Assembly (NCBI GenBank): GCA_033220425.1
Contig: CM065650.1
Coordinates: forward strand, 1,736,001-1,800,000
Direction: 5' to 3'
Length of the DNA: 64,000 nucleotides
Source: Lepraria neglecta
Lineage: Eukaryota > Ascomycota > Lecanoromycetes > Lecanorales > Stereocaulaceae
Of the stretch, positions 1 through 64,000 are shown one piece after another (position 1 is the first letter of the stretch; every line of letters begins with the position of its first letter). The translations under genes were made by a program, and so were the position numbers. The notes under the pieces are model-generated. The model saw only the letters and a list, made by a program, of their open reading frames with translations. It was not told the origin of the DNA and searched no databases.

Positions 1-675
1 ACGGATTGCCCTGGAAGAAGCACATTGTTATATACGACACGCTCATTGAAAAGAGCGAGACCGAGGAGGTGGTTGCGGTATTGGCACATGAGTTGGGACA
101 CTGGAGCTTGGGGCACACGACTAAGCTGTTGGTAATTGCCCAGGTATGTGATCTGACGACTCAATTGCTGATGTCTTTCTAACGTTATCTTCCAGTTTCA
201 TATGTTCTACATCTTCGCCTTGTTCTCCGTCTTCATTAATAACCGCTCCCTGTACCAATCCTTCGGCTTCCACAAGGAATTCCCCATCATTATTGGATTC
301 ATCCTGTTCTCAGATGCTCTTTCGCCAATGGACACCGTTGTGAAGCTTCTGATGAACATCCTGAGCCGGACCTTCGAATTCCAAGCTGGTATGTATTCTC
401 CCGTTGAAAGCAATTGCTCAGCGCTGACCCTTCTGGCAGATGAATTTGCCGTCAAACTCGGATACTCCACAGACCTAGCCAAGTCCCTCATCAAGCTTCA
501 GATCCAAAATCTGAGCACTATGGACGCAGACTGGATGTACTCAAGCTATCACTTCTCACATCCCATCTTGCCGGAAAGATTAGGCGCCCTCGGATGGTAT
601 GGCAGCGAGGAAAAGGCCGATGGGAAGGAGATGGATAGCGAGAAGCCAATCAAGGCTTCAGACAGAGAGTTGTAG
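1..675 (+). CDS. STE24: CAAX prenyl protease Ste24, 3' part
   Basis: C-terminal part of the ER membrane zinc metalloprotease that trims prenylated CaaX proteins such as a-type mating pheromone; the 5' part lies outside the window. Three exons are visible: 1-143, 196-388 and 440-675, with introns opening GTATGT and closing CAG. The first exon carries the metallopeptidase motif HELGHW within a stretch reading [14 protein letters not shown]. Exon 2 encodes two hydrophobic segments and the NNRSLY-type region. Exon 3 encodes the conserved DEFAVKLGY and [15 protein letters not shown] segments of the family (second zinc-ligand domain), ending in a short charged tail. It is convergent with the next gene, 106 bases apart. 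Family assignment is firm; the total length cannot be judged. Confidence 0.93.
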
Positions 676-781
676 AATAGAAAATTCTTTTTGGTTTGAA
701 CTTTGTCCAGCGCTTTGGTCGTTCAGACAGTCTCCAATCCCCAGCCATCGTTCATCTGGATTCAAAGCAACTCCAATCCGT

Positions 782-1387
782 TCAACCCTCAGCATCCTTC
801 TCCCTCTTCCGCTTCGCCTCCAAAGTCTTCCTCTCCTGAATTCTCCTCTCCTTCTTAAGCTTCTTCCTCTCCTCGATCTCATTACTACTCTTTATAGCCC
901 TCACCCTCGGCACCTGTCCTCCCTCCTCCTCAAACCCGCCATCCACACCGTTCTCCCTATTCCCAAGCTCCCCCTGCACGACCTCCTGCTCCCGTTCAAA
1001 TTCCTCCTTGTCCTGCCATTCGCCCTCCATGTCCAGGTTTGGCTGCCCCTCTTTGGCACCGCCCACAGCCTCTTCCCCAGTCTCTAGTACCCCACCATTG
1101 GGCATTAAACCAGGCAATCCCTCCCCCCCGAATTTCTCAAACGTCAAATCTGCAGCTAGATGCTCGCCCCGTAGCCCAGCTTCTACACGCTTAAGATTGT
1201 GCAGTACGAGGCCTGTAGCTGAGCCTGAGGATGGCGTTATGGGCCCGTTTTCTGTGAGGAGCGCATTGGGGTGGAGGGAGGGGTCGGTGGTTGCGGCGTG
1301 GAGGTAGGCCGAGAGGAGGGTGAGGGCTTCCGAGGGGGGGATCCGGTTTGAGGAGTGGAGGCGGTGGGGTGGGTAGGCGGTCGTCAT
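782..1387 (-). CDS. Probable RNA polymerase I subunit Rpa14-like protein
   Basis: A single-exon frame of 201 residues with a good ATG at 1387. The N-terminal third (residues about 1-85) contains a short helix-rich block with SSGSATGLVLHNLKRVEAGL, which resembles the LKR-containing heterodimerisation region of fungal Rpa14/Ker1, the small stalk subunit of RNA polymerase I that pairs with Rpa43. The middle is acidic and Glu/Gly rich, and the last 45 residues are strongly basic (ERKKLKKERRIQERK), fitting a nucleolar protein. The assignment rests on this limited resemblance; the residual possibility is another small nucleolar protein. Tail-to-tail with Ste24 and followed upstream by a 485-base spacer. 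Confidence 0.5.
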   Translation of the reverse strand: MTTAYPPHRLHSSNRIPPSEALTLLSAYLHAATTDPSLHPNALLTENGPITPSSGSATGLVLHNLKRVEAGLRGEHLAADLTFEKFGGEGLPGLMPNGGVLETGEEAVGGAKEGQPNLDMEGEWQDKEEFEREQEVVQGELGNRENGVDGGFEEEGGQVPRVRAIKSSNEIEERKKLKKERRIQERKTLEAKRKREKDAEG

Positions 1388-1872
1388 GGCGTGTGTAGGC
1401 TTCTAGGTATAGAGGCGGAGTGAGGAATTTGCACTACTGGCGAAGGGAAAATAGAAGCCTTACGAATGAATGGAGTATGTAATTGGTGCTATCTAAGAGA
1501 TCCAAGAATTTTGGAAGCGGGCTTGGCGTGCGGAATTTTGATCTCACAGCCAGCGATTTTCTACTGTTTCTACAACCACGCAAGACAGTCCTCTTAGCAT
1601 CATGTACACATGTCGAGATGCCGGTAATTCTATGCTTTCGAGCAGTCACTTGCAAGATCCATGTGCGGCTGTTTGAGGCGACTGCCTTCTATCCATGGGT
1701 GGAATGCCATAAGAAGTCCGGTACATTTTCTAGAGTACAGTACGCATCCGATTGCTCCAATGCTATGCTGTAAATCAAAGGAATGCCAGTCGCTATATGC
1801 CTCCGCAAGTTCCTTTTTGGAGGCCTTACTAGTCCGTGGCATAATGTACAATGAATTTGGTGGGTGATGCGA
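1388..1872. other. Spacer with Rpa14-like promoter and mL59 3' end
   Basis: 485 bases between two minus-strand genes. It should contain the promoter of the Rpa14-like gene and the 3' untranslated region of mL59. Short open frames here overlap on both strands and lack homology I can recognise. No repeat or RNA gene was seen. Confidence 0.5.
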
Positions 1873-2482
1873 TCATTTTGGCCATTTCTTCCACCCCCGT
1901 CCGTGGCCCAGCTGTAGGAATCATTAGCCCTTGAATCCCACAGCATATCAACACGAACGCAAAGCCTACCTGTTTCCACTGCTGCACCATCTTCGGCATC
2001 TCCAACATAGCCTGCCTCCTCTTCTCCAGTCTCCCCTTCATAGTCCGCTCCCACTGCTTCCCCTTGACCTTCTGTCCCACGCCAGTCCCCTTAACCCTCA
2101 ATCCATGTTCTTGCCGCTTTGCTATCCTTTCCTCTGTTCCTTTGACAGTGTATGGTAGTAATTCTTCCACTCCATGCGCGTTCGCCATCTTCACCAAGTC
2201 GGCTTGCCGCCGTAATGAGTAGACTGGATCATGCCATTTGCCGCTAGCATGGTGCTTGTGTGATTGGAATGGGTTAGGATAGGGAGTCGGTGGCGAGTCT
2301 GAGACTGTATTTTCTTCTTGGCTTGCATTTGGGTCCGAGGAGGAGGTGTTTAGTGATGTAGACACCGAAGATGATGGAGCGCGGTTGGCGAGAGATGCTG
2401 CAGGAGGAGGATAGCGGGCGAAGAACCGGAGCAGTCGTGGCGGTAGGGACTGTGCGAGCTTCACGTATTCTTGTGAAGCCAT
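1873..2482 (-). CDS. MRPL25: Mitochondrial large-subunit ribosomal protein mL59 (MrpL25)
   Basis: A 183-residue protein encoded by two exons, 1970-2482 and 1873-1911, with a 58-base intron (donor GTAGGC, branch-like GCTAAT, acceptor CAG). The N-terminus reads LAQSLPPRLLRFFARYPP, matching the start of fungal MrpL25/mL59. The centre contains YSLRRQADLVKMANAHGV and LLPYTVKG, both conserved in the family, and a basic C-terminal half follows. Without splicing the frame runs into unrelated sequence, whereas splicing yields the conserved terminal motif GRGWKKWPK, which decides the model. The protein is a component of the fungal mitochondrial 54S ribosomal subunit. Divergently arranged with SHR3. Confidence 0.9.
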
Positions 2483-2902
2483 TACTGTTGTATTTGAGCT
2501 GTCAATATCGGGATGGGAGAGCTATCAAACAAAGTACTCCATCAGACACGGCAGAATCCACCCCCACAGATCCCTGCATGCCAAGCTCCAAGCTCCGCAA
2601 GACCTCAACGTTGTCCATGTCCCTGGCCTTTTGCACTTGAAATGTCATTATCGCAAGTACTTGGAGCTGGAAAGAGTCAAGCAGAGCGAGAAGCTCCTCT
2701 CCTGAACTCAACATATCCACACAGCCCATAGTCATCATCCAAGACAGCCTTCACCCCACCTTCAATCCCGTGCATACTCGTTACAACCGCAAGGCAAATT
2801 GCGAGATATCTCCTCGACTTAGGCGGTAACTGAGCCTCGCCGCGACTCTACCAAACTTGATCGGCCTCGTGCAATCAGATATTTCAACATTCCACAGCAG
2901 GC
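2483..2902. promoter_or_regulatory. Divergent promoter region of mL59 and SHR3
   Basis: 420 bases separate the two start codons, which point away from each other, so both promoters must lie here. Short frames on both strands in this interval look like chance. No clear TATA element or repeat was identified. Confidence 0.5.
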
Positions 2903-3639
2903 ATGGCTTTAGGAAACCAAGGGCATTCTGCTTTCGCAACCTTCCTGATCATCTGCCGTAAGCCTTTCACTCGTGACTTTCATGAGCTCTGGTATGTTCG
3001 CCAGGTACTGAAACTAACGTGGGAACAGCGACGTCCTTCTTTCTCGGCATCATCTTCTCCCTCTTTCCTTACGACTACCCACTCCTATGGACCTCAGATC
3101 CCTGCCCTCCAGAGGCTTTCGTCATCCTCGAAAACCACCTACGATTCTTGCACAACTCCCCTCTAATAATTACACGCATCCTTCATACAGTCATCGGAAC
3201 AGGCTTGTTGGGCTTCTTCATAAAACTCTATCGACCCTCAGAATCCAATAAGCTCTTCGATGGCGCGAGCTTGATGCTATACGTGGTCGGTATCATAATA
3301 TACGTAGCGAACATTGTGAAAGGTATGAGGGTCATTGCCAGTGGTAAATATGACGTGGAACTTGTTCAAGGGGAATCGACTCTAAGTACCACGACGGTGC
3401 TGTCAGGGGAGGAGGTGCCACTCGGGAGGGACGACAGTCTAAGGGTCATGGCGGCCAGTAACACGATTCTTGCGCTTGTGCTGATGGGAGTATTGGTACT
3501 ACAGGCTGGGCAGTGGTATGCTGAGAGGAAAGAGGGGCAGGAGGTGGAGAAATACATGGAAGAGAAAGCCGCAAAGGGAGAAAGTAAGAGTGAGGGCGCC
3601 AAGCATAGGAGTCCTTCGGGTTCCAAGAAGAAGAATTAG
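2903..3639 (+). CDS. SHR3: ER membrane chaperone Shr3 for amino-acid permeases
   Basis: Two exons, 2903-2957 and 3029-3639 (71-base intron with GTAAGC donor, CTAAC branch and ACAG acceptor), give 221 residues. Residues about 10-30 form the first membrane helix, ending in the signature TSFFLGIIFSLFPYDYP, typical of the Shr3 family. Three further hydrophobic segments follow (GTGLLGFFIKLY, LMLYVVGIIIYVANIV and NTILALVLMGVLVLQAGQWY), then a cytosolic lysine-rich tail ending KKKN, suitable for ER retrieval and COPII contact. Shr3 prevents aggregation of amino-acid permeases in the ER and helps their packaging. The start was chosen because the short first exon completes the first helix. Confidence 0.92.
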
Positions 3640-4061
3640 GGCCTGCAAGGATACTTCAGAAGGATTCAAGGTCTCTTGAAAAGTATCTATTGGGGGCGCG
3701 GGCATCGGCGACCATTGCTCTTGTGGAAAAATTCTTTGCCATTTTTGTAACATTTAAAGAAAATTTCACATATGCTTTGCTTGCGATCCTGGCACTTCTG
3801 TTATCATTGTGGATTCGGCTTGACTAAATTCCTCATTTCTATGTTTTCAAATCATCAAGGATGTTGCAGTGGTTGGCCCTTATTGCGAGGGTATTCACGC
3901 CCAGTCATCTCCACAACTTGCCATCTCGGTGGTCGAGCGTTTGTCATAGTCATTTCTGACAGTTACAATAGGTACGTGTTTACTCCCTTTCTGAAAGTTA
4001 TAGTCACATTTCGGACTGTTGTAGTCAGCAAAGATTCGAACCTAATTGACGGCATTCAAGC
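3640..4061. other. Spacer between convergent SHR3 and rhodopsin-domain gene
   Basis: 422 bases containing the 3' ends of two convergent genes. It is fairly AT-rich. No coding frame, repeat or RNA gene could be supported. Confidence 0.5.
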
Positions 4062-5577
4062 TTACCATCGGATTCCTTCATAGATGTTGCAATCTTGCCG
4101 AGCAAGATCTTTGACAGAGGAGCTCGCAGAGTCCTTCGATCCTTTGACGTACTCTGACTGCTTGTTGGAGCTGTTACCGCGAGTAGACGAGAGCGAGAAC
4201 CTGCTTCGAATCCCCCTAAGGACGCTGTCTATGGAGAAGCGGGTGAAGACTGGGCCCATCAACGGGAGGCAGGCGCCTACCACACCCAACGACGACTCAA
4301 CCATAGGCCAGTATATAGTCGGCGTCAATAGATCTGTTTCCAGTCGTGAGCAAGAAGCCAAGCTTCATTGGTAGTGGAGATGTACATACAGGTCAGATCC
4401 ACGGCATCTGGAGAGGTGTCTTTAGTCCACCGAAGTATTAGCTTTCGTCGGCACCTCTGTGAATAGAAGACAAAGAAGCACCACATACTATTGGCAATTC
4501 GATAAAACACGGCCAGCTTTGCGACTCCTGCGCCAACGGTCCTTTAAATCGCGATGTAAGCACGACTGACATCCCATGATCCTTATACTTGAGACTTACA
4601 GAGCCCCTAGGAGGAACATAAACATCACAGCAAGTTTGTGCTTGACCGACATCTGAAGAGCCCAAATCTAACGGGAATTAGCAGCTGAGCTCGGGGCGCA
4701 TGAGGGGTGTCATACGCAAGGAACCGGCAACGAAAGTATCATCACTATTGGTCTTGTCAGACGAATACCCCCATACAGCAAGAGCTTCCTCAGCAGCTGG
4801 ACTGCGCACCATCAGTGAATACATCCGACCATGCCTGTGCCAAGTACATCTTAGTCGTCTCGATGCAGCCTGTGCTGGCCCAACCCGTCCAGTCCACCGT
4901 GATTGGTAAGCATTGAAGCAGGTTGGCGAAAAAGAACGAGATGGTCCACACAATCACAATGCCGATCATGGTCCAGACGGTGATGGAGAAGACTTTGCCC
5001 ACAAATATTCTGAGACTCTGATCAGCGCTTCTGCCTTGGCATTTAGGGTGAAGCAACTCACCTTTTATAGAGAAAAAGCACCGCCAGTTTCGTGAAACCG
5101 AAAGTCAATGTCTGCATCAATTGCGAGGCAAATGTGACCTAGCAGACGGTTAGCATCCAGCTTCACCACCCGGTGGATAGGGGGATAACTCACGATAAGG
5201 AAGACTTCGGCACGGTGGTCGAAAATTGGCATGCCTGTTGAATCTATTGGCGTGTGTCGTCCCAGATTTCCGATTGCAGCTCCTAGATTATGGTCATCAG
5301 AGACGTCTCGTGATGAAGTATCACAAGGGCACAAACCAACGATCATGCAAATCCCCGTTCCAACAGTGAAGAGCTAATTGAATTTTCACTTTAGTGGCTG
5401 CGTCGAGAGCAGAATGTGAAGACATCTTACCAACGCGGGCAGAATCATGTAACCGTCCCAAGTTAACAGGCCAACTTTCTTAGTGTGCATGGAATAGAAA
5501 CGCAGCATGACCGCCACGATCGCCAACAGCATCAAGACTGCGGCCAGCACGTACATCTTCTCTGGAGATTCGGCCAT
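4062..5577 (-). CDS. Rhodopsin-domain integral membrane protein (fungal SAT-type family)
   Basis: Ten exons join to a 333-residue protein: 5431-5577, 5337-5373, 5194-5282, 5062-5138, 4810-5009, 4716-4744, 4600-4667, 4489-4541, 4390-4419 and 4062-4333. The joined product has about seven membrane segments and the hallmarks of the fungal rhodopsin-domain family (PF20684): a first helix followed by RFYSMHTKKVGLLTWDGYM, then ASQLMQTLTFGFTKLAVLFLY, then FFANLLQCLPITVDWTG, then MILSLPVPCIWALQM, and finally LTPTIYWPMVESSLGVVGAC. The C-terminal tail is Ser-rich and cytosolic. Many introns are near-minimal, and several carry in-frame stops, so the gene only makes sense when spliced. Members of this family are abundant, lineage-specific proteins of mostly unknown role, some in secondary-metabolite clusters. 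It is not an Ste2 receptor. Confidence 0.82.
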
Positions 5578-6850
5578 GGCTGCTGGGTATATCGACAGAA
5601 AATGGTGAAATTCGAAGATGGTCAAAACAGCCTCTGGCTTCGCACCTTCAGCGTACTGCCCTTGTATATGTATGCGAACGCTCAGGATCTACGAAGACGG
5701 CCAATTTCACAAGCTAAACCGGTATTTCATGGACTACTTTGCCGCAAGGCAGTGCATGAAGATTGTGAAGAGAGACTTGAAAAATCAGGCGTGCGATAGT
5801 CTAGAGTCACCCATATTGCAGGCCAGCTGCAGAGAACACTGCTCCATCCACTTCTGGCATAAGACTTGATGATTGATATACTGGCTAATGTCGTGCCGTC
5901 AAACGTTGATTCGACCAAGCCTCAGGTTCTTAGCCCGCCTTGGACGCCTAATGCTTATTTTGAAGGCTGTGTTCACGAAGCGCTAGTCATGAGGCTGAAG
6001 TCTTCAAGCCGCTGTTTCAGAACTTCAACCCTCTCTGTCAGTCACTACTTGCAGATCTGCTTCCATTGCGTATCGAGGTATTGCGAAAACCGCAATGACG
6101 CGATCGATCATTGGCCCTCTTTCGTAGCTTTTGAGTACTCTTTGAATGCCGTTCACGATCCTACATGATATCAACCATTAAAGAACCCGAGACCGGATTT
6201 CGTTCATTCTGCGAGTAGGGCATATCTGCATCCTGCTGCGACTGGAAATGGAAATTACTGAGGCGCTCTGCGATGATTACGGAATTTTTGCGCCGTGTAG
6301 ATTCAGGCGTGCCATCACTTTGTTTTGAAACAACGCTTTCGGGAACGGCGCGTACGGCGAACACTGCCTTCTCTAGTGAACAACCTTCCACTTTCATCCA
6401 AAGAGGTCATGCCTTATGGCCTGAAGAATGCTGTGCCTTCCATCTATATTGAAGGATCTCAGCTTTAAAAACTTTTGGGCTGAGTTCCTGGTTTCAGGCC
6501 CGCAAATTATACAGTACTTCTATGGCTCACGGAGAATTTGGAATTCATGCTTATCATCCTCGTATATCTTCCTTTACGGTGAGCCGGAGACTATCTGACA
6601 GCTCAGCCAGCGGCACAGTAAGATTTGCATTGTGCCTCTACAGGCCTACCATTCCCGCGATCTAGATGTCGCAAGCTGAGCATGTCCTTGAGCCATCCTA
6701 CAATCTCCTGATCTCTTTAAAGATGGGCATGGCCGACCCACATCCCAGACAATCGAGTGAACTTCGCAACAGCATCTTCACCCTCGATTCCTCGCCAACG
6801 CTTTAACAACCCCCGTACGGTCTACCTCCATCGCCTCCAACACCGCAAGT
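5578..6850. other. 1.27-kb stretch with no supported gene
   Basis: Short frames occur on both strands but none has a plausible start, splice pattern and family resemblance together. The left end must include the promoter of the rhodopsin-domain gene and the right end that of the peptide precursor at 6851. No repeat or transposon end was found. Confidence 0.45.
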
Positions 6851-7273
6851 ATGCGCTCCAACATGTATCTCTTGTCCGCCCTTCTCTGGACCCTGACAGT
6901 AACTGCCCTGCCGACCCCTCAAGGTAAGTCATAGTAACACCAAGCCACTGGATATTCACAGCGCTGACGAGATGGGATCGTAGTGGACTTAATTTCTGAT
7001 GTGGTGGACACTGCTCCTGCGGACCCCACCGTCTTCGACCCCATAATCGACGACCTAGGTAACCGACCTCATAAGAGCATGTGGATTTGCGACGGCCATA
7101 TCTGGAAACGACAAATGTCATCCGATGGACTGGTATCCGATCCCGCTGCTGACATGCCCGATACTGTTCTCGAAACCCTCGGTCTACATGAGGGCGCGAC
7201 TCCTGAGAGTAGCATGTGGATTTGCGGAGGCCATGTCTGCAAACGAGATACTGCTGGAGAGAAGGCTGCTTGA
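6851..7273 (+). CDS. Small secreted precursor with two Kex2-flanked Trp-Cys peptides
   Basis: Exons 6851-6923 and 6984-7273 (60-base intron, GTAAGT donor, TAG acceptor) encode 120 residues. Residues 1 to about 20 form a clear signal peptide ending TALP. The rest is acidic and contains two copies of a short peptide, SMWICDGHIWKR (about residues 56-67) and SMWICGGHVCKR (about 101-112), each ending in the Lys-Arg site used by Kex2. The plan (signal peptide, acidic spacers, repeated cores each followed by KR) is that of alpha-factor-type pheromone precursors and of fungal ribosomal peptide (dikaritin-type) precursors. The core has Trp, Cys, Gly-His and a terminal Cys, loosely recalling the WC...GQ.C pattern of ascomycete alpha pheromones. 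No UstYa-like oxidase is seen nearby. Function is inferred only. Confidence 0.7.
7076..7111 (+). repeat. Peptide repeat copy 1 in the precursor
   Basis: 36-base unit encoding SMWICDGHIWKR. It matches copy 2 at 32 of 36 positions by eye. It differs in having Asp for the first Gly and Trp in place of the second Cys. Confidence 0.9.
7211..7246 (+). repeat. Peptide repeat copy 2 in the precursor
   Basis: 36-base unit encoding SMWICGGHVCKR, 135 bases after copy 1. It keeps two cysteines that could form a disulphide, which copy 1 cannot. Confidence 0.9.
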
Positions 7274-7819
7274 GATGCTGAGGGCTTTAATCAGGCGGGC
7301 TTTTGTATATATTTCATCATGGCTATATGGGTGGCCTGTGCTAGTCGGGGAACAGTGGCGTTGAAGGGATTTCCTAACGTCTTCTCCCAGCCTATTAGCT
7401 CGCTATCTGTTCTCGTGAAGTTGCATACAGTGTAATCAGCCATTCTGAAGAAGAGGTCTATATACCTATTACTTGGTCATCAAATTTATGAAGATGCTAG
7501 AAGATTGTCTAGCCGCTGCGTACTATCTATTCTCAGCTGATAACGAGCTACACAACATGTACTCAACTAGTCACATGTCATTTGTCCTCTACATAGCCAC
7601 ATGCTCGAAAGACCGCAATGACTGGCTTCGTCTACAATCACAATCTCACAAACAGGGTCATTCAAGTACGTCTCATATTGTCAGCTGACCTCAGTCTAAT
7701 CTCCCACTGCAACGCCTATATTCGCACTCCACTGCGCCATAACCCGAATACTTAGCGTGGGTGGGAATATGTGCATCCTTCCGTCCCCAACTTCTCCTCC
7801 AGAAAACTTATCCAAAGCC
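7274..7819. other. Spacer, no supported gene
   Basis: 546 bases between the peptide precursor and the Myb-like gene. It should hold a 3' end and a promoter. A frame opening at 7473 ends at 7688 but has no recognisable feature. No repeat seen. Confidence 0.4.
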
Positions 7820-8110
7820 ATGGCCGCCCTCACCCCATCGCACACCACAGCAACCTCTCACTCATCAACCTCGCCGGGTCAATCATCCGATAAACCACCA
7901 AACCCCATCCTCAACCATTCGCCAACCCCATGGACCACGGACAAGGACAAAAAGCTTTTGAAATGCGTAGCAGACGAGAAGAGCTTCGAAGATCTCGCTG
8001 CGGAACTGGGAAACCGCAGTGTGGACGATTGTTTGAAGCACTGGGATGAGCATCTTAGGTCTACGGTTGATAGCCTTGTTGCGTGGAATTTCCGGGGGTT
8101 GGGTTGTTGA
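7820..8110 (+). CDS. Small Myb/SANT-like domain protein
   Basis: A 96-residue protein if translation starts at the ATG at 7820, which sits in a strong GCCATGGCC context; an in-frame ATG at 7769 would add 17 residues. The first 45 residues are Ser/Thr/Pro-rich and look disordered. Residues about 45-85 read PWTTDKDKKLLKCVADEKSF and continue with DLAAELGNRSVDDCLKHWDE, the tryptophan spacing and three-helix pattern of a single Myb/SANT repeat. Stand-alone one-repeat Myb proteins of this size are common and largely uncharacterised in filamentous fungi; DNA binding is an inference. A broken relative lies 0.5 kb downstream. Confidence 0.6.
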   Translation: MAALTPSHTTATSHSSTSPGQSSDKPPNPILNHSPTPWTTDKDKKLLKCVADEKSFEDLAAELGNRSVDDCLKHWDEHLRSTVDSLVAWNFRGLGC

Positions 8111-8635
8111 GTTTGGAACCTATTTTCCCCCCCGGTTCACGGCTCTTGATGAATGTCCTTTGAGATTAGACTCACTCCTAGGCGGCCCTTCGTTCTTTGT
8201 GTTCTATGTTCTGCTCTTGGGACTTATCTGCTAGCAAGAAGTCTGCTTTAAGACAGCCTATTATGCCCTGTCCCTTGCTTCTGGGACTTGGATTTTGGCT
8301 CCAGCTCGGTTTTATGAAGAGTAATGCTGACTTCGAAATGTTCAGGTGGTCGAAGGGCAACGAGATAGGAGCTTCGACTCTGTTGAATTGTTAGCATTCG
8401 TCAAAGTTCTGTCAATCAATTCACTATATGACCACATGTTCCAGAGATGCCGACAAGCTTATATCGATTGGATTGTTTGGGGCCGTATTCTCCGAGGCAA
8501 CATAGTCGAACTCTACCTTGTTGCAATGGGTTGACCTTTGTTTGATCTCCCGATTCCACCTTTGAACACTTTCTTTCCCCCAAACCTCTTCGAGATTATC
8601 CCAAAGGCGCCCTGCCTCAGTCATCATTGGTCAAT
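8111..8635. other. Spacer, no supported gene
   Basis: 525 bases between the Myb-like gene and its broken relative. Overlapping frames on both strands, none convincing. Confidence 0.4.
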
Positions 8636-8971
8636 ATGAACTGCAACTCCTCAAACACCATGAATCTTCAACTAGCCATGACATCCAACCTTGGATTCTA
8701 GATAATAGACATTCACCCAGCCCAAATAGCGCAAATTTGGTTGTATCTCGAGACCGTACAGCAAGAAGGTCCACCTTTGACATCACGCTCATGGATGCTT
8801 GTAGAGGACCAGATACTCTACTTCGTAAGGGCACTTAATGGGCATAGCGCGGATGAGATCGCTGCGTACCTTCATTGCGGTGCAGAGGAATACTAGGAGT
8901 GTTGGATTGCTCAACTTGATAATATGCCTTGTGAACTTGTTGAGTGGCTTGAATCGTTACCGGAGCGGTGA
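8636..8971 (+). pseudogene. Broken Myb/SANT-like gene
   Basis: One reading frame from the ATG at 8636 to the TGA at 8969-8971 shows Myb-like character but is interrupted by TAG at 8699-8701 and TAG at 8894-8896. Between the two stops it reads IDIHPAQIAQIWLYLETV, then SWMLVEDQILYFVRALNG and SADEIAAYLHCGAEEY; after the second stop the same frame continues ECWIAQLDNMPCELVEWL. The Trp, Asp-x-x-hydrophobic and second Trp spacing parallels the intact gene at 7820. No GT donor lies between 8636 and the first stop, so splicing does not obviously remove it. Best read as a host pseudogene; a short gene with unseen introns is the alternative. Confidence 0.45.
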
Positions 8972-9279
8972 GGCTTTCCCATGAGTATGTTGTAATAGAA
9001 AGGGAGGTTGTCTTTGCCAAAATCCAGTGTCCGAATCTACCTTGATTGAATATGTTGGTAGGGACACCAATACCACAGCAGGTATCATAACATTAATAAT
9101 ACAGCGTAGAAATCCTCCCGTCAGTCTTTTCTGGAAATCGCCATCATCATCATCATTGAATTCGTATTTGGATGTTCTCCACTCAAACAGCCACCGGCCC
9201 AAAAACGACAATCCAAGAAAGAACGCATTGTGATATCCAACTTCCTCAAGCCATAAAATCAACATCTTTCTATGACCAA
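8972..9279. other. Spacer, no supported gene
   Basis: 308 bases containing the 3' region of the SnoaL-like gene. It includes a short CAT/ATC-rich run near 9140. Nothing else noted. Confidence 0.4.
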
Positions 9280-9811
9280 TCAAAACTCCTTCGCCACCTC
9301 AGCTTTTCCGTTGGCCTGCCCAGCTTGCTGCTTCTCCATCGCAGCCTTAAGCTTCGGGAAGAAGTCACGTTCCATTACCTGATATCTGATTAACTCACAG
9401 TCCACATCAAATGAATAAGCGGAACAAAAGACAAACCGTGTCCGAGAACTCCTTTGACCGCCTAATCTTCGTGCCCGACTCATCGAAATCTAGCAGCCAC
9501 ATATACTCATTAACGTATTCCCCCGCCATAGTATCCGCTCTCGCATTCAACGACAAACAGATGCGGCGAGCGTCTCTGTCTTCTACCAAGTCGTTGATGG
9601 TCAAGTAGAAATTATGAAAAATGGCTCGAAGGTTTATGAGGGAGTTGAAATATGTGGTGTTGTTTTGATCCTTAAGTCCCATCGACAGTGGTAGAAATTG
9701 GCGGACACAGTCTGGGCTCCGGTGCGAGATGACAGCTTCGACGTCCATTCTGTTAAATGCTGCAACGACCGCTTCAGCGGTTTTCCTTTGTTGGGAGATG
9801 GACATGGTCAT
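9280..9811 (-). CDS. SnoaL/NTF2-like small protein
   Basis: Exons 9437-9811 and 9280-9378 join across a 58-base intron (GTTTGT donor, CAG acceptor) to 157 residues. The start at 9811 has A at -3; ATGs at 9805 and 9853 are alternatives. The protein opens with a helix (QQRKTAEAVVAAFNRMD), then HRSPDCVRQFLP, then DARRICLSLNARADT and GEYVNEYMWLLDFDESG, an alternating helix and curved-sheet pattern typical of the NTF2-like fold (SnoaL type) in fungi. The tail is FFPKLKAAMEKQQ. Fungal members often sit in or near secondary-metabolism clusters, some acting as isomerases or cyclases and others with no known activity. No biosynthetic core enzyme is visible here, so no reaction is proposed. Confidence 0.75.
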
Positions 9812-10699
9812 TGTGGTTGTCTTTCTGCCTGGCAAATTTGATGTAAGTCTCACATTCTGCCACCCGCTTCTAAGGGAAGGTACAAGTGCTTACAAGCTTT
9901 CAGCAGGGAGGGTTTTGACAGCCAGAGCAAGGCAGGACAAGTCACTTGTGTGTCGTCTTTCTGGTAGCGAAGTCCAGTAGACCGGTACACTGACGTAAAG
10001 CTTCTTTTTTTAATTTCTTCAAAAAAAAAAAAGGCTTATCGCGTATGCGAAGCTTCCCTTGAAATCTTCCATCCATATCTCTCAGACGGCTGAGGTCCAT
10101 CGAGGTCCAGATGGTAGCTTATGCCTATCGAGGAAGGATTTGCGCCGGGCTGGTACCGGCTGACACATTACAGTGCTCTAGCGGGAACCTGGAGGCGTGA
10201 CCTCCCCCAAGAGTGGTTAGAAGCTGGGCGTGCGGGGGTCACTCTTAACCACTTAGGGCCGCCATTCGGGTGGCGGAAGCCCAATGGAAGCCCACCTTTC
10301 CCCATTGGATTTCCTCGAATGTTTAGTGTTCCCTGCTCTTTCCGAACAGGGCCCGATCTGCGATCTTGACTTCCCTAAATTGTCATGGAAAAACGACCTG
10401 TGCAGATCATCCATGTGCTGTCAAATAATGTAGTGTTAGGCCGACACATATCTACCAGTATCATAAAAAGTAATGACCTGCAAATGCTCTTGAGGGGGAT
10501 TCGCTGGTGCGCAGGCGGCACTGTTGCCGTTTCACTGGTCTACAACTTCCAGAGACCTTTCCTTTATCTGGAAGGCATTGCGGTCTAGCTGCTTAAGCAT
10601 CAAGGTTCTAGAGGAGAATCAGAGCTGTGGATCAACGCTAACAATCTCTTGCTAGCAAAGAGCTCTCATTCGATCAAAGGACTCGCCGATTCAAGACCG
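9812..10699. other. 0.9-kb stretch with no supported gene
   Basis: Includes a poly-A run near 10021-10032. An open frame at 10121-10369 on the plus strand lacks any recognisable feature. Promoter of the SnoaL-like gene presumably lies at the left end. Confidence 0.4.
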
Positions 10700-11374
10700 T
10701 CACGAAATCGAAGTAGCTCCGAAAACCGAATCCCCCTCCATGAAAATTTTGAACGTCCCTTCAGAAGCCTCATGTGTATAATTGGTTCCCACGCCAAAAT
10801 CAAATGTCACTTCCTTGCCACCCCAGCTCAGCGCCAAGACCATATACTGCGCCAGCGCCATCACCACAGTCAACACACTCGGCGTGGTTTTGTGGCAATC
10901 TAGCAATAAGCGAATGACTCCGTATCCAGAAAGACCGTTGTCTGTCTCACACGGATCGTGCCACGCCGTGGCGACCCATGACTGCAATTGCTCGAAAAGA
11001 ACTAGACTGAGTGTCAGGGTTTCTTGATCATTGAAGTCGCGCCCTGCGGCTGTGAAATTAAGCCACTCGGGGAATTTCGCCGTGTCCATGATACTTGGTA
11101 GCAGGAAGGGCATTGCTGGCCAGGAACCTTTGGCGCTGGTGGGCGCGCTGTGTCAGCTTTTCTTGGATTTTTTTGTATGTTGAGGATTGAGCGCTTACTT
11201 TTTTGAATTCGTACTCGCGTTCAACTGATTGACAATCGACAACAGCTCCGTCAAATTAGATGATGCAGGAACCAGTTCAGACATATTCAGTGGTGGCGCC
11301 TGAGCGCTCACGAGGTAAGTGGTGCCCCATAAGAAAAACGACGCGAAAAAAAAGGCTGCTGCTGAAAGCTTCAT
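10700..11374 (-). CDS. Secreted protein of unknown function
   Basis: Exons 11199-11374 and 10700-11135 join across a 63-base intron (GTAAGC donor, CAG acceptor) to 203 residues. The first 24 residues form a strong signal peptide (MKLSAAAFFFASFFLWG...VSA). The mature part has several N-glycosylation sequons (for example NMS, NLT, NAS, NFT, NYT) and few cysteines. A central hydrophobic stretch, TTPSVLTVVMALAQYMVLAL, could be a membrane segment or a buried helix. I do not recognise the family. It is one of three secreted or membrane products in the 4-12 kb accessory stretch. Candidate roles such as a cell-wall or effector-like protein would be guesses. Confidence 0.6.
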
Positions 11375-11953
11375 GGTTACTCTTACTACGCAGAACGTTT
11401 ACCAAGAAGAAGGAAAAAAGGGGAATGCGCGACTCTTAAAGGCCATGCAGTCAGCTTGAATGGGAGGCTATGATAGCGGCAATACATGTTTGAACATTTC
11501 TATTTGTTCAACTATCCATACATGCGAAAGCCGCAACGCGTTTCGTCCATCCTACTCGCACACATACCTTCATCAAGCGCTCTACTGCCTCCCGCCTCAC
11601 TTGCGCGGTGGCCTGGGCGGCGCCCTCATCTTCTGGGTGGCGTATTTCGTGGAGACCCAAGAGATGGTGTTCGATCGCATATACAGTTATCTGAATCAAC
11701 GGTCAGCCTAGTGTTTTACATATCGCCGATGGCTTTGTGTCGGAATTATAGTGACAGGGGTTTCACCTTGTTCAAGCTTTTTGATGGAACCGATGGCTTG
11801 ATTCGACACTCTCGATATTCAGGAGCGCGATGCTGCAAGCCCCAAACACAAATCCAATCCCAAAATTCCTTATCTCTCGCGGCTGGTGCGGTCATTTTCT
11901 TGAATTAAAGACGTCCTGATGTCTGTGAAGGACGGCGATCCAAAGCCATGGAG
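11375..11953. other. Spacer, no supported gene
   Basis: 579 bases upstream of the secreted-protein gene. A 140-codon plus-strand frame at 11486-11908 starts at ATG but its composition looks random and it overlaps frames in other phases. Left unannotated. Confidence 0.35.
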
Positions 11954-12271
11954 CTAGACACCAAGCTGTTTCAATCTACCCTTCCAATTTGCCTGAAAGG
12001 CCGCAGGAACAAGTCCCAATGAAAGAACAGGGAAATGGACTGATTCATTGACCATTTCATTCTGAATCATCTCCGTCTGTTTACTCCGCCATGCTCCCCA
12101 GTACACATCTAATACTTCCACCGCCTGCCCTCCTTGCCAGGTGGTCCTCACAAACCCCCCAAACCAAAACCACGCCATCCAACGGATCCCCCAGCCCACG
12201 CCAACGCAATGAGACCCTCCAACAGCCAGTGAGGTAGTCCATACTCCCAACTTGTGACGAAAGCGAAACAT
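11954..12271 (-). CDS. Hypothetical Trp-rich small protein
   Basis: An ATG-started frame of 105 codons with unusually many tryptophans (eight) and a hydrophobic Gly/Trp-rich first half reading VGVGWGIRWMAWFWFGGFV, which might be a membrane segment. The second half is polar and ends KGRLKQLGV. No family recognised and no splice needed. Overlapping frames exist on the same strand, so this may be fortuitous. Confidence 0.3.
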   Translation of the reverse strand: MFRFRHKLGVWTTSLAVGGSHCVGVGWGIRWMAWFWFGGFVRTTWQGGQAVEVLDVYWGAWRSKQTEMIQNEMVNESVHFPVLSLGLVPAAFQANWKGRLKQLGV

Positions 12272-12385
12272 CTCGCTTAGTCATGTCCTACTAGCATTTA
12301 GCCTCTCGCGCTGACGTAGGTAAATACTCCCCAAAACCAGCGCAACCTCGTCACAAAAATTATACATTGGATATAAAAACCAATC

Positions 12386-13195
12386 ATGAACACAACACCC
12401 GCTGAGTACACAATAAACGTACAAAACCACTCCGGCCAACACCAGACCTACTTTCTCTACCCCGCCACCCCCCTCCTAACCCCCTCGCCAGAAAATGGCG
12501 GAGGAAAACTCCACCGCTGTATTCAAATCGCAGCGCCAAGGGTGCCTTCGCCAAAGGGCTCAGTCATGTTCTCGCTGAATATGAAACCTTATGCCATTAC
12601 CGGCACGTCTTCGAAGCCTCTTGGCCCGGGGGGTAAGGTCGATGTTAGGGATTCTAGACGGGTGAGGATTGCTACTATGAATGCTTTGGGGGATGTGGTG
12701 GAGACTAGTAGGGAGAGTAATGCGTGGGGGGCTGGGTTTGGTGAGTTGAGGAGTGGGTGCGAGACGCTGGGGAGTTTCTCGATCAAGGCGGATGGTGAGC
12801 TGCAAGAGTCTGATGATTCAAAAGGTGAGTTGTTTTTTCGTATGTACATCTGCTATACTTGATACGAATTCTGCAGGGCTCTGGTCCTCTACTCTACCCA
12901 GATCAGCTAAAGAACGCCTTACCTAGAAATCATATTCATAGGTCTCGGTGCTCCTCACCCCGAGTATCGCAACGCAGTTGTCCCAGTGGCTTGCTTCACC
13001 GCACCGCCTGGTGTGAACACCGTCATCACTCCTCTAGCTAAGTATTACGTCGGTTTCGGGGAGCAGAAAACGGGCCAGATCTTCGATCCGTCAGCGGTAG
13101 AGAACCCGTGCGAAGTGGATTTTATGAGTCGGGCTGCTAGGAGGGCGTGGGTTGTGCATAATGAAGATGGGGAGTGGGAGGTGCATTATTCGTAG
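12386..13195 (+). CDS. Conserved-looking protein of unknown function
   Basis: Exons 12386-12824 and 12942-13195 join across a 117-base intron (GTGAGT donor, CATAG acceptor) to 230 residues. No signal peptide or membrane helix. The opening EYTINVQNHSGQHQTYFLY suggests beta strands of a jelly-roll-like or lectin-like fold. The second exon contains ACFTAPPGVNTVITPLAKYY and a Phe/Tyr-rich segment, ending in DGEWEVHYS. Codon use and the clean splice support a genuine gene. I do not recognise a named family and propose no function. Confidence 0.6.
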
Positions 13196-13753
13196 CTTCC
13201 CGATCCAATTTGCTCAAACGGTCGCAAGGAAGGAACGGTCCCCAAGAAAGGACTAAGTAGATCACCTTTCGCTGCTACATCAGCTCCCACTCCTTTCCAA
13301 CTCTATCGTGCCCAAACTCAAGTCAACCCTACCCCCTTCCCAAATTCCCCGGAAATTAGCCTTGCAGTTTCGCAAAAATGGCCATCCTACGACCCTCCAG
13401 CACCGCGCCAACGCAACTGTGAAAATGACTTAATCGCCTTAGCAGCAGGGTTCCTCCCCCTAGCCGCAGCCACCATTGGCATGACCTACGCCTTCTCCAA
13501 TAAATCACTCACAAGATTAATAACAAGTCAGAGAGTCATCGGCTGGTCGGGGACAATAGCCGGCGTCTACATCATGGCTAGCACGTGATATCGGGGGAAT
13601 GAACTAGATCGAGAGAGAAGGATGAGATTCGAGCTGGGGAGAAGGGACAGGAAAGGAGGTGGCAGCGCTGGGGGCCTAAGCAACAAGGAGGGAGAATGGC
13701 TTGATGTCGTGGATCCTTTTGGCTTGAGAGATCCTACCGCAAGGTTTCTTTAG
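13196..13753 (+). pseudogene. Degenerate two-helix membrane protein gene, copy 1
   Basis: The frame is open from 13196 to a TGA at 13586-13588 and then again to TAG at 13751-13753, but has no ATG before the one inside the hydrophobic region. It reads CENDLIALAAGFLPLAAATI and then SQRVIGWSGTIAGVYIMAS, two likely helices. After the stop come DRERRMRFELGRRDRKGG and DPFGLRDPTARFL. The order Cys-Glu, two helices, DRER, DPF is repeated in the next feature. Start loss plus an internal stop suggests decay; unusual splicing cannot be excluded. Confidence 0.35.
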
Positions 13754-14031
13754 ATGCTGGGGGAGGAGGGTTGTACTTTGTTGGGGTGGTGCTACTTCAG
13801 GGATCCTAAGGCTGCTAAGGATGAATGTTTTGGGAACTGGCCATGAGGTTAGGCATTGAGTAAGGGTTGCAGACCGCAGAAGACCGGCGTTATCAGGGAT
13901 AGAGTCCAGTCAAGTCAACCAAATTCGTAGTTCCCATGGGATGAAATGCAATGCAACTCGCTTAAATAACTGCAAAAACCGGCTCGAAACCCAAGACATC
14001 GGGATTAGAAGTCTTTTCGGTATCTTTACAA

Positions 14032-14485
14032 ATGCTTCTGTGCCAGCACCCTCCAGCCAACATCACCAACGACATCTCCAGCCACCTGCATCACATAACG
14101 CCACCATGCGAAGAAATCACCATCGGCTTCCGCGAATTATGTTTCATATCCGTCTCATACGCCTTGACAACCGCGGTCTTCCACGCCGTATTCTGCACTC
14201 CCACCCCTTTCATGCTTCTGAGAGTGCTCGGCTTATTAGCAACGGTGGCTGAGATCTATATCATTGGTCTCAACATGGCGGGAAGGATGAAGGGTGGATC
14301 GAGAGCGTAAGATTAAACTGGGGGAGGTCGGTGTCAGGAAGTCGAAGGATGATTTTGCCTCAGCTGAAGTTGGCGTCTCGGATCCTTTCTCTCTTGCAGA
14401 CACCGGTACTCGGAACTTGTACATGATCGCTGGAGGTATGGTGTACGGCATTGGTGTGATTACAATGCTCGTGGTGCTCGAGTGA
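14032..14485 (+). pseudogene. Degenerate two-helix membrane protein gene, copy 2
   Basis: An ATG at 14032 opens a 92-codon frame with PPCEEITIGF and two hydrophobic segments (FISVSYALTTAVFHAVF and LRVLGLLATVAEIYIIGL), closing at 14310. The neighbouring frame from about 14294 continues DRERKIKLGEVGVRKS, then VSDPFSLADTGTRNLY and a further hydrophobic end, closing at 14485. The shared DRER and DPF blocks indicate kinship with the feature at 13196. Either the frame is shifted near 14300, or a very short intron (GTAAGA...CAG, about 31 bases) joins the two parts. Unknown function. Confidence 0.35.
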
Positions 14486-14685
14486 GGGATCGTTGGTTGG
14501 CTTCGTAATAGAGATGGAAATCCAACAGAGACAAGTCGCTGTAAAATTATTTTACGAAAGTCTCTCCATGCTCCTACATCGTACACCCCTTGCATTTTCA
14601 TACAGGGTATCGAGAAACCAAAATCACGCCACTCGTCAGCAAAGCACTACGTATCGAGTACTCCTGCAACGGCAGTGTGCAACTC

Positions 14686-17600
14686 TCAGACCTCAGTCTC
14701 AATGCCCGGATCCCGCTCTTGATGCCCAAAACGACCTATAACATGGTCTCTCCCATGCTCTACTTTCGTCTTCAGATATTTCCCTGTCCTTGCAACTTTC
14801 CACTGCATCAGTCCCCTATGTCTCCGATGTAGTTGCTCCGAATGAACCTTGTAGTCCTTGATCTGCTCCATAGGGCCGCCACCCTTGTGATCATCCTCGT
14901 CGCTGCTTCCGTCTTTATCACCAGGCTTGAGCTTGTGGAGAAGACTATTAGCAGCATGCGTGGGTCCTTCCTCGTCCGAGCTATCAGAGTCACTTGAGTC
15001 GGAATCATCGTCACCGGCCATGGCGGTGCGGACTTCTTGGTTATCATTGGCGGTGCTGAGGACTTCGAATACGTCCTGCAGATTCGGGCTTTTGCTGGCT
15101 AGTCTGTGATGATAGGCTCCTAGTCCTCTATATAATTTTAAAGGCACCTCGATAGTACCAGCCTTCTCCCCGAGATCGTCCGTAACACAGTTGGACTGAG
15201 CCCGCTTGAGCCTTTTCGAGTCGCCTCTCCAAACGGGTAGGGAGACAGTGCGGGCTTCCTCATCTGGTATGTCCTTGAGCCAGAGCACAGCGAAGGCGGG
15301 CGTCTTATCAAGGCCCAACTGATTCTTGCGGAACTCTATCACAAAGCAGGAGGCGTAGCGCTTGCGGACTGCCACTCGAACAAGCCGATCACGTTTGCCT
15401 GTCCAGCGGCTTTCTCCCGCATTGTCTGATTTCGAAGTGTACATCTTGCCACGATTGACAGTGGTGCGGACCTTGAGCCTTAAACCATTGAGATCTGGGG
15501 AGATGTCTTTGGATGTGATGGGTCCAGTGATTTCTATGGTACCATAGTCCCAACCCAAGAGCTCCTTCGGTAGCTGAATTTGAACAGATCTGAATACCAT
15601 GGATATGCGGACCCTGCCGTAGCCGATGCCTCCAACGAGAGGATAGTTGTCCATTACCTGGGATCGCTTTTTGAAAAGCTTGCCGAGAGGTAGATAGACA
15701 ATCCCCAGGAGAGCGTCATTTTCGTGGATGCGAGCATCCCTGACAGAGACCATTATCTCCGTAGTGTGCCAATCTCTGACCAAACGCTCCGTTCCTGCAT
15801 TGAAGAACGGTTGGGCATTCTTGGGCTTGGTGCGGGTCTTGAAAATCGTCTGATGATTGAGGATGACAGTGCAGTAAGACGAGGGCAGATCACCAGACCC
15901 CGCCTCTCTGTCATCGCCCTCGTCGCCCTCGGCTTGGCTTTTATTGATTTTCTCGAACTCGAGACCTGTGATCTGGTGGATCTGTATTGAAAAAACACCG
16001 GTAGGATACTTATGTAAAGGCGGGGTTGATGTGATCATGGCGTCTAAGGAAAGTGTCAGTGCATGGTAGCAGGAAACTTCAGAGCAACGTACCTTCTCTA
16101 GACTTCAGCATCTGGGCTTTTTGTTGGTCTGTTTCAAAGGACTCATCACGATCTTGAGCTTCACGTAGGCTCTTTCGGGCATCCTCAGATACCTTGTCCT
16201 TCAGCCCCTGGTAGGTTTTGACATCTTCCTCAACCGTTTGTTCTTCCAACTGTTCTGCTTGTATCCTAGTCTTCGGGAAATATCCTACGCTCCAATCCAA
16301 AGTACCCGGCATCTTCTTATCTCCTTCCAGAGCCTGGAAGCCATCGGTGCGATGCCACATGTTACATTTCGATTGAGGATTATGCATCAGCTCTTTAAGA
16401 TCGACCTCGATTCTTCCAAGATCGTCATCGGCAGATGTGCGGTCGGAGTCCCAAAGCTGGACACGCAGCCGCTCCTCGGCGTTCACTTCCTGTGGGCCTA
16501 CCTGAATAAAAGCTGTCTCTTCCCAGACTGGTTGCATGTCCTCGGTGATTACCCTCGTGGACCAGACAGGTTTGCCAAACTTAGCCCAGCCGACAGCGAC
16601 ATAGCCATCGCTGGATCCCTTCTTGAGCGGGCCAATCTCCGGATCTCCAGCCTTGAAATCTATGCCTCTCTTGATCGTAACCATAATGACGCCTCGGGTA
16701 GTAGCGTCCTTCTTGAAATCATCTCCGACCAACATGTCTTTTAGATCAAGTGTAAGGCTTTTTGGCGCAACGTACTCTGCGAGAGCTGCATCGATGGAGC
16801 TTTGGACGAAAGACGAGATCAGAGGGAAGTCCATGATATTGAGACCTCTCTTGGTCAATGGCACACAAGAAAGTTCGGCTTTCGGCTGGCCGAGCAGTGT
16901 CAACGTACATAGAGCGAAAAATGGAGGATCAGGACAGAGCTGGAGTCGCATTCGCATTGTCCCGACAATGCCGCGAAGCTCTACCCAAACAGGGAAGCGT
17001 ATCCCTCCTGGCAGATAGAAAGCAAGGAAGAGATGAGCGTTCTTAGACTTGAGCTTGACGCTCTTGCCACTACTGGACGCCCTGTAGGAGAAGCCGACTT
17101 CAACGTTGACGAAGTCTCCTTCCTCAGCCTCCATACCCTCTGCGATGTTCTGCTCTTCACCTTCTTCCTTCTCCTCGTCTTCCTTGTTGTCATCGCCTTG
17201 CTCATCTGCTCTATGCTCTCCCTCGTCATCTGACTTCTCGTCGTCATCAACCTCTCCTTGACCAGGGACAACACGGTCGCTGTCTTTGTTTCCTTTATCA
17301 CTTTTGATTCTGCCGTCCTGAGACACATTCTTTGCCGCAGCGCCTGTTGGCAGCCACCTGACACCTAAGATGCGGATGGCCTCGCTGCCCTGGCCGAGGT
17401 CTTCGACACTAATCATGCGTACGAGCTTGGGCAACGAAGCCTGCATTACGTCCTCCAAGGTGTCCGCCAGACTTGCGAAGAGGTCTGGGTTGATGAGTGG
17501 CCAGATAGAGGAGAGTACGGAGTTTAGCCATTGAGTTGATTCTGGTATTGGCGAATCCACTGTTTCTTGCTCTTGTACTCTGGCTGAATGCCAAAGTTCA

Positions 17601-18598
17601 TCATCCCAAACGCTGTGGATCCTGTTCTTCAACCAGCCTTGTAGGGCCCAAATGATAGCACCTCCCACAGCGGCACAGGGAGTTAGAAGTAATGAGGATG
17701 AGACAAGGATATTCAGCCATGTCCGTGGTGCACCACTGTGATTCTTGATGAGATGACTTCCAAGAAGCAGCAAACTGGTTATAGCGAGAAGGGCTGCCAT
17801 TCCAACCGTGAAAGCAAGACTGTAAATGTTCGCTATTTCCTCTTTCGCAGAATCGAAACTAGGTGGTGGGAACAGTTTCTCCATGGCACTATGGCCTGCC
17901 TGCTGTTCTTTTGACTCACGTTCAAGCTGGCTCTTGCTTTTCGCCTTTGCACTGCCGCCTGTTGCACTTCGGGGTAGTGAGCCTGCGGGAGGTTCATTCT
18001 CCGGGACCGCCTTCATCTCTTTGCTTGTTGTGTCATGGACCATGACTCTTAAATGCGTTACGGGATCCGTCACTTCGCGAGCCGCATGGTCTCTCTTCAT
18101 TTGTTTCATGTTCTTCCTCTTTTGCTTCGGGTCTAGAGTACTGTCAATGCCCTCGAATGTATCCTGGAGCGCGGACTCTCCATCTTCTTTCGACTGCTCA
18201 GAGTCATTCTTGCCTCCTTTACCTGACTTGTCAGTCCTATCTTGGGGCCCTTCCCCATTGCTCCCTCGATGATCGTTACTAGCCTTAGGAGACTGTTCTT
18301 CAGGAGGGTCGACATTGCGGTTTTGACTTCCGTAGGGATTGCTTTCATCTACAGCTGGGTCGTTCGCACCGCTATCGAGATGAAGGTGCCTCTTCGTAGA
18401 GTCTAGTATGCCTTCCTTCTCTTCACCTTTTGGTGCTTCATCCTCTACTTTGTCTGGTACCGTTGCTTCCGAGACGGCCTGCCGTTCCTCCTTGCTTTCT
18501 CGATACTCTTGGATGTTGGGCACCTTGTGCTGGCGGCTGTAAGGTGCAGCATAGTTCCGCTTCGAGGCATTCTCATCGAAATTGTCATGGCTAGCCAT
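14686..18598 (-). CDS. Mug190-like SMP and C2 domain lipid-transfer protein
   Basis: Exons 16093-18598 and 14686-16043 (49-base intron, GTACGT donor, TTAG acceptor) give 1287 residues. The frame extends 30 bases upstream only through a TTG, so the ATG at 18598 is used. Order: charged disordered N-terminus to about residue 250; two membrane helices at about 261-280 and 294-320, a likely ER hairpin; an SMP-type lipid-binding domain from about 356 (WLNSVLSSIWPLINPDL) interrupted by an acidic insert and ending near 600; a C2 domain at about 640-760 (GVIMVTIKRGIDF, DGYVAVGWAKFGKPVWST); a second C2 domain after the splice (GVFSIQIHQITGLEF); and an acidic Ser/Asp run near the end. This matches the Mug190 family of ER contact-site lipid transporters related to tricalbins. 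Role inferred from the family. Confidence 0.85.
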
Positions 18599-19139
18599 AT
18601 TGGGGGCTTCGTAACACCATTGGGCCAACGGTCATTCAAAAGGTCGCCGTGTTTTCGAGGAAATCGTCACAAGAGGAATTGATGAACAATGTAGATGGAG
18701 TCGTGCTGCCAACGGCTCCCTTTTTGTGATTCTAAAGGTACAGGAGATCGTCTCGACGCTTGAAATGGTCGTCAAAGAGAAGGGCAAGACCAGCTGCCAT
18801 AAATAATACGTAGAGGCGAAACCTGATGTAGGCCAGGTCATGGGAATCAAGGATCTGGAGATCAACATGCAGGAGATGATGTATCCCTGTAGCACATCAT
18901 TGTGGGGAAAATACTTCAATACTTAAATATTTTTGCTTCTCTATTGCTCAAGCTCGTCCAAATACTGCGTGGACAGCAGGTGCTTCTATTGATGAGGAGA
19001 GGTTAGAGAGGGGGCATATGCTTGCTCGTCGAATTGGAGTCCCAGCTTCTTCTCCGCATACTCCACCAACACCCCCCTCGGCCGAAGTCTCGGATTTTGA
19101 TATACAAGCTCCATCACAATAGGGGCTTTTTTGACAGCC
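18599..19139. promoter_or_regulatory. Divergent promoter region of Mug190-like gene and DPH4
   Basis: 541 bases between two outward-facing start codons. No convincing coding frame; the small frames at 18632-19169 overlap each other. Contains an AT-rich segment near 18910-18945. Confidence 0.5.
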
Positions 19140-19646
19140 ATGCCAGCAAAGATCGATGAGCAAGACCACTACGAAATTCTAGCGCTACCATCTGTGCAGT
19201 CATCGCGCAAGCAGCTCGCAGAACAAGACGTCAAGCTTGCGTACCGGCGTGCGCTCCTGCTCCACCACCCTGACAAATCTGCGCCCGGAACTACAAACCC
19301 TCCAACCACGAAGCCCACCATAGACCAGATCACAATAGCCTATAAGACTCTCATCGATCCCACCGCGCGCTCAGAATACGACCGCCTCCTGGCCTTACAG
19401 TCTCCTTCTACAGGACTCTCGTCCCAAGCGTTCCACCCAGGCTTAGAGGCTGTCGACCTCGACGACCTTCTATACGATGAGGCACAAGGCATATGGTATC
19501 GCGGCTGCCGGTGTGGAAAAGAAAGAGCATACGTTGTTACAGAAGAGGAGCTGGAGAACAACGCTGAATATCGAGAGCTGGTTACGGGATGTCAAGGATG
19601 CAGTCTGTGGCTCCGGGTGACATTTGCTGTGGCTGAGGACGATTGA
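19140..19646 (+). CDS. DPH4: Diphthamide biosynthesis protein Dph4 (J protein)
   Basis: A single exon of 168 residues from the ATG at 19140; nine bases of open frame upstream begin with TTG only. Residues about 8-82 form a J domain with the HPD motif (LLLHHPDKSAPG) and YKTLIDPTARSEYDRLL. Residues about 100-165 form the DPH-type zinc-binding (CSL) domain: DLDDLLYDEAQGIWYRGCRCG and, further on, the CQGCSLWLRV segment, giving the Cys-x-Cys and Cys-x-x-Cys ligands. Dph4/Jjj3 supports the iron-dependent first step of diphthamide formation on eEF2. Length and domain order are normal for the family. DPH6, acting at the last step of the same pathway, lies 16 kb downstream. Confidence 0.95.
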   Translation: MPAKIDEQDHYEILALPSVQSSRKQLAEQDVKLAYRRALLLHHPDKSAPGTTNPPTTKPTIDQITIAYKTLIDPTARSEYDRLLALQSPSTGLSSQAFHPGLEAVDLDDLLYDEAQGIWYRGCRCGKERAYVVTEEELENNAEYRELVTGCQGCSLWLRVTFAVAEDD

Positions 19647-19705
19647 GCGTACAGGCATGGAGCTTGCATTAACTAGATTATGCAAATAGCATCTGCTACT
19701 ATGTG

Positions 19706-20035
19706 ACTAGGCGCCACTACCCTGGACATGGTTTCTTCTATATTCCCACGAATATCGAAGCGGAAGCCACCGCGAGTCCCTATACAAACCAACACCTGGA
19801 ACCGCGTGCTGCACGTCAAGATCTGAAACCCAACATGCTCGACTATAGCAGCTCTGGATTATTCTTCACACCTCGTGGAAAACTATCGATAGTGGGGTGG
19901 TCTGCTGAGGAGGTCTCCGTTAGCGCGCGCGAAGTTGAGAAAAAGCTTATTCGGGATATCATGCAGCATGCAGGCCTGACAAGGCCGGCGTATCGATATG
20001 AGAATGCGGGGCACATCAAAATGTGGGTGGGGTAG
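19706..20035 (+). CDS. Possible exon of an unknown gene
   Basis: About 110 open codons ending at 20035 with protein-like composition (for example LFFTPRGKLSIVGWSAEEV and AREVEKKLIRDIMQHAG). No ATG opens the frame; the first in-frame Met is 45 codons in. An upstream exon would be needed, or it is a chance frame. It lies 60 bases after DPH4. No family recognised. Confidence 0.2.
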   Translation, partial: TRRHYPGHGFFYIPTNIEAEATASPYTNQHLEPRAARQDLKPNMLDYSSSGLFFTPRGKLSIVGWSAEEVSVSAREVEKKLIRDIMQHAGLTRPAYRYENAGHIKMWVG

Positions 20036-20167
20036 AAAAAGATTGGTTCTTGAGAAGATGTGATGGGGATATCTGAGGTACATGATGGCTATGCTTGGTG
20101 TCGTGGCAAGACTTCCGGATATAGGTTGTATGGGTTAAGCGAGCAAATGCTGTGACACGAAAAATAC

Positions 20168-20246
20168 GATGTGCATTATTGACACTGGATCTGGGGGAAG
20201 ATAGTGGCGACACAGGCATATTGATTTCACAGTATTAAAAAGTAAT
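20168..20246 (+). repeat. Diverged direct repeat, copy A
   Basis: Shares with copy B (20983-21057) the blocks AGATAGTGGCGAC, GCATATTGAT and AAAAGTAA in the same order, with small gaps between. Both copies are non-coding. Confidence 0.55.
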
Positions 20247-20690
20247 GAGCTTATTCTCCCAGTCTGACCGTAATTCGGTCCTGTGATTTTAGCGACTGGT
20301 GTTGACGATTCATTACTGATATGAGAATGTGCTATGGCCTTTTGGTATTCGATGGAAGCCTTACTAATGCGGAGAAGACTCTATACAGCCCACTTAAGGC
20401 CCCCCATGTTTCCTAATCATGGGGCCCCTGGGTAGGCTAGAGCAGTCTTCTGATTCCAGCTCCAACAAATATAAAGCTCCAGCAAATAGAAAACGACTCG
20501 CGTCATCACTACAAGAGCCTCTATCCATAAAGACTCGTAGAAAGCTTCCCAAGAACATACCACACCTTGAAAACCCGCCGGCAACAAACATACCTTCACG
20601 CCTATTTACCAAACCCCCCCCCTTTCACACCAACTCAAACCATCAACTTTTCAGCGACACATTGCCGCCGCAGCAGCCGCCACCACAAGA

Positions 20691-20915
20691 ATGTCCGATT
20701 CGCAGGCCGATGGTATAGCTCTTATGAATGGGACGTCTGATAATTCCGTTTCGGGAAATGTTGTGACATCTACCGGTGATGATGGCATCTCGAACGATTC
20801 TTACAAAAGCGACGCGGCTCCAGACGCGGGAAACACCACTAGTGATGGCGGATCTGGTGGTGGTGACGCTGGCGGTGATGCTGGCGGTGATGGAGGGGAT
20901 GGTGGAGGGGAGTAA
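20691..20915 (+). CDS. Small Gly/Asp/Ser-rich protein
   Basis: A 74-codon frame with ATG in a good context (AAGAATGTC). It is acidic, low complexity and without hydrophobic segments; the end is a run of Gly, Asp and Ala triplets such as GGDAGGDAGGDGGDGGGE. The 5' region is CT- and A-rich, as in fungal promoters. No homology claimed. It may be a genuine small disordered protein; composition bias makes this uncertain. Spacers 20036-20690 and 20916-21406 on each side hold only the repeat copies. Confidence 0.4.
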   Translation: MSDSQADGIALMNGTSDNSVSGNVVTSTGDDGISNDSYKSDAAPDAGNTTSDGGSGGGDAGGDAGGDGGDGGGE

Positions 20916-20982
20916 AATAGGTGCTTGTTAGTATTCAGTGGTTGTTCAACGCGGGTCCGCGGAAGTTTTTAATACTGAGAAC

Positions 20983-21057
20983 AAGACGTGCACTGGTCCG
21001 AGATAGTGGCGACGCCAGCATATTGATCTCGCATTGCGAGTGCAGTCAAAAGTAAAT
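20983..21057 (+). repeat. Diverged direct repeat, copy B
   Basis: Partner of the repeat at 20168-20246. It lies 68 bases after the stop of the small Gly-rich gene. Confidence 0.55.
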
Positions 21058-21406
21058 ATTCAACGGTTTATTCACTGAAAATGTGCGCTATGTTCAGCAG
21101 CAATGTGACCAGCACAAAGCAAGCAACAAGCATGAACAGTAGAAAATGCTACATAAACCGTCCATCCCAAATATTGATACAGAGAAAGTTAAGAAAAGAA
21201 TGACCCTCTAACACCGTTTGGCGGCCACGAGCAAGCCCCACCTCTTAAACCGCTAAAGCTCGTGCAAACGCCCCTCTAGTAAGACAGACCCTCTATGAGT
21301 ACAGCAACACTTTTGGCAGGTAAAGCCATCATCTGCGTCACGCCTGAGGCGGACAGTCCGTTGCATCGTAATATCGTAGTGAATATGATACAAATTCGCA
21401 AAGCTG

Positions 21407-23390
21407 TTAGTCCTCCCTCTTCCTCTTCTTCATTGCTTTATTGTTCTCCATCGATGGTGTTGGGCTAGTGCTGTCCCTATGCGAGCTACCGCTTGATGAA
21501 GAGCTGCTGGACGCATTGGCAGCGGCAGCTTGGGCGGCCTCAAAGAGAACAGCGCCGAGAGCACCGGCATCCGCATGGTCGATAGGGCTGCCAGTCTCAG
21601 TTGGTGGCAGCTCACCATCCTCAAGAACTCCCATTACGATGGCACCGCTTCCGTGGGTACGAGCGTGCTGTGAGAGATTGTCGCTGCGAGAGAATTTCTT
21701 GCCGCACTCATTGCACTCGAATGGCTTGTCGTGAGTATGGAGAGAACGGTAGTGGCGTTTGAGGTGTTCCTGGCGGCGGAAGCGGCGTGAGCAAAGAGTG
21801 CAGACGAAAGTCTTAGAAGGATCATCGGTGAGGGACTGCTTGCGACCACGGCGAGCGACAGGCTGCACGGATGTAGCAGCAGTGTCGGTACTTGATCCGA
21901 CGGCGTTGGCATCAGATGGAGCAGCAGTGCTATCGCGGGTGGATGAATTCTCTTGATCATCGGCATCTTGCTCGTCTGAGCCAGTGGCGTGGGAGTGTGC
22001 CTCGTGTTTCACATTGGGATCAGAGTCACAGAGGTCCGCGGGGGAAGTAGTCTTCTTCGCCTTCTTCGGCTGGGCGCGCTTCTTAGTAGCCTTCATCTTG
22101 GTCGAAGAGTCTTCCAAACAACGGTGAGACTCTGGCGGTGTTAGGAGACCGGCTGACGCAAATTGATCAACGTCGCTGAATTCTTCGAAGCTGTCTTCGC
22201 TTAGGAATTCCTCTTCGTCAAATGAGATTAGGTCAAGTCGCTGCCTCTTGTTGCCGAGATAGACGGTGTTTTCTGATGGTGAGAACCTTGCCAGGTCGGT
22301 GACAAACTCGTTTTCAGAGTCGAGATCAGAAAACGAGTCGAAACTTGATAGACTACCGAGCGTAGAAGTCGACAGGGACTCAAAGGGTTTGTTGAAGTGT
22401 GACTCTTGCTTGATCAGGCTGAGGTCCCCTCCGAGGATTAGTTTATGCTCCTCGTCATCCCCTGAACACAAGGTTGGCAAATCTGGGAAGTCGACCGTGA
22501 TGTTGCTCGTATGTCGGGTGTCGACGAGCAAGGTTCGAGGATCGCAGAAATCAAAGTCTGTGTCGGAAACGACAGAGCGTGGAACTGGTGATGGGGAAGG
22601 AGAAAGGGAGGGACATGAATTGATGGAAAGGAGGTCGGAGGCTTGGCTCGCCATTACCGAAGGCGGGTGAATAAATACTACGGGCACCACAACTGTTAGC
22701 CAGATGACACTTCAGTATTTCAACCAAATCCATTTCATCTGGGCACCGCCTCGAGAGAACACATATTGCGAAGCGGATCATTGCCGTGTGAGAAATTGAG
22801 ATGTATGACGTACCAGGTGTTAACGATGGTGAGCCGCATCGGGTCCAATCCCCGCCAGCGAGGATTTCACTCTGCACGTCGCCTTCGCATCCCTCTTTGA
22901 CGCCCTCAATGTTATCGAGTCCCATGTATGCACCTGTCACTGGTGTAGGTAGCATACCGCATGTTGACGGTGGGCTGCTGGCACTGCTACCAGAAACAGA
23001 GAGCGGTGGTGTTGACGGATAAACGTAGACATCTGGGGTGCTGCATTCGGTGTCAATTGAGAGTTGCTGGCCTTCGTATTGGTACAAGAAAGGGGTCTTT
23101 TGTTGCAGAGGACGTGGTGAAGCCATGGCAAGTATCGACTTCTGAGGACCATACATATGACGTCCGGACGAAGGCACCTGAGGGTACATCATGGACTGCT
23201 GGCTATGCATCATGGTATCCTGGTAGTAGACTTGCTGTTGGTAATGGTGCATTGGCAAACTGTCCTGAGCCGCATTTGGATGTGGGGAGAAGTGGCCGTG
23301 TTGTCTGTGTTCCGAGTTTGGTTCGGGATTGTAGTAGAAGAAAGGTGCTTGACCCATGGTCTGGGTATGCATTGATTGTAAATTGTCCAT
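21407..23390 (-). CDS. seb1: C2H2 zinc-finger stress regulator Seb1/Msn2-like
   Basis: Exons 22814-23390 and 21407-22692 (121-base intron with GTACGT donor and CTAACAG acceptor) join to 620 residues. The N-terminal half is Gln/Ser/Pro/Tyr-rich and disordered, with an acidic stretch in the middle ([20 protein letters not shown]) likely to activate transcription. A basic segment of Lys/Ala precedes the DNA-binding domain: two C2H2 fingers at about residues 490-541, with [19 protein letters not shown] and [19 protein letters not shown]. The finger helices match the Msn2/Msn4/Seb1 class that binds the stress response element AGGGG. The end carries a Ser run and a KKRKRED basic tail. The ortholog directs responses to osmotic, oxidative and heat stress in moulds. 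Symbol by family resemblance. Confidence 0.88.
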
Positions 23391-26300
23391 TGCCGATGTA
23401 TAAGTATTAGGCCGGCTAGAAGGAACGTACTGTCAGTAATGGTTCTGTTGCCCTTCAAGGTTTCAGACTGCCATACTTCTATTTCTTGAATCGTGGTCCG
23501 TTGACTCGGCGAGATCGTCTCTTTCTTTTCCTTGAAGCGTTATGAGTAATATGGTTTATGTGAGAAGTGGTAAAGTGTGGTCTGAAGGAGTGAAGGGACA
23601 ACAGCAGTGGGCTATGCAAACGACTGTCTAATAGGTTTATTGATGGTCTTATCGATGGATGATCGGAGGAGGCAAGAGAGCCAAATGAGTGACTGAGGAT
23701 TGAAATGGGGCGAGTAAAGAAGGAGCCCAAAGTCAATGATCTCGAAAGGTAAATTACAAAGAAGAGGTTAGTATAAAAGGAAAAGAGGAGGAAGTCGACA
23801 AGAGAATAGGCCTATTGATAGAGAGAGAATAGAAAAATGAATGTGGAGGGCAGAGGGCGGGTAAAGTAACGCTGGCCATCCCATCATGCAACGAATGGCC
23901 TGTTCTCCACTAAGGCGAAGAAGTGCACCAAGCTGCACCGAAATGGATCAGCGCACCTAGATTCACCCTAGAGACAAAAGCGGGTTAAAGCATACTTAGC
24001 ATAGACGGATCAATCGTATGGGGGACTCGGGAGGATGTGATGGCGCAGTCCGCATCAGCATCCCTGAACCACCCATGTCGAAGTCTCTCCGGTCGCATGC
24101 GTTAGCCCCTGTGTGCCAAAAAGCAACACCACTTGTTCGACTTCCAGTGCCGCTTTGAACCAACTCTGCCACCACTCAAACTTCACTAAGACAAACCCAA
24201 AGGGCTGACACAGCGGCGAATTGCGCTCATCGATAAAATAATAAGCGTGCGACTAGGTAGGCAGAGGCAAAAGGCTGACGAATGATCAGGGTCCCTGCCC
24301 AGAATTATTGTGCACAGTGCAAGTCCATTTCTGGGCAATTGCGACCGATACGGCGACGACCTAGACCCCAAGCGCCCAATGAAAGACTTTCCTCACGCCA
24401 GACTATACTTTGTACTTAACAAAGCACGATCCAAAAGACATCTGGTGACTGGCGACATGATAGGATTTCCGTTTCGCAGAGAAAGGTCGGCTCAGGTCTC
24501 TCCTCCCGAGGCGCAGAGCAGCCAAAGACATGGCTTGCTCACACCTCAGGTAAGGGATCAGCGACGAGGGGCTCAGCTGTTCCACCTGCACGCAACCGTC
24601 TCACATAAAGGGTTTTCTTCCGAATACACAGCTCAAAAGGCTGCAGGATTGAACCTTGATTACGATTACTCACAGGTCACAATCGGCACAGCGATCTGAA
24701 GTGCAGGTTTCCGAATGTTTCGAATAATTTATTAATTGTGGCACATACATAACTCAGGCTACATCAGATTACGAAATCCGCATTTATCTCAAACGGCTGT
24801 CACTAGTATCGATTATTGGATTACGGCCAGCTATGGATATGATTGGCCTGATGGGCCTTGAGGCTTTGCACAGAGAGAGAGCCTCGAATTGGACGGCTCA
24901 TAGCCGCCATGGCCACGATAGGCTTTTACAACTGTCTACATACTGCAAGGTACCGCTCTGGTGGGGGTTCGTGATGAGCGTCACCACTTTACTTCTCGCC
25001 GAGGCCCGTATCACACTGGGTAGTATCTAACATCAACATTCTGACCCGCCTTGAAACCCGCAACCGTGCGGTGCGGGGTCAGCAGCATGCGCATCAACAG
25101 CATTGGTGCGGCGCGTATAGCTCTGACGAAGTCGTATCAACATATACAATCATAACAGTAATCCATCAGCTCTTTCTGAATTCTGACTTCGTTGCGTTCA
25201 GTCCGCTGAATTATTGCTATGATGAGTCGCACTTAATTGGCCTGCGCCGCTAGACCAAGCAAGTCTTGCCTTTTTTGTGATCAGCACACCATCAGACGAC
25301 ACACCCGCCATATTCAGCGCGGCGTAGCTCGGTGGCCCATCGTGGAAAACTTATGCGCTGTGAGGCCAGCTTGCACAACTTAACGTTTGTACTCGTACCG
25401 ATTTGACTAAAAATAGAGAACCAAACATTTTGTGGCAAGAGATTAATCACCAAAGAGGCAAGGCCGTCTTGCCGCTCTACGAAAAGCGAAATCCCAGTTC
25501 ACATTGCCATTGGCTCCGTCACGCTGCATTAGCACTTACCGGTTACCACGTTTATTGGCCCTGTGTCGCAGGGTCAGTCCCATGCGCCACCCCTTGCTAA
25601 GATAGAAGAACGCCAATCGGGGCAGACAGGGAATATCCATAAGCTAATGCAGGTACGGCGCAGGTACAGTCAGTTGGAAAACGTAAAAATGTTCGAGAAC
25701 ATGGCCTCGGGCCTCGCGATAACTTGTTTGCGTCAGCTGGAGACGCCGATAAGAGACCTGCTTCGAACAGTTACCAACTCCGTGACCTTCTTCACTACCC
25801 GCAAGTCGATCACCATGATCCAGCCCAAACCTCAAGGTGCCCGGAGAAAAGGTCAAATTCTTCTGACTTTAGCCCCACTCGAGTCTCGATCGAATCTGGT
25901 ATCGACCAAAGCCCGTAGTCTAAAGGTTGACGGCCCGGGATGAACATCCCCAGCAGCCACCAGAGTCTATTGCTCCACGCAAATTCTCCGAGGGAATCGA
26001 AGAAGGTTCTAAAGTTTGTCAAAGGCTTGCCCTAGTCCGATAGTGAGGACGTTCTGGATAAGATTGGCAGAGATCGTGCATCAACCATACCCAACGAGGC
26101 TTCTCGCTGGACCCGTCAACTCCTCTTACGGTTGATACGGGAGCCCGTCGACCGCTAACAAGACTTCAAGGTCTTGAAAAGGCTCAATGGGAAATTGTTC
26201 CCCTAGCGGTGATCATCGTGTCTGATTCTCGAACGTGGAAATTTTTGCATTTCGAAGCGAGATTTAGAGATAGCGACGCCGGCAATCGACATGCTCTCGG

Positions 26301-29300
26301 CAATCGATATGCTCTCGGCAATCGATATGGTCATGAGAAAACCCCCACTTCGCTCTCTGGAGCAAATCGAGGGTTTGGACACTGCTCCATATTTTTCCAC
26401 GTGGAAAATGACAGGACGTCTGACCGCAATAGTGGAAGCATCCAACATTGGGCTCGGACCTGCCCAGAAACCTGGAGTAAAGTCATTGAATTATCAAACG
26501 ACAACCCGGCCTTCGCCGGTGTTTCTACACTCGTTTCAACATTGACCTTGTTGCAAAACACCAGGATCACACAGACATGGAGATGAAGAACTTTGTGTGG
26601 ACAAGGCGAAATAGTGATCTACCCCTTCAAGTTCCAAGACAGTCTCCGGTATTTGGGGGCTATCTTTAGACTGTCATTACTATCGATAAAGAAATGGAGA
26701 AGCACAATTGGAACAAGCTAATAGTTTCGAGGGAAATTTGGATCCTCAACTAGGAGAAGACGACCTTGGCGATACCAAAGCAGAGAGTAGGACTCAGAAC
26801 TAGGGACAGCCAACCAAAAAAAGCAAACGCCACCTGCATAAAACCATGTGCTATCCCTGACGGAATGCATATGAAAGTCAACTAGCTGACAACAAACATC
26901 CAGGCTTTGATACCGGCTTCCCGGAAACAAGCCCGTGGCTTTGGAGGCTTTTTCCGAACAATCAACGATTTAAGCCACCGTGGGGCCAAACTTTAGGGGA
27001 CAATCGCCGTCATCGGAGAGCCTCGCGTGTTTCGAACGTTAACGTTGAAGGCTTCAAAATGTCTTCAATTGAATCAGTTCTAGCTTGCAGATCACGGCAC
27101 ATGGCATCTTCCGTTTCTCAGGCCTCCCAACACCGTAAGCATATCAAAGAAACAAAAGGCACAGCTTCCTACCCCAGCTACTCCGGCCCTCAAGGCCACC
27201 CAGCAATTCATAACGCAATTCTAGGCCGCCTGAAACCCGCTAGAAGGCTTCGGGAAGATCGTAAGGGGGGAAAAGAGCGGGATCGTTGGTGCGGACTTTG
27301 TGGTGGGTGTTCCTGTCGATCTTTATGACCGAGGGAACGATCCCTGGCGAAAATCCTTCGAAGGGAAAAGCGCGCAAACCACGTGTGAACCGCGCATGCA
27401 TTAGAGTGTATTAGATGCATTTTATTAGAGGCAATTGTTTTTGGAAACTTTCGACGCAAGCGACGCAAGCGAGGAGGGTGGTTGCGTCAATAGAGACACT
27501 TTGACCGTGCTTGTTAGTGATGGTGCGAGATGACGATTGCGGTCGGAAAGATGGAAACTTTCTTATTTACCACCTTGAACCAAGGTCCCCCGAGGCCCCC
27601 AAGGACATCACCTAGAACTAGAGGATGATTCGTTGGTGCGTGCTTTACTGCAGGCATACAGTAGGCAAGGGTCATGGGATTTGAAGCTAAAGCTGAAGGC
27701 TCGAGCTGAAGCACACCGCCTCTTTTCTACTGCGTAGAGGAAGGATCATGGTAGGGTCAACAAACGCACGCCATTCTCTTTACGGCCCGCCCGGTCGCTG
27801 TAATGTAGGCCAGACCAGTCTCGTCTCTAAACATGACTCTATGTGTACGAAGCTACCAGTCTCCTAGCAGCATCATTCTTGCCACTGTACCTACTCGCAC
27901 CGGAACAGCGGCCTCTATGACCTTCTCTTTAGCTTCAGCCTCCCCCGGGCCTTCTTCTCGATTTTCAATTATTGACTCTCTATCATTTGTAATAAGTGCA
28001 ATGGGTTGATCTCTCAACATTTTCTGCATTTTGCATCCCTCCCTCCGTTAGTCTTCCTTAATGCCACTTTGACCGAAATTTTCGTCAAGGCCATTAGAAT
28101 AGTCAACGCCTAGAGCTTCTTGGTGCCGGGAATAGCAGCCAAGTATGAGCTATAGACGTTAGAAGTCGAATGGATTTTGACGAAGACGATATTGGGCATT
28201 GTGCATAGGGATTTCAGAATGCTATGACCCTTCTGAATCGGGCTGATGCCATCCTCAGCCGGGGAAGCTTGCGGAAGCTGCTGGTTGACATTTCAAGAAA
28301 CTGTCGGGCACCACTTGTATCTCAGGCTATTCATCCAATGTACTGAGCTTGCAGGAGGCATATATGGACATGTGGCTTCCCTTAGGTGAGCAATCTCATG
28401 GCCAGCATCATCAAAACATGCTCATGTTCAAAATCAACTTCTGCGAAGCCGGACAAGTCTGCTTGCTGTACGAGAACAGAGATGTGAGCTGACAAATTTC
28501 GAAATGCATGATCCCTCAAAAAGACTCCACACTCCAGCTTCGGAAGACGAGAAAGGCGGAGCGCCGAGGAACGGTCTGAGGTGCTTCTACTTTAAGGTCT
28601 CTTTCTTATGAACAATGTCAAGAATGAAGGAAGTATGGAGTAAGGTAGAAAAAACCGAGATCACTGCCGTACAGATCTGAATGCTCTGAGAAGTCGAGTG
28701 TGCTCGGATAGAGAGGCGGCCGGCTTTCCCGTCTATGTTGATCATGAGAATCAAATTTGTTTCTCAGCTCAGCTTCACCTGTATGCTCCAAGGCTGTCAT
28801 CCTGAGTGAAGATAGAAAATGAAAAAAATGTGAAATCCAACGCAACAGCATAAAAGATGCTCTTGACGCCTTGCTGTAGGCTAATCACGGCTTCAGAACT
28901 TGTCATATTGAGATCATCCACTCATTGAGCAGTCATCCTCTTCCTATTATAGATTGACACGAAGTAGTTCCGTATCGTTCATCACAAGCCATATCCAAGG
29001 CCAACAAAATAAAATCTCGCTTGAAAATGCATCGATACCGCCAAGCCGCTTATACACTAGCTCAGCCCTACGCGTTCAATGTTCCCACGAAACTTTTCGT
29101 GCTGTGAGAATTCTTTTCTTCTTCGTGCGGCGGCATGACTACTAACCCGTGTTGCCTGGACGTCCTGCTCAGTGATGTATTCAAGCGTCAGTCATGCCAC
29201 AGAATGAAGATATTGCACGTCGGTTGTGACCCTGCTCAGGCTCTACCTGTTGAGAATTCGACCGCTTGCGAATGTGGGCGTGGGAGAGCTGAGGGGGGGA

Positions 29301-29621
29301 GATCGAACATACTGTGGGCTTGACGGATGTCGTTGAGGATTGAATAGAATTATCGTGGGATGCTTGGGGAAGAGCTTGGGTGTTCTGGGAGGCTATCTAC
29401 ACAAGTGGGGGGCAATTCGAGCTCTGCACGTCAGTGTTCTTATGAGGAAGGGCAGGCTAGCATCACGGATTGCGGGAGGGGGGCATAGCATTCAGTCGTC
29501 AATAGTCATATGTCTATCAAGCGTCGGCTTAATGGTCAACAATGGAACCGTATCTACAAGCTTTGACATGCATAATGCCATAGGATTCTCGTCAATGCCT
29601 CGTAACTCATGCCCGATATCT
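23391..29621. other. 6.2-kb gene-poor region
   Basis: The left 600 bases are purine-rich on the plus strand and should contain the Seb1 promoter and leader. Beyond this no gene could be supported on either strand: longer frames begin at non-ATG codons or show no coherent splice pattern. The ATG frame at 27059-27328 has a good start context and a GTAAGC donor 73 bases in, but no acceptable downstream exons. Between 27700 and 28300 the minus strand shows protein-like pieces broken by stops that I could not identify. No terminal repeats of a transposon were found. Confidence 0.45.
26281..26334 (+). repeat. 18-base tandem repeat, about 2.8 copies
   Basis: Units GGCAATCGACATGCTCTC, GGCAATCGATATGCTCTC and a third that diverges after GGCAATCGATATG. 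Isolated within the gene-poor region. Confidence 0.85.
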
Positions 29622-30816
29622 TCATTCATGTTCTCCAACCTTCTCAAGCTTCCCCTGGTCTCTCTTCTCTCCCGTCTCGCCCACAATCCTCAGCCTATCT
29701 ACCCTGACTTTTTCTCCATCCCCCTCGCCGTCCACCACGAACAATACCAACGATGTGACATTCTGGAATTTGACAAAACGTAGCTCCACCTTCGCGGTCC
29801 CAGTCTTCTCATCCCAGTCCCGAGGAGTCAAAGTGATCTCCTGCGTAGCTGCCACATCCTCTGCCTCGTCAAATCCAAGCACATGTGCGCGATTCGAGTA
29901 TATCTGGATAGTCTTTGGCCGCATAGGAACGTCCTCGCCGTCTTTCGGTGGCAGTGATGTGATATGTAGGGTGTGCACCTTCAGCGTCGACATGAATGGG
30001 ATGTACAGCATGAGCTGCTCGTCGGTGTCGCTCTCCACCCAATCCTTCTTTTCTTCATCCCCATTCGCAGGTCCCTTGCCTTTGCCATTGCCACTGTCCA
30101 GTGCAGACGGTCTGCTGCTCTCGAATAGTATCCTCGCAGTGCCGTAATCGCTGTCGGAGTTCAAGAGATCCAGGCCTCTGACGTCCACTTGATCTGTGAT
30201 ATCGCTGTAGCCTTTGGGCAGAATAACTGCCGTCCATTCTCCGAAGCCGTTCGCGCCATCTGAGTCAGCCTCTGCCGAGAGCTTCTTGATAATTGACTGA
30301 AGCTTCCGTGGATCTGCTTCTTTGATCTGTTCGACGATCTTTGCTTTTTTGAATATTATGAAGGTGGGGAGGCTGGAAGCACCACTATTAGCCCTAGTAT
30401 GCCTGGGTGGGTGATACAGCTAGTCCCAGCGCCGCGTTGATAGGTTGTGCAGCAGCTACAAGCACACTGCCAACGCGGCGCTGGGGGTAAATGTACTATC
30501 ACTCACGCCGTGACCTGATATTCTTGGGCGACTTCTTTCTGCTGCTCGGTGTTGACTTTGGCGAAGGTAATATGGTTTGGTCGTGAGAGCTCTGCTGAAA
30601 GCTGCTCATAGATGGGAGCGATTTGTTTGCATGGTCCACACCAATCTGCGTAGACTGTAAGGCATTAGGTCAGCCAATCAGGTATAAAAAGATTGCTCTG
30701 AAAGAGTATAGGAGGGGCTTGAGGGTACAACACGTACAGTCTGTGACCACGATCTTAGACGACTGCAGTAAGTTGTTAAGCTGGCTTGCTGAGCTTATGT
30801 TCACAGTTTTCGACAT
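29622..30816 (-). CDS. Thioredoxin-like protein with PITH domain (Txl1 type)
   Basis: Exons 30738-30816, 30507-30654 and 29622-30372 give 325 residues. Residues 1-105 form a thioredoxin domain with the active site WCGPC (in YADWCGPCKQIAPIYEQL) and the cis-proline segment ALPTFIIFKKAK. Residues about 150-310 form the PITH domain, with DVRGLDLLNSDSDYG near its start, then LMLYIPFMSTLKVHTLHI and RPKTIQIYSNRAHVLGFDEAE. This order is that of thioredoxin-like protein 1 (TXNL1, fission yeast Txl1), a cytosolic redox protein bound to the 26S proteasome. Three exons were required to restore both domains. Intron 2 carries a strong hairpin. The 3' untranslated region reaches into the gene-poor region. 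Confidence 0.92.
30425..30485. repeat. Perfect 15-base inverted repeat in an intron
   Basis: Arms CCCAGCGCCGCGTTG (30425-30439) and its exact complement (30471-30485) enclose a 31-base loop. Both arms fall inside intron 2 (30373-30506) of the thioredoxin-PITH gene. GC-rich arms would form a stable hairpin in the pre-mRNA. Confidence 0.9.
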
Positions 30817-30973
30817 ATTGAATGCAGTGTAGAATTGTTAAGGGCCAAGAACCATGACGCTGATGATATCTCTTCTGGTATGTATCAACAAAGGCTTGGC
30901 ACCTCAAGGCGACAAAAATCTGCCCCCAGCTCAGTCGAAGCTCGCTCGGGGGCTGCCGCTTTAGCGAGGGAGC

Positions 30974-31035
30974 TACTCGTATTGCCCCCCCAACCGCCAG
31001 TCCCCCCAAACCGCCAGCCGCTAAACCTAATTAGG
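30974..31035 (+). repeat. Left terminal inverted repeat of the Fot1/pogo element
   Basis: Matches the right end in inverted orientation but holds an extra 14-base partial duplication of the CCAACCGCCAG block, so it is longer than its partner. Confidence 0.75.
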
Positions 31036-32182
31036 CAAACTATCAAATGGTATGTCGAAAATCATACTCAAACTCCTCCATTCCACCCATTGCATGCCAC
31101 CGTAATGGCTATATCAACGCTCCACGGCTCTGACGACCCTGCCGACCTTCTACTAGAGCAAGAAGACCTCTAGATAGGCCCTCTGGAGCTCCCGAAAGAG
31201 TAAAGGATCCTGTTGGCTATAAACTATTATCACGAAACCATTGGAACACTATAAGCCGAATCGACTTGCCAGATCGCTACTCGGTTCCGAATCAGTCGGA
31301 CTACTCTACGAGATCGAATCAAAGGAGCCAGATCAAGGAATAAAGTCAGCCAGGAGTAACAATTACTATCACCAGCAGAAGAAGCCGTAATCGCCAGATG
31401 GATAATATAACTCGGAAAATGGGGGTGGCCACCAAGGGTCATGCAATTGCGGTCTATAGCCTAGCAGATACTTCGAAAGAGAGGTTATATAAAAGACCTA
31501 GGCAATTACTGGGTTGAGAAGTTCTTCAATCGCCATCCTGATCTAAAAACGAAATTCCTTTCGCCTATAGATAAAGACAGGAACAACATCGCCAGTGACC
31601 CTGAAACAATAGCTCATTAGTTCGAGCTCTACCATACAACGAAGCAGCAGTACAAGGTAGAAGACCAGGATACGTACAATATAGATGAGAAAGGCTTCCA
31701 ATGCGACCCCTAGTAACACCAAGAGCACCCTGAATAACAGCAGCTATACCTCATCGAGCACATATATCAGATACATTAGCGAGGCCGGAGCAGCCAGTCC
31801 TTATGCGAGAGCTATCGCCCACTCCAGTGGCCATACAGGGAGGTCGAATTATCAGGAAGCCACGGCGACTCCTTGAATAGGCGCTATGCCTAATGAAGAA
31901 GGAGGTGCAGGCCGAGGAAAGCATTGCAATCGCGTTTTCAGGCCTGAAATCGAGTTCGAATTGGAATATGATATCGCAAGCAGAGTTATGTATTCGAGGA
32001 TTCGGATGGATGTGCTGCACCAACCACATGAGATATGGCTTGTCTGAATAGCAGGGCCTCTTCCACTACTAGTCCACTGCCTCCGGGCCTCTTGTAGAGC
32101 TCCAATTGGGCCACATAGCCATGTAATGCAATGGAATGGAGGCATTGAATAGTGGCATTGATAAAATCATTTATTAGCGCTC

Positions 32183-32227
32183 CCAATTAGGCTTAGCGGC
32201 TGGCGGTTTGGGGGGCAATACGAGTAG
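32183..32227 (-). repeat. Right terminal inverted repeat of the Fot1/pogo element
   Basis: Reads, on the minus strand, TACTCGTATTGCCCCCC followed by AAACCGCCAGCCGCTAAG, pairing with the left end. Confidence 0.75.
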
Positions 32228-33423
32228 GTGAGCACAAAAAAGCCCGGCAATGCCAAGCTATGCTCGCAGCGGGGAACACCACCAGGTTGAGCCTAATGGT
32301 ACTCGCCGCCGGTACTTTCCCCTATTAGACGTAGTCGCCGCCCACCTTGCCGCCGCCGTCGATTCGCTTAATTTAGCTGGGCAGGCCGTAGGATTTAAAA
32401 TTCTTCTTTCCTGTCAGGGGCCTGCCTAGAGCGAGTCGATAGGGGTGTAATATAACTAGGAGAATATATCTAAGGAGAGAAGATAGATATATAAAGGCTG
32501 CGCGCGTCTTGGAGACGCGCTAAGCCGCTAGCCATGAGCGATGATCGAACGTTCGATAACCATACTCCATACTACGCGTATCGGCATAAACAGCAAGCGA
32601 AGGCCAAGCCCCGCCGTGGTTTTGGGCCCTAATGGCTTAGTGGCCAGTTATGACAATTGTCTTCGGGTCTGCTACTCGAAGACTCCCTATTTGGGCCTAT
32701 ATGGCATGCACGCAGCCCGCCTGGCGTCCCATTAGGGGGTTGCCCGGGGCGCGATCATGACAGTTATCCCTGTAGAAGACGTTATAAAAAGCTTGCATTC
32801 CACCCTTGCAACTCCGTCCTATGCGCCAGCGGCGGTGATACCACCAGCGGCGGCAGCAGTAGTAGTACTGTAGACACTATAGAGACCGTCGACAACGAGG
32901 TATAGGTCCTGGTGACGTCGACGGCGTTATTGCGCAATTTTAGTACTATGTAGCACGAAAGGTGACTGTGTAGGGTGAGTCAACCTCACGCATTTGGTGG
33001 GGCGGCCCACTAACATGTACGGCCCATTAACCCGTGCAGTACGTTAAGGATCTCTTGCTAGTGCACCCGATCAAGGTAGATTACGGTGGTAGGGGGATCC
33101 CTAAAGTACTGCGAAGCCAGCTAATTCTATGCTAGGGAGGCACGCCCCTCTACTCCGCCGCTCTGCTCCTGCGCTAACGACTATTGTACCTGTATGCTCC
33201 CTCGGTGCTGTCCCATGCTCCCCTCTGCTCTCCTGCTGCTCCCCTGTGCTCGCTCTCTGCTCCCTCTCTGCTTCTCTGCTGCCATCACATGTTACAAGGG
33301 ACCAAATTAGACGAAATGGATATTGGTGATCTACCAAAAGGTATCGACGTAATGCGTATCGTATCGTTCCCATAGAAGGACTACCTAGATCTAATAGGGT
33401 TCTTGTTCTTCGCGCCTCCTAAA
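32228..33423. other. 1.2-kb region without a supported gene
   Basis: Contains a TATA-like run at 32487-32493 followed by a short hairpin (8-base arms 32502-32509 and 32513-32520), and a CT-rich low-complexity stretch at about 33150-33280. Reading frames are broken. It may be older repeat material beside the Fot1/pogo element, but no ends were defined. Confidence 0.4.
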
Positions 33424-34594
33424 TCAATCCTCCAGTCCCGGTCGTGGCATATCTACGATCTCCTCTTCCTCTCCGTCCGACTCTATCTGAGGTGACGAGA
33501 GATACGGTACATAGACCTTTGACCATACTTCTCCAGTGACGTTATTGATCTCCTTGTCTCGCTGCTCGGCGGCCTTGGTGGGTGTCACGGTCGGAGAGCA
33601 TTTCATGGCAGATTCCAGAATAGTGACGATGAAATTGAAGATAGTTTTCCCGCCTTCTGGATTCATGACATCGTAGGGCACAGATGATTCAACTTTCCCG
33701 TCGGCATTGATGGCCATGAAGCAGTATCGGTATCCGTCCGTATAAAATCCTTGCGTAACCGCATTTGTCTTCCCAGCTCTTACACGTAACTCTCGCAGTA
33801 TCGCGAGATACGTAAGAAGTTGTTGTTCAGCAGTGGAAAAGAGATCGCGCCGCTTTGCCTCCATTGCCACGAGGAATGTGCCGTGGGCAGCACCGTTCCG
33901 GCCGCTATAACCAAAGCCCCAATCTGCACGTCCAGTAACACGGACTTTCTCATTCGTTCTTGGGTCCATAACTTCGACAGCCAACTCTACTTCTGGATAA
34001 ACCCTGACCATTTCTCGAACTTCAAAATCTTGTGGGGTGCCTGGGCGAGACGCAACCTTCCGTTTCTTTGGCGAAAAATGAGTAGAATGAAGTTCCATGA
34101 TATGTAATTTGCAGGCTATTAGCATCATGTCGACAGCAATACGGCTCGTGGCTTCGGTAGCGTCATCATATAACACTCTTGTCAAGTCACTAAGGTTGTC
34201 CTCTAAGTATTGGAAGAGGGCAGTACGTTAGTCTATGGACAGATACTGCAAATTGAATGTGGCTAGTACTCAGTCTCTGCGGCATTTCATACTGCTCGCT
34301 TTGCAATTTCCATGGCTTCAATCCCATCCGGCTCAAGTCGAAATAGATATTGAAAAGTGCCGCGAGACTCTCCGTTGTGGCATCGGTGGCAGCTAGCTAT
34401 GAGCTGGTCAGTTCTCGCAACATAAACAAGGCGCAAAAGTGATGAATTACAGTCTTTCCCTTCTTGAAGTTGAGAATTGCATCGAGCATGACTTGCAATT
34501 TGGCGAGCGGATCCTGGTGTCGAGCGATTTGGGAGAGACTTTCAACAACCCATCTTGTGGGGACAGTAGCCTTAGCCGAAATGGACTTGGACAT
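33424..34594 (-). CDS. Fungal PD-(D/E)XK nuclease-like protein
   Basis: Exons 34451-34594, 34270-34396 and 33424-34202 give 349 residues. A start at 34603 would use TTG, so the ATG at 34594 is taken. The N-terminal 100 residues are helical. Residues about 160-235 hold the classic order of a PD-(D/E)XK core: an Asp in GRADWGFGY, then Glu-x-Lys in FLVAMEAKRRDLF, then the Gln/Tyr helix AEQQLLTYLAILREL. A sheet pair GFYTDGYRYCFMAINADG follows. The C-terminus is acidic. Catalytic Asp, Glu and Lys all appear present. Proteins of this type in fungi are mostly unstudied; whether it cuts DNA is inference. It sits beside transposon debris, which might hint at recent arrival or expansion. Confidence 0.6.
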
Positions 34595-35281
34595 CTCGAA
34601 CAAAGATTAGTGTTATGATCTGCCAGTGAAAACCCATGAAGAGAAGACGAAAGTCTGATGAACTATAACTATACCAGAGCAGAGGGTTTAAGAGGATGAA
34701 TATGAATGAGAAATTACGTCACGCCATACTTACGTAATACGTTTCTACAAACAAATTTTTTGTTACGGTAAAGGAAGAAAGAATCAGGCAGCAGCTCCCC
34801 CACCCCAAGGGGGCCGCAGTCACCCAGGATCACCCAGGCTCGCGCGATGGTCACCCGTGTCGCCCAACCGCACTTAAAAGTCTTTCCATTATTGGAAGCA
34901 TCTGCTCTTTAGTCTGTATAAGATTGGCTATATGAAATTGTGTCTGACCTCATCCAGACACCCAATAACTCAGATGAAGTTGAACGCTGACCCTTTTAGG
35001 CAGCAGTTGGTGTAGTGATTCTGACTCTCATCTTTCTCTTTTTGTCTTCTTTCAGAACTGCTCTAGTTTGTCTGGGTGAGAAGACAGCAAGTTCATTCAT
35101 GTCTGCGTTTAGAGGCGATGATCGAGCAAAGATCGTCCCGTCGTGCTTGGTTGAGGCTTCAAGGATAACATGAAGCACCAAAAAGTTCCGAGTCAAGTCT
35201 AAAAAGTGCTATTTATTTGGGACCGATCGGCGTCAATTCCCCAACATCGTGCCCTTTGGACTTCGAACAAGAGCAAAAATC
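34595..35281. promoter_or_regulatory. Divergent promoter region of nuclease-like gene and DPH6
   Basis: 687 bases between outward-facing starts. An open minus-strand frame at 34996-35196 has no recognisable feature. GC-rich segment near 34790-34870, AT-rich near 34680-34760. Confidence 0.4.
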
Positions 35282-37471
35282 ATGGCTACCAACACACCGT
35301 CACTGAACGTCATTGGGCTCATATCCGGCGGCAAAGACTCGGTTTACTCCTTACTCCATTGCCTAGTGAACAATCATCGGGTTGTCGCCCTTGCCAACCT
35401 ACATCCACCACCGGCCTCATGCCATTCTGATGAAGCAGAAGACCTCAATAGCTATATGTACCAGACAGCTGGTCATGGGATAATACCTCTTTATGCTGAG
35501 GCCTTGGGTTTGCCACTGTACCGTCAGGAGATCTCTGGAGCGGCTGCGAACTCGTCGAAGGATTACTCTTTCAGGGGAAATTCCCAAGGAATAGACGATG
35601 AGACTGAGTCCTTGCTACCACTACTCAGAAAAGCCATGGCTGCTCACCCGACTGCTAATGCAGTCTGCTCGGGTGCAATCCTGTCTACCTACCAACGTAC
35701 ACGAATCGAGTCTGTGGCTCGCCGGCTCAATCTCATTCCCCTGAGCTATCTATGGCAGTATCCGTCTCTCCCTCCGCCTTCTCAGGGAGGATTACTCGAT
35801 GACATGGCAGCGATTGGGTTTGATGTACGTATCGTCAAAGTCGCTTCTGGTGGGCTTGATGAAAATTTACTATGGTCCAATCTAATGGAACCGGCGGAAA
35901 GGAGAAAGGTTGAGAGGAGTGTGGCACGCTTTGGTGGTAGCGTGTTGGGCGAAGGAGGAGAATATGAGACACTTGTGGTTGATGGACCAGGCGGAGTCTG
36001 GAAACGCAGAATCGAGGTGCAATCCCACGAGAGATTTATTGGGAGAGGTGGAGGGGGAGAGGCGTGGATAGGATTTAGGGATGGAGCAGGAAAGGTTGAA
36101 ATGAAATTGGGCGAAGAGCCCAGGAGTAACGAAGAATGGAAGGGACCAATCCGCACAATCCAGGTGTGGGATAAGGAAATCGAGACGCTGATCGCCAAAC
36201 CTATAGGGCTCCCAGAGCAGAATGTTACAGAAAGGAAGGTCGAGCAGCCATCAAGTGTACAAACCGTATGGGAACCAAGAACAGTCATTGTCAAGAATGG
36301 CTCAACGCTCACGCTTTCGAATATCACTGATTTAGGGAATGGGACTACTGCAGCCGAGCAAATGCTCCGCATCAAATCGAAGTTACTTAAAATCCTTGCA
36401 GAATACAACCCTTGTGATACCGACGATATCGTCTTCACGACCATCTTGCTCCGCTCAATGGCCGATTTTGCTGCCGTCAACGACGTTTATGGACGGCTAT
36501 TCACGAAGCCCAATCCTGCAGCACGAGTGACTGTGGCCTGTGGAGATGCTCTGCCGGAGGGAGTGAGGCTTATGGTGTCATGTGTCATTGACCTAGGCCC
36601 TCGCAGCGCTCGAGATGGTCTACACGTCCAGTCTAGATCTTACTGGGCGCCAGCCAATATTGGACCTTACTCACAAGCAATATCTGTGCCTCAGAGCCAG
36701 GAGAAGGAATATTCCCTAGTCTATGTGGCGGGACAGATCCCGCTAGTACCAGCATCAATGGAGGTATTCCAAGCAGAGAAAGAACTGGGAGAGGAGATCA
36801 TTGGATCATCCAATGAGCAGATGCTGTTTGTAAAAAGGATGTATCTTGCATTGCAACATCTTTGGAGGATCGGAAAAGTCATGAATGTCGGCTGGTGGAC
36901 AGGGGCTGTGGCTTTCATCACCGGTCCTGGCGATGTGCAGATAAAAGCAAGACTCGCATGGGAAGCGTGGAGAGGAGTGCATGAGCGTGAGCTTTGGGAG
37001 AATGATGATGAAGAAGAGGATGGGCTTGATGTCTGGGATCGAAGATATGGCGGTATGGGAAGCCTCGCGAAGGAAACGGCAGGCATCCAGCCACTTCCTG
37101 ACTTTTCGAGGATTTCAGACTCAGCATCGTCAAATGTTCCAGGGTTCCTGGCTGTTGAACTGGACGAGCTACCGCGTGGTTGTGATATCGAATGGCAAAG
37201 TCTAGGGGTTGCTTACCAGAATTCTGCTACACCTTGTATCGAAAGTCTCGTCTCCTACATTGGATTACAGTCAGATCAGGAGCTTCGGGCCAGGCTGCTC
37301 GATATGGTTTCCGAAGTTAAATTTTATGAGAAGATCCAGGCAACGGTATACACCCCAAACGCCTCACTGGTAAGCGACCTGGACGTCCAGATAATCCCAT
37401 GCAGAGGTGTTTGGGGAGCAGATGGAATGCAACTGGCTGGGGGTGTTACTCTTCACTACGAGGGAGTTTGA
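35282..37471 (+). CDS. DPH6: Diphthine-ammonia ligase Dph6
   Basis: Single exon, 729 residues from the ATG at 35282; the frame is open 33 bases further up only from a GTG. Residues about 8-245 form the ATP-pyrophosphatase domain: PP-loop LISGGKDSVYSLLHC near residue 11, then the conserved AVCSGAILSTYQRTRIE and the ligase signature GEGGEYETLVVDGP. The C-terminal half carries two RidA/YjgF-like domains, one around LKILAEYNPCDTDDIVFTT and one around YWAPANIGPYSQAI, as in yeast Dph6. The enzyme amidates diphthine to diphthamide on eEF2 using ATP and ammonia. Domain order and length match fungal orthologs. Functionally linked to DPH4 in the same window. Confidence 0.95.
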   Translation: MATNTPSLNVIGLISGGKDSVYSLLHCLVNNHRVVALANLHPPPASCHSDEAEDLNSYMYQTAGHGIIPLYAEALGLPLYRQEISGAAANSSKDYSFRGNSQGIDDETESLLPLLRKAMAAHPTANAVCSGAILSTYQRTRIESVARRLNLIPLSYLWQYPSLPPPSQGGLLDDMAAIGFDVRIVKVASGGLDENLLWSNLMEPAERRKVERSVARFGGSVLGEGGEYETLVVDGPGGVWKRRIEVQSHERFIGRGGGGEAWIGFRDGAGKVEMKLGEEPRSNEEWKGPIRTIQVWDKEIETLIAKPIGLPEQNVTERKVEQPSSVQTVWEPRTVIVKNGSTLTLSNITDLGNGTTAAEQMLRIKSKLLKILAEYNPCDTDDIVFTTILLRSMADFAAVNDVYGRLFTKPNPAARVTVACGDALPEGVRLMVSCVIDLGPRSARDGLHVQSRSYWAPANIGPYSQAISVPQSQEKEYSLVYVAGQIPLVPASMEVFQAEKELGEEIIGSSNEQMLFVKRMYLALQHLWRIGKVMNVGWWTGAVAFITGPGDVQIKARLAWEAWRGVHERELWENDDEEEDGLDVWDRRYGGMGSLAKETAGIQPLPDFSRISDSASSNVPGFLAVELDELPRGCDIEWQSLGVAYQNSATPCIESLVSYIGLQSDQELRARLLDMVSEVKFYEKIQATVYTPNASLVSDLDVQIIPCRGVWGADGMQLAGGVTLHYEGV

Positions 37472-37947
37472 TGGCCGGAATCCCATAATAAGTATTATGT
37501 ACATCGGATATTAGCCATGCAAACTACCAAATCTTCCTGAGAGGCTTCGTAGGTCGCGTGTACTTCGAGTGGGAGGTAATTCTTTCCACGGCTAAAGCAA
37601 AATCCCTCAGACCTCGAGCGGAACCTCCCCGTCAAAACCTGTAGTACTCAAGCGTATAGAGTAGAGCGTCTTCTCGTTTCCAGAGTTCCTAGAGCGATTT
37701 CTGTTGTGGCATAAAATCGAAGACCAGACCTTAATTCGGCCTAGTGCCTTGGACTTGAACCCAACAAATGCACGGCGACGTAAGCCAGAACGTTTTATAT
37801 ATACATTAGACATCTTGACACATCCTGACGGGAAACCCTAGACTTCCTTCCTATGTCATGGCAGAACTTACTGAGCAAGACACAGCTCATCACCCATGCT
37901 GTCACAGCACCAATCTCGCGAGCCTAACTTGAGTACCAGGACTAGAC
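37472..37947. other. Spacer between DPH6 and SEC59
   Basis: 476 bases. A 68-codon minus-strand ATG frame at 37607-37813, basic and without known motifs, is possible but not supported. The SEC59 promoter must lie here. Confidence 0.4.
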
Positions 37948-40803
37948 ATGCCTGGTGACGATACAGCTCTTTTGAACGTCGACTCTAAGGAGAATGTCAC
38001 CCCGAACCAAATCCAGCGCCTATCACGCTCCCCACATCCATATCATCGAAATCGAGCCAACGTCTTCCAAGACAATGGCACCGCCGCCGCCCCGGCGCAA
38101 AGTGCCTTCATTACGCCCACACTGAATTCCCATCACCCCGACCCTGGCAATGGGGCTACATACTTCGACGCTGGTCACCGCAAGAGACGGAAGCAAACGT
38201 CTTCGCCCAGTGACAGTGGAACAGAGGCAGACGATGAGAAAGGCGGCAGCCTACTACGACTACCAGCCCCCCGGGCTCGGCTGAGAAAGGGTCTGAAAGG
38301 CTCCAATGGCTCAGGCACGGCAAGCCCATTACTCACGCCATCATATCTTGATGAAGAACCTCGAAGGCTGGCCTTGGAAGCTCGGAAAAAGCGCCCAGGG
38401 AATCTACAAAGCCAGAGCTATACGGATGAAGAAACAATCAAGCTCCGAGAGAAATTTGTTCGTAGAAGGCGTGCGGAGCTCATACGAAGAGTTACAGAAA
38501 CGCTTTTACTCGGAGTCGTTGGCTTCATTGCCTGCAGGAGTGAGGTTGGGTGGTTAATGAGCTTGTGGGCTAAGGACATGCTTGATTCGGCCAATACAGA
38601 ATGGGACTTTGACTCAGTTTTCATGCCGATGGCGCTCTTGAGCCATGCTGCCGTCATTTTGGGCCTCTACATCCTGTACCCGCTAAGAATAATATACAAG
38701 AACCATGCCAGGAATGCCACGAGGAAACGGTCTCGGTTCTACATACACATCCCCGCAGCCTTCGAACCTGCCCCGTTACTCTATCCTATCTTAGTCCCAG
38801 TCTTCGTGGCAGTGTCATTGATGTATGCGGATGGGAGCATCTTGATTGCAAACCTCGTCTTGAGCATAGCCTCAGTACCAAGCAAGATCATGCCTCTCAA
38901 CCGCGATGTACCCTGGTACAGCTCCATACAATGGCTCCTCTCTCTGATACCTCTCCAAGCCTATTCAACGATGTGCTCGAATGACTATCAGCCCCACATG
39001 GAAATAATACACTCCATGTCCAAGTCTTTCGAAGCAGAAAAGTTAACATTACTGTATCCACTGCACCAAGCTTTGATGCCTGCTTTGGAGTATTTGTCCA
39101 CAACGAGTCTATTGCCGGCGGAATTGCAGCTATTGTCCGTCTCTATGATCAACGTGCTTATATTTTCGAGTTCACCCCAAGCTATGATCCTGCAGTCACT
39201 CCTCTGGCTTGGCGGTCTTTCTATCTTCATCTTGTGCAGTAGGGTTCTCAGCTGGGGAGTTGCTCTGGCACGAATACCAAGCTGGCGATTCCGTCAGCCT
39301 CAGTCTAAGGCTCGCGAAGGCAACATAATTGTGACTGCAATGGATGACTGCTTGTATGGACGTTTGAGCAAGTGGCGCTTGACTTCGGCAGATTCTGAGG
39401 ACTCGGAAAGTGACGACTTACCAAGGCCTTCAAATCATCGTATAAGCAAAAAGCATCGTACCTTACTCAGCGTTGTCACACGCCAAATCGAGGAAGCAGA
39501 GGGTGGCACGTTTTCTGAGCTCCCGAACCCCCCCAAGTCAGCTATTGGCAATGGAATGCAGACCGGACTTCGAGGGGCCAATGGCGCAGTAAGAGCATCT
39601 CAGGCTGAACTCAAACGGCAACGACGGTATACCCTTCCGTCGTACGTTGGATCACCTCCAGACAGCCCTTCCAATGAGACTCTTAGGCGAAGCAGGATAT
39701 CGCAGTTCCCACCCATCAAAGCATGGTCATTCCGGTCTTTGACAAAGGCCCAGGCTGTGGTCGTCAACTGGATGTTTGCCTTTTACGTGTACGTCATCGT
39801 CATTGGAGTCATTGCATTTGGTATCAGACCATATGTAGCCCACAAGGCTTTGTACGACCAAGAACCGTTGGGCTGGGCACTTGGATATCTGCTGGGTGAC
39901 CTGCCCCTTTTCAGGTCTTATACGGCGTACTGGAACCTCGAACACTGGATACATCTGCCTCCCAGCATCCTGAATTTCTCTTCATTAAAGGCCCACGACT
40001 GGGCACATTTGTATCAATACGAATTGGGAGCTGCCAACGTTCGATTGCTAATATGCATCTACTGTATGATTATAATTGCCGCCGGCTTGGCGGTTGTTTT
40101 CCGCTTGAAAGCTATCGCCGAGGTCGACACACGACGTAAGGTGTTCCATGGCATGATGGTTGCCATGTTCTTACCGACCATCTTTGTTGATCCTACATTC
40201 GTCTCGCTCGCTTTGATACTTATTTTGGCCATTTTTCTCCTCCTTGACCTCTTTCGAGCATCACAGCTGCCTCCACTTTCGAAGCCACTGACCTACTTCC
40301 TGGCTCCCTATGTCGACGGGAGAGATCATCGAGGCCCAGTCATTGTATCACATATCTTCTTGTTGATCGGATGCGCGATCCCGCTCTGGCTGTCACTTGC
40401 AGCCATTGGGCGAACAGGAGATATGCCATGGGAGGGATGGGATGTGGATAGACGAGAAGTAAGCCTGATCAGCGGGGTTGTCTGCGTTGGGATGGGAGAC
40501 GCGGCCGCTTCTCTTATAGGCAGGCGTTTTGGACGTCGAAGATGGTGTTGGAGCGGAGGCAAAAGTTTGGAAGGCAGCCTCGCATTCGCTGTTGCCGTGA
40601 CTTTGGGACTGTGTTTCGCAAAACTGTGGCTACTAATTGGAGGTTGGAACGCCGATTACAGGGATTCGTGGGCTACGACTGTGGGGAAAGCATGCATTGC
40701 AGCGACTGGCGCCAGTCTTACAGAAGCTGTACTAACGGGTGGTAACGACAACGTAATCGTGCCTGTCATTCTTTGGCTTCTTGTACGAGGCCTGAGGATA
40801 TGA
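37948..40803 (+). CDS. SEC59: Dolichol kinase Sec59
   Basis: Single exon, 951 residues, ATG at 37948. The N-terminal 150 residues are disordered and basic. About a dozen or more membrane helices follow, with a cytosolic loop of some 130 residues in the middle (about 460-590). The C-terminal third has the dolichol kinase signatures: DTRRKVFHGMMVAMFLPT in the loop after a helix, and the CTP-binding block VCVGMGDAAASLIGRRFG followed by GGKSLEGSLAFAVAV. The last helix ends NVIVPVILWLLVRGLRI, which is conserved. The enzyme makes dolichyl phosphate at the ER using CTP, for N-glycosylation, O-mannosylation and GPI anchors. Long N-terminal extension is usual in mould orthologs. Confidence 0.93.
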   Translation: MPGDDTALLNVDSKENVTPNQIQRLSRSPHPYHRNRANVFQDNGTAAAPAQSAFITPTLNSHHPDPGNGATYFDAGHRKRRKQTSSPSDSGTEADDEKGGSLLRLPAPRARLRKGLKGSNGSGTASPLLTPSYLDEEPRRLALEARKKRPGNLQSQSYTDEETIKLREKFVRRRRAELIRRVTETLLLGVVGFIACRSEVGWLMSLWAKDMLDSANTEWDFDSVFMPMALLSHAAVILGLYILYPLRIIYKNHARNATRKRSRFYIHIPAAFEPAPLLYPILVPVFVAVSLMYADGSILIANLVLSIASVPSKIMPLNRDVPWYSSIQWLLSLIPLQAYSTMCSNDYQPHMEIIHSMSKSFEAEKLTLLYPLHQALMPALEYLSTTSLLPAELQLLSVSMINVLIFSSSPQAMILQSLLWLGGLSIFILCSRVLSWGVALARIPSWRFRQPQSKAREGNIIVTAMDDCLYGRLSKWRLTSADSEDSESDDLPRPSNHRISKKHRTLLSVVTRQIEEAEGGTFSELPNPPKSAIGNGMQTGLRGANGAVRASQAELKRQRRYTLPSYVGSPPDSPSNETLRRSRISQFPPIKAWSFRSLTKAQAVVVNWMFAFYVYVIVIGVIAFGIRPYVAHKALYDQEPLGWALGYLLGDLPLFRSYTAYWNLEHWIHLPPSILNFSSLKAHDWAHLYQYELGAANVRLLICIYCMIIIAAGLAVVFRLKAIAEVDTRRKVFHGMMVAMFLPTIFVDPTFVSLALILILAIFLLLDLFRASQLPPLSKPLTYFLAPYVDGRDHRGPVIVSHIFLLIGCAIPLWLSLAAIGRTGDMPWEGWDVDRREVSLISGVVCVGMGDAAASLIGRRFGRRRWCWSGGKSLEGSLAFAVAVTLGLCFAKLWLLIGGWNADYRDSWATTVGKACIAATGASLTEAVLTGGNDNVIVPVILWLLVRGLRI

Positions 40804-40832
40804 TTGGAATTTGTGCTCGATTTAGCGATAGG

Positions 40833-40881
40833 TCAGGGTGCAGAGTTGCCTGCTCAGGGTGCAGAGTTGCCTGCTCAGGGT
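40833..40881 (+). repeat. 21-base tandem repeat after SEC59
   Basis: Two exact units (40833-40853 and 40854-40874) with a third partial start of seven bases. The unit contains GGGTGCAGAGTTGCCTGC. It lies 30 bases after the SEC59 stop, in the 3' untranslated region. Confidence 0.9.
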
Positions 40882-41955
40882 CCAGCAGGCTGCTTCTACT
40901 GGAGTACCTATTCAATCACCAAGGATCACATCATCTTCAACTCAGATTACAGCTGCACCTGGGATTGGATGATGGCCTATTCTATTGTATCAGGCAGTGA
41001 ACCTGATGGACACTAAAGCGGTGACCTTTTCAGCTCTTACTGAACACAGCAGGCTGTCGCGGCCTCCAGCCAAGGCTGATCTGTAGCAGCCTGACGGCAT
41101 CGAAAAGCCTGATGGCGTCAAGAAAAAGCTTCTGGCTAACTTTATCGTGGGGTTGTACCGGTCTTTGTCGATGTTGAACAAAGACCGAGTGATCTCCCGA
41201 ACCCTTTTGTCTTCAAGACGCCGCTACGTTAGATAGGCTGCAATCAATGCTCAATTAATCTCATACCCCTCTATCCGATGGATACCTATATCTAGAACGA
41301 AGATCCATAGCAATTTGTTGAGCACTGACCTTCCCTCATCCGAACCATTGGTAGTGACGTTGGTTCTTGTCCTTATCGCGTTATCGGTTAGAGGAAGGGG
41401 CGGCTAGTGTGAATGAGCCCAGAACCAGAGTTATTACACCACTCAGCAACGCTCGTCTTGCGTAATACAACTACTCTCGCTCGGTACTCCTCTTGATTAA
41501 AATTTACTCTTACCTTCTTATCTTTCTCTCATTCCTCTCCCTGTAATTCGTCAGGCATTTGTTACCTAATCCATTCTAGCCATCCCGCGTTGAGTCACCT
41601 GTCGCCTGACTCTAGTCACGCCCTGTTTACGCTGTCATACCCCGCGATACAACACCCGTCGGACCTCTCAGCATAAACAACGCCCCTGCAGCAACCCGAC
41701 CGCCAATCGAACCTATCAGCGCTATGGTTGGACAGCCTTTCCCCTTGCGATGATCGACAAGCTTGCATCTGATGTTACCACCGCTCAACACTCAACCTCA
41801 ACCTCATCAACCATCAACTGCGATACGTACCAATGTATAACTGCTTGACAGCTACACTTTATCCTCACCTGCAGTGGTGAAGCCCGCTCCAGGCGGAAGC
41901 TGGGCTTAGATCAGGTGGGCGAAGAAGCAGACCCCCACGCCTGTGACCAGTCACC
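40882..41955. other. Spacer and probable ATG1 leader
   Basis: 1.07 kb. The right 450 bases are CT/CA-rich, as in long fungal 5' leaders, and contain short upstream ATGs, for example at 41724 and 41834, that could act as upstream reading frames. No other feature supported. Confidence 0.45.
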
Positions 41956-44900
41956 ATGGCGTCCAAGCCAACGACGTCCTCGACATCGAGGCGGACTCGG
42001 GATTCCACACAACAAGAGATGGCGGTCGGGAGCTATAGAAGACAGGAGGAGATCGGCCGGGGCAGCTTTGCTACTGTCTACAAAGCTTCCATGTCTGTAA
42101 GTAGTTGGTCTATTCGTTCCGGCATCTCTCCGCTACATCCCAGCTCCATTCCTCCATTGCTCTACATCAACATCGAAAAGCCATCACAGATAACTAGCAA
42201 CCATCAGATGATCTATCACAACCATGCTAACAACCATGCTAACAACCATTCCCTACTACAGAAGAAACCCGGCTACGTCGCCATCAAGTCCGTCGATCTA
42301 CACAAGCTTAACAGGAAGCTGAAAGAGAACCTTTATTCCGAGATTCACATCCTGAAAACCCTTCACCATCCACACATCGTTGCCCTCATCGATTGTAAAG
42401 AGGACTCGGCCCATATTCACCTTATCATGGAGTTCTGCGAGCTTGGAGACCTGTCCTACTTCATCAAAAAAAGAGACACCCTCCATCGACATGACACAAC
42501 GGCAGACATGATAAGGAAGTACCCGAATCCTGCAGCTGGTGGTCTCAATGAGGTCATCGTCCGACACTTCCTGAAGCAACTGGCAAGCGCTCTTCAGTTC
42601 CTTCGGGCTAGGAACTTCATCCACCGTGACGTGAAGCCCCAGAACCTCCTTCTCGACCCCTCGCCGTTATATTATGCCAAAGCGAAACCGGAAGCGGTTC
42701 CTTATGCCGCCCATGACAAATCTCTCACCCCAATCGTCGGCGTTGAATCCCTACCCACTCTGAAGATTGCAGACTTTGGATTTGCTCGGTCTTTACCTAA
42801 CACATCCCTGGCCGAGACTCTATGCGGATCGCCCTTGTATATGGCTCCTGAGATTCTTAGATATGAGAAATACGACGCAAAGGCAGATCTTTGGTCTGTG
42901 GGCACTGTGCTCTACGAGATGATGGTCGGAAAGCCGCCTTTTAGAGCCAACAATCACGTAGAGCTGTTAAGAAGGATCGAGCGCGGCGAAGATAAGATCA
43001 GGTTTCCGGAAGAGGTGTATTTAAGCGATTCGATGAAGAAGCTGATCCGAGGGCTCCTGGCAAGACAACCAGTGGAGAGAATGGGGTTCGCAGATTTCTT
43101 TAACAACACTGTAGTGAAGGATGAGATACCAGGGTTGGCAGAGGAGGATCGGCCAGCTCAGCTTCCGAAGCCAGAGGAGGAACCAGCAGGGAAAGGAAAA
43201 GGACCATCTTCAGGTAAACAACTGGCAGAAGCTTCTGCGCCAGCGCCCTCGAAAGTCGATGCTGCAGGTATTCTATCGCAGTCACCACGACGACCGCTGT
43301 CAGGTAGTCCCAAAACTGCTGCCCTGAGGAATGAGGCTCCGCTGCAACGTCGCTCGACAGGTACGCCGCCTCGTACAGCAAGCGGTGATTTACGGGAGAA
43401 AAGGCACAGCAACGAAAATTCTCATGGCAATGACAATCCGAAAGAGCCTGCTACCCAGGCTAGGCGTCCGAGTATGGTATCACTCGCCACGGCCCCATCG
43501 AGACAGGATTTGCATGCCCCTGCCTCGAGGATTGGTGCTGTAGAAAGGCGGCCGAGCAAGACGTCGGCGTCTCCGAACTCTTCTGATCCTCAGGATAGGG
43601 CTCAACAACGGGAACGAGTTCCTCAACGGAGAGACGATACAGCAACACGAGAAGCTAGGGAAGCACGAGAGCGTGCAGCGCAAGACGTAGCTTTCGAGCG
43701 GGACTATGTAGTGGTGGACAAGCAAGCTGTGCAGGTCAATGCTTTTGCTGACGAGCTTGCTGCGAGCCCCAGGATACACAACGCGAACCAAGCCCAGCAT
43801 GATGCGAACCGCGTTGCCATGGTCCGACGAGCAACGACGCAAGGGGCTCCAACGTCAACAACCGGAGCTCAAGTCACCCCTTCACGAGCAATGCAACTCG
43901 CTTCAGGGAAAAGGCCCGATCAGGTCCACAATCGACAGAATTCCTACGAAAGGAGGTTGCGGGATCCAGCGTCGGCGACGTCTGCAATCTCGAAGGCGAT
44001 AAACAAGGCTAGTGGCAGGCTTTTCGGTATGGGCTTCTCTCCACCGCTTAGCATGGGCCGTATGGGACTGTCCCCGCCTTCATACAGCCCCTTTCCAACG
44101 TACCCCGTCAACCAAAGCAATCCTCTTACGATCGAGGATGGATCCAAACAACAGGTTCCCTCAGACGAAGATTCCAAGGCCGTATATATGATAGAAGAAT
44201 CGGCCCATAGAAGTGATGTTGTTTATGGCTTTGCGGAGGTCAAGTACAAGCAGCTGACGCCATTACCGCCCTCGACATACCAGGGACTAGGCCTTCGACT
44301 TCCCGAAGGAAGCGAAGGCGAACAAAGCAACACCGAAGATGATGGCTTGACTATCGACGCCATTGTTACACTTTCGGAAGAGGCTCTAGTGCTCTACGTG
44401 AAAGCTTTGTCGTTACTCGCTAGATCTATGGACATCGCGGGCACATGGTGGGTGCGCAAAAACACGGGCGAAATCGTGGACGAATCAATGTCGCCAAGAT
44501 CACAGCCAGCTTCTGCCAATGCTGCAGCTGTTGGCAACCGAGTCAATGGCGTTGTCCAGTGGGTCCGAGATCGCTTCAATGACGTCCTCGGAAAAGCTGA
44601 ATACGTGCGACTGAAGCTCATCGAAGCCCAGAAGCAGCTGCCTCTAGAACACCCGGGGCATCCTAGCAACCACGTCTCCGCGTCAGGCTCTACTGGGATG
44701 GGCACGTCCTCAGAGAATGTTGTAGTGACCTCTGGCGTGACGGCCGAGAAGCTGATGTACGACCGTGCGCTGGAGATGAGCAAGACTGCTGCGGTCAATG
44801 AGCTAGTGGGAGATGATTTGCCGGGCTGTGAAATGGCTTACATTACAGCGATACGATTACTGGAAGCTGTTCTTGAGGATGATGATGAGCCGTCTCTTAA

Positions 44901-45018
44901 GAAGTCCTCAACAAAGGAGAGAGAGGCCAAGGGATCAAAGACCGAAGAGGAAGCTGTGAACGGAGTGGAGGCGGAGGATAGAAAAGTTGTCCTTAAATGT
45001 CAGCTCTTCGATTCCTAG
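41956..45018 (+). CDS. atg1: Autophagy-initiating Ser/Thr kinase Atg1
   Basis: Exons 41956-42096 and 42262-45018 give 965 residues. The 165-base intron (GTAAGT donor, CTAAC branch sites, ACAG acceptor) is in frame and stop-free, so its retention would add 55 residues inside kinase subdomain I-II; splicing joins VYKASMS to [11 protein letters not shown], as in other Atg1 kinases. The kinase domain spans about residues 23-330 with [32 protein letters not shown] and [13 protein letters not shown] long Ser/Arg/Ala-rich linker follows, then a C-terminal helical region (about 720-960) that binds Atg13. It starts autophagosome formation under nutrient stress. The final residues are acidic and basic clusters. 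Assignment is firm. Confidence 0.95.
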
Positions 45019-46241
45019 AACTCCTTTTCGCCATCTTGCTAATAAAGCACTGTAGTCGTCCAAAGCATCCGGTCGCGCCTGACTGCTCTTCGGAAGAAGA
45101 TGCAAATAATTGCCAAACGGAACAGCACCCCCAGCGTCCCCGTACCGCTCTCGAAATCCCCAGTCGCAGCTGCCGCAACTAGAACGCCTGCCATTGCAAC
45201 TACCCCACCCCGGTAGCCTCTCACCGCCGACCCTTAGACCTCTCTACCATTCATTTCATTGATTATAATAGAAACTTGAACACGGTCCATTCATCAGCGC
45301 GCGCGCATAAGACGCATTGGCTGGCCCTTTCTCTCCTTCATGTTACCATGGTCTCAAATCAAATCAATACGGCGCGGAGTTTGTCATTCGTCATACAGCA
45401 TTTCTAGCGAGCGGACTACTAACCAACACTAAACGCTAACATTTAATCTGTCCTGTCTATACGAGTCACGATTCCTTCATTATTCATCATGCCCAAGCAT
45501 TGGAGATCTGGGACTTGCATCATGGAGAATGAGGCGCCTGGAACAACGGAAGGCGCGGATGGGCATCATGATATCCTCTGTACCCTTTTTTTTTGTTTTG
45601 GGAAGGGTCGTTGGGGGACGATGAAGATTGTATTTAGATACCCCGACCCGTTAATTGAATTTTTTGAATCTTAGGACGTTTGTCCACTCACAATTTGACG
45701 GTGCAAACTGAGAGGGAGAAAAATACTAGGCATTGCTAAACCCTGAAGTAGCTAACCGTTAAGCTAACATCACAGCCACAACAACGCCTCTCCTTTCACT
45801 GATATCCCAGTGCAAGGCAGTTTTTTCCCGCCTGATGGCTTCACAATAGCCATGCAAACTGTGCTATCCAAGCTCGGATTCCATATGTCACAGGCTGCCG
45901 CCCCTAGCTGGCCGCGGAGCTTGTTTTCAATGTAGACATGGCTGATTTGGGCAGGCTGTGTCCTCGAAGCCTGGGACCATTCAGGTAGCACTCTTCTTCT
46001 ACGCATGCATGCTACACCACGATTCTAATACTCATTCAGAGACCAGGTATCTGCACCTCATCGTCTCCGTTCGCTGGGCTCACTAGGGCTCTCACTCTTC
46101 CTTGACCGCTTGGGCAGACTCTCCAGACAGACAGACAGACAGACAGATGGAATTGGAAAAGTTCGTTAGCGTCTCTGTGGCGGTCTAAGTGTCAGCAGTT
46201 CACGGGAATATTTCCGGACAACGGCAACAAACCCAGCAACG
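45019..46241. other. 1.2-kb spacer without supported gene
   Basis: 3' region of ATG1 and promoter of the next frame. Holds a poly-T run near 45588-45597 and a CAGA microsatellite at about 46124-46147. No coding region identified. Confidence 0.45.
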
Positions 46242-46535
46242 ATGGCAAGCAACGAAGTACACACGAATCCTTCTAGCAGCAACGACGCAGGCATGACCGC
46301 CAACAGCAGTCGGCAAAATGCTCCCCAAACCCAGAGTCAAGATACAAAAGAACAACAGGCTCCTCTTGCAGAGCCAGCAACCCGATCAAACCGCCATCCA
46401 CCACCAGGCCAGATCAAAGATTCATGGCGGAAGAGCGGATGGCAGCGCTATCGGTTGGATCAAAGCAAGGACTCTGAGGTCGTGGAGCATGTGGAACCCG
46501 GGATGGAAAAGTCGTATTGCCATTGTCAGGGATAG
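46242..46535 (+). CDS. Small hydrophilic protein of unknown function
   Basis: A 97-codon frame with ATG in a good context (ACGATGGCA). It is rich in Asn, Ser, Gln, Thr and Pro in the first half (NSSRQNAPQTQSQDTKEQQ), then basic with a Trp pair, and ends in YCHCQG. No signal peptide or membrane segment. A second frame over the same bases is also open for 75 codons, so the coding claim is modest. No family recognised. Confidence 0.4.
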   Translation: MASNEVHTNPSSSNDAGMTANSSRQNAPQTQSQDTKEQQAPLAEPATRSNRHPPPGQIKDSWRKSGWQRYRLDQSKDSEVVEHVEPGMEKSYCHCQG

Positions 46536-46743
46536 GTTTGGGTGAGGAGATTGAGGGAAGAATCACGGCACGGACACTAGAGAGGGGGCATAGGAATCGG
46601 AGTTGCTGTGCCTTGAGTAGCTATGGTATGTAATGTAATCATACGCTAACTAAAGCCTGCGAATTGGCAGAAACTGGTGCCGATGCTATCTATTTGTGAA
46701 TTTTGGGGAAATTTTTCGAGTCTTTGTTACCCGTAGGCATTTG

Positions 46744-49700
46744 CTACAGTTTGCCTCCACTCTTTGAGAGATAGCCATTTTCTGCTAGCCACGCCTCTAC
46801 ATCATCCGTATCCCGCTTTAACCAACTTGCCTTCGCGCGAATGGAGTCCGAGCTCTGCTCCAGAGCGCGATCAAAGCCCTAGGAATCAAAGTCAGCACAC
46901 AAACTCCAGCAGCCATTGTCAATATTAATTGGAACGTACCTTCGTACTCCTCTCCTTAAACCAATCCCTCACCTCCTTCAACTGCTCCTCATTAACAAAC
47001 CCAGTCGTACAGATCTGCACGACAGTACTCAACATGCCCAAACTAGCCGGGCACTTCTTATTCAGTGCATCCCAATTCGTTTGCAAATACTGCCACAAAG
47101 CTTCAATACCTTCTTTATCACTTCTCAATCCGGCGATAGGCAAGTAAACATCCTGGCCCTTTACATCGTCACTCAATGGCAAGGCCAGAGTACGCTTGAT
47201 GAGCTTCTCGCCCTTCGCACGGCCGAGTGATCGCAGGGCAGTGTTGCGCTCGTCGGCGTCTTTGGCGGTCTTGTACTCGTTGAGAATGGCGTCGTATTCG
47301 GCGTCGCCGCCGTTTTGGAGCGCTATGGCGTAGACGCTGCCGCGGATATTGGGGTGGATGGCTTTCTTGTTGCCGGCTGCGAAGTCTTTGAACATGTCTT
47401 GTGCAGCCTTGATGATTTTTTCGTCGCCGGAAAGACCGGCACTGCCGAAAAGTAGGGCTTTGAATTGAGCTTGAATGTGGTCTTCGTTCTCACCAAAGGT
47501 CCAACCCTTTTGATGAGCTTTATGACTGACCAGTGTGCGCTGGAAAGCTTTCAGCGCGTCTTTCGTCTTCTGGTCTTCAAAGACCCAGGCGGAGCGTATT
47601 GCGGAGATACGGGTGAGGAGCTCATCCCAGACAACGAACTCGGATTCGCCACTGAAGGACTTGAGAAGAGAAAGGATACCAGATGTTTTCTGATAACCGG
47701 AGGAGGCAAGGGCGCCAGCATCAGCAATCATGCCTGCCCGATCTTCCACACTAAGAAGACCATCCTTCGCAGCTTTGCCGAGCTTTTCGAGGCGGGCAGG
47801 GGTGTATGAGGTACGGTAGGTGCCAGAGTGATCGGCATTGAGCTTGAAGAAGTCTTTACTTGGGATCTCAAAGTCGGCTTCGCGACCCGAGAGAGTGACA
47901 TCTTCGTTGACGCCATCTTTCGTTCGAAGACCCAAGAAGACGGGGTACAGCGTCTTGTCCTCCTCAGACTTCACATCACCGGTCCGCAGGAATCGGTTCT
48001 GCTTGACATGAATGGTGTTCGAACCCTCGTTCTCCGTCACCGTCACAACTGGATACCCAACATACTTCGTCCAGATGTCCATGATATTCTCTACTGGCTT
48101 ACCGCTCGCATCGCTTAACGCGGCCCAGAGATCCTCTGTCTTCGTGTTGCCATAGGCGTGCTTCTTGATGTAACGACGAATCCCTTCTAGGAATGTCTGC
48201 TCACCAAGATATCTGGAAATCATCCTGAGCACGCAAGAGCCTTTCGAATATGAGATAGCATCGAAAATCTGATTGACTTCATCGGCACGCTTGACGGGCA
48301 CTTCGATGGGATGACTGCTCCGTAAGGAGTCCAGAGATAGCGCATTCTGTAAATCACCGATCACGAAGCTCTGCCATATTTTCCACTCGGGGTAGAATTT
48401 GTTGCAGGAGTACCAGGACATCCATGTTGCAAATCCCTCGTTCAGCCATAGACCATCCCAGAAATCCATCGTGACGAGATTGCCAAACCATTGATGAGCT
48501 AGCTCGTGCTGCACGACCTCCGCAACTCTCTCTTTAGTCGAAGCTCCGCTAGTCTTTTCATCGAAAAGCAAATCAACTACTCGGTAGGTAATCAGGCCCC
48601 AATTCTCCATAGCGCCAGCACTGAAATCAGGCACAGCCACCATATCCATCTTTGGTAGTGGGAAGTCGCTGTCGAATTCCTTCTCATAGAAAGCCAGCGT
48701 TTTCGCCGCAAGATCCAGTGAGAATCGACCATGTTCAATATCCTTGTCAGGCGTTGCGTAGACTCGAATTGGCACTCTGAAAGACTTTGTCTCCACGTAG
48801 TTGAGTTCTCCCACGATGAATGCCAATAGATAGCTCGACATCAAGGGAGTCTTGTTGAAAGTCACGGCGTTCTTCTTGCCTCCACTCATCTTCGACTTCA
48901 CCTCTTTCTCCGACGCTACATCCATGTTGCTCAGACAAGTAAGCCCCTTATCTGCCACGAGCGTGATCGTATATTCGGCCTTCAAAGCTGGCTCGTCGAA
49001 ACATGGAAACGCCCTTCGAGCGTCGGTAGGCTCCATCTGCGTGCTTGCGATGTATTTGGTCTTCCCATCCTTGTCTTTGTATGACGACCTATAGAACCCA
49101 GCCATTTTATCATTCAGGGAGCCCGTGAAATTATGCGTAAGCTGAGCCTTCGACCCTGCAGGTATCGACTTCTCGAAGGATATGGTCATCATCTGGGAGT
49201 CTTCATTGTAGGCGAGCTTGGGGGACGAGGTGATCTCGCTGCTACCAGCTGAGATCTTCGTAGAGTGGATATCGATTTCGAGGGTGTTGAGGGATATGGA
49301 AGTCGTGTCTTCTTTGACATCGAGGCTACAGAACGTCTAGATCAGCCAGAGCTCTCCAGATGTACTGTTAAGAAGAAGAAAGTCTGACAACCTCCATTGC
49401 CGTCACCGTACGTACTCAATCACCACTTTCCCCTCATACGTAAACTTCTCGAAATCCGGTTCCAGGGTCAAATCGTAGTGTAGAGGCGTAACATTCTTTG
49501 GGAGCACCTCCCGGTGTGAGTCGACGTCCATGCTTCCGCCTGGGATCTCTGCATTCTTTTTGCACATGGCTCTTCGGTGTGAACAGTGTTTGACTTGCTG
49601 CTTTACTGTAGATGTCCGGGGAACGATCCTTGTTCTTTCGAACTTTGCACTTGGTGTTACGGCAGAGATATATCTTGATGTTGTACAAGAGAACAGAGAA

Positions 49701-49792
49701 GGCGCTTTATGTACTCGAACCTTAGCTCTCAAGGGGGCAGGATTCGTAAGTCTAGCTGCAAGTCTGCTTGCTAATTGAGTAGTATGAATCAT
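46744..49792 (-). CDS. APE2: M1 zinc aminopeptidase (Ape2/Aap1 type), mitochondrial and cytosolic starts
   Basis: Exons 49416-49792, 46940-49325 and 46744-46878 give 965 residues. Residues 1-75 are rich in Arg, Ser and Thr with no acids for the first 50, resembling a mitochondrial presequence ([11 protein letters not shown]...). A second ATG at 49567 would give the 890-residue cytosolic form that begins just before [20 protein letters not shown]. The catalytic region shows the exopeptidase motif [12 protein letters not shown] and the zinc motif [29 protein letters not shown] (read as HExxH with the downstream Glu; positions about residues 380-410). The C-terminal ERAP1-like helical domain ends in the short third exon ([14 protein letters not shown]). 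Removes N-terminal residues from peptides. Both splice sites at the 3' exon are needed to reach the conserved end. Confidence 0.93.
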
Positions 49793-50112
49793 GGACCCCA
49801 CATGCAGGTGAAATGCAAGAAGAAAAGCGGAGATGTCCGCGGTACACAAGTATATACTTCAGAAAGTGTTTAGCTCGTTCTAAATAGGAAGGTTGACCGC
49901 AGATCTTGCGTAGGGCGTTGATCTCAAACATGTTTGCATGCAAGGTTTCTATGAGAGAGTGAATTACATTTGTGTATGGAACGCAAGCTACAGCTTTTGA
50001 AAGGTATCCGCAATGGCCCTCTATGATTCCCTGCCATATGGTAAACCCCCTGCCCCACGGCCCTTTCCCTCGGGAATATCGTTAAACGCCAATTGCCGGC
50101 CAGCCAGGACGC
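49793..50112. other. Spacer upstream of the aminopeptidase gene
   Basis: 320 bases with the aminopeptidase promoter and the 3' end of the Ies1 gene. No further feature. Confidence 0.5.
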
Positions 50113-52496
50113 CTAAACCTCATTCATAACCTCATCTTCAGTCAAGTCCCCATCCTCTCCCTCACTCTCATCCGTACGACTGTCCTCATCCATCTCGTCA
50201 TCATCTTCCCGGCCTTCACCAAGTAAATCACGATCGAGATCATCCAGAGCCTCCTCATCCCTCTCCACGTCAACACAACGGCTACCATCATCTTTACGCC
50301 GCTTCCTGGACCGACCCTCGTCATCCGCGTAGGCCCTCGATCTTCTCTTCCCCTTCCCGTAGCTCTTGGCCAATCCACCCAGTGATCCCCCATTCTCTTC
50401 CCTGTAAAGTCTCCTAACAGCTCTGTCGATAGCTTTTTTGTATGTCAGGGCTTCCTCGCCATAGTCCTCGAATCGAGGATGAGGATGAGGATTCGGCACC
50501 AAGCCTCCGGGTCCCCATGAAATTTCATCATCCGTATCGTACATGTCCGGCAGATCCTTGACCCTGTTCATCACCATCAGTCCAAACGAGCTGCTGATCC
50601 TCTTCTTCTCAATGCGGGCGCTATTATGGCATTGCCCTATCTGCTTGTGTAAAATATGATCAACGCGCATCTTTCTGTTAATATTGACGGCTTTCTGGTG
50701 TGAAGTCTCTGGTCTCTGACGCCGTGAGCCTAGGCCATTGCTGTGAAGAATTGGGTGACCAGAGCCGGGTGGAGCAGGAGGTGAGGAATGCGGAAAATTT
50801 TCTGTTCGAGTCTTGAGTACTAGACGTGGATTCGAGTCTGATCTGTGCATGGGAGGGGCAAATCGCCCCATTGAAGGGGGGCCGGCTTCGAGATTGCCGT
50901 TCATGTCCAGTCTTGGGCCATCGTAATCCGTAAACTTTGGCTTCAATTGCACAGTCGAGGAGGGAGAAGGTGTGCGGGTGGGATCGTTGTCTGAAATTGC
51001 AATGATGTTTAGATCGTCAGTCGTTGGATCTGATTGTTTGTTAGCTTGTGTTCATTGAGAATATCTCAGGTGGAAGGGTTGATCTTCATTGCCAAACTCA
51101 CTCTTCTTAGCCTTCTTCAGCGGAGGCCCCACTGTCTCATCTTCTTGCAGAATACGTATCCTCTCCTGCCTCTTCATCTCTCCGTAATCCTTTTCCTCTT
51201 GAGTATCAATATTCTCGGCATCCCCCTGCGCCTCAGTAAGGTGGTCAAAGGAAGGAACTTTGAATGGCAAGCCATCCGGTTCGCCCTGCGGAGGCTGACC
51301 TTCCCCAAATGGATTCTTCAGGGCGTCTTCTGCAGAGAAATCACTCTCCAGGTAGAACCAGATAAGCCACAAGAAGGCTCTGGCCCTGCTCGTACTGCTT
51401 AAGGTTGGTCGCATGACAAGGTCAAAAAAGTCTCGTGGAGGCTGAAAGTGAGTTTCCGATATCTTAGGCGCATACTGCGATAGTACGAAGATGAGGTTGA
51501 CAGGATTGGTGCGAGGGATAGGAAGCTGCTTGATTTTGTCAATCGTACTTGGCTGATTCGCGTCTTCGGAAGCTCCTTTGAGGATGGACTTGAGGCGGGG
51601 AGCATCCTGAAGCTGTTTGTAATCTCTGGGATCGTTGCTGGCTTGGAGTGAGGGTATTGAATGGTATGTGCGTAATTGAGCGCGCATCTCGGGAAAGACT
51701 GTCAATCAGGATCAACACGAATTCGACCGTAGATCATCAAGATGCACTCACAGTTCAGGGTAGTATTCATCCTGCCCACATTGACCAGCAGACAAATCAT
51801 TGCCATGTGCATAGCACCATCACGATCAGCCAACAGCTTGTCCTTTAGTACCTTGCTTGTCTTGCTGCTTCGAGCCATAGCATCAACGTAGATATCGGCA
51901 AAGGTATGCCCCTTGGTGCCATCGTACGCCTTCGTAAAGACGGCGGTTTCGTCGTTGAAGACAGAACGTAGGAACTCCAACTGAATATCCTTTCGCCAGA
52001 GTGGTATGCCATCATCTTTCTTTAGGTGACGTATCTTGTTTCCCGAATATACAGAACCTATCGTGCCATTGGCATTGCGCCGCGTATGAGCCACGGTCAT
52101 TGTGTGTGAGGGATTGAACTCGGCTGCCCTGGTGTAAGAGTCGTTCTGCACACTAGCCTGATCTTCCTTGTCTTCTACTTTTTCTGTCTCTCCATCGATC
52201 CAGATGATGGGAGTTTTCGAAGGTGTATCAGGCTTGGAAGGTGTATTAGGTGTGACTTGGTCGGGAGGCCGAGTCTTGGACTTGAGTGGTGGTTCGGTGT
52301 TGGTCAGGATGTGTTGTAAGCTTTGCTTAGGATCAGGATTATCGGGTTTTGGTGATAAGGTTGGCTGTCCATTCGTATTTGCCTCGGACTTTCCTTCCAA
52401 CTTTCGACCACGGATACGGGTTTCTGGTGAGCGAGTTCCGGGATCTGTGCCTTCTCTAGCTGGAGGGGCATCAAAAATGGTAGCAGTGGTGGCCAT
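50113..52496 (-). CDS. IES1: INO80 chromatin-remodelling complex subunit Ies1
   Basis: Exons 51752-52496, 51102-51698 and 50113-51029 give 752 residues. The first 130 residues are disordered and Pro/Thr-rich. The conserved core starts with the segment RHLKKDDGIPLWRKDIQLEF and continues through MHMAMICLLVNVGRMNTTLN into EMRAQLRTYHSIPSLQ, then IFVLSQYAPKISETHFQPPRDF and RARAFLWLIWFYLESDF, which are the hallmarks of fungal Ies1. The C-terminal third is basic with KRRSRAYADDEGRSRKRRK and ends in a highly acidic tail. Three exons are supported by GTGAGT donors and CAG acceptors. Ies1 is part of the fungal INO80 ATP-dependent nucleosome remodeller. Assignment by these core motifs. Confidence 0.85.
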
Positions 52497-53876
52497 GTCT
52501 TAAGTATGGATCGCTCAATGATGAAGTCATATTTTTAAATTGCAGTGAGGTGGTGGAGCTGTGGGAACATGATGACGAATCATTGAATGTGAATTCTTGG
52601 CTTTGTGAAGTGGTGCAGGTGGAGCATGACCAAGAGGATCAAAGGGAAATTTCGAGGTCGTGCAGAGCAAGCTTTCAGCCTGAGGGTCTCGGCCCTGCCG
52701 CTCTGGGATCGCCAGTGGCCCTTTGAACCCCATTCCAATCTTCACCCTCGGAGTTTGGCCAAACCAAATCACGGAGCTGTACAATATAATGCTTTGACAG
52801 AAGACAGTCACTGAGGTCGCTACAGGGTTTCTTTTTCAATAGCGTTCACGATACCGGAGCCTGCCTTGCCGGCTTCCAGAAGCCTTTCAACTCTACAGAG
52901 CAATCTGGGGTAATACTACGAGTCTCTTTGGATCAATTGACATCTATGGGATCACTTTCGTACGGTGAACGAAATGTAATGAGCAGGTATGCATTTTGTG
53001 CTATCTGAGCTGTAACGTGACATTTTTAGGTCTTAGTGACCAACCCATTCCATCATCAGATCCAGTGATGACGAGGGTCTTCGCCCCAGTGACAATCCTC
53101 GGGCTGTCTTTAAGATAGGAGACCTCAAGACTAGCCTCGAAAGATGTCGAATATCGCACAATGCAACGTCTGATTGCCTCTGGTAAAGGCATTGCCCATT
53201 CCATGTGAGCATTATAGTCTAAGCGCCTGAAAACGCCCTCGCAATCAGATGCTGTCTATCGCTGATATGTTATGAAACATCGTAGTTCCTCCTCTTTGTG
53301 AAGAACATGATGCGTATGTGTAAGACCGGATCGATGGTGGTTTGGTTGGTATTTACTTTTGCAAGGAGATGAACGAGCACAGATCAATGAAGTTGAAACC
53401 GCTGGAAATGGAAAGAAATCTATCATGGTTTCGTCGAGATGCCTGGAACCGGCCGCATGGCCAGCGTGATCGCAGCAAGATTCGTAAGATGAACGCCCAT
53501 TGAAGACCGCGCGTCCTGCGTGAGTCTCTAGTATAAAAGACCTGCGCAGGGTATCGAAGCTCATCGGTCTAGATGGGTATAAGCCAACGCTGTCTAAGGG
53601 TATGCTGTTCGAGGATTGCAACGTCGTCATCTTCTAGTAGACGTTGGCCTGGCTGAGCGCCACCGAGCCCAGCATGTCGAAGACGGAAAACGGAAATAAG
53701 TCTGTTCTGTAAAGGGGTTGTTTAGAATCGAAGATCGAGAAAAGCTGACGCGAGAAACCGGATGAAGTCGTGGAGTTGGCAATCGAGCACAACCAGGCGC
53801 CTTGGTCGTAATGTGCTCCGATAAATCCTTCCCTGAGTGGTTGGGAAAGAAGCGCAGATGGGTGCAGTAAGGTCCT
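52497..53876. other. 1.4-kb spacer without supported gene
   Basis: Promoter of the Ies1 gene and 3' region of DED1. A 124-codon minus-strand frame at 53256-53630 has an ATG but no splice signals, motif or neighbour support, and lies largely in the expected DED1 3' region. Left out. Confidence 0.45.
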
Positions 53877-56043
<2,167 letters not shown>

Positions 56044-56649
56044 GTTGTTCCGGTTTTTTGATCTTTTTCCTGACTGTTTGATGTCTGGTCAGTCTTTCAT
56101 CCAACACGTCAAGCTGGGCTGATAAGGCAGCCAACGCTGAAGTCTCTCATAGAGAGGGCGGAAATGGCGACTTACAGTGTGTTGGGTCTTTCTGAAAGGT
56201 TTCTGAGGTCAGATAAAATTGACAAGACGAGTATATGTCGTGGGGTTGTTCAAACCTTGGCGTAAGGTGAGTTCAGTCAACGAAGCTGAGTCTTCTAAAA
56301 CTTATGTGACACGCTCAGTCGAGGGACACAAATTATCAGAAACCGAAAGAAGCACTCTCCGCAGAAAGGACAGTACTATATGGTAGGTGGGAAGAGGTAA
56401 AGGTAGAGTAGGTAGGTGTATGAGTTGTGATTTGACGTGGGAGTATTTTCTTTTGAAGGCAAAAAAGTTCAGATTTAGCGGGTACAATTCAGCCCTATCT
56501 AGACCCTAGCGTAATGGCTTCTAGGCGCGCCCTCTACAAAACAAAATTCAATGAGGGACAATCCCCTAAGCAAGCCCCTAAGGTGCCCCTAAGCTAGTCT
56601 CCCACAATCACCTAATTCTATCAACTCTACTACCTTCCTACTCTACTGC
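56044..56649. promoter_or_regulatory. DED1 promoter and leader
   Basis: 606 bases upstream of DED1, including a pyrimidine-rich (minus-strand) leader, as usual for highly expressed genes. The right end meets the mariner remnant. A leader intron is possible but not shown. Confidence 0.45.
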
Positions 56650-58045
56650 TATATCTTGCGAGACCCGAAATAATACCTATAACACCCCCTAGAAGTTGAA
56701 AGTCCAAGGCGCCCATAATTACCTAGTCGCTAAAGGTATCCCCTACGACGAACGTGAAATCTTCGATTTTTTCGGAGTCTAGGAGCGCTCCGGGTATAAA
56801 TTTGTTGAGGATAGGGCACTATTACGGACCAGCAAGAATCAGGAGGGCGTTAATAAGACTCGGGGTCGAAAGAGTAAGCTCTCTGGGGCTGATATACGGG
56901 AGACAGACCGCCTATTAGAAGAGACGGGGCTACCCCAAATAGAGGCAAAGGGTGTATACTAGGACGTTATTATATAGACCCTAGATCCCGATATTTCAGG
57001 GCGTATACTCTAGCGGACTATACGCGATGCTATAACCTATGCAAGTACGTTTCGGCCCCGAAAGAATTCCCCCCGGAGCCCCTAAAGGAGAATCGTAGGG
57101 AATAGGCGAAAATTATATACGCCAAATACAGTAACCCGGAGGACTGGGACAGGGTACGCTTTAGCGACGAAGTATACGCCGGCTATAGCGCCGAAGGGCA
57201 CCTATGGATAGCACGTAAAACGGTGAAAGCTATAGAAGGGTTCACCCTCCAACCGTCCAAAACCCCCCAACCGGCCAGCCTTGTAGGGCTACCGCCCGGA
57301 ATTATCGATATTTCTGCTCCGGGGTACAACGCTAAGGCTAACCTAGGGGCGCAAGGAGCGAAAATTTGCAGAGCTCTACAATTCACCAACCAGGCAAATT
57401 TCGACAAAAGATTCTGTACCAACATTTTAGAGACGTACAAAATCCACATTTCTATACGCATAAATATATTGTCAAACTTCGTATCTGTGGAGTTAGAACA
57501 AGGTGAACGGTTGGGGGGTTTGGCCGGTTGGGGGGTTGAACGGTACCGCTGGGAAAATATTCAATACCGGGACCCTCCCCCAGGAAAGCAGCGCCCCCAG
57601 CTACATGCATGGGCGGCAATTAGGTATAATTTCAAGACAAGACTTATATTCTATAAGGTCCCTACGAATAGCAACGGGAAGCTGAGCCATAGGGTCTATA
57701 TTAACCAAATTCTGGAGCCCCACATCCGGGAATAGGTCGAACGGGGGGACGATTTCGTACTAGAAGAAGACGGCGATTCGGGGTACAGTAGGGGCCTATA
57801 AGCCAAAAAGGATAACCCTATGGCTCGCTAGAAGAAGGATTTAGCCCCCGTTAAGAACTGCTGGCAGGCGCCCAAGGCCTACGTGCAAAAGCAGCCCTAT
57901 TGGGATAATTAGTCCCTAAAAGAGCTTCTTATAGAGGGGTAGGAGCAGGTCTCTATCCTATTTATTAATAAATAGGTCCAGAGTATACCCTACAGACTAT
58001 ACAATATTATACAGGGCAAGGGCGAACGTACAGGCGGGTAAATTA
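56650..58045 (+). mobile_element. Dead Tc1/mariner-type transposon
   Basis: The plus strand keeps transposase pieces broken by many stops: KGIPYDEREIFDFFGV, then SGADIRETDRLLEETGLPQI (helix-turn-helix region), then ERYRWENIQYRD, HAWAAIRYNFKTRLIFYKVP and KLSHRVYINQILEPHIRE with the Asp-rich DDFVLEEDGDSGYS catalytic block, then APVKNCWQAPKAYVQ. This is the order of a DDE transposase of the Tc1/mariner group common in ascomycetes. Many TAG codons occur where Trp (TGG) would be expected, suggesting repeat-induced C-to-T change. Terminal repeats were not found, so the ends are approximate. A separate palindromic repeat interrupts it. Confidence 0.7.
57240..57545. mobile_element. MITE-like element nested in the mariner remnant
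   Basis: Inverted ends of about 35-40 bases: left contains CCGTCCAAAACCCCCCAACC and right, on the minus strand, CCGTTCAACCCCCCAACC followed in both by GGCC. The inner 220 bases are AT-rich and non-coding. It splits the transposase frame between the WIARK and ERYRWENIQ pieces. The CCCCCCAACCG block also occurs in the left end of the Fot1/pogo element at 30974. No target duplication was identified. Confidence 0.65.
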
Positions 58046-58239
58046 TGTAAATAGTGCCCTAAGTAGTGGCAGTAGGGGTAATTAGTTGGGCGGCTCCGGG
58101 GCCGTTAAATTTTATGTTATAGACGGCGTGCTAGGCCACCAGACCGCTTTGCTCCTCGGACCCGAAACATATGCTGCATCATGGAGGCAGTGGCAAAGAT
58201 GTCGTGAGTTTAAGCCCGTTCATTGAAGGTCTACAACTA

Positions 58240-59348
58240 TCAAGCCAAACTTTTCTCAGTAACACTGGCCTTACGGGTCCGCGTGAAAGTGAACACAATC
58301 CCCACAATAACGCCAAAGAATAACAACTTCGTCAACAAGCTCAACCCCGGACTTTCGGTCGATGGAGTCACAGCTGCATCCGTAGCGTCTGGCTGTTTTT
58401 CGTCCTGTTTCGGTTCTCCTATTGTTACGTCCAACTCATCGCCTGGCACAACAGGTTCAGCCGATCCGAGGAATTCTTTGTAGAGGAAACCGAAACATCA
58501 GCAATTCCAGACTTGACGATGGAATGCAACGGGATGAGATGAGATTAGGAAGCTGATCTAGAGCTCCGCGTGGGTACCTTCTTCCGGTGCCTCCAGCTCT
58601 CCCGCTTTTGCGATCTTGACGGTCTTGGAGGGTTTGTCTCCTGCTCCCTTGGGGACGTTCTCCACCTTCTCCACAATGTCGTAGCCTTCCAAGACTTCTC
58701 CGAAAACCACGTGCTTGCCGTCCAACCAGCTGCGAAGCTGTCGTTAGCAGACATCCTTGTGCTGGACTCGGGGCAACTCACGAGGTAATGGCAGTGGTGA
58801 TGAAGAACTGGGAACCGTTCGTATCCTTTCCAGAGTTGGCCATGCTGAGCATGCCGGTCTTGCTATGCTTCAACTTGAAGTTCTCATCAGGGAACTTTTG
58901 GCCGTAGATGGATTTTCCTCCAGTACCTGAGCAAGGGGCGTCAGCTTCCCATTCACATACTCAATGGGTTGTGGTATCTCACCATCACCGTTGGTGAAGT
59001 CACCGCCCTGGATCATGAACTGCTTGATGACACGGTGGAAAGTCGATCCCTCGTAGCCAAAGCCCTTCTCGCCAGTGCAGAGAGCACGGAAGTTCTCTGC
59101 GGTCTTGGGCACAGTCTTTCCGTAGAGACCGATAACGACTCTTCCTAGCTCTTCATCTCCATGTGTGATGTCAAAGTAGACCTAAAATACTATCGGTAAG
59201 GATTTCAGTGGCATTGTTAGGTGGCCTTTGAATCTACCTTGTTGGTTATCTTTGGCCCCTTAGTCGCACTGGAAGTCTGGGCGAGGAAGAGAAAGCCGGC
59301 GGTAATGATGAGCAACAAGGAAATGACAACTCTCTGTAGGTTGGCCAT
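58240..59348 (-). CDS. ER cyclophilin (peptidyl-prolyl isomerase B) with two C-terminal forms
   Basis: Exons 59238-59348, 58983-59181, 58782-58926 and a fourth from 58729. If the fourth runs to the TAG at 58558, the product is 208 residues and ends THAEL, an HDEL-like ER retrieval signal. If the donor at 58577 (GTACCC) joins the acceptor at 58476 (branch-like GCTGAT, CAAAG end), a fifth exon 58240-58475 replaces the last residues and gives 280 residues with a membrane helix ([17 protein letters not shown]) and a basic tail. Both are whole codon numbers. The N-terminus is a signal peptide. Cyclophilin motifs: [20 protein letters not shown] (catalytic Arg, Phe, Gln), GMLSMANSG and [10 protein letters not shown]. 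It speeds proline isomerisation in secretory folding. The splice choice is inferred. Confidence 0.85.
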
Positions 59349-59595
59349 GCTGAACAGCATCAATTGAAAAGACGGTGATTGTTTTCTTCGAGATAGGAGG
59401 AGAGAGAAAGAGATTAAAGTGAAAGCCTGAAACGAAGAAGGAAAGGTGGCTTCGGTTGGTGTATCGATGCTAGCGTTGCATGCGGAGCGGAGAATTCCGT
59501 CTTCAAAGATCCCAAACTTTCGATATCTGACTCTCAGAACTTCGAACGAACTCGACAACCTGCCTTGTTCTTCGGGCCATATCTCGTTTGGCGCA
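59349..59595. promoter_or_regulatory. Shared promoter of cyclophilin and mitochondrial uS13
   Basis: Only 247 bases separate two outward-facing starts, so this short region must drive both. Pyrimidine-rich leader sequences face each gene. Confidence 0.55.
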
Positions 59596-60066
59596 ATGGT
59601 ATAGCTGCATTTATAGCACCGTCTGAAGAATACCAGACTGACTCAATCCAGGTCTTCATCCTCGGCATAAACTTCCACGAAGCCCGCCTCGTCCGGGTAC
59701 ATCCCCCTCCCCCAAGCAATCCTCCTTCTCCCTCTTCTTACAAAATAACACCAGAAAACACTCCAATCCTTCTACGGCATCGGCCCCCAAGTCTGCGCGC
59801 ACCTCCTCGCCCGTCTCCACATCCACCCCACAGCGCGCCTAGGCTCCCTCAACAACCAAAAGGTCCTCGACATAACAGCCGAATTATCGAACATGAAGAT
59901 AGAAAACGATTTGCGGAGAGAGCTGAGGGAGAACATTAGACGATTGAGGGATATGGGGGCGTATAGGGGGAGGAGACATGCGATGGGGTTGCCGGTCAGA
60001 GGGCAGAGGACTAGGACGCAGACGAGTACGGCTGCGAAGATGAATAGGGTTGAGCGGTTGGGGTGA
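59596..60066 (+). CDS. SWS2: Mitochondrial small-subunit ribosomal protein uS13 (Sws2)
   Basis: Exons 59596-59598, 59652-59696 and 59755-60066 give 119 residues. The first coding exon is just the start codon: ATG is followed at once by a 53-base intron (GTATAG donor, CTGAC branch, CAG acceptor). The protein starts MVFILGINFHEARLVRKTL and continues SFYGIGPQVC, then the S13 signature RRELRENIRRLRDMGAYRG and RRHAMGLPVRGQRTRTQTST. These match bacterial-type S13 of the mitochondrial ribosome head. The second intron (58 bases) is pyrimidine-rich. No ATG within frame is available in exon 2 near the conserved start, which supports the split ATG model. Confidence 0.92.
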
Positions 60067-60186
60067 TTCCTTGTTTTGGGGCTTGAGAGGAGGATAATAG
60101 CGGCATTGGAAAGGTGTTGTGCCAGGAGGCATTTGCACGTAAAGGCATAAACATGTGGCAGGCATTTTGCGTTGCATCTACAGCAT

Positions 60187-60480
60187 AGGGGTTCTAACCG
60201 GATGTTTGTATCCATCCCGAAGAGATTTACCCTCAGAATGCCCTTGCATGTTGGGCGAACACTTCGCCTTGTATCAACAACACAGGGTATCCCAGCGGAC
60301 ATTTACGCCCATACACGGGGTCTTCTCCCCAACAACGCTCTTCCATATGGGTGCGAGCACATTAATCTATATCGAAAGCGTGGGGTATCTAACAGAACAT
60401 CTACGTTAATCTACGGTGCCTTCCCCCCAACAATGCCCTTCCCGCGGTTGATTTGCACTCTTTTATCTGCTAAAGCGGAC
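60187..60480. repeat. Minisatellite of about 97 bases, three diverged copies
   Basis: Copies begin near 60188, 60285 and 60383, each with a GGGGTWTC-like start, then a C/G-rich centre and CCCAACAAYGCYCTTCC-like segment. Periods are about 96 and 98 bases. Frames are open on the plus strand through parts of it, but no protein signature was seen. Lies between convergent uS13m and YTM1. Confidence 0.65.
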
Positions 60481-60720
60481 TCAATCCTAACATCTCTATC
60501 CCAGACCCTTCCAAACATGGATGATAGGAGTGGCATCTATCGGCGTTAGGATTGAGTAAGTATTGGGTGACAAGCATGTCCATTTCTATCGATACACTCT
60601 ATCAATGTTCTAAAGCAATAATCGCGCATTCAGGAAGCCATTCCTCCGAGGACTAACAAACAGCAAGGGTATCAATCCCAACAAACAAACAAACAAACAT
60701 AACGCCATTATACCAGTAAC

Positions 60721-62217
60721 CTAGTGTCCACGCGGGATTCTCGCCTCTACTATCGTGCCGCCATTGATCTGCACAAACTTGTCCTCACTCGCGCTCAGAA
60801 TCCCCACATCCTTATCCCAGCACACGCCGAACACCTGAGCCTCCCTCTTCCCACTCTCACGCTGGAGGCACTCCACGCTTGCGCCAACTTTGCCATTCTT
60901 ATCCGTCGTACTGGATCTAACATCCCAAACCCTACACGTCCCATCTGCACTGCCACTTACAAGCCTATACGCACTGTCCGGATCAGTTGCCAAGCTGAAG
61001 ATAAAATTCTTGTGCCCACGGAGGGTCATTGCGGAGACGGTGGTAGCAGAGTCGCGCGGATCGATGAGCGTGATGTGCCCGGCTGTCCCACCTACTGCAA
61101 CGAGGTTGAGATCTGGCATTGAAACTGTGGCGAAGAGCACAGCAGTCGTTGATCTTGTGTCAACACAGGTAGAAGTCGGAAGGTCCCAGGTTTTTAGTGA
61201 ATGGTCCCAGGACACTGAGTATGCTACTGTGTGGTCATTTGGAGCGAAGATGGTATCCGCAACCTGAGCTGTATGAGATTCGAGAAGGGCAAGAGGACCA
61301 CGTTGGGGAGTGATCGAGTGTTGGACTTTTTGGCGTTTGTTGCCTCGGTGTGAGGGGAGGAGCTCTTCTGGAGGGGCTGGAGCCTCGGATGCATTGGTCG
61401 ACCAGACGCCGACAGAGTGGTCTCCTGATGCTGAGAGAATGCGAGAAGATGGCTGGTGGACAGCTATGGACTCAATGACCCTTCTTTGGCCATAAAGCTC
61501 GATTTGCGGGGATAGAGAGGCGGTGAGGTCTTCTACATCCTCAGTGTATTTCCATAATCGTATGACGCCGTCCATGCCACAGGTAGCGATTTGTGTGGGA
61601 GAGATGAATTTCACTGATTTGAGTGCAGACACAGGCCCCCCTTCGCGTACTGTCCGCGACACAGCGAGGACATCCCCCTTCATATCCCATACTCTTAGTA
61701 TGCCATCATAGTCTCCGGATATAACTCTTTCTTGCTTAAAACCTATCCTTGCGTTCCCCACCCATTTGGCTGCTGGGGATGTCTCTGACAGCACATCCAC
61801 GGAACAGACCCAGTTGTCATGCATGAACGACGTCTTGTATCCAGGTGGGATGGCGGCACGGACATACTCAAGCGGAACGGTGGCTTCGGAAGATATGCCT
61901 CTTGATGTGAGATACTCGTCTAAGGTTGTTCGCAGAAATGTACCATTGATGAGGAATTCAAAAGGTATGGGTTTTTCAGTCTTTAAGAGGTGATTGACAA
62001 GCGTAGAAAGAGCGTAGCGGCGTAAGTCTAGCACAAATGTCAACAAACGTTCAAGAAAGGAGCTCTCTATCACATTACTTGTATTGACCAGGAGCGGCCC
62101 AGGATTCTCTGGTAGGGAAATATCATTATCGCGAGTGGAAAGTTGGATCCTCACTTGTGACGATGATGCGTAGTCAACGTCTTGACTCCCGCCTCGCAAA
62201 CGCATCTGCGTAGTCAT
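60721..62217 (-). CDS. YTM1: Ribosome biogenesis WD-repeat protein Ytm1
   Basis: Exons 62079-62217 and 60721-62027 give 481 residues. The start is the ATG at 62217; the frame further up opens with TTG. An N-terminal NLE/UBL domain (VRIQLSTRDNDISLPE; RRYALSTLVNHLLK; PFEFLINGTFLRTTL) binds the Rea1 MIDAS domain. Seven WD repeats follow, with GDYDGILRVWDM, CGMDGVIRLWKY, ASGDHSVGVWST, SWDHSLKTWDL and SGSADGTCRVWDVRS visible. The 51-base intron at 62028-62078 is in frame and free of stops, so unspliced translation would insert 17 residues in the UBL domain; splicing gives VNTNLRRYAL as in orthologs. Ytm1 acts with Erb1 and Nop7 in 60S assembly. Confidence 0.93.
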   Translation of the reverse strand: MTTQMRLRGGSQDVDYASSSQVRIQLSTRDNDISLPENPGPLLVNTSNVIESSFLERLLTFVLDLRRYALSTLVNHLLKTEKPIPFEFLINGTFLRTTLDEYLTSRGISSEATVPLEYVRAAIPPGYKTSFMHDNWVCSVDVLSETSPAAKWVGNARIGFKQERVISGDYDGILRVWDMKGDVLAVSRTVREGGPVSALKSVKFISPTQIATCGMDGVIRLWKYTEDVEDLTASLSPQIELYGQRRVIESIAVHQPSSRILSASGDHSVGVWSTNASEAPAPPEELLPSHRGNKRQKVQHSITPQRGPLALLESHTAQVADTIFAPNDHTVAYSVSWDHSLKTWDLPTSTCVDTRSTTAVLFATVSMPDLNLVAVGGTAGHITLIDPRDSATTVSAMTLRGHKNFIFSLATDPDSAYRLVSGSADGTCRVWDVRSSTTDKNGKVGASVECLQRESGKREAQVFGVCWDKDVGILSASEDKFVQINGGTIVEARIPRGH

Positions 62218-62746
62218 AGTCCTCAATGAGAAGAGCTTCTAGATTTCTGATTGTGGGTTGAAAAACGAGCACGGAATGAACGACATTCACTTTCTGGATT
62301 TCGTGTGCCAATGACCTATCTCCGGCTAATCTCCACTAGCTGCGCTGAGAATGAAGTGAGAACCTAGGCTGGAACCCTTACTCGCGGGTAGCAGAATATT
62401 CGGATATTTCCCCAGCTTGACTTCCAATATACTTGACAGCGAGCAGTTAAAGGATAGGGATTTTGGATCTGAGACCCGTGCAAATTTCAGATTACTAGTC
62501 AGTGACCACCCGTTCGCAGCCAATCCTTACAGTTCGAGCATCCACGTCGAAAAATCAAGGGGCTACTCTCCGGGTTTTTTTGCTACCTGCGAGTCTGGGA
62601 GTTAACCTTGAACGATCATGAATGAGAAGGTTTGAGCACTAATGAGAACATCGAATGTCTCCGTCGTCATTTGGTATCTATCTATACAACGCTATGCTTC
62701 GCTATGCAGGGTCCAAATCACAAAAACAAATTATAATGTACTCTAC
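62218..62746. other. Spacer between YTM1 and transporter gene
   Basis: 529 bases with the YTM1 promoter and the 3' end of the transporter gene. Short frames on both strands, none supported. No repeat. Confidence 0.5.
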
Positions 62747-64000
62747 TCATTCATCGCAATAGCCTGGAGCTTTAGCACTCGACCCCCTTGCCCAGCTCTG
62801 AACCGTCAGCACGGTTGTATATATCATCACAACCATTCCGAAGACACCTAGAGTAATGTCTGCAATCCGCTGCGTGCTGGATCTAGCCACAGCCTTGTAG
62901 TGAAGCGCGGCCTAGATGAATCAGTAAGATAGATTGTAGGACATCAGGTTCAGACGCACCGGATAGACGTAGACAAGCGGCACGCAAGCAAAGCTCCCAA
63001 CCAAAGCAACAAATTTGTCCAGGTCACCAGCGCCGACCCATGCAATGAACGCGCAGAGCACTACCAAGAGGCACCGGAAACCGTTCTTCTTCCATTTGAT
63101 CCACACGTTGTGCTTCCCACTGAGAGAGAACAGCTCGGTTTCCATTATACGGATTGCCGGGAATAACTGAAGCGGCGTTGATAGTAGGATAGCTAGTGAA
63201 TAGAATAGTTGAACGGTGTTGACGAAATGGTTGTCCTGAGGCAGATTTAAAAGTACGACTGTCTTTGTGGCCGATCCAAATGCTGCATAAGACAACGCTC
63301 CTATACCAATAAAGAGAACAGTAATGGCGATCATGACACCTGCCAGCACGGGAGGAAACTTGGAAGGGTTTCTCATCGACTCTTGAATTGGGATGATCAG
63401 ACCGACTCCCTCAAACGTGAAGATTGCTGTACCTATGAACAGCGTCCAGTCTCGAGGATTGAAATTGACGATATCAGCCGTCCCATTGGCTTTGAGGGTG
63501 TTAATGTCGAAGTAGGCAAGGTAGATTAGTCCCAGGAAGATAAAAACATCGGCAACGAAGGCCGTGAACCCAAGCTTGCCGATGTCTCTAATGAGGGAGA
63601 GCGGAAGGAAGATGATGAGTTGCATGAAGACCATTCCCTTAATATCAATGAAAGATCGGCATTTGGATACTGCCAGGACAAATGCTTGCATGTTCTCCGA
63701 GGTGAAGACAATGTAAGCAGCAACGAATCCAATCTGGCTAAGGACGACGGAGCCCAATATCAAGGCGCGCATCCACTTGCCGTACAGTATGCCGCCCATG
63801 TCGCCAAAAGAGCCCTCGATTTTAAGGCGAGTGTTGACGAGGAGTATGAAGCAGTAGTAGCTTAGTCCTGCTACGAACAAGAGGACGCAGTTGCTGAACA
63901 TCATTCCACCGTTGAGGTATGCTCTTGGAAGAAAAAGGACACCGGTTCCAACAAAGGATTTCAGCAGCAAGAGCGCTGCCCCTGTCGGGGTATTGTTGTT
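62747..64000 (-). CDS. Vacuolar amino-acid transporter Avt3-like, 3' part
   Basis: The gene runs off the right edge; exons 62960-64000 and 62747-62911 are visible, joined by a 48-base intron (GTGCGT donor, CTAG acceptor). The visible 402 residues start at NNNTPTGAALLLLKSFVGTG, the first helix of AAAP/SLC36-like carriers, and hold about ten to eleven helices, including FTFEGVGLIIPIQESM, a segment diagnostic for the Avt3/Avt4 and SLC36 branch, and the end LHYKAVARSSTQRI with a last helix. The family exports neutral amino acids from the vacuole. The cytosolic N-terminal domain typical of Avt3 would lie beyond the window. Splicing at 62959 is needed to reach the conserved final helix. Confidence 0.9.

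Follow-up and report, generated by a model that had tools for sequence, protein, structure and literature searches.

A predicted secreted precursor with two repeated, KR-terminated cores next to a Pth11-like receptor gene in Lepraria neglecta

What would a short, apparently secreted protein that carries two nearly identical cores, each ending at a Lys-Arg (KR) pair, do for the fungus that encodes it? Such a protein is predicted at positions 6851-7273 of the 64-kb stretch of Lepraria neglecta DNA analysed here (called the window below); the open reading frame (ORF), the repeat and the KR sites are read directly from the sequence. Our best explanation, which we hold tentatively and consider quite possible, is that this precursor functions in the manner of ascomycete alpha-pheromone precursors and could be this fungus's own, diverged one. 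If it is the fungus's alpha-pheromone, the known core sequence space of filamentous ascomycetes is broadened, and surveys based on at least three repeats or on a WC...C consensus overlook real precursors. If it is not a pheromone, then a small secreted peptide with a core of a new kind is encoded beside a receptor from a class for which few ligands are known. Under either reading, the peptides are short and easily synthesised and tested.

The predicted gene and its surroundings

The gene model lies on the plus strand. Exon 1 (6851-6923, 73 nt) contains the start codon, which has an A at -3, and a putative signal peptide, MRSNMYLLSALLWTLTVTA, which is followed by LPTPQ after a cleavage point placed by eye. 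The predicted intron (6924-6983, 60 nt, GTAAGT...GCTGAC...TAG) is required for joining the signal peptide to the frame of the repeat. Exon 2 (6984-7273) then encodes an acidic spacer, core 1, a second acidic spacer, core 2, an 8-residue tail and the stop codon. The predicted spliced product is the 120-residue protein MRSNMYLLSALLWTLTVTALPTPQVDLISDVVDTAPADPTVFDPIIDDLGNRPHKSMWICDGHIWKRQMSSDGLVSDPAADMPDTVLETLGLHEGATPESSMWICGGHVCKRDTAGEKAA. An earlier, sequence-only reading of the locus had proposed both this protein and this intron, and the two were reproduced here, with well-formed splice signals and an open frame. The intron pattern occurs 15 times in 128 kb (both strands), while 20 shuffles gave a mean of 17.95 occurrences; thus, the chance of finding it in any given 100-bp stretch is about 1%. 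This frequency supports the intron, short of proof.

When scored by codon-usage log-odds against the window, the sense frame reaches +5.5 and a longer, overlapping antisense ORF -18.7. The latter, which also has no Pfam match, was rejected as the gene of this locus. The synonymous codon bias of the sense frame, taken alone, is less than 1 SD from that of non-coding frames, and codon bias by itself is too weak to prove that the locus is coding. These values bear on the possibility that the gene does not work, being either a pheromone precursor in decay or a repeat-containing ORF that is not transcribed. We consider this improbable. It would fit the low synonymous bias, the fact that the longer ORF at the locus is the antisense one, an intron pattern that occurs no more often in the window than in shuffles, and the nature of the three codon differences between the cores, which are all replacements and leave the two copies differing at one Cys. 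However, the frame is open, the splice signals are intact, KR is retained in both copies, and the sense codon score is far above the antisense score.

An N-terminal signal peptide is a plausible prediction. Under a first rule, which used an arbitrary hydropathy cut-off of 2.0, the N-terminus of the precursor narrowly missed with a value of 1.99. A second test used another hydropathy scale and also asked for a basic n-region and a (-3,-1) cleavage site; by this test, 22 of the 1069 ATG frames, the precursor counted among them, are equally signal-peptide-like.

Searches for relatives of the spliced protein gave no match in Pfam or NCBIfam, and the sole match in the PDB up to E = 10 was a PRP40 fragment at E = 1, which was taken as chance. 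Searches by tblastn of viral (2 pattern stretches) and prokaryote (18) collections yielded no relative. These collections are silent on fungi, and thus a lack of relatives among viruses, bacteria and archaea provides no evidence of absence in fungi. A text search of 5.39 million open papers, a scope that excludes supplementary tables and figures, found none of six spellings of the core. When the precursor was modelled on its own with AlphaFold, confidence was low throughout (mean pLDDT 43.5), which is compatible with a disordered pro-peptide, yet uninformative.

Pfam searches of the ORFs place the precursor between conserved genes. To its left are genes for an M48 peptidase, the mitoribosomal protein mL59 and the SHR3 chaperone (2986-3636); to its right are MUG190-like C2-domain ORFs, a DnaJ/CSL protein and further housekeeping genes. 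Within the interval of about 11 kb from SHR3 to MUG190, the only family above the Pfam cut-off, with all listed ORFs of at least 100 codons scanned, is Fung_rhodopsin. Two of the window's housekeeping ORFs were compared with the PDB: the YTM1 ORF scored 381 bits with the best chain, 311 with the next YTM1 set and 272 with the third (presumably from Chaetomium, budding yeast and fission yeast, respectively), and the mL59 ORF scored 157 bits with 6ywe, which we take to be from Neurospora, and 52 with the next match. The window as a whole reads best as filamentous-ascomycete DNA.

Several other features of the region can be recorded. At the left edge of the window, the plus-strand segment 172-672 encodes part of the M48 metallopeptidase (E 4.5e-9). 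Directly downstream of the precursor, a plus-strand ORF of 136 codons (7700-8107) gives a marginal match to a Myb/SANT-like domain (23.9 bits, with a cut-off of 24.4; E 4.7e-5). The following stretch of about 6 kb between conserved housekeeping genes, 8110-14239, contains no ORF of at least 100 codons that reaches the Pfam cut-off, and is possibly lineage-specific; a weak SnoaL-like match (E 0.1) is found at 9410-9889. On the minus strand, an ORF from 11374 to about 10703 begins MKLSAAAFFFASFFLWGTTYLVSAQ and, by eye, resembles a second small secreted protein; its 10703-11152 part has no Pfam match. The MUG190-like SMP/C2 protein (14689-18631, minus strand) is represented by two ORFs that overlap, 14689-16104 and 16082-18631, and that may belong to a single intron-containing gene. 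The 64-kb window gave no matches in Rfam and tRNA scans.

The two cores and their processing

Core 1 with its Kex2 site, SMWICDGHIWKR, occupies 7076-7111 on the plus strand, and core 2 with its site, SMWICGGHVCKR, occupies 7211-7246 on the same strand; the cores begin at residues 56 and 101, respectively. As the sequence-only reading had claimed, these are 12-residue repeats, 135 bp (45 residues) apart, that are identical at 32 of 36 bases. They constitute the sole pair in the window with at least 32/36 identity within 300 bp, for which the binomial expectation is about 2e-8. A repeat finder lengthens the match to 45 nt (7067-7111 and 7202-7246, 82%), adding three codons upstream. Nine of the 12 codons are identical, and the three that differ are all replacements (D/G, I/V, W/C). 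When the upstream Pro is included, ten shared residues all use the same codon, an outcome with a chance of about 1e-4 under the codon usage of the window. The spacers, in contrast, have no mutual similarity (global p 0.41, local p 0.30). Joint duplication of spacers and cores was therefore rejected, with only the three codons before each core extending the repeat. Because the spacers are unrelated while the nine shared residues keep every codon, the copied unit appears to be the core, and the cores are best read as a duplication between unrelated spacers that is recent or has been repeatedly homogenised. A six-frame protein scan for similar 9-mers that precede dibasic sites also found the core pair alone. 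Its threshold is loose, since 2 of 20 codon-block shuffles also gave a pair; thus, the weight of the repeat claim rests on the DNA match.

The two copies differ in their cysteines. It had been proposed that one core lost its second Cys; core 1 does have a single Cys and core 2 has two, but core 2 may instead have gained its second Cys.

The only two dibasic sites of the precursor are the KR pairs at residues 66 and 111, each of which directly follows a core. Inspection of the whole 120-residue protein revealed no Kex2 or Ste13 (XA/XP) site directly before either core. The residues that precede the cores are RPHK and TPES, with a Pro three residues upstream in both, and the first KR is followed by QMSSDGLV, which has no XA/XP run. 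The earlier description of the peptides as Kex2-flanked is therefore half right, since the KR sites lie only after the cores. Similarly, the pheromone-precursor layout proposed in that reading holds for the secreted-type architecture and for the abutment of the cores on KR, but not for processing sites before the cores, which are absent. Processing by Kex2 and Kex1 alone would give acidic products (net -6 and -7) of 46 and 43 residues that both end in a core, and the release of a 10-mer needs an additional cut. The masses calculated for these longer forms are 5108.505 and 4442.947 Da; those of the 10-mers are 1246.526 Da (monoisotopic) for SMWICDGHIW and 1091.435 Da for reduced SMWICGGHVC, whose disulfide form would be lighter by about 2.016.

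Under the pheromone reading, the precursor protein would enter the secretory pathway via its signal peptide, Kex2 would cleave after each KR, and Kex1 would then remove the KR to leave peptides ending SMWICDGHIW and SMWICGGHVC. The second of these would be able to form a disulfide and the first would be unable to do so. The acidic spacers would act as pro-regions, and the peptides would be sensed by a seven-helix receptor of the partner cell, presumably of the Ste2 type.

The same protein could instead function outside mating, as a two-core, Kex2-processed secreted protein that provides a lineage-specific signal, a surface peptide or an effector-like small protein. We regard this as possible, though doubtful. 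The products would in that case perhaps be the core-ending peptides of 46 and 43 residues, as predicted for Kex2 alone, rather than 10-mers. A function outside mating is also consistent with a survey in which about 5% of 7878 Kex2-processed repeat proteins, present at a mean of 5.25 per Ascomycota strain, were annotated as mating factors (PMC7329392), and with the lack of a significant likeness between the core and seven published pheromone cores. On the other hand, a core with Trp, Cys and Gly that is present twice, each time directly before KR, is by eye closer to alpha-pheromone precursors than to the other conserved motifs listed for Kex2-processed repeat proteins (KEPs), namely DADAATXYV, YVW[G/A], SPPHKT, QKLKVD and EDYXI (PMC6339444).

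The adjoining Pth11-like receptor gene

The Fung_rhodopsin gene, which encodes a class XIV (Pth11-like) seven-helix receptor, is a multi-exon gene of the minus strand; its exons, which are placed approximately, start at 5577 and reach at least 4242. It lies head-to-head with the precursor gene, and the two start codons are 1273 bp apart. The approximate exon-joined model matches PF20684 at E 8.4e-34. The unspliced ORF 4793-5104 matches alone at 1.3e-13, so the identification is independent of the exon joints; ORF 4065-4364 gives a weak match (0.0072) at the end of the profile. A 2026 review assigns the PF20684 domain to GPCR class XIV, which it describes as strongly expanded, and counts most GPCRs of fungi as orphans (PMC13308352).

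This arrangement raises the possibility that the adjoining receptor has the peptides as its ligand, which would make a linked ligand-receptor pair outside Ste2/Ste3. We judge this very unlikely. The start codons do lie only 1.27 kb apart, head to head, and the two other plus-strand ORFs of at least 100 codons that extend into this interval (5467-5799 and 5863-6168) have no Pfam match and negative codon scores. Yet the association of receptor and precursor is one of position only, and since class XIV is greatly expanded in Pezizomycotina (PMC13308352), adjacency of a precursor and such a receptor is likely to arise by chance. Hardly credible, too, is the more specific proposal in which a lineage-specific secreted signal has the new core W-I-C-x-G-H-x-[W/C], comes in two forms, one able to form a disulfide and the other with a single Cys, and acts on the Pth11-like neighbour, which would give an orphan receptor class a peptide ligand.

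Comparison with dikaritin, KEP and alpha-pheromone precursors

Precursors of dikaritins (ustiloxin/phomopsin-type) likewise have a signal peptide and Kex2-separated cores, and a signal peptide with repeated cores and Kex2 sites is described as common to ustiloxin-type precursors (PMC7329392). The locus could on these grounds encode the precursor of a ribosomal peptide that is cyclised as dikaritins are. This reading is disfavoured, and we give it scant probability. Unlike dikaritin precursors, the precursor has no Tyr in its core and no DUF3328 gene was recognised nearby. A scan of 48 ORFs, which are part of those in the window, and of 2 spliced models gave no DUF3328 domain, although intron-split genes could escape it. 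The HxxHC pattern has 11 six-frame hits, 2 of them interrupted by stops, with no two in one stop-to-stop segment. The lack of a recognised DUF3328 neighbour is shared with alpha-pheromone loci, as nearly all pheromone KEPs are reported to be without a DUF3328 gene (PMC7329392).

The precursor is KEP-like in being a secreted-type protein with repeated short cores that end at KR. Unlike KEPs, it has only two repeats, and long, dissimilar spacers take the place of a compact array. In two KEP surveys, a KEP must have three or more similar repeats that lie between Kex2 sites (PMC6339444, PMC7329392). Here there are two, and thus the precursor would go unlisted in both surveys. Four or more repeats are found in most of the described KEPs, although some alpha-pheromone precursors have fewer (PMC6339444).

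In published alpha-factor precursors, a signal peptide is accompanied by repeats of 9-14 residues that are followed by KR, RR or KK (PMC10569646), and both cores conform to this description. Two or more pheromone copies per precursor are reported for most ascomycetes (PMC3464258), and the precursor of Oidiodendron maius is an 89-aa protein with two repeats (PMC10569646). Introns are also described, as a 79-bp intron in the Paracoccidioides pheromone gene (PMC3464258) and as spliced ppgA transcripts in Aspergillus (PMC5307856).

The core itself departs from the alpha-pheromone type. The published consensus is WCXXGXXCW (PMC3068285), but variants exist, such as CKYVGQGCW in Helotiaceae (PMC10569646), PYG[L/M]P[I/V]G in Pleosporales and that of the Trichosporon protein QSWGGCGGRGTPCW (both PMC6339444). 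Neither WICDGHIW nor WICGGHVC contains the consensus or a GQ/PG turn. When compared with seven published cores (one from a basidiomycete) and judged against its own permutations, core 2 gave p values of 0.07-0.14 and core 1 of 0.38-0.44. The suggestion that the core fits no known motif is thus borne out to the extent that it lacks WCXXGXXCW and is no closer to the seven published cores than its permutations are at the 5% level. The precursor's core is W-I-C-x-G-H-x-[W/C] rather than W-C-x-x-G-x-x-C-W; four residues separate the cysteines, and core 1 has a single Cys. Pattern scans for other pheromones in the window gave four WC-type hits (27287, 37912, 25291, 20838), which were judged by eye to be chance and rejected as a canonical pheromone, and no PYG motif in the 64 kb. 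A predicted beta-turn at C-x-G-H was likewise set aside as pheromone support, since it also appears in 74% and 87% of permutations. Upstream of the precursor, one Ste12-like TGAAACA at -525 and an inverted one at -838 are weak evidence for a pheromone gene.

A further difference from typical alpha-pheromone precursors is that neither core is preceded by a Ste13 or Kex2 site. Processing sites that are not proximal to the repeats are reported for some alpha-factor precursors, and incomplete or non-adjacent sites are reported among Leotiomycetes (PMC10569646). The atypical alpha-factors of Hymenoscyphus repandus and Erysiphaceae share such non-bilateral processing sites with the precursor but retain GQ, where the precursor has GH (PMC10569646). 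In Ceratocystidaceae, precursors with KEX-only processing and non-identical repeats are described, in which the central glycine is conserved except in Meredithiella (PMC13037118).

Because two tested defining features of alpha-pheromone precursors are lacking, the precursor is not filed as a member of that class. Nevertheless, it shares with PpgA, Ppg1, Ccg-4 and PB-alpha a signal peptide (plausible in this case), a short precursor, few copies and one short intron. Like alpha-pheromones, it would also present a 10-residue core that contains Trp, Cys and a central Gly and is directly followed by a Kex2 site, and in core 2 the second Cys lies directly before KR.
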